A stretch of 43,780 bases of DNA, from assembly GCA_022600345.1 (NCBI GenBank), contig JAHZKP010000121.1, forward strand, positions 1 to 43,780. The letters run 5' to 3'. The notes under the pieces are model-generated. The model worked only from the letters and a program-made list of their open reading frames with translations, made no database searches and was not told where the DNA came from. Shown piece after piece: positions 1 through 43,780 of the stretch. The translations under genes were made by a program, and so were the position numbers. Source of the DNA: Alphaproteobacteria bacterium. GTDB lineage: Bacteria > Pseudomonadota > Alphaproteobacteria > Rhizobiales > Hyphomicrobiaceae. The first letter of the stretch is position 1. Each line of letters opens with the position of its first letter.

Positions 1-2
1 AT

Positions 3-281
3 CTAGCAGGCTGTTGAAAAACTCATGTGGCTCGCGACACCTGTCACTTTTTCGCATTCGGCCAGAAGCGGCGCGCAGCGCGATGTGGGTCCATCGGGCC
101 AGTGCCGCGACGCCGCCGAGGCGAAAAAGTGCGGTGTCCCAAGGGGATGCGGCGAAATTGACTGCCGGACTGCGTTGCGCCGGTTTGCCGTGGGTCCACC
201 ACGCCTGCACCGGACGCGTCTTGCCGGCAGCCAATTTCGTCTCGCATCGCGACCTCACTGAGTTCTTCAACAGCCTGCTAG
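3..281. mobile_element. MITE-like non-autonomous element with CTAG flanks
   Basis: A 271-bp core (7-277) is bounded by 19-bp terminal inverted repeats: CAGGCTGTTGAAAAACTCA at 7-25 and its reverse complement at 259-277 with one mismatch. CTAG flanks both sides (3-6 and 278-281), which fits a 4-bp target duplication. The inside has no credible coding frame. Seen directly: repeats, flanks and size. Inference: a MITE mobilised by a related transposase; CTAG-type targets are known for IS5 and IS1182 family elements, but the family cannot be assigned here. A second, partial copy of one end lies at 16251-16330. Confidence 0.8.
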
Positions 282-320
282 GGTGAGGGGCAGACAGGCA
301 CGAAAGTGGGTGAGGGGCAG
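281..320. repeat. Two copies of a 13-bp motif shared with the valS palindromic element
   Basis: GGGTGAGGGGCAG occurs at 281-293 and again at 308-320. The same 13 bp occurs at 30242-30254, immediately beside the palindrome inside valS. These look like tail fragments of one dispersed intergenic repeat family; the first copy starts at the last base of the MITE flank. Confidence 0.55.
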
Positions 321-368
321 AGAAAAAACAAAGGCGTGATAAGCAGCACTCCCTCCGATCCGATCTCA

Positions 369-424
369 CTACCCACTACCCACTACTCACTACTCACTAC
401 TCACTACCCACGACTCACTACCCA
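369..424. repeat. Heptanucleotide tandem repeat, eight units of CTACYCA
   Basis: Eight head-to-tail 7-bp units run from 369 to 424: CTACCCA (x2), CTACTCA (x3), CTACCCA, CGACTCA, CTACCCA. The array ends 3 bp from the serS stop codon (428-430, minus strand), so it is in the serS 3' untranslated region. The unit is not a multiple of three and has no spacers, so it is neither coding nor CRISPR. It may vary in copy number between strains (inference). Confidence 0.85.
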
Positions 425-427
425 CTC

Positions 428-1702
428 TTATCCCCCAAGCTTCTCCACGCCCCCCATATACGAGCGCAACGCCTTGGGGATCACAACCGATCCGTCAGCC
501 TGCTGGTAATTCTCCAGGATCGCAACCAGTGTGCGGCCCACAGCCAGCCCTGAGCCATTCAGCGTATGGACGTAACGGATATCCTTTTCCCCAGCCCGGT
601 AGCGCGCATTCATCCGCCGCGCCTGGAAGTCGCCGCACACCGAGCACGACGAAATCTCACGGTAGGCATCCTGGCCGGGCAGCCACGCCTCGATATCGTA
701 GGTCTTGCGCGAGGCAAAACCCATGTCGCCAGTGCACAACAGCATGGTCCGATATGGAATTTCGAGGCGCTGCAACACCATCTCGGCCGACGCCGTCATC
801 CGCTCATGTTCTTCCAACGCCTGCTCTTCCGTGGTGATTGAAACAAGCTCCACCTTCGAGAACTGATGCTGACGGATCATGCCGCGCGTATCGCGACCCG
901 CCGATCCCGCCTCCGAGCGGAAACACGGCGTCCAGGCGGTGCACCGCATCGGCAATTGATCGGCAGCCATAATGTCTTCACGCGCCATGTTGGTCAGCGA
1001 GACTTCCGCCGTCGGGATCAACCAGAAACCGTTTGTTGTTTGAAACAGATCCTCGGAAAACTTCGGCAGGTTGCCGGTGCCATAGGCCGCCTCATCGCGA
1101 ACCAGAAACGGCGGCAGGTACTCGGTGTATCCGTTCTCACCGGTATGCAGATCCAGCATGAAGCACGCAATGGCCCGTTCCAGCCGCGACAACGCCCCCT
1201 TCAGAATAACAAACCGGGCACCCGAAATCTTGGCCGCCCCTTCGAAGTCCATCAGGCCCAGCCCCTCGCCGATCTCAAAGTGCTGCTTGGGCTCGAAGTC
1301 GAAATTGGGAACCTCGCCCCACTTGCGAACTTCGACGTTGTCGTTTTCGTCCGCACCTTCCGGCACATCCTCCAGCGGCAGGTTGGGTATTCCCGACAAC
1401 ACCGCGTTGAGTTCGCCCGTCACCTTGCGCTGTTCTTCCTCGCTGGATTGCAGGCTGTCTTTCAGCGTCGCCACTTCCGCCTTCAGCTTGTCGGCAAGTG
1501 CGGTATCCTTGGCGCCCATCGCCTTGCCGATTTCCTTTGAAGCGGCATTGCGTCGGCTCTGCATCTCCTGCGACTTGGTGATAAGCGCGCGCCGCTTTTC
1601 GTCGGTGGCAATCAGATCGCCCGCCATCGGCTCAAGGCCGCGGCGCTTCAAACCGGCATCGAAAACGTCAGGATTTTCACGGATCCATTTTATGTCGAAC
1701 AC
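428..1702 (-). CDS. serS: Serine--tRNA ligase
   Basis: Class II seryl-tRNA synthetase; it charges tRNA-Ser (and tRNA-Sec where present) with serine in the cytoplasm. The N-terminal part is a long charged helical arm (coiled coil, about residues 30-110) that binds the tRNA variable arm. The catalytic core shows TAEVSLTNM, motif 2 around [14 protein letters not shown] (about residue 260) and motif 3 [12 protein letters not shown] near residue 389. I chose a GTG start at 1702 ([12 protein letters not shown]), preceded by AGAGG about 8 nt upstream. It gives 424 residues, normal for the family; an upstream start at 1783 would add 27 residues that do not look like SerRS. It is the last gene of the tat operon-like string, 122 bp after tatC. 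Confidence 0.96.
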
Positions 1703-1813
1703 TGGGGTGGCCTCTTGCTCATAAGCGTTGCGAATTTGCTTTGAGCTATAAGCCTCGAAGGCCCGCCGGTCCAGACTGGGCATCGGTTTCGATAGACAGT
1801 CCTTTTGAGTATC

Positions 1814-1839
1814 GCGGGGCCGAACTACTCCGACCCCGC
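1814..1839 (-). terminator. GC hairpin spanning the tatC stop codon
   Basis: GCGGGG (1814-1819) pairs with CCCCGC (1834-1839) around a 14-nt loop that contains the tatC stop codon. There is no T-run, so it is not a classical Rho-independent terminator. It could instead stabilise the 3' end of tatABC mRNA or pause transcription before serS. Confidence 0.3.
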
Positions 1840-2640
1840 CTCATCAGCCTTGGCGTCCGCCTTCTTCTTCTCGACCCACTTCACCGTCCAGATCGAAGCC
1901 TCATAAAGAAGACACGTCGGTAGCCCCATGATGATCATCGAGATCGCATCGGGCGGCGTCAGCACGGCGGCAACGGCAAAGATCCCGACGATCGCGTAGC
2001 GCCGCCCGGCAATCAGCGTTCCTGAATCGATGATGCCCGCCCGCGCCATCAGCGTCAGCACCACCGGCAACTGGAAGATTATCCCAAATCCCATGATCAG
2101 CGTCATGATCAAGGACAGGTATTCGCTCACCTTCGGCAGCAGCTCGATGGTCGCATTGGAGCCATCGCTGATCTGCTCGAAACCGACCGAAAAGCGCACC
2201 AATAGCGGCATCGCGATGAAATACACGATCGCCGAGCCCAGTAAGAATAAAAGCGGCGTCGCAATCAGATACGGACGGAAGGCGGCTCGCTCATCGCGGT
2301 AAAGTCCTGGTGCCACGAACTTGTAGATCTGCACGGCGACTACCGGAAACGACAAGAACGCAGCCCCAAACATGCCCACCTTGAGGTCGACGAAGAATTT
2401 TTCCAGGAGGTGCGTGTAGATCGTCTTGGCCTGATCGGGGCCAACAAAGCTGACGAACGGCCACAACAAGATGTTGTAGATGTGTTTTGAAACCGCAAAG
2501 CACACGATAAACATCGCGAAGAACGCAACCGCCGAGTAGATCAGCCGTTGCCGCAATTCGATCAGATGCTCAAGGATCGGCGCCTTGGAATCTTCAATCT
2601 CATTGCCGTCCGCGCCAGCACCGTCAACCGTGTCAGCCAT
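1825..2640 (-). CDS. tatC: Sec-independent protein translocase subunit TatC
   Basis: Core receptor of the twin-arginine translocase in the inner membrane; it binds the RR signal peptide of folded precursors together with TatB. At 271 residues it has the usual size and six predicted membrane segments. The conserved N-terminal HLIELRQRL block sits at about residues 25-33, and [21 protein letters not shown] and the later [10 protein letters not shown] segment are typical of TatC. A charged 25-residue Lys/Glu/Ala tail ends the protein. It follows tatB with a 2-bp gap, so the two are almost certainly co-transcribed. Confidence 0.97.
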
Positions 2641-2642
2641 AA

Positions 2643-3146
2643 CTATGACGCCTCGCTCTTTTCAGCGTTCGCCGCCGCATGTCCATGGCTGGCTTCCTGC
2701 GCCTTTGCTCTCTCGTTGGCTGCAACCTTTTCCTCATATTCGCGCAACCATTCGAGATCTTTTTCGCTGACTTCCTTTTCGCCAGACGCCTCTTTGGGCT
2801 CGTCATCCAAATTCGCAAGCCCCTCAGACCCACCGTTGCTTTCAATGGCGTCCTTGACCGAAGCATCCTTCTTCGCCGACTCCATATCCTGTTCGACATT
2901 GCGACTGGCTTCATGCACCGTGCTGGCGACATCCTGCTTGATACCGGCCATATCCTTGCGGATCTGATCGATCTCGGTATCGCGCATAACCTCATCGAAC
3001 TGCGACCTGAATTCAGATGCCTGCCGACGGATCACGCCGACATAGCGCCCCAGCGTCCGCAATAAAACGGGCAGCTCCTTGGGTCCCACGACGATAAGCG
3101 CCAGGAACCCGATGATCAGAAGCTCGCTCCAGCCGATGTCAAACAT
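2643..3146 (-). CDS. tatB: Sec-independent protein translocase subunit TatB
   Basis: TatB of the Tat export system, which works with TatC as the substrate receptor. The 167-residue protein begins MFDIGWSELLII with the family Glu at position 8, then one membrane helix ending in the VGP hinge (about residue 21), an amphipathic helix (PVLLRTLGRYVGVIRRQ) and a long acidic/basic cytoplasmic tail rich in Glu, Lys and Ala. That pattern separates TatB from TatA, whose hinge is FG. It lies between tatA (168 bp upstream) and tatC (2 bp downstream). Two possible RNA hairpins lie in the tatA-tatB gap. Confidence 0.95.
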   Translation of the reverse strand: MFDIGWSELLIIGFLALIVVGPKELPVLLRTLGRYVGVIRRQASEFRSQFDEVMRDTEIDQIRKDMAGIKQDVASTVHEASRNVEQDMESAKKDASVKDAIESNGGSEGLANLDDEPKEASGEKEVSEKDLEWLREYEEKVAANERAKAQEASHGHAAANAEKSEAS

Positions 3147-3164
3147 GATCCAGGAACTGACCCG

Positions 3165-3236
3165 AAAAAAGAAGCTCGGTTTTTCGACCGGGCGTTAACG
3201 CGAAACACTCGCGCCGGCCCCGATCGTCGGGCCGGC
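3165..3236 (-). promoter_or_regulatory. Intercistronic hairpins between tatA and tatB
   Basis: A perfect 8-bp stem, GCCGGCCC (3213-3220) with GGGCCGGC (3229-3236), has an 8-nt loop that is itself partly palindromic. Further along the minus strand, a weak CGGT/ACCG stem (3177-3190) is followed by a T-rich run (complement of 3165-3173), 19 bp before the tatB start. The arrangement resembles an attenuator or mRNA-processing site; its function is inferred. Confidence 0.45.
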
Positions 3237-3314
3237 TCGGATAGATTCGCACGAATAGGCGGCGCTTCATTCGTCTCTCTTCAACGGGTCGAGCGCCCCC
3301 TTCTGCCGGGTCTT

Positions 3315-3548
3315 TCAACCAGCCTTCGTCGTCTGGGTTTCGGTCTTTTCTGCGACCGTTCCCTGATGATCGATGGTCTTTTTGTCCTCAGCAGGCTTGG
3401 CTGGCTCATCGTCGTCCGCCATGCCCTTCTTGAAGCTCTTGATACCCTTGGCGACATCGGCCATGACCGACGAAATACGACCGCTTCCAAACAACAAGAC
3501 AACGATCACCAGAAGAATAATCCAGTGCGTTACGCTGAACGTTCCCAT
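3315..3548 (-). CDS. tatA: Sec-independent protein translocase subunit TatA
   Basis: Pore-forming or membrane-weakening subunit of the Tat system. The 77-residue protein has a short N-terminus, one membrane helix (about residues 8-20, [13 protein letters not shown]) ending at the FG hinge, the amphipathic helix [18 protein letters not shown] that is diagnostic for TatA, and a hydrophilic tail. The usual TatA helix start with a polar residue is present. It is the first tat gene; tatB and tatC follow on the same strand. The leader upstream holds a 14-bp tandem duplication (3570-3597). Confidence 0.95.
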
Positions 3549-3569
3549 TAGTTATTAGCTCCTCAGCAG

Positions 3570-3597
3570 CATTCGCTGCGCCTCATTCGCTGCGCCC
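3570..3597. repeat. 14-bp tandem duplication in the tatA leader
   Basis: CATTCGCTGCGCCT (3570-3583) is followed directly by CATTCGCTGCGCCC (3584-3597), one mismatch. It lies 22 bp upstream of the tatA start codon, just outside the likely ribosome binding site. It may be a recent slippage duplication. Confidence 0.6.
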
Positions 3598-3687
3598 TTT
3601 GACACATTCAAAATTGTTTATCGCACGAAAGCCCGAAGCGCGGCAAGCGTGGGCTTGCGTCTTGAGATATTGGTTAAACCCTTGAAA

Positions 3688-4749
3688 TCAAGGGCCATCC
3701 GTGCCGTTCTCAGGAAAAACCAAAACCCGCTCCGGTAGAATAGTCAGCCCCACTTCCGCCCCCTTCGCCCATTTGGCGTAATGCGGCGTGCGCACCCGCA
3801 GGGGTTCATCGAACCCCTGAACACCGATTTCCAACAAATCGATATCGCCCAGGAACCGCACGTGCAACACCCGCCCGGCAAGCCCCTGACCAACCGGATT
3901 CACCACGATGTCGCGCTCTCGGATGCACAATACGACCGTATCGCCGTCCTTCGCCCCCGGCGGCGGCGGTAGCTGCCCAACGGGTGTATCGATTAAACCG
4001 CCGGACACCTCGTATTTAACTTCGTTGATTTCGGAAAACAGGCGCGCCACAAACAGGTCGGCGGGGTGGTCGTAGAGGTCTTCAGCCTCGCCGAACTGAA
4101 CGATCCGGCCAGCCCGCATCACCGCAATCCTGTCCCCCAGCCGCATCGCTTCTTCGGGATGGTGCGTCACGATCAGCGACGTCGCGCGCGTCTCGCGCAG
4201 CAATGCCAGCGTTTCTTCCTGCATGGAATCGCGCAATTGCACATCAAGCCCGGAGAAAGGCTCGTCCATCAACATCACCGCCGGCCGCGGAACGATTGCC
4301 CGCGCCAGCGCCACGCGTTGCTGCTGCCCACCCGAAAGCGTGTGCGGATAGGCGTTGGTAAACGATTCCAGACCGACGCGCGCCATGACCGCGGCCGCCT
4401 CCCGCCGGGCCTCCTCGCGCGGCAGTCCCTTCAAGCCGAACGCCACGTTCTCAATCAGCGTCAAATGCGGAAACAACGCGAAATCCTGGAACATCAGCCC
4501 AACCGAACGCTGTTCGGGGGGGACAAAACGGTTCGGCCCGGCTACCTCGCGATCATTGATCAGAACCCTCCCCCCAGACGGCTTCTCAATGCCCGAAGCA
4601 ATCCTTAGCAACGTCGTCTTACCGCATCCAGACGGCCCCAGCAGGCAAACGACTTCGCCCGGCGAAATATCCAGGCTGATATCCTTCAATGCATAGTCGG
4701 CCCCATACCGCCGCTCGACCTGATCGAAGGTCACCTGCGCGGCAAACAT
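3688..4749 (-). CDS. ABC transporter ATP-binding protein, FbpC/PotA-like
   Basis: ATP-hydrolysing subunit of an importer, closest in layout to the ferric iron / spermidine / putrescine ATPases. Numbered from ATG at 4749, the 353-residue protein has Walker [10 protein letters not shown] (about residue 40), Q-loop FQDFALFPH, signature [14 protein letters not shown], Walker [10 protein letters not shown] and H-loop [11 protein letters not shown]-terminal TOBE-like beta region (about 240-353) follows. An in-frame TTG at 4833 would add 28 residues unlike the family start, so I prefer ATG. No permease or binding protein gene is next to it; it sits alone between scpB and tatA, genes that usually lie closer together in relatives. 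The substrate cannot be told. The partner permease must be elsewhere, or the protein has another role. Confidence 0.88.
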
Positions 4750-4926
4750 CACAGCCGCCCGCGCACCGCGCTCCTTGATCGGTTCGCTGGTCTCAGCCTT
4801 CAAAAATCGGGAAATCCATTCACGCCAGTCCAACGCGACAGCCCATTATCCTAAGGTCCCACCGATTGGACCGAAATTGACAGCACGCGCCCCACCTCAT
4901 CGCTAGGCTGACGACCACCGCCCGTT

Positions 4927-5841
4927 TCATTGATCCGACGAACGCTCTGGCTTATCTGCCTCATCGCCTTGCTGCAAGGCTTCGATCTCCTCGCCCTCAA
5001 TGTCGTCTTCCAAATCAAGATCACCTTGAACGTCATCTTCGGGATCATCGAGCGGCAATTCATCGGGCATCAAGGCGGCAACATCGCTTGGCTGGGGAAC
5101 CATGAAGTCGGCAGGCAATTGCGAGGTTAATAGGCCCGATCCGCGCAAATCGCTTAAGCCGGGAAGGTCGCGCACACTGTCCATGCCGAAGTGTTCAAGA
5201 AACATCTCCGTCGTCCCATAGGTCACGGGCCGACCCGGTGCCCGCCGGCGGCCCCGCGGCCTGATCCAGGTCGTCTCAAGCAGAATGTCAAGAGTTCCAG
5301 CCGACGTGCTGACGCCGCGAATTTCTTCGATTTCCGCCCGAGTCACCGGCTGGTGGTAGGCAATAATCGCCAAGGTCTCCAAGGCCGCTTTCGATAACCG
5401 CCGCTCATCGGAGACTTCGCGTTGCAACAGATACGAAAGATCGGGCGCCGTTCGAAACGACCACCGCCCCGCCACCCGGACCAAATTGACCCCCCGCGAC
5501 TCGTAGCGATCCTTCAGTTCCATCAACAACGGCAACGGATCGTCGCCGGGAGCGAGGAATTCAGCAAGCTTATTTGTCGTCACAGACTGCGAAGTCGAAA
5601 ACAACAGTGCTTCGAGGATGCGGAGTTTCTCCTCGCGTTCCCGGTGCGCTTCATCCGCCCCCCCAATAGCCAAAACGGCCGGCCGCTCTGGAGAATCCGC
5701 CTCATCGCCCGGCCCCGCGATGTCGCCTTCGGCTTTATCCTGACGCGAGGCCGCTGCTTCCGGCGTTCCCTCGGTCTGGGTATCGACCAACCGCAATTTG
5801 GGCGGCTGGCCTGGCCGGTGCATGTCATTGTCAGCCGTCAT
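4927..5841 (-). CDS. scpB: Segregation and condensation protein B
   Basis: ScpB is a dimeric winged-helix protein that binds ScpA and, with SMC, forms the bacterial condensin. The conserved core is clear: ALETLAIIAYHQPVTRAEIEEIRGV, then TLDILLETTWIRPRGRRR and PGRPVTYGTTEMFLEHFGM. The protein is 304 residues, longer than the usual 180-250, because of an about 70-residue disordered N-terminus and an about 60-residue very acidic C-terminus (runs of Asp/Glu). The ATG at 5841 overlaps the scpA stop as ATGA, which points to translational coupling and settles the start. Confidence 0.95.
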   Translation of the reverse strand: MTADNDMHRPGQPPKLRLVDTQTEGTPEAAASRQDKAEGDIAGPGDEADSPERPAVLAIGGADEAHREREEKLRILEALLFSTSQSVTTNKLAEFLAPGDDPLPLLMELKDRYESRGVNLVRVAGRWSFRTAPDLSYLLQREVSDERRLSKAALETLAIIAYHQPVTRAEIEEIRGVSTSAGTLDILLETTWIRPRGRRRAPGRPVTYGTTEMFLEHFGMDSVRDLPGLSDLRGSGLLTSQLPADFMVPQPSDVAALMPDELPLDDPEDDVQGDLDLEDDIEGEEIEALQQGDEADKPERSSDQ

Positions 5842-6704
5842 TTCTTGCCCCGCTCCCAATCCGGTCCCTCGCTGCGGCGCATATAGATCGGCGCGAATGG
5901 CTCATCCTGGCGCAATTCAACAAGCCCGTCGCGCGCCATTTCCAACGTTGCCCCAAACGAACTGGCTCGCACCGTCCGGGCATCTTCCTCCGGCGGCAAA
6001 TACTCCGCGATGAAACGGTCGAAATCGCTCCAGCCACCCGGCACCGCACGCCCGATCAACCGTTGCAGATGGACCCGCGCCTCCTTGATCGACCAGACTT
6101 TGCGCATTCGGACACGATGCACCACCTTGGCCGTCCTTTGCCGCGAGGACGCATAAGCCTGGAGCAGGTCGACAACCTCAGCCGACCACTTGCGCTCACG
6201 AACGACGTTGACCTTTTCGGGCCGACCGCGAACGAACACATCGCGCCCCAGCCTCGGCCGCGTCATCAACTTGGCTGCCGCATCCCGCATCGCCTCCAGC
6301 CGCATCAAACGGAAAGCCAACCTTTGCGCCATTTCTTCAGCGCTCGCAACATCCCCGTCTTCGTCCTCTTTGGGGAGCAGAAGTTTCGATTTCAGATACG
6401 CCAGCCAGGCCGCCATCACGAGGTATTCAGCAGCCACTTCAAGGCGCAACCGTTGGGCTTCCTCAATGAATTTGAGATACTGCTCGGCCAGAGCCAGAAC
6501 CGACAAGCTGGCCAGATCGACTTTTTGCGTCCGCGCCAGCGCCAGCAGCAAATCAAGCGGCCCCTCGAATCCCTCGACATCGACCCGGAGCTGATCGTCA
6601 TCCAACTCGCCGGCCTCAACCCGCTCAGGCTTATCCCAACCCTCATGCTCCGCCGATCCTTCGCCCGGACCAGCCTTCGCATCACCTTTATCATCCGATG
6701 TCAT
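5838..6704 (-). CDS. scpA: Segregation and condensation protein A
   Basis: ScpA is the kleisin that bridges the SMC heads and binds ScpB. The family hallmark VDVEGFEGPLDLLLALARTQ is followed by QYLKFIEEA and EYLVMAAWLAYLKSKLLLP; the C-terminal winged-helix part includes WSIKEARVHLQRLIG. From ATG at 6704 the protein has 288 residues. A TTG start at 6752 would overlap the nagZ stop and add 16 residues; the ATG is preferred but not proved. The gene lies between nagZ and scpB and overlaps scpB by 4 bp. Confidence 0.94.
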   Translation of the reverse strand: MTSDDKGDAKAGPGEGSAEHEGWDKPERVEAGELDDDQLRVDVEGFEGPLDLLLALARTQKVDLASLSVLALAEQYLKFIEEAQRLRLEVAAEYLVMAAWLAYLKSKLLLPKEDEDGDVASAEEMAQRLAFRLMRLEAMRDAAAKLMTRPRLGRDVFVRGRPEKVNVVRERKWSAEVVDLLQAYASSRQRTAKVVHRVRMRKVWSIKEARVHLQRLIGRAVPGGWSDFDRFIAEYLPPEEDARTVRASSFGATLEMARDGLVELRQDEPFAPIYMRRSEGPDWERGKK

Positions 6705-6748
6705 AGCGCTGAGATTGCCTCGTTTCGTCACCGGCCGCACCGCGACGC

Positions 6749-7759
6749 TCAAACCCCTGCCAAAACTTCCCCCAGGACCGCTTCGGCTTCCCCTCGTTCA
6801 AACGCATCACAACGCCGCGTCACCTCGATCGCCGCTTCGAACCGCCGCAAGGCCTCACCTTGCAGGCTGGGTACGCCCGCAGCTACCGCGCGCATCTCCG
6901 CCAGATCGCCATTGCAGTGCAACGCAACATCGCAGCCCGCCCCGATTGCCGCCTCCGCCCGCGAAAGCATCGGCCCGCTCAAGGCCTTCATCGACAAGTC
7001 GTCGCTCATCAACAACCCATCGAAACCAATTTCGCCGCGCACGACATCCTGAATGCCGATCCGCGATGTCGTGATCGGCAGCTCCGGATCAATGGCCGGA
7101 TAAACGACATGCGCCGTCATTGCTGAAGGCATGTCTGACAATTCGCGAAACGGAGCAAAGTCACTGCGCCGCAATTGCTCAAGATCGGCATTGACCACCG
7201 GCAGGTCGAAATGGCTGTCGCACATTGCCCGCCCATGTCCTGGAATATGTTTGACCACCGGAACAACGCCGCCGGCCATCAGCCCTTCCGCAACCGCCCG
7301 CCCCAGCATGGCGATTTTGTCAACGGACCCGCCATAAGCTCTGTCGCCGATAATTCCATGAGCCCCTTTCACCGGAACATCCAGGACCGGCGCACAATCC
7401 ATGTTGATGCCCAGTTCGCGCAAATCGCTGGCCAAAAGGCGAAACACCAGCCCGGCGGCGCGAACCGCCGCGTCCCGGTCATGTTCGAACAGCTTTCCGA
7501 ATGCACCTGCAGGCGGAAGCAGACGGCCCAGCGGCGGTCTCAGCCGCTGCACCCGACCACCTTCCTGATCGATCAGCACCAGGATTTCGCTCGCCCCGAT
7601 GGCCGCCGTCGCATCTGAAACCAGTTTGCGGATTTGCGCGTGCGATTGGCAATTGCGCGCGAACAATATGATGCCGGCCGGACGCGTCTCGGCCAGAAAG
7701 GATTGCTCGCCGGGCGTCAGATCGCAACCCGCAAGTCCTGTTATGAAAGCTGACTGCAT
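6749..7759 (-). CDS. nagZ: Beta-N-acetylhexosaminidase, GH3 family
   Basis: Cytoplasmic glycoside hydrolase that removes N-acetylglucosamine from anhydromuropeptides during peptidoglycan recycling. The 336-residue single-domain size matches NagZ rather than longer GH3 beta-glucosidases. Visible motifs are DQEGGRVQRL (about residue 64), the flexible catalytic loop KHIPGHGRAMCDSH (about 170-183, with the acid/base His) and FDGLLMSDDLSM carrying the nucleophile Asp. It lies 9 bp after the SPOR gene. In beta-lactamase-inducible bacteria NagZ makes the inducer muropeptide; no ampC or ampR is seen here. Confidence 0.95.
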   Translation of the reverse strand: MQSAFITGLAGCDLTPGEQSFLAETRPAGIILFARNCQSHAQIRKLVSDATAAIGASEILVLIDQEGGRVQRLRPPLGRLLPPAGAFGKLFEHDRDAAVRAAGLVFRLLASDLRELGINMDCAPVLDVPVKGAHGIIGDRAYGGSVDKIAMLGRAVAEGLMAGGVVPVVKHIPGHGRAMCDSHFDLPVVNADLEQLRRSDFAPFRELSDMPSAMTAHVVYPAIDPELPITTSRIGIQDVVRGEIGFDGLLMSDDLSMKALSGPMLSRAEAAIGAGCDVALHCNGDLAEMRAVAAGVPSLQGEALRRFEAAIEVTRRCDAFERGEAEAVLGEVLAGV

Positions 7760-7768
7760 TGCGCGAAA

Positions 7769-9922
7769 TCAGTACGCCGTAATCCAACAGCTCGGATGAC
7801 CGGAGCTCTTCAACTGCTTGCACAGCGCATTGGCTTTTTCTCGAGAAGCTGGCGGCCCGACCATCAGCCGGTGATAACGCCCGCGCGCGCCCAGATTGGC
7901 CTCTCGGACATCTGGAGTACGGTTGCCAAGAATGCTGCCGTGTTTCTGTTGAATATCAGCAAACGTCTTAAGTGCATCAAGCCGGCTCGTCCCCGATACC
8001 GGCACGGAAGCCAGCACAGCCACATAACCGTTCGCCCCCGTTGACGAGCGAGGCGCAACCGGAGCGACCGCTCGTGGCGCCGGACGCGATGGTGGCTGTT
8101 GCGTAGCTGGCGCTCGCACAACCTTCTTTTTGGGTGCCTCAGGCTTCAAGACCGCCTCAGGCAGCTTTGGCTTCGCCTTGGGGACCGCCGGCCGGACCGG
8201 TGAAAGCGCATTTGCGTTTGCCTTTGGCGGCGTCACGACAATCGGCCTGCGCCCAGCCGCAGCCTGACGCGCATTTTGAGCCGCAGCCCTTTGTCCGGCA
8301 AACCCGTCCACAACCGTAAGACCGGGGACCGAAACAACCGGTTGGGATGGCGGCGTTGCTGAGGGCAATGGTGCCGCCGCCTGGTTATAAACCTGGCCAT
8401 CGCGTCCGATCGGGATCGTCGAAACCCGCCTGGAACCATCCGGATTCCGGGTCCCGCCGTTACGGCCTTGATTGCTCATCCGGTCGAGCATCTTGGAATC
8501 TGTATGCGAGAACTTCTTCCCGCCCGGATCGCTTGGGCGAACCTTTTTCGCCTGGCTGTCACCGCGCACAACCGGCGGCCCAGCCGCAATCTTCGCATCA
8601 GGACCAAGAAACGTCTTATAGCCGAACGCAAGCCCGGCCCCGATCACGATGGCACCGACCAAAGCGGCAGCAACGATCATCAGCCGTGACATGCCCGAGC
8701 GCGGCTCATCGTCATCTTCTTCGTCGTATTCGTCGTAGCTTTCGCCGACAGGGACCGGCTGTCCCTGCTCGCCCAACCCAGGTTCCTGATGCCCTTCATA
8801 TTGGCCCGGCGCACCGGTCGGCGGCGTATCATAGCCGGCATATTCCGGCTGCTGCTGCCAGGCGGCCGCATCGGCCTGCGCAAAGCCCGGCTCCTGGGGC
8901 AGCACCCCCGGATCGGCATACCCACTTTCCTGATACCCCGGGAGAGCTTCGCCAGCGGCGGGCTGCTCTGGCCACGCCTCTCCGTCATAAGCCTGTGAAT
9001 GCTGATAGCCATTAGCCGGCGGGCGGCTTGGCGCCGCCTGCTGGTCCTCAGGTCTCCCATACCCTTCTTGAGGCGGGTAACCTCCAGCGGGCTGATACTC
9101 CTCAGCCTGCGTAAATTCTCGTTGATGTTGCGCCAACGCGGCCGCATATCTCGGATCGACACCGCTATCGCCAGCCTGCGGATGTCCCGTTGCAGGTTCG
9201 CCTGCCGGCCGGGATTGCGGCGGTGCAGTCGCCGGCCAATCGTCATCGTAACTGGGCCCCCGCAGCGTAGGTTCACCGTGGGTTTGAGCAAACGGATCTG
9301 CCGCGGGGGGCGGAGCCGTTGAAGGGCCTTGCGATCTTGCCTGAGGCACGTAGGCTTCAAACTGGGCAGCATACGGACTGGCCTGCTGGCCCGCCTGGTC
9401 GACCGCGCCTGGTGCTTGCCCGGGAAGTCGCCCTGCGATCTGCCCACCAACTTGGCCTTGCGGATCGTAACCGGGAACTCCCAAAGTCGGCTGCGAATAG
9501 GGGTCTTCGGCAACGCCGCTTGGCTCATTTGGATGGCGATAGGGTTCAGGTTGGCCATGTTGCGACGGCTGGCCCTCCTGAGGCGGCCAACCCGCCGGTT
9601 GTTCGTAACCTCCAGCGGGCAGTGCTGGCTCCTGGCGAGCTTGCGGATCGGCGTAGCCTTGCGGATTTGCCGGCGCTTGCTCGTGTTGGCCATAGCGCGG
9701 ATCGGCATACTGATCGCCCGCCGGCGGATAACCGCCCGGCTGCGTCCAATCCTGGGGAATGTCATGTGCCGGCTGCTGCGGCGGCCATGCCGTTTGTTGT
9801 GGCCCGGGCCGCTGGTCGTGTTGCGGCGGATAGCGGTTTGGATCCCGCTGACGGGGATCGGTGGCTGCTGGCTGCGCAGGATACCCCGGCCGCACTCCCC
9901 CGTTCCCGTTTGAATTAGACAT
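7769..9922 (-). CDS. SPOR-domain inner-membrane protein with large disordered region
   Basis: The C-terminal about 85 residues (GYVAVLASVPVSGTSRLDAL to HPSCWITAY) form a SPOR domain, which binds denuded septal peptidoglycan. A single membrane helix lies at about residues 410-432 (LMIVAAALVGAIVIGAGLAF). The N-terminal about 400 residues are cytoplasmic and of low complexity: Pro, Gln, Gly, Tyr and Ala rich with recurrent DPRY, GYPP and EQPAGWPP-type blocks, followed by an acidic stretch before the membrane. After the helix comes a Pro/Ala/Lys linker. The ATG at 9922 has AGGGG 8 nt upstream. The gene is in the usual alphaproteobacterial place between argS and nagZ. A role in division or envelope maintenance is likely; the exact one is unknown. 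Confidence 0.9.
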   Translation of the reverse strand: MSNSNGNGGVRPGYPAQPAATDPRQRDPNRYPPQHDQRPGPQQTAWPPQQPAHDIPQDWTQPGGYPPAGDQYADPRYGQHEQAPANPQGYADPQARQEPALPAGGYEQPAGWPPQEGQPSQHGQPEPYRHPNEPSGVAEDPYSQPTLGVPGYDPQGQVGGQIAGRLPGQAPGAVDQAGQQASPYAAQFEAYVPQARSQGPSTAPPPAADPFAQTHGEPTLRGPSYDDDWPATAPPQSRPAGEPATGHPQAGDSGVDPRYAAALAQHQREFTQAEEYQPAGGYPPQEGYGRPEDQQAAPSRPPANGYQHSQAYDGEAWPEQPAAGEALPGYQESGYADPGVLPQEPGFAQADAAAWQQQPEYAGYDTPPTGAPGQYEGHQEPGLGEQGQPVPVGESYDEYDEEDDDEPRSGMSRLMIVAAALVGAIVIGAGLAFGYKTFLGPDAKIAAGPPVVRGDSQAKKVRPSDPGGKKFSHTDSKMLDRMSNQGRNGGTRNPDGSRRVSTIPIGRDGQVYNQAAAPLPSATPPSQPVVSVPGLTVVDGFAGQRAAAQNARQAAAGRRPIVVTPPKANANALSPVRPAVPKAKPKLPEAVLKPEAPKKKVVRAPATQQPPSRPAPRAVAPVAPRSSTGANGYVAVLASVPVSGTSRLDALKTFADIQQKHGSILGNRTPDVREANLGARGRYHRLMVGPPASREKANALCKQLKSSGHPSCWITAY

Positions 9923-9997
9923 CTGGCGCACCCCTTAATACCCGTCCGCGCGATAATCCATGTGTGACGCGGGCGATGTAAACTCTCGAATCAGAGT

Positions 9998-11758
9998 CTA
10001 GCGCATTGCGTCCGGGGCCTCGACGCCAAGTACGCCTAGTCCAGAAGATATCACCTGTCGCGTTGCAGCAATCAAAGCCAATCGGGCCGAAGTTATCCCC
10101 ACATCATCATCCCGGATAAAGCGCAAATGTGGCGAATCATTGCCTCGCGCCCATTGCCCATGCAGCGCGCTGGCCAGTTCGTAGAGGAAAAAAGCCAACC
10201 GGTGGGGCTCATGTGCACGCGCAGCCCCTTCCACCAGACGCGGGAATCCCGCAAGCATCTTGATCAGCTCGATTTCTCCTGGATCCGTCAGCTTTGAAAG
10301 GTCAGCCTTTCTGAAGCCTTCGATCGAGGTGTCGAGTTCGCCGATCGCCTCCTTGGCATTTCGTATCACCGACGAAGAACGGGCATGTGCGTACTGCACA
10401 TAAAACACCGGATTATCCTTCGACTGCTCTGTCACCTTGGCGAAGTCGAAATCCAGCGAAGCATCGTTTTTCCGGTAAAGCATCATGAACCGGACAGGGT
10501 CGCGCCCGACTTCATCGACCACATCGCGCAGCGTCACGAACGTGCCAAGGCGCTTGCCCATTTTAACCGCCTGCCCGGCGCGGAACAGCTTCACCAGTTG
10601 GCAGACCTTGATATCGAGATCGGCTTCCCCGCCCGATAGCGCAGCCACTGCCGATTTCATCCGCTTGATGTAACCGATGTGATCGGCGCCGAACACGTTG
10701 ATGAGGTGCTTGTAGCCGCGCTCCAGCTTATCGAAGTGATAGCCGATATCGCCGGCAAAATAGGTATAGCTGCCATCGGACTTGGCAATCGCCCGGTCGA
10801 CATCGTCACCGAATTCAGTCGAGCGGAACAGCGTCTGTTCGCGCTCCTCCCAGACCTCATCGTCGTGCCCCTTGGGCTTGGGCAATACGCCTTCGAAAAT
10901 CAGCCCCTTGGACTTCAAGAGATCAACCGCCTCGGAAATCCGGTCGCGGCCATTCTGCTGCAAGGAAGCTTCTGAGAAGAACACGTCATGCTTGATATTC
11001 AGGGCGGCCAGATCATCGCGGATCATCACCATCATCATCTCGATGGCCTTCTCCCGGATAAGCGGCAGCCAATCGGCTTCATCCCGCCCCAGAAGCTTCT
11101 CGCCGTACTCTTCGGCCAGCGCCGCGCCCACCGGTTTCAGGTAATCGCCCGGATAAAGGCCTTCGGGAATCTCACCGATATCCTCGCCCAGCGCCTCCCG
11201 GTAGCGCAGGAATGCCGACCGGGCCAGGACGTCGACCTGACCACCGGCATCGTTGATGTAGTATTCCCGCGTCACATCGTATCCGGCGAATTCCAAGAGC
11301 CGCGCCAGCGCATCGCCAAACACCGCCCCCCGGCAATGGCCCACATGCATCGGCCCTGTCGGATTGGCAGACACATACTCGACGTTGGTCTTTACCCCGC
11401 CGCCGACATTCACCCGCCCATAGGCCTCGCCCTCATTCAATATCGTCGCAACGATCCCGTGCCAGAATTCCGGCCTGAAAGTGAGGTTCAAAAAGCCCGG
11501 CCCGGCGATATCCGCCTGGATGATATCCGCATCCGAATCCAAGCGCTCTTTCAACTTTTCGGCGATGTCGCGCGGCTTCATCTTTGCCCGCTTGGCCAGA
11601 ACCAGCGCCGCATTCGTGGCAATGTCGCCATGCGCCTTGTCGCGCGGCGTATCGGCCTCGACGCCGGTAAGGTCGAGATCGGCAGGCAGCGCGCCGTCCG
11701 CCTTCAAGGCTTCAAGCGCTGCAATGATCAGCCCTTCGACATGGGCAAAAACGTTCAT
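9998..11758 (-). CDS. argS: Arginine--tRNA ligase
   Basis: Class I arginyl-tRNA synthetase, cytoplasmic. The 586 residues show the N-terminal tRNA-recognition domain ([26 protein letters not shown]), the HIGH-type signature [15 protein letters not shown] at about residue 137, the [11 protein letters not shown] region, [19 protein letters not shown] in place of a canonical KMSKS loop (common in ArgRS), and a C-terminal anticodon-binding DALR domain. It is transcribed toward the SPOR gene. A large hairpin separates it from dgt. Confidence 0.97.
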
Positions 11759-11868
11759 CAGTTAAAAACCTCGATTTACACGACCACCACAGTCGGTCCG
11801 CCCCTTTGGAGCAACGCCGCTGAATGGTCCCGTATTGAACCTGTGCGCTTCAGATTTAGGTAGAGCCG

Positions 11869-11930
11869 CCCGCTACTCCTCCCGGTCACCCTGGCGGAAA
11901 CTGTTTTGGGTGGCCGGGAGGGGGAGCGGG
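11869..11930 (+). promoter_or_regulatory. Long hairpin between dgt and argS
   Basis: A 22-bp arm from 11869 (CCCGCTACTCC...) pairs with the arm ending at 11930 (...GGGAGCGGG) around an 18-nt loop. Two of the three non-Watson-Crick positions are U-G wobbles if the plus strand is transcribed but A-C clashes if the minus strand is, so the structure is better as plus-strand RNA, opposite to both neighbours. No T-run follows. It may be a terminator, a dispersed repeat or a small RNA. Confidence 0.45.
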
Positions 11931-11985
11931 CTGGCCAGGTGAACCCGGCAGCGCCGGAAAAGACTAATTTGGATTGTTGCTGGCG

Positions 11986-13194
11986 CTATCGCAAATCCGG
12001 GCTCACGTCAAACAGCCGGCGGTGTTCGGCCATCGCCATGCGGTCGGTCATGCCGGCAACGAAGTCGCCAACCAGCCGCCCCAACCCGCGCTCATCGCTG
12101 CGCGCAACGAACTCCTGCCACGGCTCAGGCAGCAGCGAGGGCTCATCAAGATAGCGCTGAAACAGGTCTGCAACGACTTGCTCGGCCCCCTCCATCACAC
12201 GCATGACCTTGCGATGCCGGTAGACCCGTTCGAACAAGAAGCCTTTTAAATCGCCGATGGCCCCGCCCACCGAGGAGGAAAACGCAACCACCGGCAACCC
12301 GGCAGCCCTGATATCGTCAGGCGAGCCGGGCTTGAGATCGGCCAGCCGCCCCCGAGTTTCTGATACGCAGTCGCTCACCATCTGCGTGATGATCGCCCGC
12401 GTAATTTCATAAATCGCCCGCGGAGCTTCCCCGTCCTTCACGTTTGCCAGCACCTGTCCGGCAACCGGGCCGATCAGGGCAGCCCCCTTGAGGTCCGACA
12501 AATTCAGCAGCCGCGCCCTCAACCCATCGTCGGTATCATGGCTGACATAAGCGATGTCATCGGCCAGAGCGGCAACCTGTGCCTCCGCGCTGGCATATTG
12601 ATCAAGCTCCAAACTCCGCCACGCCTCAAGTAGTTGCGCGACCTTTGCCACCGGTGACGACCCCGCGTCGCCAATTGGCCCATTGTGCTTGGCCAGCCCT
12701 TCCAGGCTCTCCCACGTCAGGTTCAGCCCATCGAAACCGCAATATTTCCGTTCCAGCCGCATCACCACTTTCAGCGACTGCGCATTGTGATCGTAACCGC
12801 CAAAGTCGGCCATGATCCGGTCAAGCGCCCGCTCGCCCGCATGCCCGAATGGCGGATGCCCTAGATCGTGGGCCAGCGCCAACGCTTCGGCCAAATCTTC
12901 ATCAAGCCGCAGTTGGCGGGCAATGGTGCGCGCGATTTGCGCCACCTCCAGCGTGTGCGTCAGCCGTGTGCGATAATGATCGCCCTCGTGAAACACAAAC
13001 ACCTGGGTCTTGTGCAGCAGCCGACGAAACGGCGTCGAATGGATAATTCGGTCGCGGTCCCTCTGAAACGGGCTGCGCGTTGGGCATTCAGGTTCGCTGA
13101 ACTCCCTGCCACGGCTGGCGATGGCGCTTGCCGCATAACGCCCCGGCGAGCGCTCGCCAGGCCTTAAACCTTCTCCGTAATCTTCAGTTGCCAT
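11986..13194 (-). CDS. dgt: Deoxyguanosinetriphosphate triphosphohydrolase-like protein
   Basis: HD-superfamily dNTPase that splits dNTPs (dGTP in the type enzyme) into deoxynucleoside and triphosphate. The metal site is visible: RTRLTHTLEVAQIAR (His), HDLGHPPFGHAGERAL (HD plus downstream His residues) and DDIAYVSHDTDDGLRA with the later Asp. FQRDRDRIIHSTPFRRL is typical of the dgt family. At 402 residues it is the size of the alphaproteobacterial type 2 form. ATG at 13194 has GAGG 8 nt upstream; a longer frame from 13287 is less likely. It runs divergently from erpA, which is a conserved arrangement. Confidence 0.94.
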   Translation of the reverse strand: MATEDYGEGLRPGERSPGRYAASAIASRGREFSEPECPTRSPFQRDRDRIIHSTPFRRLLHKTQVFVFHEGDHYRTRLTHTLEVAQIARTIARQLRLDEDLAEALALAHDLGHPPFGHAGERALDRIMADFGGYDHNAQSLKVVMRLERKYCGFDGLNLTWESLEGLAKHNGPIGDAGSSPVAKVAQLLEAWRSLELDQYASAEAQVAALADDIAYVSHDTDDGLRARLLNLSDLKGAALIGPVAGQVLANVKDGEAPRAIYEITRAIITQMVSDCVSETRGRLADLKPGSPDDIRAAGLPVVAFSSSVGGAIGDLKGFLFERVYRHRKVMRVMEGAEQVVADLFQRYLDEPSLLPEPWQEFVARSDERGLGRLVGDFVAGMTDRMAMAEHRRLFDVSPDLR

Positions 13195-13241
13195 CGGCCC
13201 TGCCTCGCCAGATTGGAGCACTTTGGGAAGAAATCGGCCTT

Positions 13242-13255
13242 GATTGTGCACAATC
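13242..13255. promoter_or_regulatory. Palindrome in the dgt-erpA divergent promoter region
   Basis: GATTGTGCACAATC is a perfect 14-bp palindrome, and two of the next three flanking pairs also match. It lies 48 bp upstream of the dgt start and 166 bp upstream of erpA. A dimeric regulator site is possible; the regulator is unknown. Confidence 0.4.
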
Positions 13256-13420
13256 GAGGGTTTGACACCGCCCCCTACCATCCTCATCTTTCAGGCATAC
13301 ATAGTTGAGTCTCTGTCGAATTGGGCATCACCGCCGTCTGATATCACCCGATACCTACAGGCGGCTTGATACCGGCAGACCGGCGAAAAACCGATCAACC
13401 AAGTCAATTGGACCCCCAGT

Positions 13421-13750
13421 ATGAGCGCAAACGTCATCCTGACTGAAAACGCCGCCCGGCGCATCACCGAGATTGTGGCCGGCGAACCACAAAACAAGCT
13501 CCTGCGGGTGAGCGTCGAAGGCGGCGGCTGCTCGGGCTTCCAGTATAAATTCGACCTGGTTTCCGAACGCGCCGGAGACGACACCGTCCTTGAGCGCGAT
13601 GGCGCAACCGTCCTGATCGACCCGGTCTCGTTAGGTTTCCTGGAAGGCTCCCAAATCGATTTCGTCGACGAGCTGATCGGCGCGTCCTTCCAGATCTCCA
13701 ACCCCAACGCGACTGCGTCCTGCGGCTGCGGCACGTCATTTTCGTTGTGA
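13421..13750 (+). CDS. erpA: A-type iron-sulfur cluster carrier/insertion protein
   Basis: Small A-type carrier that holds a [2Fe-2S] or [4Fe-4S] cluster and passes it to target enzymes. All three ligand cysteines are present: Cys37 in GGGCSGFQYKF, and Cys101 and Cys103 in SCGCGTSF near the end. Length is 109 residues, normal. The divergent position next to dgt and upstream of xth matches the alphaproteobacterial erpA/iscA-like gene. Its likely clients are not shown by the context, though ilvD in this window encodes an Fe-S enzyme. It could also be named iscA; the family call is sure, the paralogue name less so. Confidence 0.92.
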   Translation: MSANVILTENAARRITEIVAGEPQNKLLRVSVEGGGCSGFQYKFDLVSERAGDDTVLERDGATVLIDPVSLGFLEGSQIDFVDELIGASFQISNPNATASCGCGTSFSL

Positions 13751-13793
13751 CGCCTGAGCGTTACTGAACGATAAGCACATCAAGCGGGGCCTC

Positions 13794-14576
13794 ATGAAAA
13801 TCGCAACCTGGAACATCAACGGCGTCAAGGCCCGTCTTGAGACGACCCGCACGTGGCTCAAGGAAACCTCACCCGACGTCGCCTGCCTCCAGGAAATCAA
13901 GTCGATTGACGAAAATTTCCCGCGCGAAGCCTTTGAGGAATTGGGCTACCACGTCGAAACTCACGGCCAGAAAGGCTTCAACGGCGTCGCCATCTTTTCA
14001 AAGTCGCCGCTCGAAGATGTCGCAGCCCGCCTGCCCGGAGACGATGAAGACGAACAGGCCCGCTACCTTGAGGCAACCGTCTCGACCGAAACCGGCGCGG
14101 TTCGCATCGCCTGCCTCTATCTGCCAAACGGCAACCCCATCGATACGCCCAAGTTTCCCTACAAGCTCGCCTGGATGAAGCGCCTTGAAGCCCGTGTTCA
14201 AGAGTTACTGAAAGACGAGATGCCACTCGTCGTTGCCGGTGACTACAACGTCATACCGATGCCTGAAGACGCCAAAAACCCCAAGGCCTGGACGGGCGAT
14301 GCGCTATTCCAGCCCGAAAGCCGCACCGCCTTGCGCCGTCTCGTCAACCTGGGCATGACCGATGCCGTTCGCGCCACCGACCCTGAACCTGGCACTTATA
14401 CGTTTTGGGATTATCAGGCTGGCGCCTGGCCAAAGAACAACGGCATCCGCATCGATCACCTCCTGCTTTCACCGCAAGCTGCCGACCGCCTCTCAGCCTG
14501 CGGTATCGACAAGGAAACACGCGGCTGGGAAAAACCATCCGACCATGTTCCTGTCTGGATTGAATTGAATGTTTGA
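13794..14576 (+). CDS. xth: Exodeoxyribonuclease III
   Basis: AP endonuclease and 3'-5' exonuclease of base-excision repair, from the endonuclease/exonuclease/phosphatase family. The 260 residues start MKIATWNINGVKARL with the metal-binding Asn, have LQEIKSID (metal Glu, about residue 34), GDYNVIPMPEDAKNP (Asp/Asn pair, about residue 150), WDYQAGAWPKNNGIRIDHLL, and the catalytic SDHVPVW near the C-terminus. It follows erpA by 43 bp on the same strand, probably one transcript. Confidence 0.96.
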   Translation: MKIATWNINGVKARLETTRTWLKETSPDVACLQEIKSIDENFPREAFEELGYHVETHGQKGFNGVAIFSKSPLEDVAARLPGDDEDEQARYLEATVSTETGAVRIACLYLPNGNPIDTPKFPYKLAWMKRLEARVQELLKDEMPLVVAGDYNVIPMPEDAKNPKAWTGDALFQPESRTALRRLVNLGMTDAVRATDPEPGTYTFWDYQAGAWPKNNGIRIDHLLLSPQAADRLSACGIDKETRGWEKPSDHVPVWIELNV

Positions 14577-14627
14577 ACATCCTCGGTGACAATCAAGCCT
14601 CCCGCTTTATCGAGGCACTGACCGACC

Positions 14628-15056
14628 ATGGCCGACAACAAAACCAAACCGACGGACGGCAACGTCAACGAATTCATCGAATCCGTTGAAAACGAACGCC
14701 GCCGCGAAGACGCCAAAACCCTTCTCAAAGTCATGAAGCGGGCAACCGGCCTGAAACCGAGATTGTGGAGCGAAAACCTCATCGGCTACGGCCACTACAA
14801 TTACAAATACAAATCCGGCCACGGCGGCGAATACTTCCTCACCGGCTTTTCGCCACGCAAAGCCGCCTCAAGCATCTACATCATGCCCGGCTTCAAACCC
14901 TACGCCAAACAACTGGCCAAACTGGGCAAGCACAAACACTCTGTTTCGTGCCTCTACGTCACCCGGCTTGAAAACATCGATTTGGACATCCTGGAGGAAA
15001 TCATCACCGACTCAGTCGCGCGCATGAAACAGACTTACCCCGACTGGTCGAAATAA
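14628..15056 (+). CDS. DUF1801 domain protein
   Basis: A 142-residue cytoplasmic protein of the DUF1801 (YdhG-like) family. Typical features are NVNEFIESVENERRREDAKTLLKVMKRATG at the start, the WSENLIGYGHYNYKYKSGHGGEYFLTGFS block and SIYIMPGFK. The biochemical function of the family is not established. It is 51 bp after xth on the same strand and may be co-transcribed. No signal peptide or membrane segment is present. Confidence 0.85.
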   Translation: MADNKTKPTDGNVNEFIESVENERRREDAKTLLKVMKRATGLKPRLWSENLIGYGHYNYKYKSGHGGEYFLTGFSPRKAASSIYIMPGFKPYAKQLAKLGKHKHSVSCLYVTRLENIDLDILEEIITDSVARMKQTYPDWSK

Positions 15057-15072
15057 CGGACGCCTCCGGATT

Positions 15073-15675
15073 TCACGCCTTTCGCGCCGCAAACCTGACG
15101 ACCTCAGCGAGGCCTTGATGCCGCTCCCCCTCATCAAGCCGAACTCGTCCCACCAAGGCTTCCATGATTTTCGCATCCGCCACACACGCTTCGATCTCGG
15201 ACAGGTCATACATTAATTCAACCTTACCCGGCCCAAGTTCGCCGCCGACCTGCGCCTTTGAAAACCCCTCGACGACCAGCCATCCACCAGCAGCCAACGC
15301 CCGCCAACCGGCCTTCAAAGCGGCAAACCGAACCTGCGGCGGAGCCTGCAAATAAAGCTGAAAGACGGAATCCCAGCATTGCCCGCCAACCGGCTTCCAT
15401 GATTCCAGATCGGCTGCAATGCGCTCAACGGAAACGGCTGCCTTGCTGTCCAGCGCCCGGCCATTTTCAACAGCCACCTCCGATGCATCAACCGCCGAAA
15501 CAGCGATGCCCCTGGCAGCGAGCCAGCGGCTGTTGCGGCCATCGCCGTCTGCGAGAAACAATGCGGTCTTCGGATTGAAATCAGATCGAGCGGCTATCTC
15601 ACGCACATATCCGCACGGCGAATCGCCAAACAACCCTTCGGGTGCCACCGCATACTTCGCATCCCACTTATTCAT
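15073..15675 (-). CDS. Class I SAM-dependent methyltransferase
   Basis: Small (200 residues) Rossmann-fold methyltransferase. The SAM-binding motif I is ALFLADGDGRNSRWLAARG at about residues 38-56, followed by the acidic ribose-binding residue in AVDAS (about 62). The later AGWRALAAGGWLVVEGFSK corresponds to motif III. The layout is like TehB-type or other small thiol/metalloid methyltransferases, but the substrate cannot be inferred. ATG at 15675 has AGGAG 8 nt upstream. It converges on the DUF1801 gene with a 16-bp gap. Confidence 0.85.
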   Translation of the reverse strand: MNKWDAKYAVAPEGLFGDSPCGYVREIAARSDFNPKTALFLADGDGRNSRWLAARGIAVSAVDASEVAVENGRALDSKAAVSVERIAADLESWKPVGGQCWDSVFQLYLQAPPQVRFAALKAGWRALAAGGWLVVEGFSKAQVGGELGPGKVELMYDLSEIEACVADAKIMEALVGRVRLDEGERHQGLAEVVRFAARKA

Positions 15676-15713
15676 GTGCGCCGCTCCTAACGCGCCTCGG
15701 CCCCTAAGCCGTT

Positions 15714-16235
15714 CTACAAACCATCGACGCCGGTGAGATAGGCACCCAGAATCCCGATGCTGTAGGCAATTGCAGCGGCCGCCATGCCGATGACCAACAT
15801 CTCAAGGCCTGCGAAAAACCAATGCCGATCGGTAAAATAGGCCCGGCTCGCACCTATGCCAAACAGCGTCCCCGCAGCCAGCCAGATCGCCAGCGCAAAT
15901 CGGTCGCCTTCATACCCCGGAACCAGATAGGCAGCCAGCGGCACAATGCCCGCGCACACAAAGCCGGTGAACGTCGCCACGCCCTTGGGATAGGCCTCGA
16001 GCAACGTCGGACGCTGGACGATTTTCGACCGCTCGGCCAGCACATTGCTGGCCCCCATCGAGACGCCATCGGCAAACAGGTTGGCAAAACCTAATATGAG
16101 AATGATATGCGCGGACAGGTTGGCCCCGACGACCCCGGCAACGATCGCAATCGTCGTGACGATGCCATCGCTGGCACCGTAGATAAGCTCGGGCAAAAAG
16201 CGCTCGGCCCGTGCCCGCCAAACACCATTCGACAT
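15714..16235 (-). CDS. VIT1/CCC1 family membrane protein, short form
   Basis: Integral membrane protein of the VIT1/CCC1 family, whose members move Fe2+ or Mn2+. The first helix carries ELIYGASDGIVTTIAIVAGVVGANL, the family's signature with Asp and Gly conserved, followed by FANLFADGVSMGASNVLAERS. Five hydrophobic segments are visible in 173 residues. The cytosolic metal-binding helical domain found in plant VIT1 is absent, so this is the compact bacterial type. The start at 16235 lies only 15 bp from the end of a mobile-element fragment (16251-16330), so its native promoter may have been displaced. Metal specificity is inferred. Confidence 0.85.
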   Translation of the reverse strand: MSNGVWRARAERFLPELIYGASDGIVTTIAIVAGVVGANLSAHIILILGFANLFADGVSMGASNVLAERSKIVQRPTLLEAYPKGVATFTGFVCAGIVPLAAYLVPGYEGDRFALAIWLAAGTLFGIGASRAYFTDRHWFFAGLEMLVIGMAAAAIAYSIGILGAYLTGVDGL

Positions 16236-16250
16236 CGTAAACTACTTTTC

Positions 16251-16330
16251 CGCGCTGCGTGCCGCTTCTGGCCGAATGCAAAAATGTGACAGGTGTCGCG
16301 AGCCACATGAGTTCTTCAACAGCCTGCTAG
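16251..16330 (-). mobile_element. Solo end of the MITE found at 3-281
   Basis: The reverse complement of 16251-16326 matches 7 to about 82 of the first element with only about four mismatches, and ends in the same CTAG (16327-16330). Only one end is present; no second inverted repeat or flank is seen. It carries the GAAGAACTCA variant that the first element has in its right-hand repeat. It lies 6 bp beyond the desaturase stop codon and 15 bp before the VIT gene start, both read on the minus strand. Confidence 0.85.
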
Positions 16331-16336
16331 GGCGCA

Positions 16337-17368
16337 TTACAGAGTTGAATCGACCTGACGGAACGAAACCAATTGGCGCTTATCGGCATCCCAAAGCTTG
16401 TACTTCACATAATCAAAGCTTTCCCAAAGCGTGATCCGCCTGATCTCAGCCAGCTCGGGATAGTCGCGCAATACCTGCGGCAGGCGATAAAACGGAATCC
16501 GGCTATAGAGATGATGAACGTGGTGGATACCGATATGAGCGGTCAGCCAGCTCAGGAAACTAGGCAGCGCGTAATAGGAACTTCCGTAAAGCGCAGCATC
16601 CTCATGCGACCAGCCCTTGGTTTCCTCCCAATAGGTGTCTTCGAATTGATGCTGAATATAAAACAGCCAGACACCTATTGTTGCTCCCAGCAGAACAATC
16701 GGCGCATGAACCATAAAGAACGGACCCGCTCCGATCAGCCAGACCATGAACAAAAAGCCAGCCGCGATCCCGAAATTCGTCCCCATCGCGCTGACCCAAG
16801 GCCGCCAACCTTCACGAAACTGCCCGAACGGCAATCTTTGTTGCAGCACGAAGACATACGCCGGACCGACGATGAACATGGTGATGGGGTGGCGATAGAA
16901 TTTATAAGCGAGCCGGCCGAACCAGGACCGCGCCTTATATTCTTCAACGGTCAGCGTTTGAATGTCCCCGATACCGCGATGGTCCAGATTGCCCGAATTG
17001 GCATGATGCAGCGCGTGGCTGCGGCGCCAGACATCGTATGGCGTCATCGTGAAGATGCCGAGCACCCTGCCAACCCAGTCGTTGGTCGCACGCTTCTTGA
17101 AGAACGCGTAATGGCCGCAGTCGTGTTGGATAAGAAACAAGCGGACAAGAAAAAACGCCGCGGGAATCGCCCACAGCAGCGTCAGCCAATACCCCACCGA
17201 CAGCGACAACCAAGCCGCGACCCAGAACCCGACAAATGGGCCCGCCGTGATTACCAGCTCCTTGATGCTCCTGGTAATATCCGCGCCACGATAGCGGCCG
17301 GCAATCTCCATCCAGTTGCGCTTTTCTGCACACTCAAGCGCGGCCGAATCAAGCGGCTTGTTCATCAT
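16337..17368 (-). CDS. Membrane fatty acid desaturase
   Basis: Di-iron acyl-lipid desaturase of the inner membrane, introducing a cis double bond into fatty acyl chains. All three histidine boxes are present: HDCGH (about residue 89), HALHHANSGNLDHRG (about 123) and HIGIHHVHH (about 286), separated by paired hydrophobic segments. The 343 residues match delta-12/omega-6 type enzymes. ATG at 17368 (or the next codon) has GAGGA 9 nt upstream. It is directly upstream of the MITE fragment and the VIT gene. The regiospecificity and electron donor cannot be read from the sequence. Confidence 0.92.
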   Translation of the reverse strand: MMNKPLDSAALECAEKRNWMEIAGRYRGADITRSIKELVITAGPFVGFWVAAWLSLSVGYWLTLLWAIPAAFFLVRLFLIQHDCGHYAFFKKRATNDWVGRVLGIFTMTPYDVWRRSHALHHANSGNLDHRGIGDIQTLTVEEYKARSWFGRLAYKFYRHPITMFIVGPAYVFVLQQRLPFGQFREGWRPWVSAMGTNFGIAAGFLFMVWLIGAGPFFMVHAPIVLLGATIGVWLFYIQHQFEDTYWEETKGWSHEDAALYGSSYYALPSFLSWLTAHIGIHHVHHLYSRIPFYRLPQVLRDYPELAEIRRITLWESFDYVKYKLWDADKRQLVSFRQVDSTL

Positions 17369-17585
17369 TTTCGAATGTCCTCAAGCACCCCCCAGGCGCG
17401 GCCCCGCCACACAGCAGAACCCCACGAATTCACGCAGACATTTACAGTTCGCCTGCAATTTCGCAAGCATCCATCGTATTGCGGCGCACCACCAGGTCCC
17501 AATCGTCGTGGAAAACGCACCAGCCGCTGACGCACATCAAACCAACTGCGAAGTCTGAGAATTCCGCCTGCCGCACACGAAAATT

Positions 17586-17616
17586 GCGGGGCAGGACGAT
17601 CTACGTCCCAGCCCGC
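17586..17616 (+). promoter_or_regulatory. Interrupted dyad upstream of the PLP enzyme gene
   Basis: GCGGG/CCCGC (17586-17590 with 17612-17616) and GGACG/CGTCC (17594-17598 with 17604-17608) form two stacked 5-bp stems split by a 3-by-3 internal loop. It lies 50 bp before the ATG at 17667, so it could be an operator or leader hairpin. The rest of the 298-bp divergent gap to the desaturase shows nothing else I can name. Confidence 0.35.
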
Positions 17617-17666
17617 CGGCATGATAGGAAGTATTTTCCGATCGATCCTCACAGGATTCCGCTGCG

Positions 17667-18662
17667 ATGTCAGAGACAAACCCCACGAGCATCAGCCTTT
17701 CCGAAATCGAAATGGCAGCCAGCAGACTGTCCGGCATCGCCATGCGAACGCCTCTCCTCGAAAGCGCCGTTCTCAACGAGCGAACCGGAGGCCGCATTCT
17801 ACTAAAAGCCGAAACCCTGCAACGCACCGGAACATTCAAGTTCCGCGGCGCTTACAACACGATCTCCCAACTCTCCAACGACGCCCGCGCACGCGGAATT
17901 CTCGCATGGTCATCGGGCAACCACGCCCAGGGCGTCGCCGCGGCCGCTTCGCTGCTCTCCACGCCAGCAACCATCGTGATGCCCGCCGACGCACCTTCGA
18001 TCAAGATCGCCAACACCCGCGCACTGGGAGCCGACATCGTCCTCTACGACCGCTATTCAGAAAGCCGCGAAGATATCGGAACGAAGCTGGCGGACCAAAA
18101 CGACCTGACCATCATTCCACCCTATGACGACCCTGGCGTCATCGCCGGCCAGGGCACAGTCGGCCTCGAAATCAGCCAGCAATGCCAGGAGTTGGGCTGT
18201 ACGCCTGATGCCCTCCTGGTCAACTGCGGCGGCGGCGGCCTGACCGCTGGCTGCGCAATCGCAATGTCCGCACGTCAGCCCGGCTGCGAAATTTACACCG
18301 TCGAACCAACCGGCTTCGACGACATGGCCCGCTCCCTTGCAACAGGCGGGCGCCAGTCCAATCCACCTGGAGCAAAGTCGATATGCGACGCTCTGCTCTC
18401 GCCAACGCCGGGCGCGCTGACATTCCCAATTGCCCACGAGCTGTCATCAGGCGGGTTTCACGTTTCCGATGCCAGCGTCCGCGCCGCCATCAGGTTCGCA
18501 TTCACGTCGTTGAAACTCATCGTCGAACCCGGCGGGGCCGTCTCCCTCGCCGCAGTCCTGGACGGGACGTTTGATGCGACAGCAAAAACCGTCTGCATCA
18601 CGTTGAGCGGTGGAAACATCGGCGCGGAAATGCTGAGCGAAATTTTGCTGGAAAAAGACTGA
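17667..18662 (+). CDS. PLP-dependent threonine dehydratase / serine racemase-like enzyme
   Basis: Fold-type II PLP enzyme acting on threonine or serine (deamination to a 2-oxo acid, or racemisation). The Schiff-base lysine is Lys58 in GTFKFRGA; SSGNHAQG at 82-89 binds the substrate carboxylate; CGGGGLTAG at about 187-195 holds the PLP phosphate; LSGGN near 312 completes the site. It has 331 residues and no C-terminal ACT-type regulatory domain, so it is the short catabolic or racemase form rather than biosynthetic IlvA. It is divergent from the desaturase and convergent with the Sel1 gene. Exact substrate unresolved. Confidence 0.9.
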   Translation: MSETNPTSISLSEIEMAASRLSGIAMRTPLLESAVLNERTGGRILLKAETLQRTGTFKFRGAYNTISQLSNDARARGILAWSSGNHAQGVAAAASLLSTPATIVMPADAPSIKIANTRALGADIVLYDRYSESREDIGTKLADQNDLTIIPPYDDPGVIAGQGTVGLEISQQCQELGCTPDALLVNCGGGGLTAGCAIAMSARQPGCEIYTVEPTGFDDMARSLATGGRQSNPPGAKSICDALLSPTPGALTFPIAHELSSGGFHVSDASVRAAIRFAFTSLKLIVEPGGAVSLAAVLDGTFDATAKTVCITLSGGNIGAEMLSEILLEKD

Positions 18663-18671
18663 GCCGGGTCC

Positions 18672-19736
18672 TTATCGACCCCGCGCGCCAACATCCACCA
18701 TCGAACCGCCAACGGCAGCACCCGACATAAAGCCGACAGGTGGCGTGATGGACTTGCCTCCAGCAGCAACGCTGGGTAGCTGACCAACGCTCCGCTTGGC
18801 ATCGATTTGCGGCGCAGGCACGGGTTGCAACTGGCCGGAGCGAAGCGGCAGGCGGCGGCCATCGGCACAGGTGCGAAGGGCTGCAGAATTCAAGCCCCCC
18901 AGCGCCGACCGCCCTGGCAATTGGACCTTCCGCCCGTACCGGCTATCCCATTCAGCAACCATGCCTGTTGCCTGTTCCCGCACACCCTGCGAGGCACCAC
19001 AGTAGATGCTCTGGTAGATATCCTCGATCCACACATCTTCACCCGCACCAGCGTTCTTCACGGCCACCGAAATCAGTGTCAGCGCCCGAACCTGATCCTT
19101 GGGCATGAATTTGCCGCGCCAGTAGAGGTCGGCCAGAAACGCCTGCGCTCCCGGATGCCCGTTCTGGGCCAAGATCGCCAGCCAGTGCCGACCGCGCGCA
19201 ACGTCGGCGCGCACACCGTCACCGTTAAGCTGCATCTTCGACAACTCAAACTGCGCATCCTCATCGTTGAAGAAGATCGCAGCATGATGCAGGTATTCCG
19301 CAGCCCGCGAAGGGTTGGCGGCCAGACGGATTTCCGGCAATCCGAGGCGAACATATTTCGCCAGCGACGTTAATGATTTGGCAACGTAGCGCGCCCGCGC
19401 GTCAAGGTCCGGATCGACATCGGCATGCTCGTTGGCAATTCGCCGGAACAGCATGTATGCCTTGCCGTGATCCGTATGGGAACTGTTCGAATCTGCGTAA
19501 AGCCGCGCCAGAAAATAGGTCCCCAGGAACAGGTTCTGCGAAGCAGCGTACTCCAGCGCAGGGATGGCTATCTCATGATAACCGCCCCGGTAGGCGCTGA
19601 TCCCCTGGCGCAACGCATCAGGAGCCGAACTGAACCTCTGAGGCTCGGCTGACGCCGTCGACATCGGCACCGTGACCGATCCCAAAACAGCCACGAGAAG
19701 CGCCAACGCGCCAACCATTCCGCCGCCAATTTTCAT
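18672..19736 (-). CDS. ExoR-like Sel1-repeat exported protein
   Basis: An exported 354-residue protein with a signal peptide (MKIGGGMVGALALLVAVLG to about residue 31). Sel1-type helical repeats follow: ALRQGISAYRGGYHEIAIPALEYAA, FLARLYADS, DAQFELSKMQLNGDG, GRHWLAILAQNGHPGAQAFLADLYWRG. The order and spacing resemble ExoR, the periplasmic inhibitor of the ExoS-ChvI sensor system in rhizobia, but the C-terminal about 100 residues (Gly/Pro/Ser rich, unlike ExoR) differ. The ATG at 19736 starts 1 bp after the ilvD stop, so it is probably coupled to ilvD. ExoR function is inference; a general Sel1 scaffold is the alternative. Confidence 0.75.
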   Translation of the reverse strand: MKIGGGMVGALALLVAVLGSVTVPMSTASAEPQRFSSAPDALRQGISAYRGGYHEIAIPALEYAASQNLFLGTYFLARLYADSNSSHTDHGKAYMLFRRIANEHADVDPDLDARARYVAKSLTSLAKYVRLGLPEIRLAANPSRAAEYLHHAAIFFNDEDAQFELSKMQLNGDGVRADVARGRHWLAILAQNGHPGAQAFLADLYWRGKFMPKDQVRALTLISVAVKNAGAGEDVWIEDIYQSIYCGASQGVREQATGMVAEWDSRYGRKVQLPGRSALGGLNSAALRTCADGRRLPLRSGQLQPVPAPQIDAKRSVGQLPSVAAGGKSITPPVGFMSGAAVGGSMVDVGARGR

Positions 19737-19737
19737 G

Positions 19738-21462
19738 TCAAATATCCGCATAGCAGATCACTTCAGCCTTTCCGCCAGCATGGGTAACGGCCCCGAAACG
19801 CGCCGGGCCGACCTGCTCTGCATACTTGCGCAAAGCACCGCTTGTGTAAGGGTTATCGGGCACAGACCACTGTTTGCGCCGCTCTTCTAGTTCCACCGCA
19901 TCGACTTCCAGATCGAGTGTCCCGATCTCGGCATCGATGGCGATCATGTCGCCGTCCTTTATCAAAGCAATCGGACCGCCAACGGCGGCCTCCGGCCCCA
20001 CGTGGCCGATGCAAAATCCGCGAGTCGCACCTGAGAAGCGCCCATCCGTGATCAGCGCCATCTTGTCGCCGACGCCCTGGCCGTAGAGGGCTGCCGTCGT
20101 TGAGAGCATTTCGCGCATACCCGGTCCGCCCCTGGGGCCTTCGTAGCGAATGACCAGCACTTCGCCAGCTTCGTACCTGCCCTCCTGGACCGCGGCGAAC
20201 GCATCTTCCTCGCAATCGAAACACCGCGCCGGCCCGCGGAACTTCAGTTCCGTCATGCCCGCCACCTTAACGATGGCCCCTTCAGGCGCCAGCGAGCCAC
20301 GCAGGCCAACCACGCCACCGGTCTCCGTAATCGGATTGGAAACCGGATAAACCACCTTTTGGTCGGTATTGAACTCGACATCCTTCAGGTTCTCAGCCAG
20401 CGTCTTGCCGCTAACCGTCATGCAGTCGCCGTGCATGAACCCGCCATCCAGCAACGCCTTCAGGATCTGCGGCACGCCGCCGATATCGTAGACGTCCTTG
20501 GCGATGTATTTGCCGCCCGGTTTCAGGTCGGCAATGTAGGGCGTGCGCTTGAAGATCTCGGCGACATCGAACAGGTCGAATTCCAGCCCCATCTCATGAG
20601 CCATCGCCGGCAGATGCAAAGCCGCATTCGTCGACCCGCCAGTGGCCGCAACGATTGTTGCTGCGTTTTCAAATGCCTGGAGCGTGCAGATATCGCGCGG
20701 CCGAAGGTTATCGGCAATCAGCCGCATCACCGCCTTGCCGCTTTCGACACCGTAATGGTCGCGGCTTTCATAGGGTGCGGGTGCTCCAGCCGACCCCGGC
20801 AGCGCCAATCCGATCGCCTCAGAAACGCAGGCCATTGTATTCGCCGTGAATTGCCCGCCGCACGATCCAGCAGACGGACACGCCACGCATTCCAGATCGT
20901 GCAGGTCGTCTTCCGACATCCGGCCTGCCGAGTGCATGCCCACGCCTTCGAACACGTCTTGAACGGTGACGTCCTTGCCCTTGTAGGTACCCGGCAGGAT
21001 CGAGCCGCCGTACATGAAAACACTGGGGACGTTGAGCCGGATCATCGCCATCATGATGCCCGGCAGCGATTTGTCGCAACCGGCAATCCCGACAAGCGCA
21101 TCATAGCAATGTCCGCGCATCGTCAGCTCGATGGAATCAGCAATCACCTCACGCGACACCAGCGACGACTTCATCCCCTGGTGGCCCATGGCGATACCGT
21201 CGGTCACCGTGATGGTGCAGAATTCTCGCGGCGTCCCGCCGCCTTCATCGACGCCGGCCTTGGCCGACTGCGCCTGGCGCATCAGCGCGATATTGCACGG
21301 AGCCGCCTCGTTCCAGCAGCTTGCAACACCAACGAACGGCCGGTGAATCTGCTCTTCCGTCAGCCCCATCGCATAATAATAAGACCGATGCGGCGCTCTG
21401 CTTGGCCCTTCGGTGACATGCCGGCTCGGCAATTTCGACTTATCGAACGTCTTGGCGCTCAT
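19738..21462 (-). CDS. ilvD: Dihydroxy-acid dehydratase
   Basis: Fe-S dehydratase of branched-chain amino acid and pantothenate synthesis; converts 2,3-dihydroxy-isovalerate and -methylvalerate into 2-oxo acids. Cluster cysteines are visible in ASCWNEAAPCN, AGCDKSLPG and CPSAGSCGGQFTANTM, and the C-terminal GRFSGATRGFCIGHVGPEA is typical. Length is 574 residues from ATG at 21462. GGAGG lies 13 nt before that ATG and 1 nt before an in-frame TTG (21474), so the start by four codons is not fully settled. The Sel1 gene follows after 1 bp. Confidence 0.96.
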   Translation of the reverse strand: MSAKTFDKSKLPSRHVTEGPSRAPHRSYYYAMGLTEEQIHRPFVGVASCWNEAAPCNIALMRQAQSAKAGVDEGGGTPREFCTITVTDGIAMGHQGMKSSLVSREVIADSIELTMRGHCYDALVGIAGCDKSLPGIMMAMIRLNVPSVFMYGGSILPGTYKGKDVTVQDVFEGVGMHSAGRMSEDDLHDLECVACPSAGSCGGQFTANTMACVSEAIGLALPGSAGAPAPYESRDHYGVESGKAVMRLIADNLRPRDICTLQAFENAATIVAATGGSTNAALHLPAMAHEMGLEFDLFDVAEIFKRTPYIADLKPGGKYIAKDVYDIGGVPQILKALLDGGFMHGDCMTVSGKTLAENLKDVEFNTDQKVVYPVSNPITETGGVVGLRGSLAPEGAIVKVAGMTELKFRGPARCFDCEEDAFAAVQEGRYEAGEVLVIRYEGPRGGPGMREMLSTTAALYGQGVGDKMALITDGRFSGATRGFCIGHVGPEAAVGGPIALIKDGDMIAIDAEIGTLDLEVDAVELEERRKQWSVPDNPYTSGALRKYAEQVGPARFGAVTHAGGKAEVICYADI

Positions 21463-21985
21463 AGGTTTGTTCAATCCTCCCCACGGACATCAGCAGGCTT
21501 CACCAACAACTGGTGGCCGAAATGCCGATCAAGCATTCCGGTACCTGCAGCAAACCGATTCTGTAACGAGACGAAACTGCCAAACACCATCAAGTACCCA
21601 CGCGGCAGGCTCTTTCCGACTCTGTGATCCAGGCTGGACGATGGTATTCGTTTGTGGCCCAAAGGTGGCGCACCCGCCTCATTAGAGTTGCCGCAAAGCA
21701 ACATTTAACAACTGTCTTAATTCACCAGGACAACCAGCCGCCACAAAACCTGACGGCGCATTTCCGTGCAAATTCCGCGAAGATGGTGAAAAACTCGTCG
21801 CCGGGTCTCGAAACAGCGATAAATACCGAGCAGCACCAAAGCGCATTTGGCTTTGTTTAAAGCCGGACTAAGGCTTCTCGACGACCAGCCTGCGGCCAAA
21901 CCAAAACCCAGCGGCGGCGAAAAAGTGTCAAAATGCGCCAAATAGGCTACACGGCTATTTTTCAGCCGGTGAGGGAACCGACAGA
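21463..21985. other. Gene-free divergent promoter region between ilvD and DUF898 gene
   Basis: About 520 bp separate the two divergent starts. It is less G+C rich than the neighbouring genes and holds no convincing reading frame, tRNA, leader peptide of branched-chain residues or clear riboswitch. GGAGG of ilvD lies at its left edge. Promoters for both genes must lie here, but I cannot place them with confidence. Confidence 0.5.
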
Positions 21986-23335
21986 ATGAATACTGATACG
22001 ACGATTGAGCCTTGGGGACCTCAAGGTGGCGAACCGCCAAACGGCTCTACCCAGCCTCCTCAGGCAACGCAGCCACCCGGTGGCAGCCAACTGCAAATGT
22101 CCTGGCTGGCCCCCATTGGCATGATCGGCCTGTCGATCACCAACTTCATATTCCGCATCCTGACGCTGGGCATCTACGATTTCTGGGCGCGCACCGAAGT
22201 CCGCAAGCGGCTGTGGTCATCCGTCCGCCTTCATGGTGAACCGCTCGTCTACACCGGCACCGGCAAGGAACTATTCTTAGGGTTTCTCATCGTCTTCGGC
22301 CTCATTCTTCTGCCGATGCTCATCATCACCACATCGCTGATGATCGCACTGGGACCAGACACCGCTGCCGCAGGCGCAGTCCAACTCGTTCTTTATGTGG
22401 TGATCTTCTTCCTGTTCGGCATCGCCGTTTACCGCGCCCAGCGCTATCGTCTCCTGCGCACCACCTGGCGCGGCATTCGCGGCAGCATGGAAGGTAGCTC
22501 GATGACCTACGCCATCACCTACTTCCTGACCATGTTGCTGATCCCGTTCACCGCCGGCTGGATCATCCCCTGGCGATCAACCAAGCTTCAAAGCATCATC
22601 ACCAACGACGCCCGTTTCGGTGACCGTCCGTTTTCATTCAAGGGCGGTTCCGGCCCCCTTTACGGACCATTCGCAGTCCTGTGGTTTGGCGCCATGATCA
22701 TCAGCGGTATCGCCTTTTCCGCAATCGGCCTGATCGTCACCTACATGCAGCAGGCCTATGGAGCCGACGCCAGATCCATCGATGGCCAATGGAATCCGGA
22801 AGTAGCAGGCGTCGTTGGCGTTACTTCAATGCTGATCGTGGCAATCGCCTACCTGCTCTATCTCTTGTTGAGCGCCTGGTATCGATCCCGCACCATCAAC
22901 CACTTTGCCCAGTGCACGCATTTCGAGAATGCGAATTTCAATGGCCGGGTCACCGGCGCCGGCCTGTTGTGGATCGACCTGACCAACCTACTGATCCAGA
23001 TCGTCGGGGCCTTGTTCGTAATCTTGTGCGTTGTCGCCATATTCCTGATGCTCAGCATCATCTTCGCGGGCATCATCGGATTCCCAACGGACGCCGCCCT
23101 CAATCCCCAACATGCCGCGGTTTTCACATCCGTGGCCGCTCCCATCTTTCTCCTCATTGTCGCGTTATCATTTACGTTCCTTCTCCCGGTTACCCAGGCG
23201 CGCTCGATGGGATACCTGATCAACCACCTGGACCTTGAAGGAACCATTCCGCTCGACCAGATTGCACAGAGTGCGGCTGCCGATGTTAATGTAGGCGAAG
23301 GACTGGCACAGGCGTTCGATGTCGATGCATTCTGA
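21986..23335 (+). CDS. DUF898 (YjgN-like) multi-pass membrane protein
   Basis: A 449-residue inner-membrane protein with two halves of similar character, matching DUF898. The N-terminal about 40 residues are a Pro/Gln/Gly-rich soluble tail. Family features are FIFRILTLGIYDFWARTEVRKRLWSS, GTGKELFLGFL, and INHFAQCTHFENANFNGRVT. At least eight hydrophobic segments follow. Function unknown. Its stop codon overlaps the start of the M48 peptidase gene by 17 bp, and DUF898 genes are often next to M48 peptidases, so the two probably work together (inference). Confidence 0.87.
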   Translation: MNTDTTIEPWGPQGGEPPNGSTQPPQATQPPGGSQLQMSWLAPIGMIGLSITNFIFRILTLGIYDFWARTEVRKRLWSSVRLHGEPLVYTGTGKELFLGFLIVFGLILLPMLIITTSLMIALGPDTAAAGAVQLVLYVVIFFLFGIAVYRAQRYRLLRTTWRGIRGSMEGSSMTYAITYFLTMLLIPFTAGWIIPWRSTKLQSIITNDARFGDRPFSFKGGSGPLYGPFAVLWFGAMIISGIAFSAIGLIVTYMQQAYGADARSIDGQWNPEVAGVVGVTSMLIVAIAYLLYLLLSAWYRSRTINHFAQCTHFENANFNGRVTGAGLLWIDLTNLLIQIVGALFVILCVVAIFLMLSIIFAGIIGFPTDAALNPQHAAVFTSVAAPIFLLIVALSFTFLLPVTQARSMGYLINHLDLEGTIPLDQIAQSAAADVNVGEGLAQAFDVDAF

Positions 23336-24440
23336 TCTCTACCACAAACGTTTCGAGGCACGCTTTTCGGACGGCAAGACCGCCGGATCGCACGAGGTCA
23401 CGGCCGAGTTGACCGCTCGCGGCATCGCCATCACCACCGAGACGGGCGCCGCGCCGCTCATCTGGCCTTATGGCGCGCTGGCGACTTCCGAACCCCTGTC
23501 CCAGCACGCCATTGACGCGCTCGTGACTTATTCCCACCAACCAGGCGCCACCTTGTTCGTACCCGGCCCCAGGTTCGCCAGATCATTGGCCGAACTCGCA
23601 CCCGGGCTCACCACACGCGCCGAACGCTGGCGCACAGTAACCCCCTGGCTTTGGGGCACAGCCGCTTTGGTGGCGCTTAGCGTTCTCGTTTGGATGGCCA
23701 ACCTCTCGCCAGCCCGCACCATCGCCACCATGCTGCCCGACTCGATCCGCGAAACCATGGGCCGCCAGGTCGTCAGGTCGATGAGCAATAACCGCAAGGT
23801 CTGCAACGACCCGCAGGGCAGTACGGCCTTAAAAGACCTGACCGCGAAGTTATCGCAGGCCACCGCCTCCGATACCGACTTCAACGTCACGGTCATCGAC
23901 TGGGGGTTGGTCAACGCCTTCGCCACGCCGGGCGAAAACATCGTCTTGACGCGCGGCCTGCTTGAGAGCGCCCAGGGCCCCGACGAGGTCGCAGCCGTGC
24001 TCGCCCACGAGATGGGGCACGGCCTGGAAATGCATCCCGAAACCGGCCTCGTCCGCGCCATGGGTTTAAGCGCGGCCCTGGAATTGATGATGGGCGGCAG
24101 CGGTGGAACGCTTGGCAACGCCGGGCTGTTATTGTTGCAATTGTCTTATTCGCGGGAGGCCGAACGCGAAGCCGACGACCATGCCCTGCGCATCCTCAAG
24201 GAGGCCAGCATCTCGCCCAAGGGCTTTGCCAGCTTCTTTGAACGCATGCACAAGAAGTCGGGCGGTCACGAAGGCGGGCTTGGCAGCGGATTGGGCGACA
24301 TGCTCAGCACCCACCCGCAAACCGATGAGCGGCTGTCCAAAACACTCGCTCAGGGCCATTATCCCTCAAAGCCCTCCCTTTCGGATGCCCAATGGGAAGC
24401 CCTGCAAGCCATCTGCGCCAGCAGCGAAAAACTCCAGTAG
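23319..24440 (+). CDS. M48 family membrane-associated metallopeptidase
   Basis: Zinc metallopeptidase related to HtpX/LoiP/BepA. The HEMGH motif is at residues 230-234, with EREAD at 282-286 providing the third zinc ligand, and NAFATPGENIVLTRGLL is the typical M48 strand before it. An N-terminal about 100-residue domain is followed by one membrane helix at about 109-126 (LWGTAALVALSVLVWMA); the catalytic part then faces the periplasm, if the usual topology holds. It has no lipobox. ATG at 23319 or 23325 overlaps the DUF898 gene end. Likely a partner in membrane or periplasmic protein quality control. Confidence 0.9.
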   Translation: MSMHSDLYHKRFEARFSDGKTAGSHEVTAELTARGIAITTETGAAPLIWPYGALATSEPLSQHAIDALVTYSHQPGATLFVPGPRFARSLAELAPGLTTRAERWRTVTPWLWGTAALVALSVLVWMANLSPARTIATMLPDSIRETMGRQVVRSMSNNRKVCNDPQGSTALKDLTAKLSQATASDTDFNVTVIDWGLVNAFATPGENIVLTRGLLESAQGPDEVAAVLAHEMGHGLEMHPETGLVRAMGLSAALELMMGGSGGTLGNAGLLLLQLSYSREAEREADDHALRILKEASISPKGFASFFERMHKKSGGHEGGLGSGLGDMLSTHPQTDERLSKTLAQGHYPSKPSLSDAQWEALQAICASSEKLQ

Positions 24441-24619
24441 ATTTCCAATCTATTGCATAGAACCGCTCGCTCGCGCCCCACAAAGATCAACGTAGCCGCA
24501 ACAGTCTTTCGCGAACAAGAAACACACCGCCCGCGACAGGCCCCATTCCTGGTGTTTAACCATTTCAAACAATCCAACGGGGCCTCAAAACGCCCGAACG
24601 CCAGCAGGGGAAATTTCGG

Positions 24620-25231
24620 ATGCGGCGAAGTCTGGTTCTTTTCGGCGTGCTCGCCTGCGCCGCTTATATCGTCTGGCCGTTCCACACCGCGTGGTCTGTC
24701 CGCGAGGCCGTGAAATCCGGCAACAGCAGCTATCTTGCCAAGCACTTCGAATGGGGACCGGTCAAGAAAACCCTCAAGGACTCGATGACCGAAATGGTCT
24801 TGGGGCCAATCGAGGCGTCACTCGAAGGTAAGCCCCGGCGCAAAGGACTGTGGGCAAGCTTCAAGAGCTACTACGGCCGCACCGCCGTCAACAGCATCGT
24901 CGAACGCTACGCAAATCCATCCGGCCTGCCGACCTTGTTCAGCTATGGGCGCACCGTGCGCACCAACGTTCTCGGCCGCAAGGATCCCGATGAAGGACTA
25001 TCCCTTCCAGCCCGCATCGCCAGCGCCTGGAACCGCCTTGATCGGGCAGCTTTCGTCTCGCTCACCCGCTTTGAAATCGACATGCGCGACAAATACGAAC
25101 CAACCCGCGTTTATGCCGGCGTCATGGAATTGAAGGACTGGCGCTGGAAGGTCGTTGAATTACGTGTGCGCCAACGCCAAGCCGCCCCGACCGCATTGCG
25201 TTTCACTAGCGCCGCATCAACTGCGCGCTGA
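24620..25231 (+). CDS. DUF2939 protein
   Basis: A 203-residue protein with an N-terminal hydrophobic segment (residues 4-20, signal anchor or signal peptide), followed by FHTAWSVREAVKSGNSSYLAKHFEWG, the usual DUF2939 opening of a short repeat-like helix pair. The remainder is basic and ends in a Thr/Ala/Arg tail. The family function is not known. AGGGG lies 10 nt before the ATG. It is 179 bp after the M48 gene on the same strand; whether they share a transcript is unclear. Confidence 0.8.
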   Translation: MRRSLVLFGVLACAAYIVWPFHTAWSVREAVKSGNSSYLAKHFEWGPVKKTLKDSMTEMVLGPIEASLEGKPRRKGLWASFKSYYGRTAVNSIVERYANPSGLPTLFSYGRTVRTNVLGRKDPDEGLSLPARIASAWNRLDRAAFVSLTRFEIDMRDKYEPTRVYAGVMELKDWRWKVVELRVRQRQAAPTALRFTSAASTAR

Positions 25232-25312
25232 AAGAGCCGCGTTCCGCGCGCACCATCACCGTGGTAACATCGTGCAGGCGAAGATTTTGCACCCTGCACG
25301 AAAGACGCCAAC

Positions 25313-26548
25313 ATGACCCGAACCATCGAAGTCGATTGCTGCGTGGCAGGCGGCGGCCCTGCAGGCGTCATGGCCGGACTGCTATTCGCCCGGGCCGGCT
25401 GCAAGACCCTGGTCCTTGAAAAACACGCCGATTTCCTGCGCGACTTTCGCGGCGACACGGTTCACCCATCGACGCTGGAAGTGATGCACGAACTGGGCAT
25501 CCTGGACGGGTTTCTGCAGCGCCCACACAGGCGCGTTGAAAAACTTGCCGGCGTCTTTGGCGGCCAGGAACTCTACCTCACCGACTTTTCTTCGTTACCC
25601 ACCGCCTGCAAGTTCATCGCCCTCATGCCCCAGTGGCACTTCCTCGATTTCCTCACTGAAACCGCTAGCAATCTGCCAACCTTCGATATCGAGATGCGCG
25701 CCCAGGTCGTCGACCTCATAGAAGAAGGCGGCGGACGCATCACGGGCATCCGCGCCGATACAGAAGACGGCCCATTGGAGGTTCGCGCAAAGCTGGTGAT
25801 CGGTGCCGACGGCCGCGCTTCCATCGTTCGCGAAAAGGCCGGCCTGAAAGTCAAGGACATCGGCGCGCCCATCGATGTCCTGTGGTTCAAGGTCCCCCGC
25901 GATGTCGGCGAACGCGACGAACCGTTGGTCAACACAGGCCCCGGTCACATCATCATCACGCTCGACCGCGGCGACTACTATCAATGTGCTTTCATCATTC
26001 CAAAAGGCGCCATCGACACGGTCAGGCAAAAGGGCCTCGACGCCTTCAAGCGCGCGGCAGTAAAGACCGCCGAGCGCCTGGGAAAACACATCGATGACCT
26101 GAAGTCGTTCGACGACATTAAGCTGCTGACCGTCAAAATCGACAGGCTCGAACAGTGGTCGCGCCCCGGCCTCATAATGATCGGTGATAGCGCTCACGCC
26201 ATGTCTCCCGTCGGCGGCATCGGCATCAACCTGGCAATCCAGGACGCCGTCGCCGCAGCCAACCTGCTGGCTGAGGATCTGCGCAACGCAACCCTTCAGG
26301 ACGCCGACCTCGACAAGGTTCGCAAACGCCGGTTATGGCCCACGCGCGCCACGCAATTCGCCCAGGTCGAGGCCCAAAACAACATCATCAAACCGCTGCT
26401 TTCAAATCCCGGCAAGATGCCAGGTCCCCCGTTGCCGCTGCGCATCGTTGCATCGATCCCCTGGCTGCAAAGGAAACTGGCTGGCCTCATCGGCCTTGGC
26501 GTCCGCCCCAAGCACGTCACTTCGCCTGAAAAATACAAACTGAGCTGA
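25313..26548 (+). CDS. FAD-dependent monooxygenase-like oxidoreductase
   Basis: Class A flavoprotein of the UbiH / p-hydroxybenzoate hydroxylase fold. The dinucleotide motif AGGGPAGVMAGLLFARAG lies at 12-29, with LVLEK ending the beta-alpha-beta unit. The DG motif GADGRAS is at about 163, and the GD motif GDSAHAMSPVGGIGINLAIQDA at about 291. The 411 residues are normal for the fold. DFRGDTVHPSTLEVMHELG is seen in a set of uncharacterised paralogues annotated as FAD-dependent oxidoreductases. No substrate can be inferred, and no pathway genes adjoin it. Confidence 0.87.
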   Translation: MTRTIEVDCCVAGGGPAGVMAGLLFARAGCKTLVLEKHADFLRDFRGDTVHPSTLEVMHELGILDGFLQRPHRRVEKLAGVFGGQELYLTDFSSLPTACKFIALMPQWHFLDFLTETASNLPTFDIEMRAQVVDLIEEGGGRITGIRADTEDGPLEVRAKLVIGADGRASIVREKAGLKVKDIGAPIDVLWFKVPRDVGERDEPLVNTGPGHIIITLDRGDYYQCAFIIPKGAIDTVRQKGLDAFKRAAVKTAERLGKHIDDLKSFDDIKLLTVKIDRLEQWSRPGLIMIGDSAHAMSPVGGIGINLAIQDAVAAANLLAEDLRNATLQDADLDKVRKRRLWPTRATQFAQVEAQNNIIKPLLSNPGKMPGPPLPLRIVASIPWLQRKLAGLIGLGVRPKHVTSPEKYKLS

Positions 26549-26648
26549 AAGCCCCGCACAGACTTGTTTGCAGCACTCAGAAATTCGTTGTCTCATTCTC
26601 TATTTACAATGATGCTCGCTCCCCAGTGGAATAGCGATTGATGAGCCA

Positions 26649-27611
26649 ATGACCTCCCCGATAACAAAGCCAGAAAAAATCCGCCCCTTCGACGCCATCA
26701 TGCTTGACGTCGGCGATGGCCACTGGCTCTACGTCGAGGAAGTCGGCAGGAAAGGGGGAGTGCCCGCACTTTTTCTTCACGGCGGCCCAGGTAGCGGTTC
26801 CCAGCACGCCCACCGCGCCCTGTTCGATTCCCAAAACAACCACGCAATCCTATTCGATCAGCGCGGTTCTGGCCGCTCCCACCCCTATCTTGCGCGCAAC
26901 GCCAACACCCTCGCCCACCAGATCGCCGACATCGAGCGCATCCGCGAGTTTTATGGAATCGAAAAATGGATCGTGACCGGCGGTTCGTGGGGCTCCACCC
27001 TGGCACTGGCCTACGCACAAAGCCATCCCGAGCGCGTTTCAGCCCTTGCCCTGCGCGCCATCTTCCTGGGCACGAAAAGCGAGGTCGATTGGGCCTTCAT
27101 CGACGGTCCCAAAAAGTTCCGCCCCGAACTCTATCGCGCCTTCGTTTCAGCCCTCCCCGAAGCCGAACGATCAGACCCGCTTGCCGCCTACCTGAAACGA
27201 TTGCACAGCCCCGACCCGAATATCCACACCCCCGCAGCCAACGTCTGGAATCAATACGAGCGCGCGCTGTCCGTCCTCGAGCCCGGCCAACTCAAGCTAC
27301 CTGATTTGCGTGACGCTCCAGCAAGGCTTCCCCCTACCCCGATCATGGAAGCCCATTACATCGCCAACGATTTCTTCCTGGAACAGGACCAACTCGTCGC
27401 CAACGTGCACAAGCTCAAAGGTATCCCGGGCATAATCGTTCAAGGCCGCTACGATCTTCTCTGCCCGCCAACAGCAGCCGATTCGATTTGCCAAGGCTGG
27501 ACGGACTGTGAGCTCAAGATCATCGACCGCGCCGGCCACGCAATCTCCGAAGCAGGCGTGATGGAGGAATTGCAAACGGCGTTGGCGAAATTCACCGCCA
27601 AACTCAGGTAG
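26649..27611 (+). CDS. pip: Proline iminopeptidase, alpha/beta hydrolase
   Basis: Serine peptidase of family S33 that releases N-terminal proline from peptides, cytoplasmic. The oxyanion segment HGGPGSG lies at 44-50, DQRGSGRS at 70-77, and the nucleophile elbow GGSWGS at 111-116 with Ser113. The acid is likely the Asp in GRYDLLCPP (about 269) and the base His297 in DRAGHAISE. The 320-residue length and these motifs match Pip rather than general esterases. It stands alone, 100 bp after the FAD enzyme gene, and is convergent with corA. Confidence 0.93.
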   Translation: MTSPITKPEKIRPFDAIMLDVGDGHWLYVEEVGRKGGVPALFLHGGPGSGSQHAHRALFDSQNNHAILFDQRGSGRSHPYLARNANTLAHQIADIERIREFYGIEKWIVTGGSWGSTLALAYAQSHPERVSALALRAIFLGTKSEVDWAFIDGPKKFRPELYRAFVSALPEAERSDPLAAYLKRLHSPDPNIHTPAANVWNQYERALSVLEPGQLKLPDLRDAPARLPPTPIMEAHYIANDFFLEQDQLVANVHKLKGIPGIIVQGRYDLLCPPTAADSICQGWTDCELKIIDRAGHAISEAGVMEELQTALAKFTAKLR

Positions 27612-27641
27612 AGAAATAAAACTGCGCGGGCACACTTGCAC

Positions 27642-28742
27642 CTACTTCCGCCGTGACCCTTCGAACACCCACCCCTTCAGCCACGAATACCAAACCAGCC
27701 CGCCAGCAGAGACCAGCATCAACAACAGCGCGAACGGATAACCGTAGTACCAACCTAGTTCCGGCATATTCAACGGTGAGGCGGCACGATCGAAATTCAT
27801 CCCATAGAGCCCGGTGATGAAGCTCAACGGCATGAAGATCGTGGCAACGATCGTCAACGTCTTCATCACCTCATTCATTTTGATGCTGACGCTCGACATA
27901 TAGACATCGATCAAACTGGATGCGATCTCGCGATACGTCTCAATGATATCCATTAGCTGGATGGTGTGATCGTAACAATCGCGCAGGAATGGCCGCGTCT
28001 CCGGCGAGATCAGGTCATGCTCATCGCGGATCAGCCCGTTGAGCATCTCCCGATGCGGCCAGACCGCTCGCCGGAACATCAACAGTTCCCGCTTCATGTC
28101 GTGCAGCTCACCCACATGCGCCGGATGGGGCTCTTTGACGACGTTGTCTTCCAGATCCTCAAGCAATTCACCATAGGCTTCGAGCAAAGGAAAATAGGCA
28201 TCGATGATGGAATCGATCAGCGCATAACAAAGGTAGTCCGCGCCCGATGAGCGGATACGGCCCTTCGCCTGGCGAATACGCTCGCGCACCGGATCAAAGC
28301 AATCCTCGACATCTGGTTGAAAAGTGATCAGGTAGCCAGAACCCAGAAACGCAGAAAACTGCTCGGTTTCAATCGACGCCCCCTGCTTCAACATCCGCGC
28401 AATCAGCAACAGATGATCCCCATAGTCGTCTGCTTTCGGCCGCTGGTGGGTATTGACGACATCTTCCAATGCCAGTCGATGCAGGCCGAACATCTGGCCC
28501 AGCGCGACAATCGCGTCAGTATTCCCCAGCCCCTCGACTTCGATCCAGACGACAGGAAATGTGCCTTTGAGCTCGGCGACTTCGGCAAGTGTCGCACCGG
28601 CTTTTTCAACGCACTTATCCGGGCCATAGGCCAGCACGTTCATGATCGACTGGCCGGCAACCGAATGCGGCACAACAAGTCCGGGCGAGGAACCGGGTTT
28701 ATGGCGACGCTTGATCTTGACGATTTTCCGCCGCCTGCTCAT
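27642..28742 (-). CDS. corA: CorA-type magnesium/cobalt transporter
   Basis: Homopentameric divalent-cation channel of the inner membrane. The C-terminal pair of helices contains the selectivity motif YGMNF (about residue 314), with IFMPLSFITG before it and a second helix near the end; the large N-terminal domain is cytoplasmic. It has 366 residues, and a basic N-terminus (MSRRRKIVKIKRRHK). ATG at 28742 has GGAGG 8 nt upstream, preferred over an upstream alternative at 28769. It is on the same strand as valS, 31 bp behind it. Confidence 0.93.
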   Translation of the reverse strand: MSRRRKIVKIKRRHKPGSSPGLVVPHSVAGQSIMNVLAYGPDKCVEKAGATLAEVAELKGTFPVVWIEVEGLGNTDAIVALGQMFGLHRLALEDVVNTHQRPKADDYGDHLLLIARMLKQGASIETEQFSAFLGSGYLITFQPDVEDCFDPVRERIRQAKGRIRSSGADYLCYALIDSIIDAYFPLLEAYGELLEDLEDNVVKEPHPAHVGELHDMKRELLMFRRAVWPHREMLNGLIRDEHDLISPETRPFLRDCYDHTIQLMDIIETYREIASSLIDVYMSSVSIKMNEVMKTLTIVATIFMPLSFITGLYGMNFDRAASPLNMPELGWYYGYPFALLLMLVSAGGLVWYSWLKGWVFEGSRRK

Positions 28743-28773
28743 TGCCGCCCCTCCAGTTCCCTGCACCAATCGG

Positions 28774-31749
28774 TTACCCCAGCCGCTTCAATGCCGCGGA
28801 AAGACGCGAAATCTTGTCCTCGAAATCTTTTACCCGCTCACGCGCAGTCTCAATCGCTTCGGGATTTGCCTTGGCAACGAACTGGGGATTATCCAGCTTG
28901 CCCTTTTCCTTGCCCAGAAGCTTTTTGGTTTCCTCGACTTCCTTGGCGAGCCGGACTTTCTCGGCTTCCATGTCGATGATCCCTTCCAGCGGGATCGCAG
29001 CCGTCGTCTCCCCGGTAACGATCATCGCCGCCCCTTTGGGAGCAGCCTTGCCGAACTCGATTTCATCGAGGCGGGCAAGCCGCGAAATCGTATCTTCATG
29101 CAGATCGCATCGCTCGCGCGTCAGCTTGTCGGCCCCAACAACAACGAGCGGAATCTTGGCGCCTGCAGGAACGTTCATTTCGCTGCGCACCGAACGGATC
29201 TCCTGCACCAGTTCAATGACCCAACCGATTTCCTTTGCCGCTGCCTCATCCGACAGGCCATCAAGCTCCGGCCAGGCAGAAAGCGTCAGCAACGAAAGCC
29301 GCTGCTCGCCATGCTCAACCATGTGCGCCCAAAGCTCTTCGGTGATGAACGGCATGAACGGATGCAAAAGCTTCAGGATCTGATCCAGCGTCCACGCGAC
29401 ACACGCGCGTGTTTCAGCTTTCTCGGCTTCATCGTCACCCGACAATTGCGGCTTGATCAGCTCCAGATACCAATCGCAGAACACACCCCAGACGAACTCG
29501 TAGGCGGCGCCTGCCGCCTCGTTGAAGCGATACCCTTCAATGCCAGCCGTCACGGCTTTTGATGCAGCCTGAGTTTCGCTGACAATCCACTTGTTGACGG
29601 TCGCCTCGACCTTGGCCGGGTCGAAATCGTGCTGCCGCACACACTCGTTCATCTCCGCAAAGCGAGACGCATTCCAAAGCTTCGTCGCGAAGTTGCGATA
29701 GCCTTCGATCCGCGCAGTAGAAAGCTTAATGTCGCGGCCCTGAGCAGCCATCACCGCCAGCGTGAAGCGCAACGCATCGGCACCATATGGAGGGATGCCC
29801 TTGGGATACTGACCGCGCGTTTCCTTTTCGACCCGTTTGGCTTCGTTCGGCTCGTTGAGCGCCGCAACCCGCTTTGCGACCAGGGTATCCAAATCGCAGC
29901 CGTCGATAATGTCGAGCGGGTCCATGACGTTGCCCTTCGACTTACTCATCTTCTGCCCCTTCTCGTCGCGAACGAGGGCATGAATGTAGACGTCGCGAAA
30001 CGGCACTTCCTTCTTGAAATAAAGCCCCATCATCATCATCCGGGCAACCCAGAAGAAGATGATGTCAAAACCGGTAACCAGAACGCTGGTCGGATAGTAG
30101 CGCTCCAACTCGGGTGTTTCTTTAGGCCATCCAAGCGTCGAGAACGCCCACAGCCCCGAAGAAAACCAAGTGTCGAGAACGTCTTCGTCGCGCTTCAGAG
30201 GAATATCCCCTCTCCCCGTTCCTTCAACGGGGAGAGGGTTAGGGTGAGGGGCAGCAGAAGAGTTTGCGTAGTGTTTTTGAGCAAGCGCCTGCGCCGCCGC
30301 TTCATCATGGGCAACGAACACTTCGCCATCAGGCCCATACCAAGCCGGGATCTGATGTCCCCACCACAACTGCCGCGAGATGCACCACGGCTGGATATTG
30401 CGCATCCACTCGAAATAGGTCTTGTCCCAGTTGCCCGGAACGAATTTCGTATCGCCGTTCTCAACCGCCTTGATCGCATCCTTCGCGAGTTCTTCGGCGT
30501 TGACGTACCATTGGTCGGTTAGCCACGGCTCGATCACCACGTTGGAACGGTCGCCATGCGGCACCTGATGCGTCGTCGGCTCAATTTTTGAAAGCAGCCC
30601 GGCCGCGTGCATATCGGCGAGGATCTGCTTACGCGCAACGAACCGGTCGAGACCGCGATACGCATCAGGCGCGTTCTCATTGATCGCACCGTGCTCGTCG
30701 AGAATATTGATCTGCTCCAGCCCGCAACGCTTTCCGACCTCGAAGTCGTTGAAGTCGTGCGCAGGCGTGATCTTCACCGCACCGGTTCCCTTCTCGGGAT
30801 CGGAGTATTCATCGGCAACAATCGGAATCTCGCGGCCAACCAATGGCAGTACGACCATCTTCCCAACGAGATCGGTGTAGCGCTCATCTTCCGGGTGAAC
30901 CGCAACCCCGCTATCGCCCAGCATTGTCTCAGGCCGCGTCGTCGCAACCACGATGAAGCGTGACGGGTCATCCTTTAGCGGATAGCGGAAGTGGAACATA
31001 TGCCCGCCCGGATTCTTATCCAGCAGCTTGTTCAGCGCCTTGAAGTCGAGGTCTTCGACTTCGCCCTTTTCGCCGTCCTCGCTCTTTACCGGGGTATCCG
31101 ACCACTTGAACTTGCCCGTCGCCTCGACCTGCACGACTTCAAGATCGGAAATGGCCGTCTGAAATTTCGGGTCCCAGTTGACGAGCCGCTTGTCTTTGTA
31201 GATGAGGCCAGCTTCATAGAGCTCAACGAACACCTTGAGGACGGCTTCCGAAAGCCCCTCATCCATGGTGAAGCGCTCACGGCTCCAGTCGCATGATGCA
31301 CCCAGCCTGCGAAGCTGGTTGACAATCGTCCCCCCGGACTCTGCCTTCCAGGCCCAAACCTTTTCCAGAAACGCTTCGCGGCCGATGTCGCGGCGTCCTG
31401 GCTCCTGGCGCTCCGCCATCTGGCGTTCGACAACCATCTGCGTGGCGATTCCCGCGTGATCGGTGCCCGGCTGCCAAAGGACATCTTTTCCCCGCATCCG
31501 CTCAAACCGGCACAGGATATCCTGCAGCGTGTTGTTAAGCGCGTGCCCCATATGCAGCGAACCGGTCACGTTCGGCGGCGGGATCACGATGGAATAGGGC
31601 TCGCCCAACCCAACACCCGCCTGCTGAGTGTTGGCCGCCGAAGAGTTTTCGCCACGGTTGACTTTCCCGGCAACGAACGCCTCGGCGTTTTCCCATTTGT
31701 CATGGATACGCGGCTCGATAGCAGCCGGTTGGTAGGTCTTTTCAAGCAT
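28774..31749 (-). CDS. valS: Valine--tRNA ligase with an in-frame palindromic insertion
   Basis: Class I valyl-tRNA synthetase, cytoplasmic, 991 residues (long; the family is often about 880-960). Motifs: the HIGH-type [20 protein letters not shown] near residue 60, the editing domain with [44 protein letters not shown] as the KMSKS loop, and a C-terminal coiled-coil tail ([19 protein letters not shown]). Between the editing region and RDEDVLDTW an extra stretch reads [15 protein letters not shown]; its DNA (30208-30254) is a palindromic repeat element. The frame stays open through it, so the enzyme is probably made and active, as valS is essential. A short GC hairpin lies in the leader at 31842-31853. 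Confidence 0.95.
30208..30254 (-). repeat. Palindromic element inserted in frame in valS
   Basis: CCCTCTCCCCGTT (30208-30220) and AACGGGGAGAGGG (30226-30238) form a perfect 13-bp inverted repeat with a 5-nt loop, followed by a GGGTGAGGGGCAG tail (30242-30254). Read on the minus strand it encodes [14 protein letters not shown]. Codons here are rich in third-position T and in Pro, unlike the surrounding gene. The same stem family (CTCTCCC/GGGAGAG) appears at 43186-43232 and 43718-43738. Similar palindromic repeats are common between genes in Hyphomicrobiales. Confidence 0.9.
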
Positions 31750-31909
31750 GGCGGTTCGCTGAATAAATCAATCTGTTTGGAGGAAGAATGCCGGTGGTAC
31801 GACCAAGGCCCCGCTGCGTCAACAACGAGGACCTTGCATAACCCCGATTGGGGGCACCGATTTGGCTATCTAATTAGATCGCGAGTGTGCCTGGGTGGGC
31901 ACCTGAAAG

Positions 31910-33742
31910 CTACTTACGCTCAAGCCCGTTCGGCTTATTCACGGTGACCTCAAGCTGTTTCTTCACGCTTTCGGCAACTTCCAGGCGAAGTGCATTCTCG
32001 ACAATGCGCGGCATGTTGTTTTCCAACCACTCCCGCAGCAATGGCCGCAGGAGTTCGGCCACCGTATCCTCCAGCGTGCGGACCTGGCCACCCATTGACG
32101 AAATCACAACGTCGGCCGCCGACACGCCTTTTGTATCAGGTCCCCCAGGTGCAGCCACTGCTCCAACAGGTGCAGCCACTGGTCCTGAGACAGCCGCAAC
32201 TTTCTTTTCTTCGCTGGCAGCCGCTTCCCCAGGTACAGCATCCTGTGCGGCATCCGACGCCGATCGAGGCAATGCATCCGATGGCTTCGCCAACTCCGGC
32301 GACTTCGATTGCACCGGTTCGGCGGGCTTTTCAACAGCCTCGCCATCCCGTTTCGCTCGCGGCTCGGGCTGCGACTTCAACAGCACTTCTGTCGGCACAT
32401 CGTCTTCTGAAACGGCATCATTCGCCAACGCGGAATCTTCAAACTGATCGCCAGCAGCTTTTTCAGGCGGCTGCGACATGGCCGGGCCGGCATCTTCCCC
32501 AGCGGGATCAATCGGACGCAAGGATTGCGCAAGGAAGCCGACGTTGGCCCCCTGTTGTGCCGGCTGGGCGGCAATAGCGTCTGCGGGGCCATTTTCAGGC
32601 TTGGCATCGACACCGGCAGTCGAACCGGTCGCGGCAGTCTCGCGCCCTGCAACGACCTCGGGTGCAGCCTTCGGCGGTGCTGGGGCCGGCGCAATAGCAG
32701 GCGGCTGCATCGATGCGATAACCACGCGCTTCTTTGGTTCTTCTGGGCGATCAGGTGCCGCACCAATTCCTGCCCGATCCACCGGCTCTTCAACCTCAGA
32801 CCCCGCAACGTCCGTACCCAGTGGGCTCCCTGCCGACAAACTTTCTGACCCGGCCGGGCTGGCTTCTGCCGGACGTGCATCAATCGATGGCTCGAACTTG
32901 GCTGGAGACTTCTCGCTCAAGCCACCCGGCGCTTCCCGCGATGGCCGCAATGCGGCAAAATCGAATGCGCCCGACGCCGGCTTTGCCGCACCAGATGCAT
33001 CTGCTTGCTCAGATTGCCCAACTGTTTTCTTTTCACCAACAGCAACGCCCGGTGTACTGGGAGCACTTGACGCACCCAATGGTGGCGCACCGGCAGCCTT
33101 CTCAGGTGAGACTGAAATCGACGGTGTGAGGCGGCTAAAACCAATCGGCGCTTCAGCCTCATCTGTACCCGCCTCGCCAGTGTCCCGCGACGGGGGTACC
33201 GCCGACGCATCCTTCGGACCTGCCGGCTCAGGAGCCTTGGTGTCTTTTTCCGGCACCGCCTGAAACGGCGTCGGCGCCACGACCGAGATTGGCGCTGGGG
33301 CCGACAGCGGCTCTTCGAACAAGTCCGCAAAGTCATCGCTTTGCGGCGCACTCGACCCAGGCTCCGATGACGGTTGGCCGCCGCCCTGAACCGCGAGCCG
33401 CTGACTTAATCCGCCCTGCGGTTTTGGCGCGGCAGCCGCTGACGCTGGATTACTCTGCGTAGCGGTCTTATTTGCAGCAGCCGGAGCCTCCGGGATCCCC
33501 GGGCGCACGGACTTGAGGCTTGTTGCAGGCTCTTGGGCAGGCGCAGCAGACATGACCGCTTCACTGGTCTGACTGGCAATCTCTGGCTGTGGTGCGGTCG
33601 GTGAGGGTTGATCCTGATTGACCGGCCCCGCCGCCTCAGCCGCAGCATCGCCTTCGGTCCCTGGTTCATGCGCAATGATGTTGCGGATGGAAGCCAGGAT
33701 TTCCTCCATGCTTGGCTCGCCCGAACCATTTGCTGTGCTCAT
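31910..33742 (-). CDS. PopZ-like (DUF2497) protein with a very long disordered linker
   Basis: Cytoplasmic cell-pole organiser family. The N-terminal short helix block GEPSMEEILASIRNIIAHE (about residues 7-26) and the C-terminal helices RTLEDTVAELLRPLLREWLENNMPRIVENALRLEV (last about 65 residues) are both diagnostic of DUF2497/PopZ; in Caulobacter these bind client proteins and drive oligomerisation. Between them lie about 500 residues of Ala/Pro/Ser/Glu/Val-rich low complexity, giving 610 residues in all versus 177 for Caulobacter PopZ. ATG at 33742 has GAGGA 7 nt upstream. Position upstream of valS matches alphaproteobacterial order. Function as a pole organiser is inferred from the two ends. 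Confidence 0.88.
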   Translation of the reverse strand: MSTANGSGEPSMEEILASIRNIIAHEPGTEGDAAAEAAGPVNQDQPSPTAPQPEIASQTSEAVMSAAPAQEPATSLKSVRPGIPEAPAAANKTATQSNPASAAAAPKPQGGLSQRLAVQGGGQPSSEPGSSAPQSDDFADLFEEPLSAPAPISVVAPTPFQAVPEKDTKAPEPAGPKDASAVPPSRDTGEAGTDEAEAPIGFSRLTPSISVSPEKAAGAPPLGASSAPSTPGVAVGEKKTVGQSEQADASGAAKPASGAFDFAALRPSREAPGGLSEKSPAKFEPSIDARPAEASPAGSESLSAGSPLGTDVAGSEVEEPVDRAGIGAAPDRPEEPKKRVVIASMQPPAIAPAPAPPKAAPEVVAGRETAATGSTAGVDAKPENGPADAIAAQPAQQGANVGFLAQSLRPIDPAGEDAGPAMSQPPEKAAGDQFEDSALANDAVSEDDVPTEVLLKSQPEPRAKRDGEAVEKPAEPVQSKSPELAKPSDALPRSASDAAQDAVPGEAAASEEKKVAAVSGPVAAPVGAVAAPGGPDTKGVSAADVVISSMGGQVRTLEDTVAELLRPLLREWLENNMPRIVENALRLEVAESVKKQLEVTVNKPNGLERK

Positions 33743-34101
33743 AACCCAGTCCTCGCCACCTGTCTGAATTCCCGATATGTCGAGAGGCCCCCCGACTCGC
33801 ATAAAACCCTAGTCAATATTCCCGGTTGCATCAACGCAACCTCAGGTCCGGAAGGGCCAGATGCCCACAGGCTTATGCTCAGTATCGGCTGATATCAGCG
33901 ATACTGGGCATGCATATGGCATTGATATGGTCGATGAACGGCGCTCTTGCGGAATGTCTCACCACGAGTGCGCAGGCACACTGCCCGTGAAGCGACCCTC
34001 GGCGTTACAGTTGCCCCGGTCCATTGATGGCCCAGGACACCTGAATTGCCAACGCAGATGTCAGTTGGATATTCGTCGATTGATGGGTACGGCGCGACGG
34101 C
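33743..34101. other. Gap between tolC-1 and the PopZ-like gene, with a large dyad
   Basis: A 359-bp gap on the leading side of the PopZ-like gene. The only structure I see is the 33-bp dyad at 33877-33909. It has no credible reading frame. A string near 33843 resembles part of the SRP RNA loop but does not hold up as an SRP gene. Confidence 0.45.
33877..33909. promoter_or_regulatory. Near-perfect 33-bp dyad upstream of the PopZ-like gene
   Basis: CAGTATCG (33880-33887) and CGATACTG (33899-33906) flank the palindrome CTGATATCAG (33889-33898); a single extra G at 33888 breaks full symmetry, and the outer GCT/GGC adds two more pairs. It lies 135-170 bp before the popZ-like ATG and 190-220 bp after the tolC-1 stop. 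It could be an operator for a dimeric regulator or a hairpin in minus-strand RNA. Confidence 0.55.
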
Positions 34102-35643
34102 CTATTTCAATGTCCGGTGCCGACCGTGAGAATTCCACAGGTCGAGCACTTCGCGGCGGCCGTCTGCATGCGTGATGGAAATCCCCCACCACTTGCGCCG
34201 CACTTCGAAATAGTGCGCTTCGGGATCATAGACTGTCGCGGCCACTCCAATGGTATCGACACTAAGCCGCCCGACCGACGAAAGCAGCGTATACGCGGCA
34301 ACAATCAGGTTGCGCCGGGTCGTCGCCAGTTGCACTTGTGCGTTGACCAGTTCTTGTTCCGCGTTGAGAACGTCGAGAAGCGTCCGCTGCCCGACCTTTT
34401 CTTCTTCGCGCACACCCGTCAGAGCAGTCTGGTTGGCTTCCACCTGAATCCGGTCGGATTCCAATTGGGCCTTGACCGCCTGGAACTGCGCCCACGCTGT
34501 AACGACGGCTTCACGTACCACCGTCCGCGCGTCTTCGACTTCCTGCAACCGGCTTACGTGGGTATGCTTGGAAGCCCTGACACGGGCGTGTACCGAACCA
34601 CCTTGATAGATTGGCACATTGAGTCGGCCGGTCAAAGTCGTTGTATCGGTTTCCGCGATCGTCGACGATGTATTGAAACGATTATCGTAGCTGGCTTCCA
34701 GATTGAGCGTTGGCAACAATTCGCCGCGCACGACATCCACCGAATGCCGCGCCGCCTGCTCCTGGTAAAGCGCCGAAATGACCAGCGGGTGCTCATTGGC
34801 CCCAATCGACTTGGCCGCTCCAAGAGACTTCGGCAGCACTTTATAGGGAACACCCGGCTCGCGAAGATTACTAGGCGGCGTACCTACGACCCGCTCATAC
34901 GTTGCCCGGCTGCCTTTCAGGTTGGCGCGCGCCAGATCCAGTGCTGAAACCGCCCCGGCCCGGCGTGCACGCGCCTGCGAAACGTCAGTACGTGTCACTT
35001 CGCCGACCTCGAAGCGATCCTGCGTTGCGCGCAATTCGCGTGACAGAACCTGAACGTTGCCTTCCTGCAGCCGCACGACCGCCTTGTCGCGCACCACGTC
35101 CATGTAGGCCGTCACCGCTTCCAGCAGCACTGCCCGTTCAATATCGCGCAACGATTCCCGGCCGGCGCGCACGGTCGCTTCAGCTTGGGCCACCGAGTTG
35201 CGCGTGCGGAATCCGTCAAACAGGTTCTGCTGTAGCGAGACACCATAGCCACGCGGATAGATCGTATCGCCAGTGCGATTGGGCCGGCGCTGCCGCACGG
35301 AATCCTCATCGCGCAAGCGCGAACGGTTATCCTGGATGTTGACGTCAGCTGACCCGTTCAAGCTTGGAAGGTAGCCAGCTCTTGCCTGCGGGACGCTTTC
35401 ATCAGTTGCCCTCAGTCGTGCCCGCTCAGCGTCGATCCTGGGGTTGTAGCGGTAAGCCGATGACAGCGCTTGGTCGAGCGTTTCCGCACCAGCCATGCTC
35501 GTCGTTGCAGTCTGGACAACAAATCCAAGCACCAACGCAACTGCCAGCCGCTGCAACGGGCGCAAGCCCTCAGCGACGACAGAAGTCGTCTTTGGCGCTG
35601 TCATATTGTCAACTTGCGACGTCAACGTCGAAGCTTTGATCAT
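34102..35643 (-). CDS. tolC: TolC family outer membrane channel protein, copy 1
   Basis: Outer-membrane efflux/secretion duct that joins type I exporters and RND pumps. The 513-residue protein has a signal sequence near residues 30-53 (LAVALVLGFVVQTATTSMAGA) and two repeated outer-membrane-factor halves: TLDQALSSAYRYNPRIDAERARLRATDE, LFDGFRTRN, AVTAYMDVVRD, then IYQGGSVHARVR and GVREEEKVGQRTLLDVLNAEQEL. It ends at EAHYFEVRRKWWG plus about 30 residues. The start at 35643 lacks a clear ribosome binding site; 35604 is an alternative. It lies just downstream of a second, related gene. Confidence 0.92.
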   Translation of the reverse strand: MIKASTLTSQVDNMTAPKTTSVVAEGLRPLQRLAVALVLGFVVQTATTSMAGAETLDQALSSAYRYNPRIDAERARLRATDESVPQARAGYLPSLNGSADVNIQDNRSRLRDEDSVRQRRPNRTGDTIYPRGYGVSLQQNLFDGFRTRNSVAQAEATVRAGRESLRDIERAVLLEAVTAYMDVVRDKAVVRLQEGNVQVLSRELRATQDRFEVGEVTRTDVSQARARRAGAVSALDLARANLKGSRATYERVVGTPPSNLREPGVPYKVLPKSLGAAKSIGANEHPLVISALYQEQAARHSVDVVRGELLPTLNLEASYDNRFNTSSTIAETDTTTLTGRLNVPIYQGGSVHARVRASKHTHVSRLQEVEDARTVVREAVVTAWAQFQAVKAQLESDRIQVEANQTALTGVREEEKVGQRTLLDVLNAEQELVNAQVQLATTRRNLIVAAYTLLSSVGRLSVDTIGVAATVYDPEAHYFEVRRKWWGISITHADGRREVLDLWNSHGRHRTLK

Positions 35644-36023
35644 CAGTTAAATACCGGTTTCCGCGACTTAGGAAACGCGAAACTACCCAATCGCTGACTG
35701 CGTTCACTGCACTGTTCAGTTATCCGATTCCCGATCCCGCCATAGAGGCGGTGCCATAGGCTTTCCACATCTAAAGCCGAAACTTCGGCACAGCCTGACT
35801 GAAAAGAAAACTCAGACCAACGACGCGTTGATAAGAATATTGCCCCTGCCTATGGCCGTCACTATTAGCTCAAAAGGGACCAACTGCGAAATCCATAAGG
35901 CCCATTCGGTGGCAGGATAGTTGATTCTGCGTGGCCGGAGGCACACACTGGCAATGAATATGAGAATTCGCACCGCGGGGCCTCCCCCGCAGACCGCCGC
36001 CCCGATCAGCGATCAGTCAGCAA
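35644..36023. other. Gap between the two tolC genes
   Basis: A 380-bp gap, lower in G+C than its neighbours. It contains a GCCGAA-AC-TTCGGC dyad at 35776-35789, an 8-bp inverted pair GCCATAGG/CCTATGGC about 90 bp apart, and the hairpin 35975-35990. No gene is seen. It probably carries the tolC-1 promoter. Confidence 0.4.
35975..35990 (-). terminator. GC hairpin after tolC-2
   Basis: GCGGGG (35975-35980) and CCCCGC (35985-35990) form a 6-bp stem with a 4-nt loop, 34 bp past the tolC-2 stop. No T-run follows on the minus strand, so it may be a Rho-dependent or RNA-stabilising hairpin. Confidence 0.35.
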
Positions 36024-37817
36024 TCAGTCGGAAAACGACCTGAATTCGCGCCCGGCAACTCCAGCGCCAACGCTCCCAGTCGTCGTCGGGGCGGCGCTAC
36101 GCCGCAACCTAACGCCCGCACCTGAGGCAGCGCCACTGTTTCCGCCGATGCTCTTTCCGCCTCCGCGCTTCCACGCATAGCCATCCATCGTCCGCGGTGG
36201 AGACGGCGGTCGGCTATCGGCATCGAAGCTGTGACGGATCAGCCGCTCCAGTAACGGTTTCTCAGGCGCGGCGAGACTGGCACGAAGTGGCCGCCTGGAT
36301 CGCCGCCGAACGGGGGAACTTGGAGGCGGCACGACTTCGGCAAGCTCTTCCTCAACCATCCCTTCATCGATCGGCTCTTGTTCCACTTGCCGGGCGCGCG
36401 TCACCGTCACCCCGATCCATTTGCGCCTCACCTCTTCATAGTGCGCTTCAGGAACGTAGACGTCGGTCGCCAACTCGATTCCTTCCACCGTCAGCCGGCC
36501 GATGCTGGCCAGAACGCCATAGGACGCGACGATCAGATCCCGGCGCGTCGCGACCAATGACACCTGCGCATCAAGCAACTCCTGGCTGGCATTCAGGACT
36601 TCCAGGAGCGTTCTCTGACCGACTTTTTCCTCTTCACGAACACCGTTAAGCGCCGTACTAGCAGCAGAAACCTGCACCCGGTCGGACTTGAGTTGCGCCC
36701 GTGCCGCCCTCAACCGCGACCATGCCGCAGTCACATTGGCTTCAAGATCCGCCCTGGCCTGTTCGATATCCTGGAGGCGGCTAACATGGGTATGCTTGGC
36801 CTGGCGAACACGCGCATGGACCGCGCCACCTTGATAGAACGGAATCCGCAGCCGCCCTGTAATGCTTGCCGAAGACCGGCTGTCGATCGCCCGCGAGACA
36901 TCGGTGCCGTGGGAGTAATTGGCCTCGACATCGATTTGCGGCAGCAGTTCCCCCCAGACCCGGTCAACCGCATAGCGCGCCTCTTGCTCCTGGTAGAGCG
37001 CCGCAATCAACCGGGGACTCTCCTGCCCGGCAATCTGCAATGCTTCGTCCAGGCTGCCTGGCAATCCACGAACTCGAAGCGGCGGCTCAACCACGGTTTC
37101 AGCCACGTGACCGACCACGCGCCGAAAATTCGCCCTCGAAATCCGCAAGTTCGCTTTCGCCAGATCCGCTTCCGATACCGCCCGCGCACGCCGTGCACGC
37201 GCCTGCGCCACATCGGTAATCGTGACCTCGCTGACAGCCCGGCGCTCCTTGGCCGCCTGCAACTCCTCAGACAGCACCCCGACATTCCGCTGCCGCAACT
37301 TCAAGATCGCCATGTCTCGCACGACGTCCATGTAGGCGGTCGCGGCATCAAGCAGCGTTGTTGCTTCTCGGTCACCCAGCCGCGCCCGTCCCGCACGCAC
37401 GCCCGCTTCGGCGGCATTGACCGCATTGCGGGTCCGGAAGCCGTCGAACACCGGTTGGCGCACGTTGAGCTGCCAGTTGGTCGGATTGAGATTGACATCG
37501 CCCGGAGAAGCCGGATCGCTCTTGCTTCCCGTCGAAGCAATCGAACCTTGCCCGGTGACCGTTGGCCGGTAACCCGATTTCGCCCGAGGCACGTTTTCAT
37601 CGGTGGCACGCAACCTGGCACGCTCGGCATCCAGGCCCGGATTCGTCTGATAGGCAGCAATCAACGCGTCCCGGAGGCTTTCCCCGTTGGCAGCCGAAAC
37701 CGAAAGCAGTAACGCGCAAGCCGCCGCAACAATGCAGCCGCCAGCGCCCGCCAGCGCCTTACAAAGCTGGCCGAAATAAAACTCGCGTCGTCTGATTAAC
37801 CGGTCTCTAAGCGACAT
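36024..37817 (-). CDS. tolC: TolC family outer membrane channel protein, copy 2, with C-terminal extension
   Basis: A second outer-membrane factor, paralogous to the neighbouring copy: shared blocks include GFRTRN, TAYMDVVRD, LYQEQ, VHARVR, KHTHVSRLQ, GVREEEKVGQRTLL and EVRRKW. A signal peptide ends near AANGESLRDALIAAY (about residue 45). At 597 residues it is longer than usual because about 120 extra residues follow the core: first acidic (EPIDEGMVEEELAEVV), then Arg/Ser/Pro and Gly rich. ATG at 37817 has GGAG 6 nt upstream. It lies between pcm and tolC-1; a tandem duplication followed by divergence is the simplest reading. Confidence 0.92.
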   Translation of the reverse strand: MSLRDRLIRRREFYFGQLCKALAGAGGCIVAAACALLLSVSAANGESLRDALIAAYQTNPGLDAERARLRATDENVPRAKSGYRPTVTGQGSIASTGSKSDPASPGDVNLNPTNWQLNVRQPVFDGFRTRNAVNAAEAGVRAGRARLGDREATTLLDAATAYMDVVRDMAILKLRQRNVGVLSEELQAAKERRAVSEVTITDVAQARARRARAVSEADLAKANLRISRANFRRVVGHVAETVVEPPLRVRGLPGSLDEALQIAGQESPRLIAALYQEQEARYAVDRVWGELLPQIDVEANYSHGTDVSRAIDSRSSASITGRLRIPFYQGGAVHARVRQAKHTHVSRLQDIEQARADLEANVTAAWSRLRAARAQLKSDRVQVSAASTALNGVREEEKVGQRTLLEVLNASQELLDAQVSLVATRRDLIVASYGVLASIGRLTVEGIELATDVYVPEAHYEEVRRKWIGVTVTRARQVEQEPIDEGMVEEELAEVVPPPSSPVRRRSRRPLRASLAAPEKPLLERLIRHSFDADSRPPSPPRTMDGYAWKRGGGKSIGGNSGAASGAGVRLRRSAAPTTTGSVGAGVAGREFRSFSD

Positions 37818-37926
37818 CACCTGCTCCGGTGCGCCGCAACTTCAGGCGCACTTCTACAGGCGTAGATGGCATCTGATTCGCTAAACTATTCGTAAACCGG
37901 CCACCCCGGCTTCCTCGAGAAGCATG

Positions 37927-38598
37927 CTAAAACACGAAGGACGGCGTCTTTTCGAAGCCCGGAACCAGTGGCGCTCCGGCTGCAAACATCTCCTGCTTGT
38001 CGAATGTCGCGCCCACCCGCCGCCAGACAACGACCTTGGAGCAAACCGCCGGTCCCTCGATGGCAACCAGCCGGCCGCCGTCTTTGAGCTGATCGAGCAG
38101 CCCAGGCGGCATTTCCTCGACCCGGCCACTGACAAAAATCGCATCATACGGGCTTTCGTCCAGATACCCGGCGGGCAGCTCACCACTCACCACGGCAACG
38201 TTGTCTGAGCCCAATCCATCAAGCGTCGCACTCGCCGTCTCAGCCAGACCCGCATCGCTCTCCAACGCCACCACGGTTTCCGCCAGCCGGCCGATCAGAG
38301 CTGCCGAATACCCAGTTGCACAGCCAACGTCCAGAACGACATCGTTGGCGTCGATGTCAGCCAACTGGATCATCTTGGCCAGCGTCCGCGGTGCCAGCAG
38401 GACACGCCCATTGGAACCCGGCGCCGGCTTGGTCAACGCAATGTCCTCATCCATGTAGGCAATGGGCTTTAGCTGCGTTGGAACGAAAGCCTCCCTGGGA
38501 ACCTCCAGCATGGCGCGAATAATCCGGCGATCGGTCACATCGCTGGGCCGGATTTGGGATTCCACCATGTTCTTTCGTTGCTCAGCGATGTCGGCCAT
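37927..38598 (-). CDS. pcm: Protein-L-isoaspartate O-methyltransferase family protein
   Basis: SAM-dependent methyltransferase of the Pcm family, which repairs isoaspartyl damage; cytoplasmic. The 223 residues show the N-terminal MVESQIRPSDVTDRRIIRAM, the substrate loop region IALTKPAPGSNGRVLLAPRTLAKM, motif I VLDVGCATGYSAALIGRLA (about residues 88-106) and DAIFVSGRVEEMPPGLLDQLKDGGRLV. In this alphaproteobacterial subgroup the TIxQP substrate loop is altered, so true repair activity is less certain. ATG at 38598 has AGGAG 5 nt upstream. It is conserved next to tolC. Confidence 0.9.
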   Translation of the reverse strand: MADIAEQRKNMVESQIRPSDVTDRRIIRAMLEVPREAFVPTQLKPIAYMDEDIALTKPAPGSNGRVLLAPRTLAKMIQLADIDANDVVLDVGCATGYSAALIGRLAETVVALESDAGLAETASATLDGLGSDNVAVVSGELPAGYLDESPYDAIFVSGRVEEMPPGLLDQLKDGGRLVAIEGPAVCSKVVVWRRVGATFDKQEMFAAGAPLVPGFEKTPSFVF

Positions 38599-38894
38599 AC
38601 CCACTCCTCATGGATCGTTGCAGTCGGTCGGTGAATTGCTACAAGAACGCGCCTCAAAGCGCCAATACCGAATGCGGATGCGCGCGAATTGGTCACTAAC
38701 TACACCCCCCGCACGCCACAAGAATAGACAATTTCGCGGTGCAGGAGAAATTCTCCAACCGACTCATCTCCAAACTCAACGTTGCAATCGGGTTGGGCGA
38801 ACCCAATCTTCACGATTGCCTACTATCAACTGCTTGTGATAAACGACCCAACTCGTTCGTCACTCACCACATTGGATGAGCGAAAACCAAGGAT
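38599..38894. other. Gene-free stretch between pcm and tRNA-Cys
   Basis: About 300 bp that must hold the pcm promoter (minus strand) and the tRNA-Cys promoter (plus strand). I see no reading frame, repeat or hairpin that stands out. Confidence 0.4.
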
Positions 38895-38968
38895 GGCCAC
38901 GTGGCGGAGTGGTGACGCAGCGGATTGCAAATCCGCGCACCCCGGTTCGATTCCGGGCGTGGCCTCCA
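38895..38968 (+). tRNA. tRNA-Cys (GCA)
   Basis: A full cloverleaf of 74 nt with encoded CCA. The acceptor GGCCACG pairs with CGTGGCC, the anticodon stem GCGGA/TCCGC carries loop TTGCAAA with anticodon GCA at 38937-38939, and the T arm has GGTTCGATTCC. It reads cysteine codons UGC/UGU. It is not interrupted and has no integrated element at its 3' end. Confidence 0.97.
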
Positions 38969-39213
38969 ACACTTGACGAATTTTGCGGCGTTAAGGCCCG
39001 TTGGCCTCGCCCCACCTGTGGAGATCATTCAGCACGGCTGTACCGACACAGACCAAAGAACGAGACCGCTTACCCCGTCGCTTTTTCGTCAAAGGGCTTC
39101 AACTCAAGGCAAGCATCTGCTATCAAGCGCGCCTTGACCGCATTCGGGCGGTTACTTCGCCGAACGACCAGATGTGTCGGCGCTCAGGTAATCGCTCCGA
39201 AGCAATCGAGTAT

Positions 39214-39288
39214 TCCGTGGTAGCTCAGCGGTAGAGCATCCGACTGTTAATCGGACGGTCGTAGGTTCGAATCCTACCCACGGAGCCA
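39214..39288 (+). tRNA. tRNA-Asn (GTT)
   Basis: A 75-nt tRNA with encoded CCA. Acceptor TCCGTGG pairs with CCACGGA, the D arm has GCTCAGCGGTAGAGC, the anticodon loop is CTGTTAA with GTT at 39246-39248, and the T arm has GGTTCGAATCC. It lies 245 bp after tRNA-Cys, whose spacing suggests separate or loosely linked transcription. Confidence 0.97.
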
Positions 39289-39428
39289 ATCGATCTTTTG
39301 GAAATTGGCCAACCCACGCACACGATTGCGGGCAAAACACTCAGCCATTGCGCCCGCCCCGGCCTGCATTGATGAGGCCTTTCCGGCTAATTCAGCTCAC
39401 TTCAACCGCCGGCGGATGTCTCAACAAA

Positions 39429-40817
39429 ATGTCTAAAAAACCGACCGGCAGACCCCCGCGCGCTCCCCGCACCGCAACCGCCCGCAACGCCGCGGCCGCC
39501 CGCAATGCCGCCTCCAAGGGCCCGTCTCGGGCAGCAGGTAAGGCCGGCGGTGGCGGCCAGAACAAAGGCACAGGCAAGGGCAAAGGACGCTCAGCCCCCG
39601 GCTTCATCACCAAGAAGGAAGCCGACGCCGTCCGCGCCGCAAAGGCCCGCAAGAAGAACAAGCCAGGGTTTGCTTCCAAGTCAAAGCCCCCCCGCGATCC
39701 GGCATCCCGCGCGAACAGCCCGACCGCCGAACGCAGCCGTACCGGCACGTCCCGCAATTCCGTTCCATCGCGCAAACCGGCCGCAGGCCATGATCGCACA
39801 AGCCAGCCAACCGACCGCGAGCACGAAGCCCGCCTGGTGACGCGCCCCAGCCCCCAGATCAAGCACCGGCCGGCAAGCGACCATCCAACACCCCATCGTG
39901 GCCGGCGTCCCCGCCGTGTCGGCCCGGTTGGCCCCAGTGAACCCATGCGCGTTGCCCGCGCCATCGCCCGCGCAGGGCTTTGTTCGCGCCGCCAGGCTGA
40001 GCGCCTGATCGAGGAAGGCCGCGTCACCGTCAATGGCCGCCGCCTGAAAACACCCGCGCTTGAGGTTGGCCCAGAGGACAAGATCAAGGTCGACGGCGCT
40101 CCGCTGCCAGCCGCCGAACCTGTCAGGCTGTGGCGCTATCACAAGCCCAAGGGCCTCGTCACGACGAATTGGGACCCGCAAGGCCGCCCGACCGTTTTCG
40201 ACAACCTGCCGGACGATATGCCCCGTGTCGTTTCCATCGGCCGCCTCGACTTCAACACCGAAGGGCTGCTGCTATTAACCAACGACGGCGCCTTATCGCG
40301 CCACTTGGAGCTCCCCTCCACTGGCTGGCTGCGGCGCTACCGCGTGCGCGCCTGGGGCGACATCACCCAGGCCGAACTCGATAAACTCAAGGACGGCATC
40401 AAGTACGAAGGCGTGCAGTACGGCCCCATGGAGGCAACCCTGGATTCGATCCAGGCTTCGAATGTCTGGCTCACCATCGGCCTACGCGAAGGCAAGAACC
40501 GCGAAGTCCGCAACGTTATGTCCGCCCTCGGCCTTGAAGTTAACCGCTTGATCCGTACCTCTTACGGGCCCTTCCAACTGATGGACCTGAAGCCCGGGCG
40601 AACCGAGATCGTTCGCCGCAAGGTCTTGAGCGATCAACTCGGCCCAAAGCTCGCTGAAGAATTCAACCTGTCCGGCCAGGAAGACGACGAAGCGCCAGAG
40701 AACGGCCGACCAGCCAAACCATCAAGACCATCTAAACCCTCACGGCCATCGCGGCCCTCAAAACCTCGCCCCACTGGGCGGCCCTCCCGACCGGCAAAAC
40801 CAAGGACCCGGAAATAA
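39429..40817 (+). CDS. rluB: RluB/RsuA-type 23S rRNA pseudouridine synthase with basic tails
   Basis: Pseudouridine synthase that isomerises a uridine in large-subunit rRNA (RluB acts at 2605 in E. coli). The 462 residues contain an S4 RNA-binding domain (MRVARAIARAGLCSRRQAERLIEEGRVTVNG, about 169-199) and the catalytic domain with GRLDFNTEGLLLLTNDG, where Asp is the catalytic residue (about 275), and GLREGKNREVRNVMSALGL. The first about 165 residues are Lys/Arg/Pro/Ala rich and disordered, and the end is a run of SRPSKP-type repeats; both likely bind rRNA. ATG at 39429 (MSKKPTGRP) is preferred to a frame from 39348. Its stop overlaps the rsmD start as TAATG. Confidence 0.92.
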   Translation: MSKKPTGRPPRAPRTATARNAAAARNAASKGPSRAAGKAGGGGQNKGTGKGKGRSAPGFITKKEADAVRAAKARKKNKPGFASKSKPPRDPASRANSPTAERSRTGTSRNSVPSRKPAAGHDRTSQPTDREHEARLVTRPSPQIKHRPASDHPTPHRGRRPRRVGPVGPSEPMRVARAIARAGLCSRRQAERLIEEGRVTVNGRRLKTPALEVGPEDKIKVDGAPLPAAEPVRLWRYHKPKGLVTTNWDPQGRPTVFDNLPDDMPRVVSIGRLDFNTEGLLLLTNDGALSRHLELPSTGWLRRYRVRAWGDITQAELDKLKDGIKYEGVQYGPMEATLDSIQASNVWLTIGLREGKNREVRNVMSALGLEVNRLIRTSYGPFQLMDLKPGRTEIVRRKVLSDQLGPKLAEEFNLSGQEDDEAPENGRPAKPSRPSKPSRPSRPSKPRPTGRPSRPAKPRTRK

Positions 40818-41410
40818 TGCGGATTGTCGGCGGGCGATTACGCGGCCGAAGCCTTGCCACGCCCAAGGGCCACAAAACCCGCCCGACATCGGACCGCGTC
40901 CGCGAAGCAATCTTCAACGTCCTTGCCCACAGCCCCGATGCCCCCCCGCTCGAAGGCGCCCGCGTCATCGACCTGTTCGCTGGCACCGGCGCCCTCGGCC
41001 TGGAAGCAATTTCGCGCGGCGCCAACTACGCGCTGTTCGTCGAAGACAACGCATCCGCCCGCGCCCTCATTCAGCAAAACATCGAAACCTTCGGCCTGCA
41101 GGGCAACACGCGCATCTTCCGCCGCGACGCAACCAAACTGGGCCCGGCAAGTTCCCGCGATAAATACACCTTCGCGTTCCTCGATCCGCCCTATGCACGG
41201 GGACTGGGCCTGTCAGCCTTGACCGCGCTCAGCGACGGCGGCTGGCTCTTGGATGGTGCGCTAATCGTATTGGAAGAACACAGCGGCCAGGATATCGACC
41301 TCCCGCCCGGCTACCGGCTGTTGGATTGCCGCACCTATAGCGACACCTCGGTCACCTTTGCTTCCTACACGAGCCTGGAAGCTGGCACCGGCGGGCCGCA
41401 AAACCCATGA
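40817..41410 (+). CDS. rsmD: 16S rRNA (guanine(966)-N(2))-methyltransferase
   Basis: RsmD methylates N2 of G966 in the small subunit. The 197 residues begin with the family signature MRIVGGRLRGRSLATPKGHKTRPTSDRVREAIFN, then the SAM motif VIDLFAGTGALGLEAISRGA at about 53-72 and the catalytic DPPY (LDPPYARG, about 122). It overlaps rluB at its start by one base and the DMT permease gene at its end by 4 bp, so the three are translated from one message. Pairing of rluB and rsmD is common in alphaproteobacteria. Confidence 0.96.
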   Translation: MRIVGGRLRGRSLATPKGHKTRPTSDRVREAIFNVLAHSPDAPPLEGARVIDLFAGTGALGLEAISRGANYALFVEDNASARALIQQNIETFGLQGNTRIFRRDATKLGPASSRDKYTFAFLDPPYARGLGLSALTALSDGGWLLDGALIVLEEHSGQDIDLPPGYRLLDCRTYSDTSVTFASYTSLEAGTGGPQNP

Positions 41411-42384
41411 CGTTCTCGCTCACAGACGACAAGCGCGGCGGCTTGAACGGCTGGCTCGAAGCCGCGCTGTTCGTCCTGGCCATCTCCACCCTCACCGTCA
41501 TTTACGCCATCGCCCAGCAATCGGGCGCCCACATCGTCGTCTTCATCCTCTATGCGATGGGAATATCGGCAGCCGCGATGCTCGCCCTCACCGGACTGGG
41601 CGAACGCCCCCTCAGAACGGCCTTCGCGCGCCAAAGCCTCGTCTTCGGCTTTTCAACCGTCATGCTGGAGGCGTTCTACTTCCTGCTGCTGGGCATCCTG
41701 ACACCGGCCGAAACCAGCCTGGCCCTCCGCCTATCGGTGCCCGTATCGCTACTCATCGGCTGGCTGTTTTACGCCCGCGACATGTCACCTCGCATTTGGC
41801 TGGGCTCTGCAATTATCGTTGCCGCCGTCGTCCCGGTCCTACTGTCGGTAACCGGCGGCGACCGCCTGGTTGCTGCCGTCCTCGCGCTGATCTGTTCGTT
41901 GATCGTATCGATCAAGACCTTTGCCAGCGAGTTCCATCCCGCCAACCAGGCCGCCCGCAACGTACACGATAAACTACGCGTCACCGGCCTCGTCGTCATG
42001 TCGACAACCATGATCTCCGCAGCAGTTCTTCTGCCGCTTGTCTTGCTCAACGCAACCGGCTTCATCCCCGGCTCCGCCTTCATCCCCGCGCCTGCGGATT
42101 TTCTTCACCTGCCAACCATAGTCACCGCCATTGTGCTGGGCGCACCGGTCTTCGTTGCCATGACCTACCTGACGTTTTCTTCCGTCGTGAAAATCGGAAC
42201 CGAAAGCTTCCTGGCCACGAGCGCTTTCACGCCGATTGCAGTCCTCGCCATTGAAAGCGCCGCCGCCGCCTTCGGCCTGCTCACACTTGGAAAATTCGAC
42301 ACCGCCCTGATGCCCTACCTGATCTTAGGCATCCTTGGCGTCCTCATCGTCGTCCACGCCCGCCATCGCCCCACACGACTTTAG
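41407..42384 (+). CDS. DMT/EamA-like inner-membrane permease
   Basis: A 325-residue protein of about ten hydrophobic segments, laid out as two five-helix halves, as in drug/metabolite (EamA) transporters. The first helix spans about 17-33 and the last ends near residue 320. The second half has SSVVKIGTESFLATSAFTPIAVLAIE, the typical EamA shape of a helix ending in a conserved Pro. Sequence similarity is not strong enough to name a substrate. It begins with ATGA overlap on the rsmD stop and is the last gene of the rluB-rsmD string. Confidence 0.75.
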   Translation: MTFSLTDDKRGGLNGWLEAALFVLAISTLTVIYAIAQQSGAHIVVFILYAMGISAAAMLALTGLGERPLRTAFARQSLVFGFSTVMLEAFYFLLLGILTPAETSLALRLSVPVSLLIGWLFYARDMSPRIWLGSAIIVAAVVPVLLSVTGGDRLVAAVLALICSLIVSIKTFASEFHPANQAARNVHDKLRVTGLVVMSTTMISAAVLLPLVLLNATGFIPGSAFIPAPADFLHLPTIVTAIVLGAPVFVAMTYLTFSSVVKIGTESFLATSAFTPIAVLAIESAAAAFGLLTLGKFDTALMPYLILGILGVLIVVHARHRPTRL

Positions 42385-42394
42385 AAAGTGTGGG
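42370..42394 (+). terminator. Hairpin over the permease stop codon
   Basis: CCCACAC (42370-42376) pairs with GTGTGGG (42388-42394), with the stop codon in the loop, which itself can pair further (CTTT/AAA). What follows is A-rich rather than T-rich, so an intrinsic terminator is not proved. Confidence 0.35.
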
Positions 42395-42908
42395 CAAAAA
42401 ACAAACCCCACTCGACTTTAGAACATGCCTATCCCGTTAGTTCCGCTAGTACTGCTAGAGGCGACGGGGGGACGCTCGCCTTCAATGGCAAACGGCCGCC
42501 GGTCCTTGCAAACGTCCCATCCCCCACAACGTCATGGCCGAGCAGTCGGCCATCCACGCAAGGTGCTGTAAGGGCAGACGTTTTTGTGTTCGCGAAGGTT
42601 GAAAGAGGTGCCGGAGCGGGTGGCGTCAAGGAGGGCTGGTAGCGGTTCCCTGAGGCTTGCATGGATCCCGTCCGAACGACGGGATGACGGAGGTGGGGGA
42701 GGTGATTTGGGTGGCGCTTCGCGACAGCAATCACTGTTCGATGGCGAGAATTGCAGTCCGGACCAAAGGGGATAGGCATGACTTTAGAAAGTATGGCGCT
42801 TTGCTTCAGCAAAGCGAGTGCGACCTATCCACATTTGAAAGTGGTTCTGCGGCAGGTGCATTTTTTCTACGAAAAAATCACCGGGAGCCTGCGCCACCTC
42901 CAACGTCC
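42385..42908. repeat. Gene-free region of dispersed palindromic repeats
   Basis: No credible gene. Two perfect 8-bp hairpins are clear: ATGGCCGA-GCAG-TCGGCCAT at 42534-42553, in a context (GTC...CCATCCACG) typical of a Hyphomicrobiales intergenic repeat, and ATCCCGTC-CGAAC-GACGGGAT at 42665-42685, in a GGATCC...GATGACGG context of another. An 11-bp inverted pair (42425-42435 and 42769-42779) encloses about 330 bp, and a CTTTAGAAAGT string lies near both of its ends. Confidence 0.7.
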
Positions 42909-43274
42909 CAACCGCGAGCCAAGCAACGCTCACCCCCACCTGGGAATGCCACGATCACTTGGTCCCGAGCGTAGCGGGTGCGGTGCTGCTGTCGATTGCA
43001 AACCGGGCCCAAGAGATGCCATTCCGTCCTCCCCCGTCAAAGGGGGAGGAGCCGCAAGACGTTCGGTGTGGTGGGCCAAGGTTTGAACTGTCAGGAATAC
43101 GCCCGGTCTATTCGTCCCGGGTTTGTACCCCTGGATTGTACCATCTCGCAGTCCCTGATCTCACAAGGGGAGGACGCCGTCGGCTCCTCTCCCATCGCGC
43201 TGAAAGCGCGTCTTCGACACGACGGGGAGAGGACGGGCTGCCATGACTTGCAAGCGACCTGGCGACCGATACCG
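42909..43274. repeat. Terminal structured repeat, copy 1
   Basis: A 366-bp unit that recurs at 43427-43780 (518 bp further on). It contains a stem CCTCCCCC/GGGGGAGG (43028-43049) and a stem CCTCTCCC/GGGAGAGG (43186-43232) whose loop carries an extra CGCGCT/AGCGCG hairpin. Indels between copies shift reading frame, so it is non-coding. Confidence 0.85.
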
Positions 43275-43327
43275 ACCATGCGAATGTCAACGGCCGCGTC
43301 TTGGCGTTTGCAAGTCATCTTGGCAGC
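43237..43327. repeat. Inverted repeat at the end of copy 1
   Basis: GCTGCC-ATGACTTGCAAGCG (43237-43256) faces its reverse complement, with a 3-base insertion and one mismatch, at 43305-43327; the spacer is 48 bp. The second copy starts the same way at 43740 but the window ends before the matching arm would appear. Confidence 0.7.
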
Positions 43328-43426
43328 GCTAGGTGAGGGGGGATGGGGGAATCGCGGCATTTGGCAGGTCAACTTGAAGCTGGCGGTCTAAATGATCCTG
43401 GCGCGGATAGGAGGGGGTATCCGCGT

Positions 43427-43780
43427 CAACCGCAAGCCAAGCATCGGACACCCCCGCCTGGGAATGTCACGATCACTTGGTCCCTGGCGTTTCAGGTGCG
43501 GCGCTGCTGTCGATTGCAAACCGGGCCCAAGAGATGACATTCCGTCCGCCCCCCTCAAGGGGGCGGAGCCGCAAGACGTTCGGTGTGGTGGGCCAAAGCT
43601 TGAACAGTCCGGAATGCTCACGGTCTATCCTGGCTGGGATGTCCCCGGTCTGTACCCCTGGATTGTACCACCTCGCAGCCCCTGCCCATGTCTCACAAGA
43701 AGAGGACGCCGTCGGCTCCTCTCCCCTGGAGGGAGAGGACGGGCTGCCATGACTTGCAAGCGCCCTGGCGAACGATACCG
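43427..43780. repeat. Terminal structured repeat, copy 2 (cut by the window edge)
   Basis: Same order of segments as copy 1, with scattered substitutions. Its first stem is CCGCCCCC/GGGGGCGG (43546-43566): relative to copy 1 one T-A pair has become G-C on both sides, a compensatory change. Its second stem (43718-43738) has a 5-nt loop instead of the 31-nt loop of copy 1. Confidence 0.85.

Follow-up and report, generated by a model that had tools for sequence, protein, structure and literature searches.

A dispersed two-hairpin repeat, probably of the REP/BIME type, at the end of an alphaproteobacterial contig

What are the two long non-coding repeats that close this contig, and what keeps their stems paired? 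The window, i.e. the whole stretch of DNA analysed here, comprises 43,780 bases and is the entire contig C6 of a 4.09 Mb assembly in 156 contigs; the second copy stops at the contig end, an assembly gap. A preliminary description had reported two non-coding copies at a spacing of 518 bp, with conserved stem-loops, frame-breaking indels and a compensatory T-A to G-C change, and had treated them as one structured unit of more than 350 bp. Most of this holds. A repeat search of the window recovered the blocks 42909-43045/43427-43563 (88%, spacing 518), 43040-43111/43557-43628 (89%, spacing 517), 43114-43157/43641-43684 (91%, spacing 527), 43159-43193/43691-43725 (94%, spacing 532) and 43225-43274/43731-43780 (96%, spacing 506), whose spacing differs because of indels between the copies; BLAST merges them into one match of 354 bp at 80%. 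As the offsets between the copies move by 1 to 26 bases, protein coding of the repeat can be rejected. The base-pair swap can be read straight from the sequence (T43030-A43047 versus G43548-C43564), and the larger stem holds a counter-example, with C.C (42949/43019) in copy 1 and T-A (43467/43537) in copy 2. The part that did not stand is the single unit: when the repeat and its upstream DNA were mapped on 37 stretches, the pieces around 42909-43060 and around 43225-43360 were found to travel separately. A single RNA of ~350 bp is therefore rejected, and the repeat is a composite of two opposite-facing elements of ~127 nt and their spacers:

42909..43426, + strand: composite repeat 1, unit A (+) then unit C (-), plus spacers (repeat search, BLAST, orientation analysis)
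42931..43058, + strand: unit A copy 1 (alignment A1, hand-written structure, covariance model R1 at 131.2 bits)
42931-42941, + strand: C-rich head of unit A copy 1
42943-42966 / 43005-43025, + strand: arms of hairpin H1 of unit A copy 1, the 5' arm bulged by 3 nt, the loop variable
43027-43050, + strand: hairpin H2 of unit A copy 1
43177..43341, - strand: unit C copy 1, a two-hairpin element with an enlarged H2 loop (R1 91.1 bits, model R2 90.6 bits)
43193..43224, no strand: insert of ~32 nt in the H2 loop of unit C, found apart from unit C in other genomes
43427..43780, + strand: composite repeat 2, stopping at the contig end (repeat search, BLAST)
43449..43575, + strand: unit A copy 2, in which the H2 pair 43548/43564 is G-C (alignment A1, structure, R1 137.8 bits)
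43709..43780, - strand: unit C copy 2 (R1 56 bits), its 5' end lost at the contig end

Aligned in opposite orientation, units A and C prove to be diverged versions of one element, which consists of a C-rich head, the long stem H1, the letters GTCC and the short, G+C hairpin H2; a third version, B, was recovered with a covariance model. The core of H1 reads GCCA-bulge-T.ACTTG / CAAGT.ATGGC around a variable loop. Many units carry a 3-nt bulge with GA at its end (CGA in 44, GGA in 9 and AGA in 5 of 82 sequences, the remainder being varied, shorter or letterless), which suggests a recognised structure; the 38 of 38 rows with CGA in alignment A2 are a flattered figure, since A2 is without the C copies, three of which have AGA. 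No run of T follows H2 when the alignments are inspected by eye, and an intrinsic terminator is thus rejected. Rfam reports two tRNAs alone at gathering scores across the whole window and, for 42300-43780, one chance-level match below its gathering score, hence no credible family. The ~32-nt insert in unit C (CATCGCGCTGAAAGCGCGTCTTCGACACGACG and variants) is a separate, tiny dispersed insert in its own right (window 43193-43224; L032, L033, L035-L038, L041), which recurs in several congener stretches and, in two other genera (G022, G033), occupies hairpin loops of a similar kind; in one congener it is found, by eye, inside an apparent transposase or integrase gene.

The units are arranged in a regular manner. 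In a set of 103 matches at E<=0.01 from 56 sources, all 39 neighbour pairs counted at gaps of -20 to 250 bp alternate in orientation, 27 of them head-to-head and 12 tail-to-tail; the genome of the window contributes 19 head-to-head and all 12 tail-to-tail pairs, and its relatives 8 of 8 head-to-head. This count leaves aside wider gaps and three overlapping pairs on opposite strands (L063, L070, L161), and beyond the 250-bp limit there is one exception, a pair at L087 with 320 bp between units of the same orientation. The family thus has the BIME-like trait of palindromic units that alternate in orientation, and the window repeat is itself a chain A+ C- A+ C-. The spacer measures 29-31 nt in seven B-A pairs. 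In another genus (G019), six pairs lie 15-30 nt apart and their heads are able to pair with each other, so that the predicted pairing may permit a five-hairpin dyad as one of several possible forms; when the G019 pairs shown are folded as RNA at minimum energy, the two H2 pair together around the core instead of adopting the five-hairpin form.

Do the stems covary beyond the one pair described initially? Among the 28 A copies, two pairs have both sides changed, in 23 cells; the cells and the covariation score beat 500 of 500 shuffles, and the numbers of both-side pairs (reached by 323 of 500) and of further pair types (499 of 500) are not above chance. With 38 A and C copies, there are 8 of 25 pairs (reached by 61 of 500 shuffles) and 79 cells (0 of 500). 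In a set of 82 matches from six genomes, whose alignment was fitted to the structure and in which related copies are counted many times irrespective of phylogeny, the figures rise to 18 of 25 pairs and to 311 cells (no shuffle among 500 reaches either), with 94.8% of cells paired, further pair types being reached by 35 of 500 shuffles; slid controls yield at most 6 pairs and 47 cells. Covariation in further copies, the check proposed in the preliminary description, therefore extends to far more than one pair, and the conserved stem-loops are real. That description had named dispersed repeat DNA, with neither covariation beyond one pair nor transcription, as the refuting case: the dispersal applies, the lack of covariation does not, and the repeat is both structured and dispersed.

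The composition of the pairs, by contrast, is no proof of an RNA. All 1945 cells of the 82 sequences include 22 G.T (16 of them at one closing pair), 39 A.C and 63 other mismatches; outside this closing pair, 1759 Watson-Crick cells stand against 6 G.T, 37 A.C and 62 other, which indicates no wobble tolerance on this strand. Nearly every covarying pair is of the Watson-Crick kind, and a palindromic DNA element would account for this equally well. Were an RNA of this strand under selection, G.U cells should outnumber A.C cells, so that the pattern favours a constraint at the DNA level or on two strands; the A.C cells would read G.U on the opposite strand, where an RNA constraint may exist. A control with nine tRNAs (183 Watson-Crick, 3 G.U, 0 A.C) is too small to weigh much. 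Folded as single-stranded DNA, unit A copy 2 lies below its shuffles (z -2.50, 0 of 200), copy 1 weakly so (z -1.54, 15 of 200), and five other sequences reach z -2.69 to -5.70 (0 or 1 of 200 shuffles).

Within its own genome, the family is abundant: model R1 finds 73 matches (E<=0.01), and BLAST with the 518-bp repeat 60, many of them partial. With strict filters, R1 matches occur in 14 of the 59 genomes of the set of relatives, i.e. in 13 of 58 besides its own, and in 0 of 8 congeners; many R1 matches in more distant genomes cover only ~45-60 nt and may be unrelated hairpins. The second model, R2, upholds five carriers besides the own genome in a family search at E<=1e-5, with matches in 6 of 39 genomes including its own (its own, G000, with 69, G019 11, G013 8, G017 7, G015 1, G022 1) and none in the other 33, among them the R1-positive G029, G032 and G033. 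Order-wide, R2 detects at least 3 of 199 genomes at E<=1e-6 (its own, G015 and G035, the last without an R1 match), a lower bound given that 17 candidates were scored per genome. Plasmid and phage collections contain no blastn match to 42909-43578, and a plasmid or phage origin is rejected on these grounds.

Where the units reside was examined with genes from a simple codon-score caller and comparison gaps of >=40 bp. The 46 clusters of the own genome comprise 27 with a gene on one side only, 13 in convergent, 5 in codirectional and 1 in divergent gaps; convergent gaps thus account for 13 of the 19 clusters with genes on both sides, versus 14 of 145 other gaps (Fisher p 5e-8), and gene 3' ends for 55 of 65 flanking ends. 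The relatives show no preference for convergent gaps (1 of 7 clusters, against 5 of 20 gaps); among them, 3' ends make up 13 of 23 flanks and two clusters lie within called genes. Presence or absence at orthologous sites could be followed at two of three loci tried, synteny being broken at the third (L081), and at each of the two the gene pair is adjacent without the unit in 6 of 8 congeners. At L080, ~490 bp separate the two convergent genes that enclose a B-A pair, and their aligned counterparts in those congeners are 8-223 bp apart; the 223-bp gap, in G003 (L199), holds what by eye is an apparent CGTC-type REP pair. At L074, the gene interval is ~556-595 bp versus 43-133 bp. Since the gene pairs nearly abut without the element, it appears to insert, as judged against congeners whose flanking genes show 67-76% identity. 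At both loci, other small repeats also lie within the added DNA, and in principle all six congeners could instead have lost the element. When the flanks of 11 pairs were aligned and checked by eye for target-site duplications, the ends varied and other repeats adjoined. Beside the units at L074 (~5235-5420) lies another dispersed hairpin repeat (CTCGCCAACATTCGGCAGGC...), which also occurs in congener stretches, with partial matches in G001, G003, G004 and G005.

Several explanations for these observations can be weighed against each other. If the units were transcribed, from a promoter of their own or by read-through from both convergent genes, they could form 3'-UTR hairpins for mRNA stability or termination, and selection on the RNA would keep the stems. 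The stem covariation, the location at gene 3' ends in the own genome and the 3'-UTR REPs of Bradyrhizobium, which the available text of PMC5082802 describes as detected in RNA, are consistent with such a role. The scarcity of G.T relative to A.C cells argues against it on this strand (the other strand would turn A.C into G.U), as do the missing T-run after H2, the Rfam result and the eight congeners without an R1 match, and we regard a structured RNA as unlikely. Stem matching might also arise free of selection. Within quasi-palindromes, template switching rewrites one arm from the other, so that compensatory changes arise in a single step. The double changes are indeed nearly devoid of G.T intermediates, with pair 17/143 being T-A in 40, C-G in 35 and unpaired in 1 case, but the same process should erase the bulge, and yet the GA-ending 3-nt bulge is common among the 82 sequences. 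As a full account it seems doubtful, if somewhat less so than an RNA, and it may combine with the explanation we favour.

An older mobile element could have left the repeats as well, namely as terminal repeats of a RAYT- or TIRYT-type element, with a Y1 transposase gene since lost. According to the available text of PMC3733652, published TIR repeats are likewise single, paired or grouped, some are doubly palindromic, and they share a GGGGWSAS motif; H2 of unit C contains GGGGAGAG. However, Y1_Tnp (PF01797, RAYT-type) has 0 matches in the own genome, in a search whose control found 5 of 14 genomes positive. It occurs with 17 matches in 12 of the 59 genomes of the relatives set, of which G017 is the sole one also with R1 matches; 12 of the 13 other R1-positive genomes thus lack it, and ten loci around 10 of the 17 matches contain no unit at E<=1. 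We consider this origin improbable. Chance or an assembly artefact at contig ends might be suspected because 36 of 66 best matches in the own genome, at 24 distinct ends, lie <=700 bp from a contig end, a region that makes up ~5% of the genome; the other 30 are internal, the same anatomy recurs in other genera, and assemblies break at repeats, which together make an artefact exceedingly improbable.

We therefore favour a different reading: the repeats probably represent a REP/BIME-type family of palindromic DNA elements that are intergenic and non-autonomous. Beyond what was observed directly for the family (dispersal, alternation, stem covariation, 3'-end location in its own genome, and presence or absence at orthologous junctions), a mechanism can be proposed. 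A putative trans-acting enzyme would recognise the hairpins by their conserved head, stem core and bulge and copy or move the units. The units lie in inverted pairs that line up as alternating arrays, the 518-bp repeat being one of them, and such arrays might grow through tandem duplication. Copies would persist chiefly in convergent gaps, where they may be least harmful and, if transcribed, might serve as 3'-end hairpins, and template switching may add to the matching of the arms.

How does the family relate to known repeats? Its layout and location resemble those of GTAG and CGTC REPs, but tag, size and hairpin number differ, so that we file it as a new variant among palindromic intergenic repeats. 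As the available text of PMC3733652 has it, BIMEs or REPINs (GTAG type) are palindromic units, often close and in opposite orientation, mainly downstream of genes and uneven among species. The two-hairpin units share all of this, but a BIME/REPIN has one palindrome of 20-40 nt, the unit here two hairpins in ~127 nt; GTAG REPs/REPINs have an unpaired GTAG tag and a RAYT, whereas the A1 and A2 consensus is without GTAG and no RAYT was found. CGTC REPs are described in the same text as mostly alphaproteobacterial, mostly head-to-head dimers and with no dedicated transposase known, again as here. Their layout is an unpaired CGTC, a stem of 8-9 bp with A-T pairs almost always first and second, a loop of 4-5 and a CCA-type tail (PMC3733652). 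In our units, by contrast, most bases of the CGTC ahead of H2 are paired (the C, the T and the final C in 28/28, 27/27 and 28/28 of A1), the H2 stem has 9 bp but starts T-A, C-G, C-G, no CCA follows, and there is a second long hairpin. RIME and the Sinorhizobium A, B and C palindromes are likewise rhizobial intergenic repeats with conserved secondary structure (PMC2573895; PMC2873474, available text), a likeness based on comparison by description, not sequence. Br-REP1 of Bradyrhizobium, which has three palindromes per repeat and lies where the 3'-UTRs of convergent genes overlap (PMC5082802, available text), is similar in having several palindromes and in its location, and its published 20-nt core is, by eye, unlike the stems here.

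The literature searched, largely papers accessible without subscription, yielded no description of the two-hairpin unit. Tentatively, and with slightly less than even confidence, we suggest a third REP-like class beside GTAG and CGTC, comprising a five-hairpin dyad with a bulged stem, a moving enzyme unrelated to RAYTs and a recent expansion in this lineage; the order of the dyad may be H2-H1-head hairpin-H1-H2, over ~265-290 bp in tight pairs. Given that CGTC repeats are apparently without a dedicated transposase in the available text of the 2013 survey (PMC3733652), the family bears on how palindromic repeats without a RAYT spread. It supplies a defined unit of two hairpins, several subfamilies whose stem changes match, two occupied/empty gene junctions, and 73 matches here versus none detected in congeners. 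A driver can thus be looked for in the gene content of carriers as compared with that of non-carriers.

Lastly, an element of ~390 bp (42408-42796), bounded by inverted ends of 22 nt (42424-42445/42759-42780), lies near the repeats and recurs, whole or in part, at L070:5060-5450, L086:5217-5616, L091, L078 and L058. Inside it, 42662-42689 (- strand) fits, by eye, the published CGTC REP layout of CGTC, stem, 5-nt loop and CCA.
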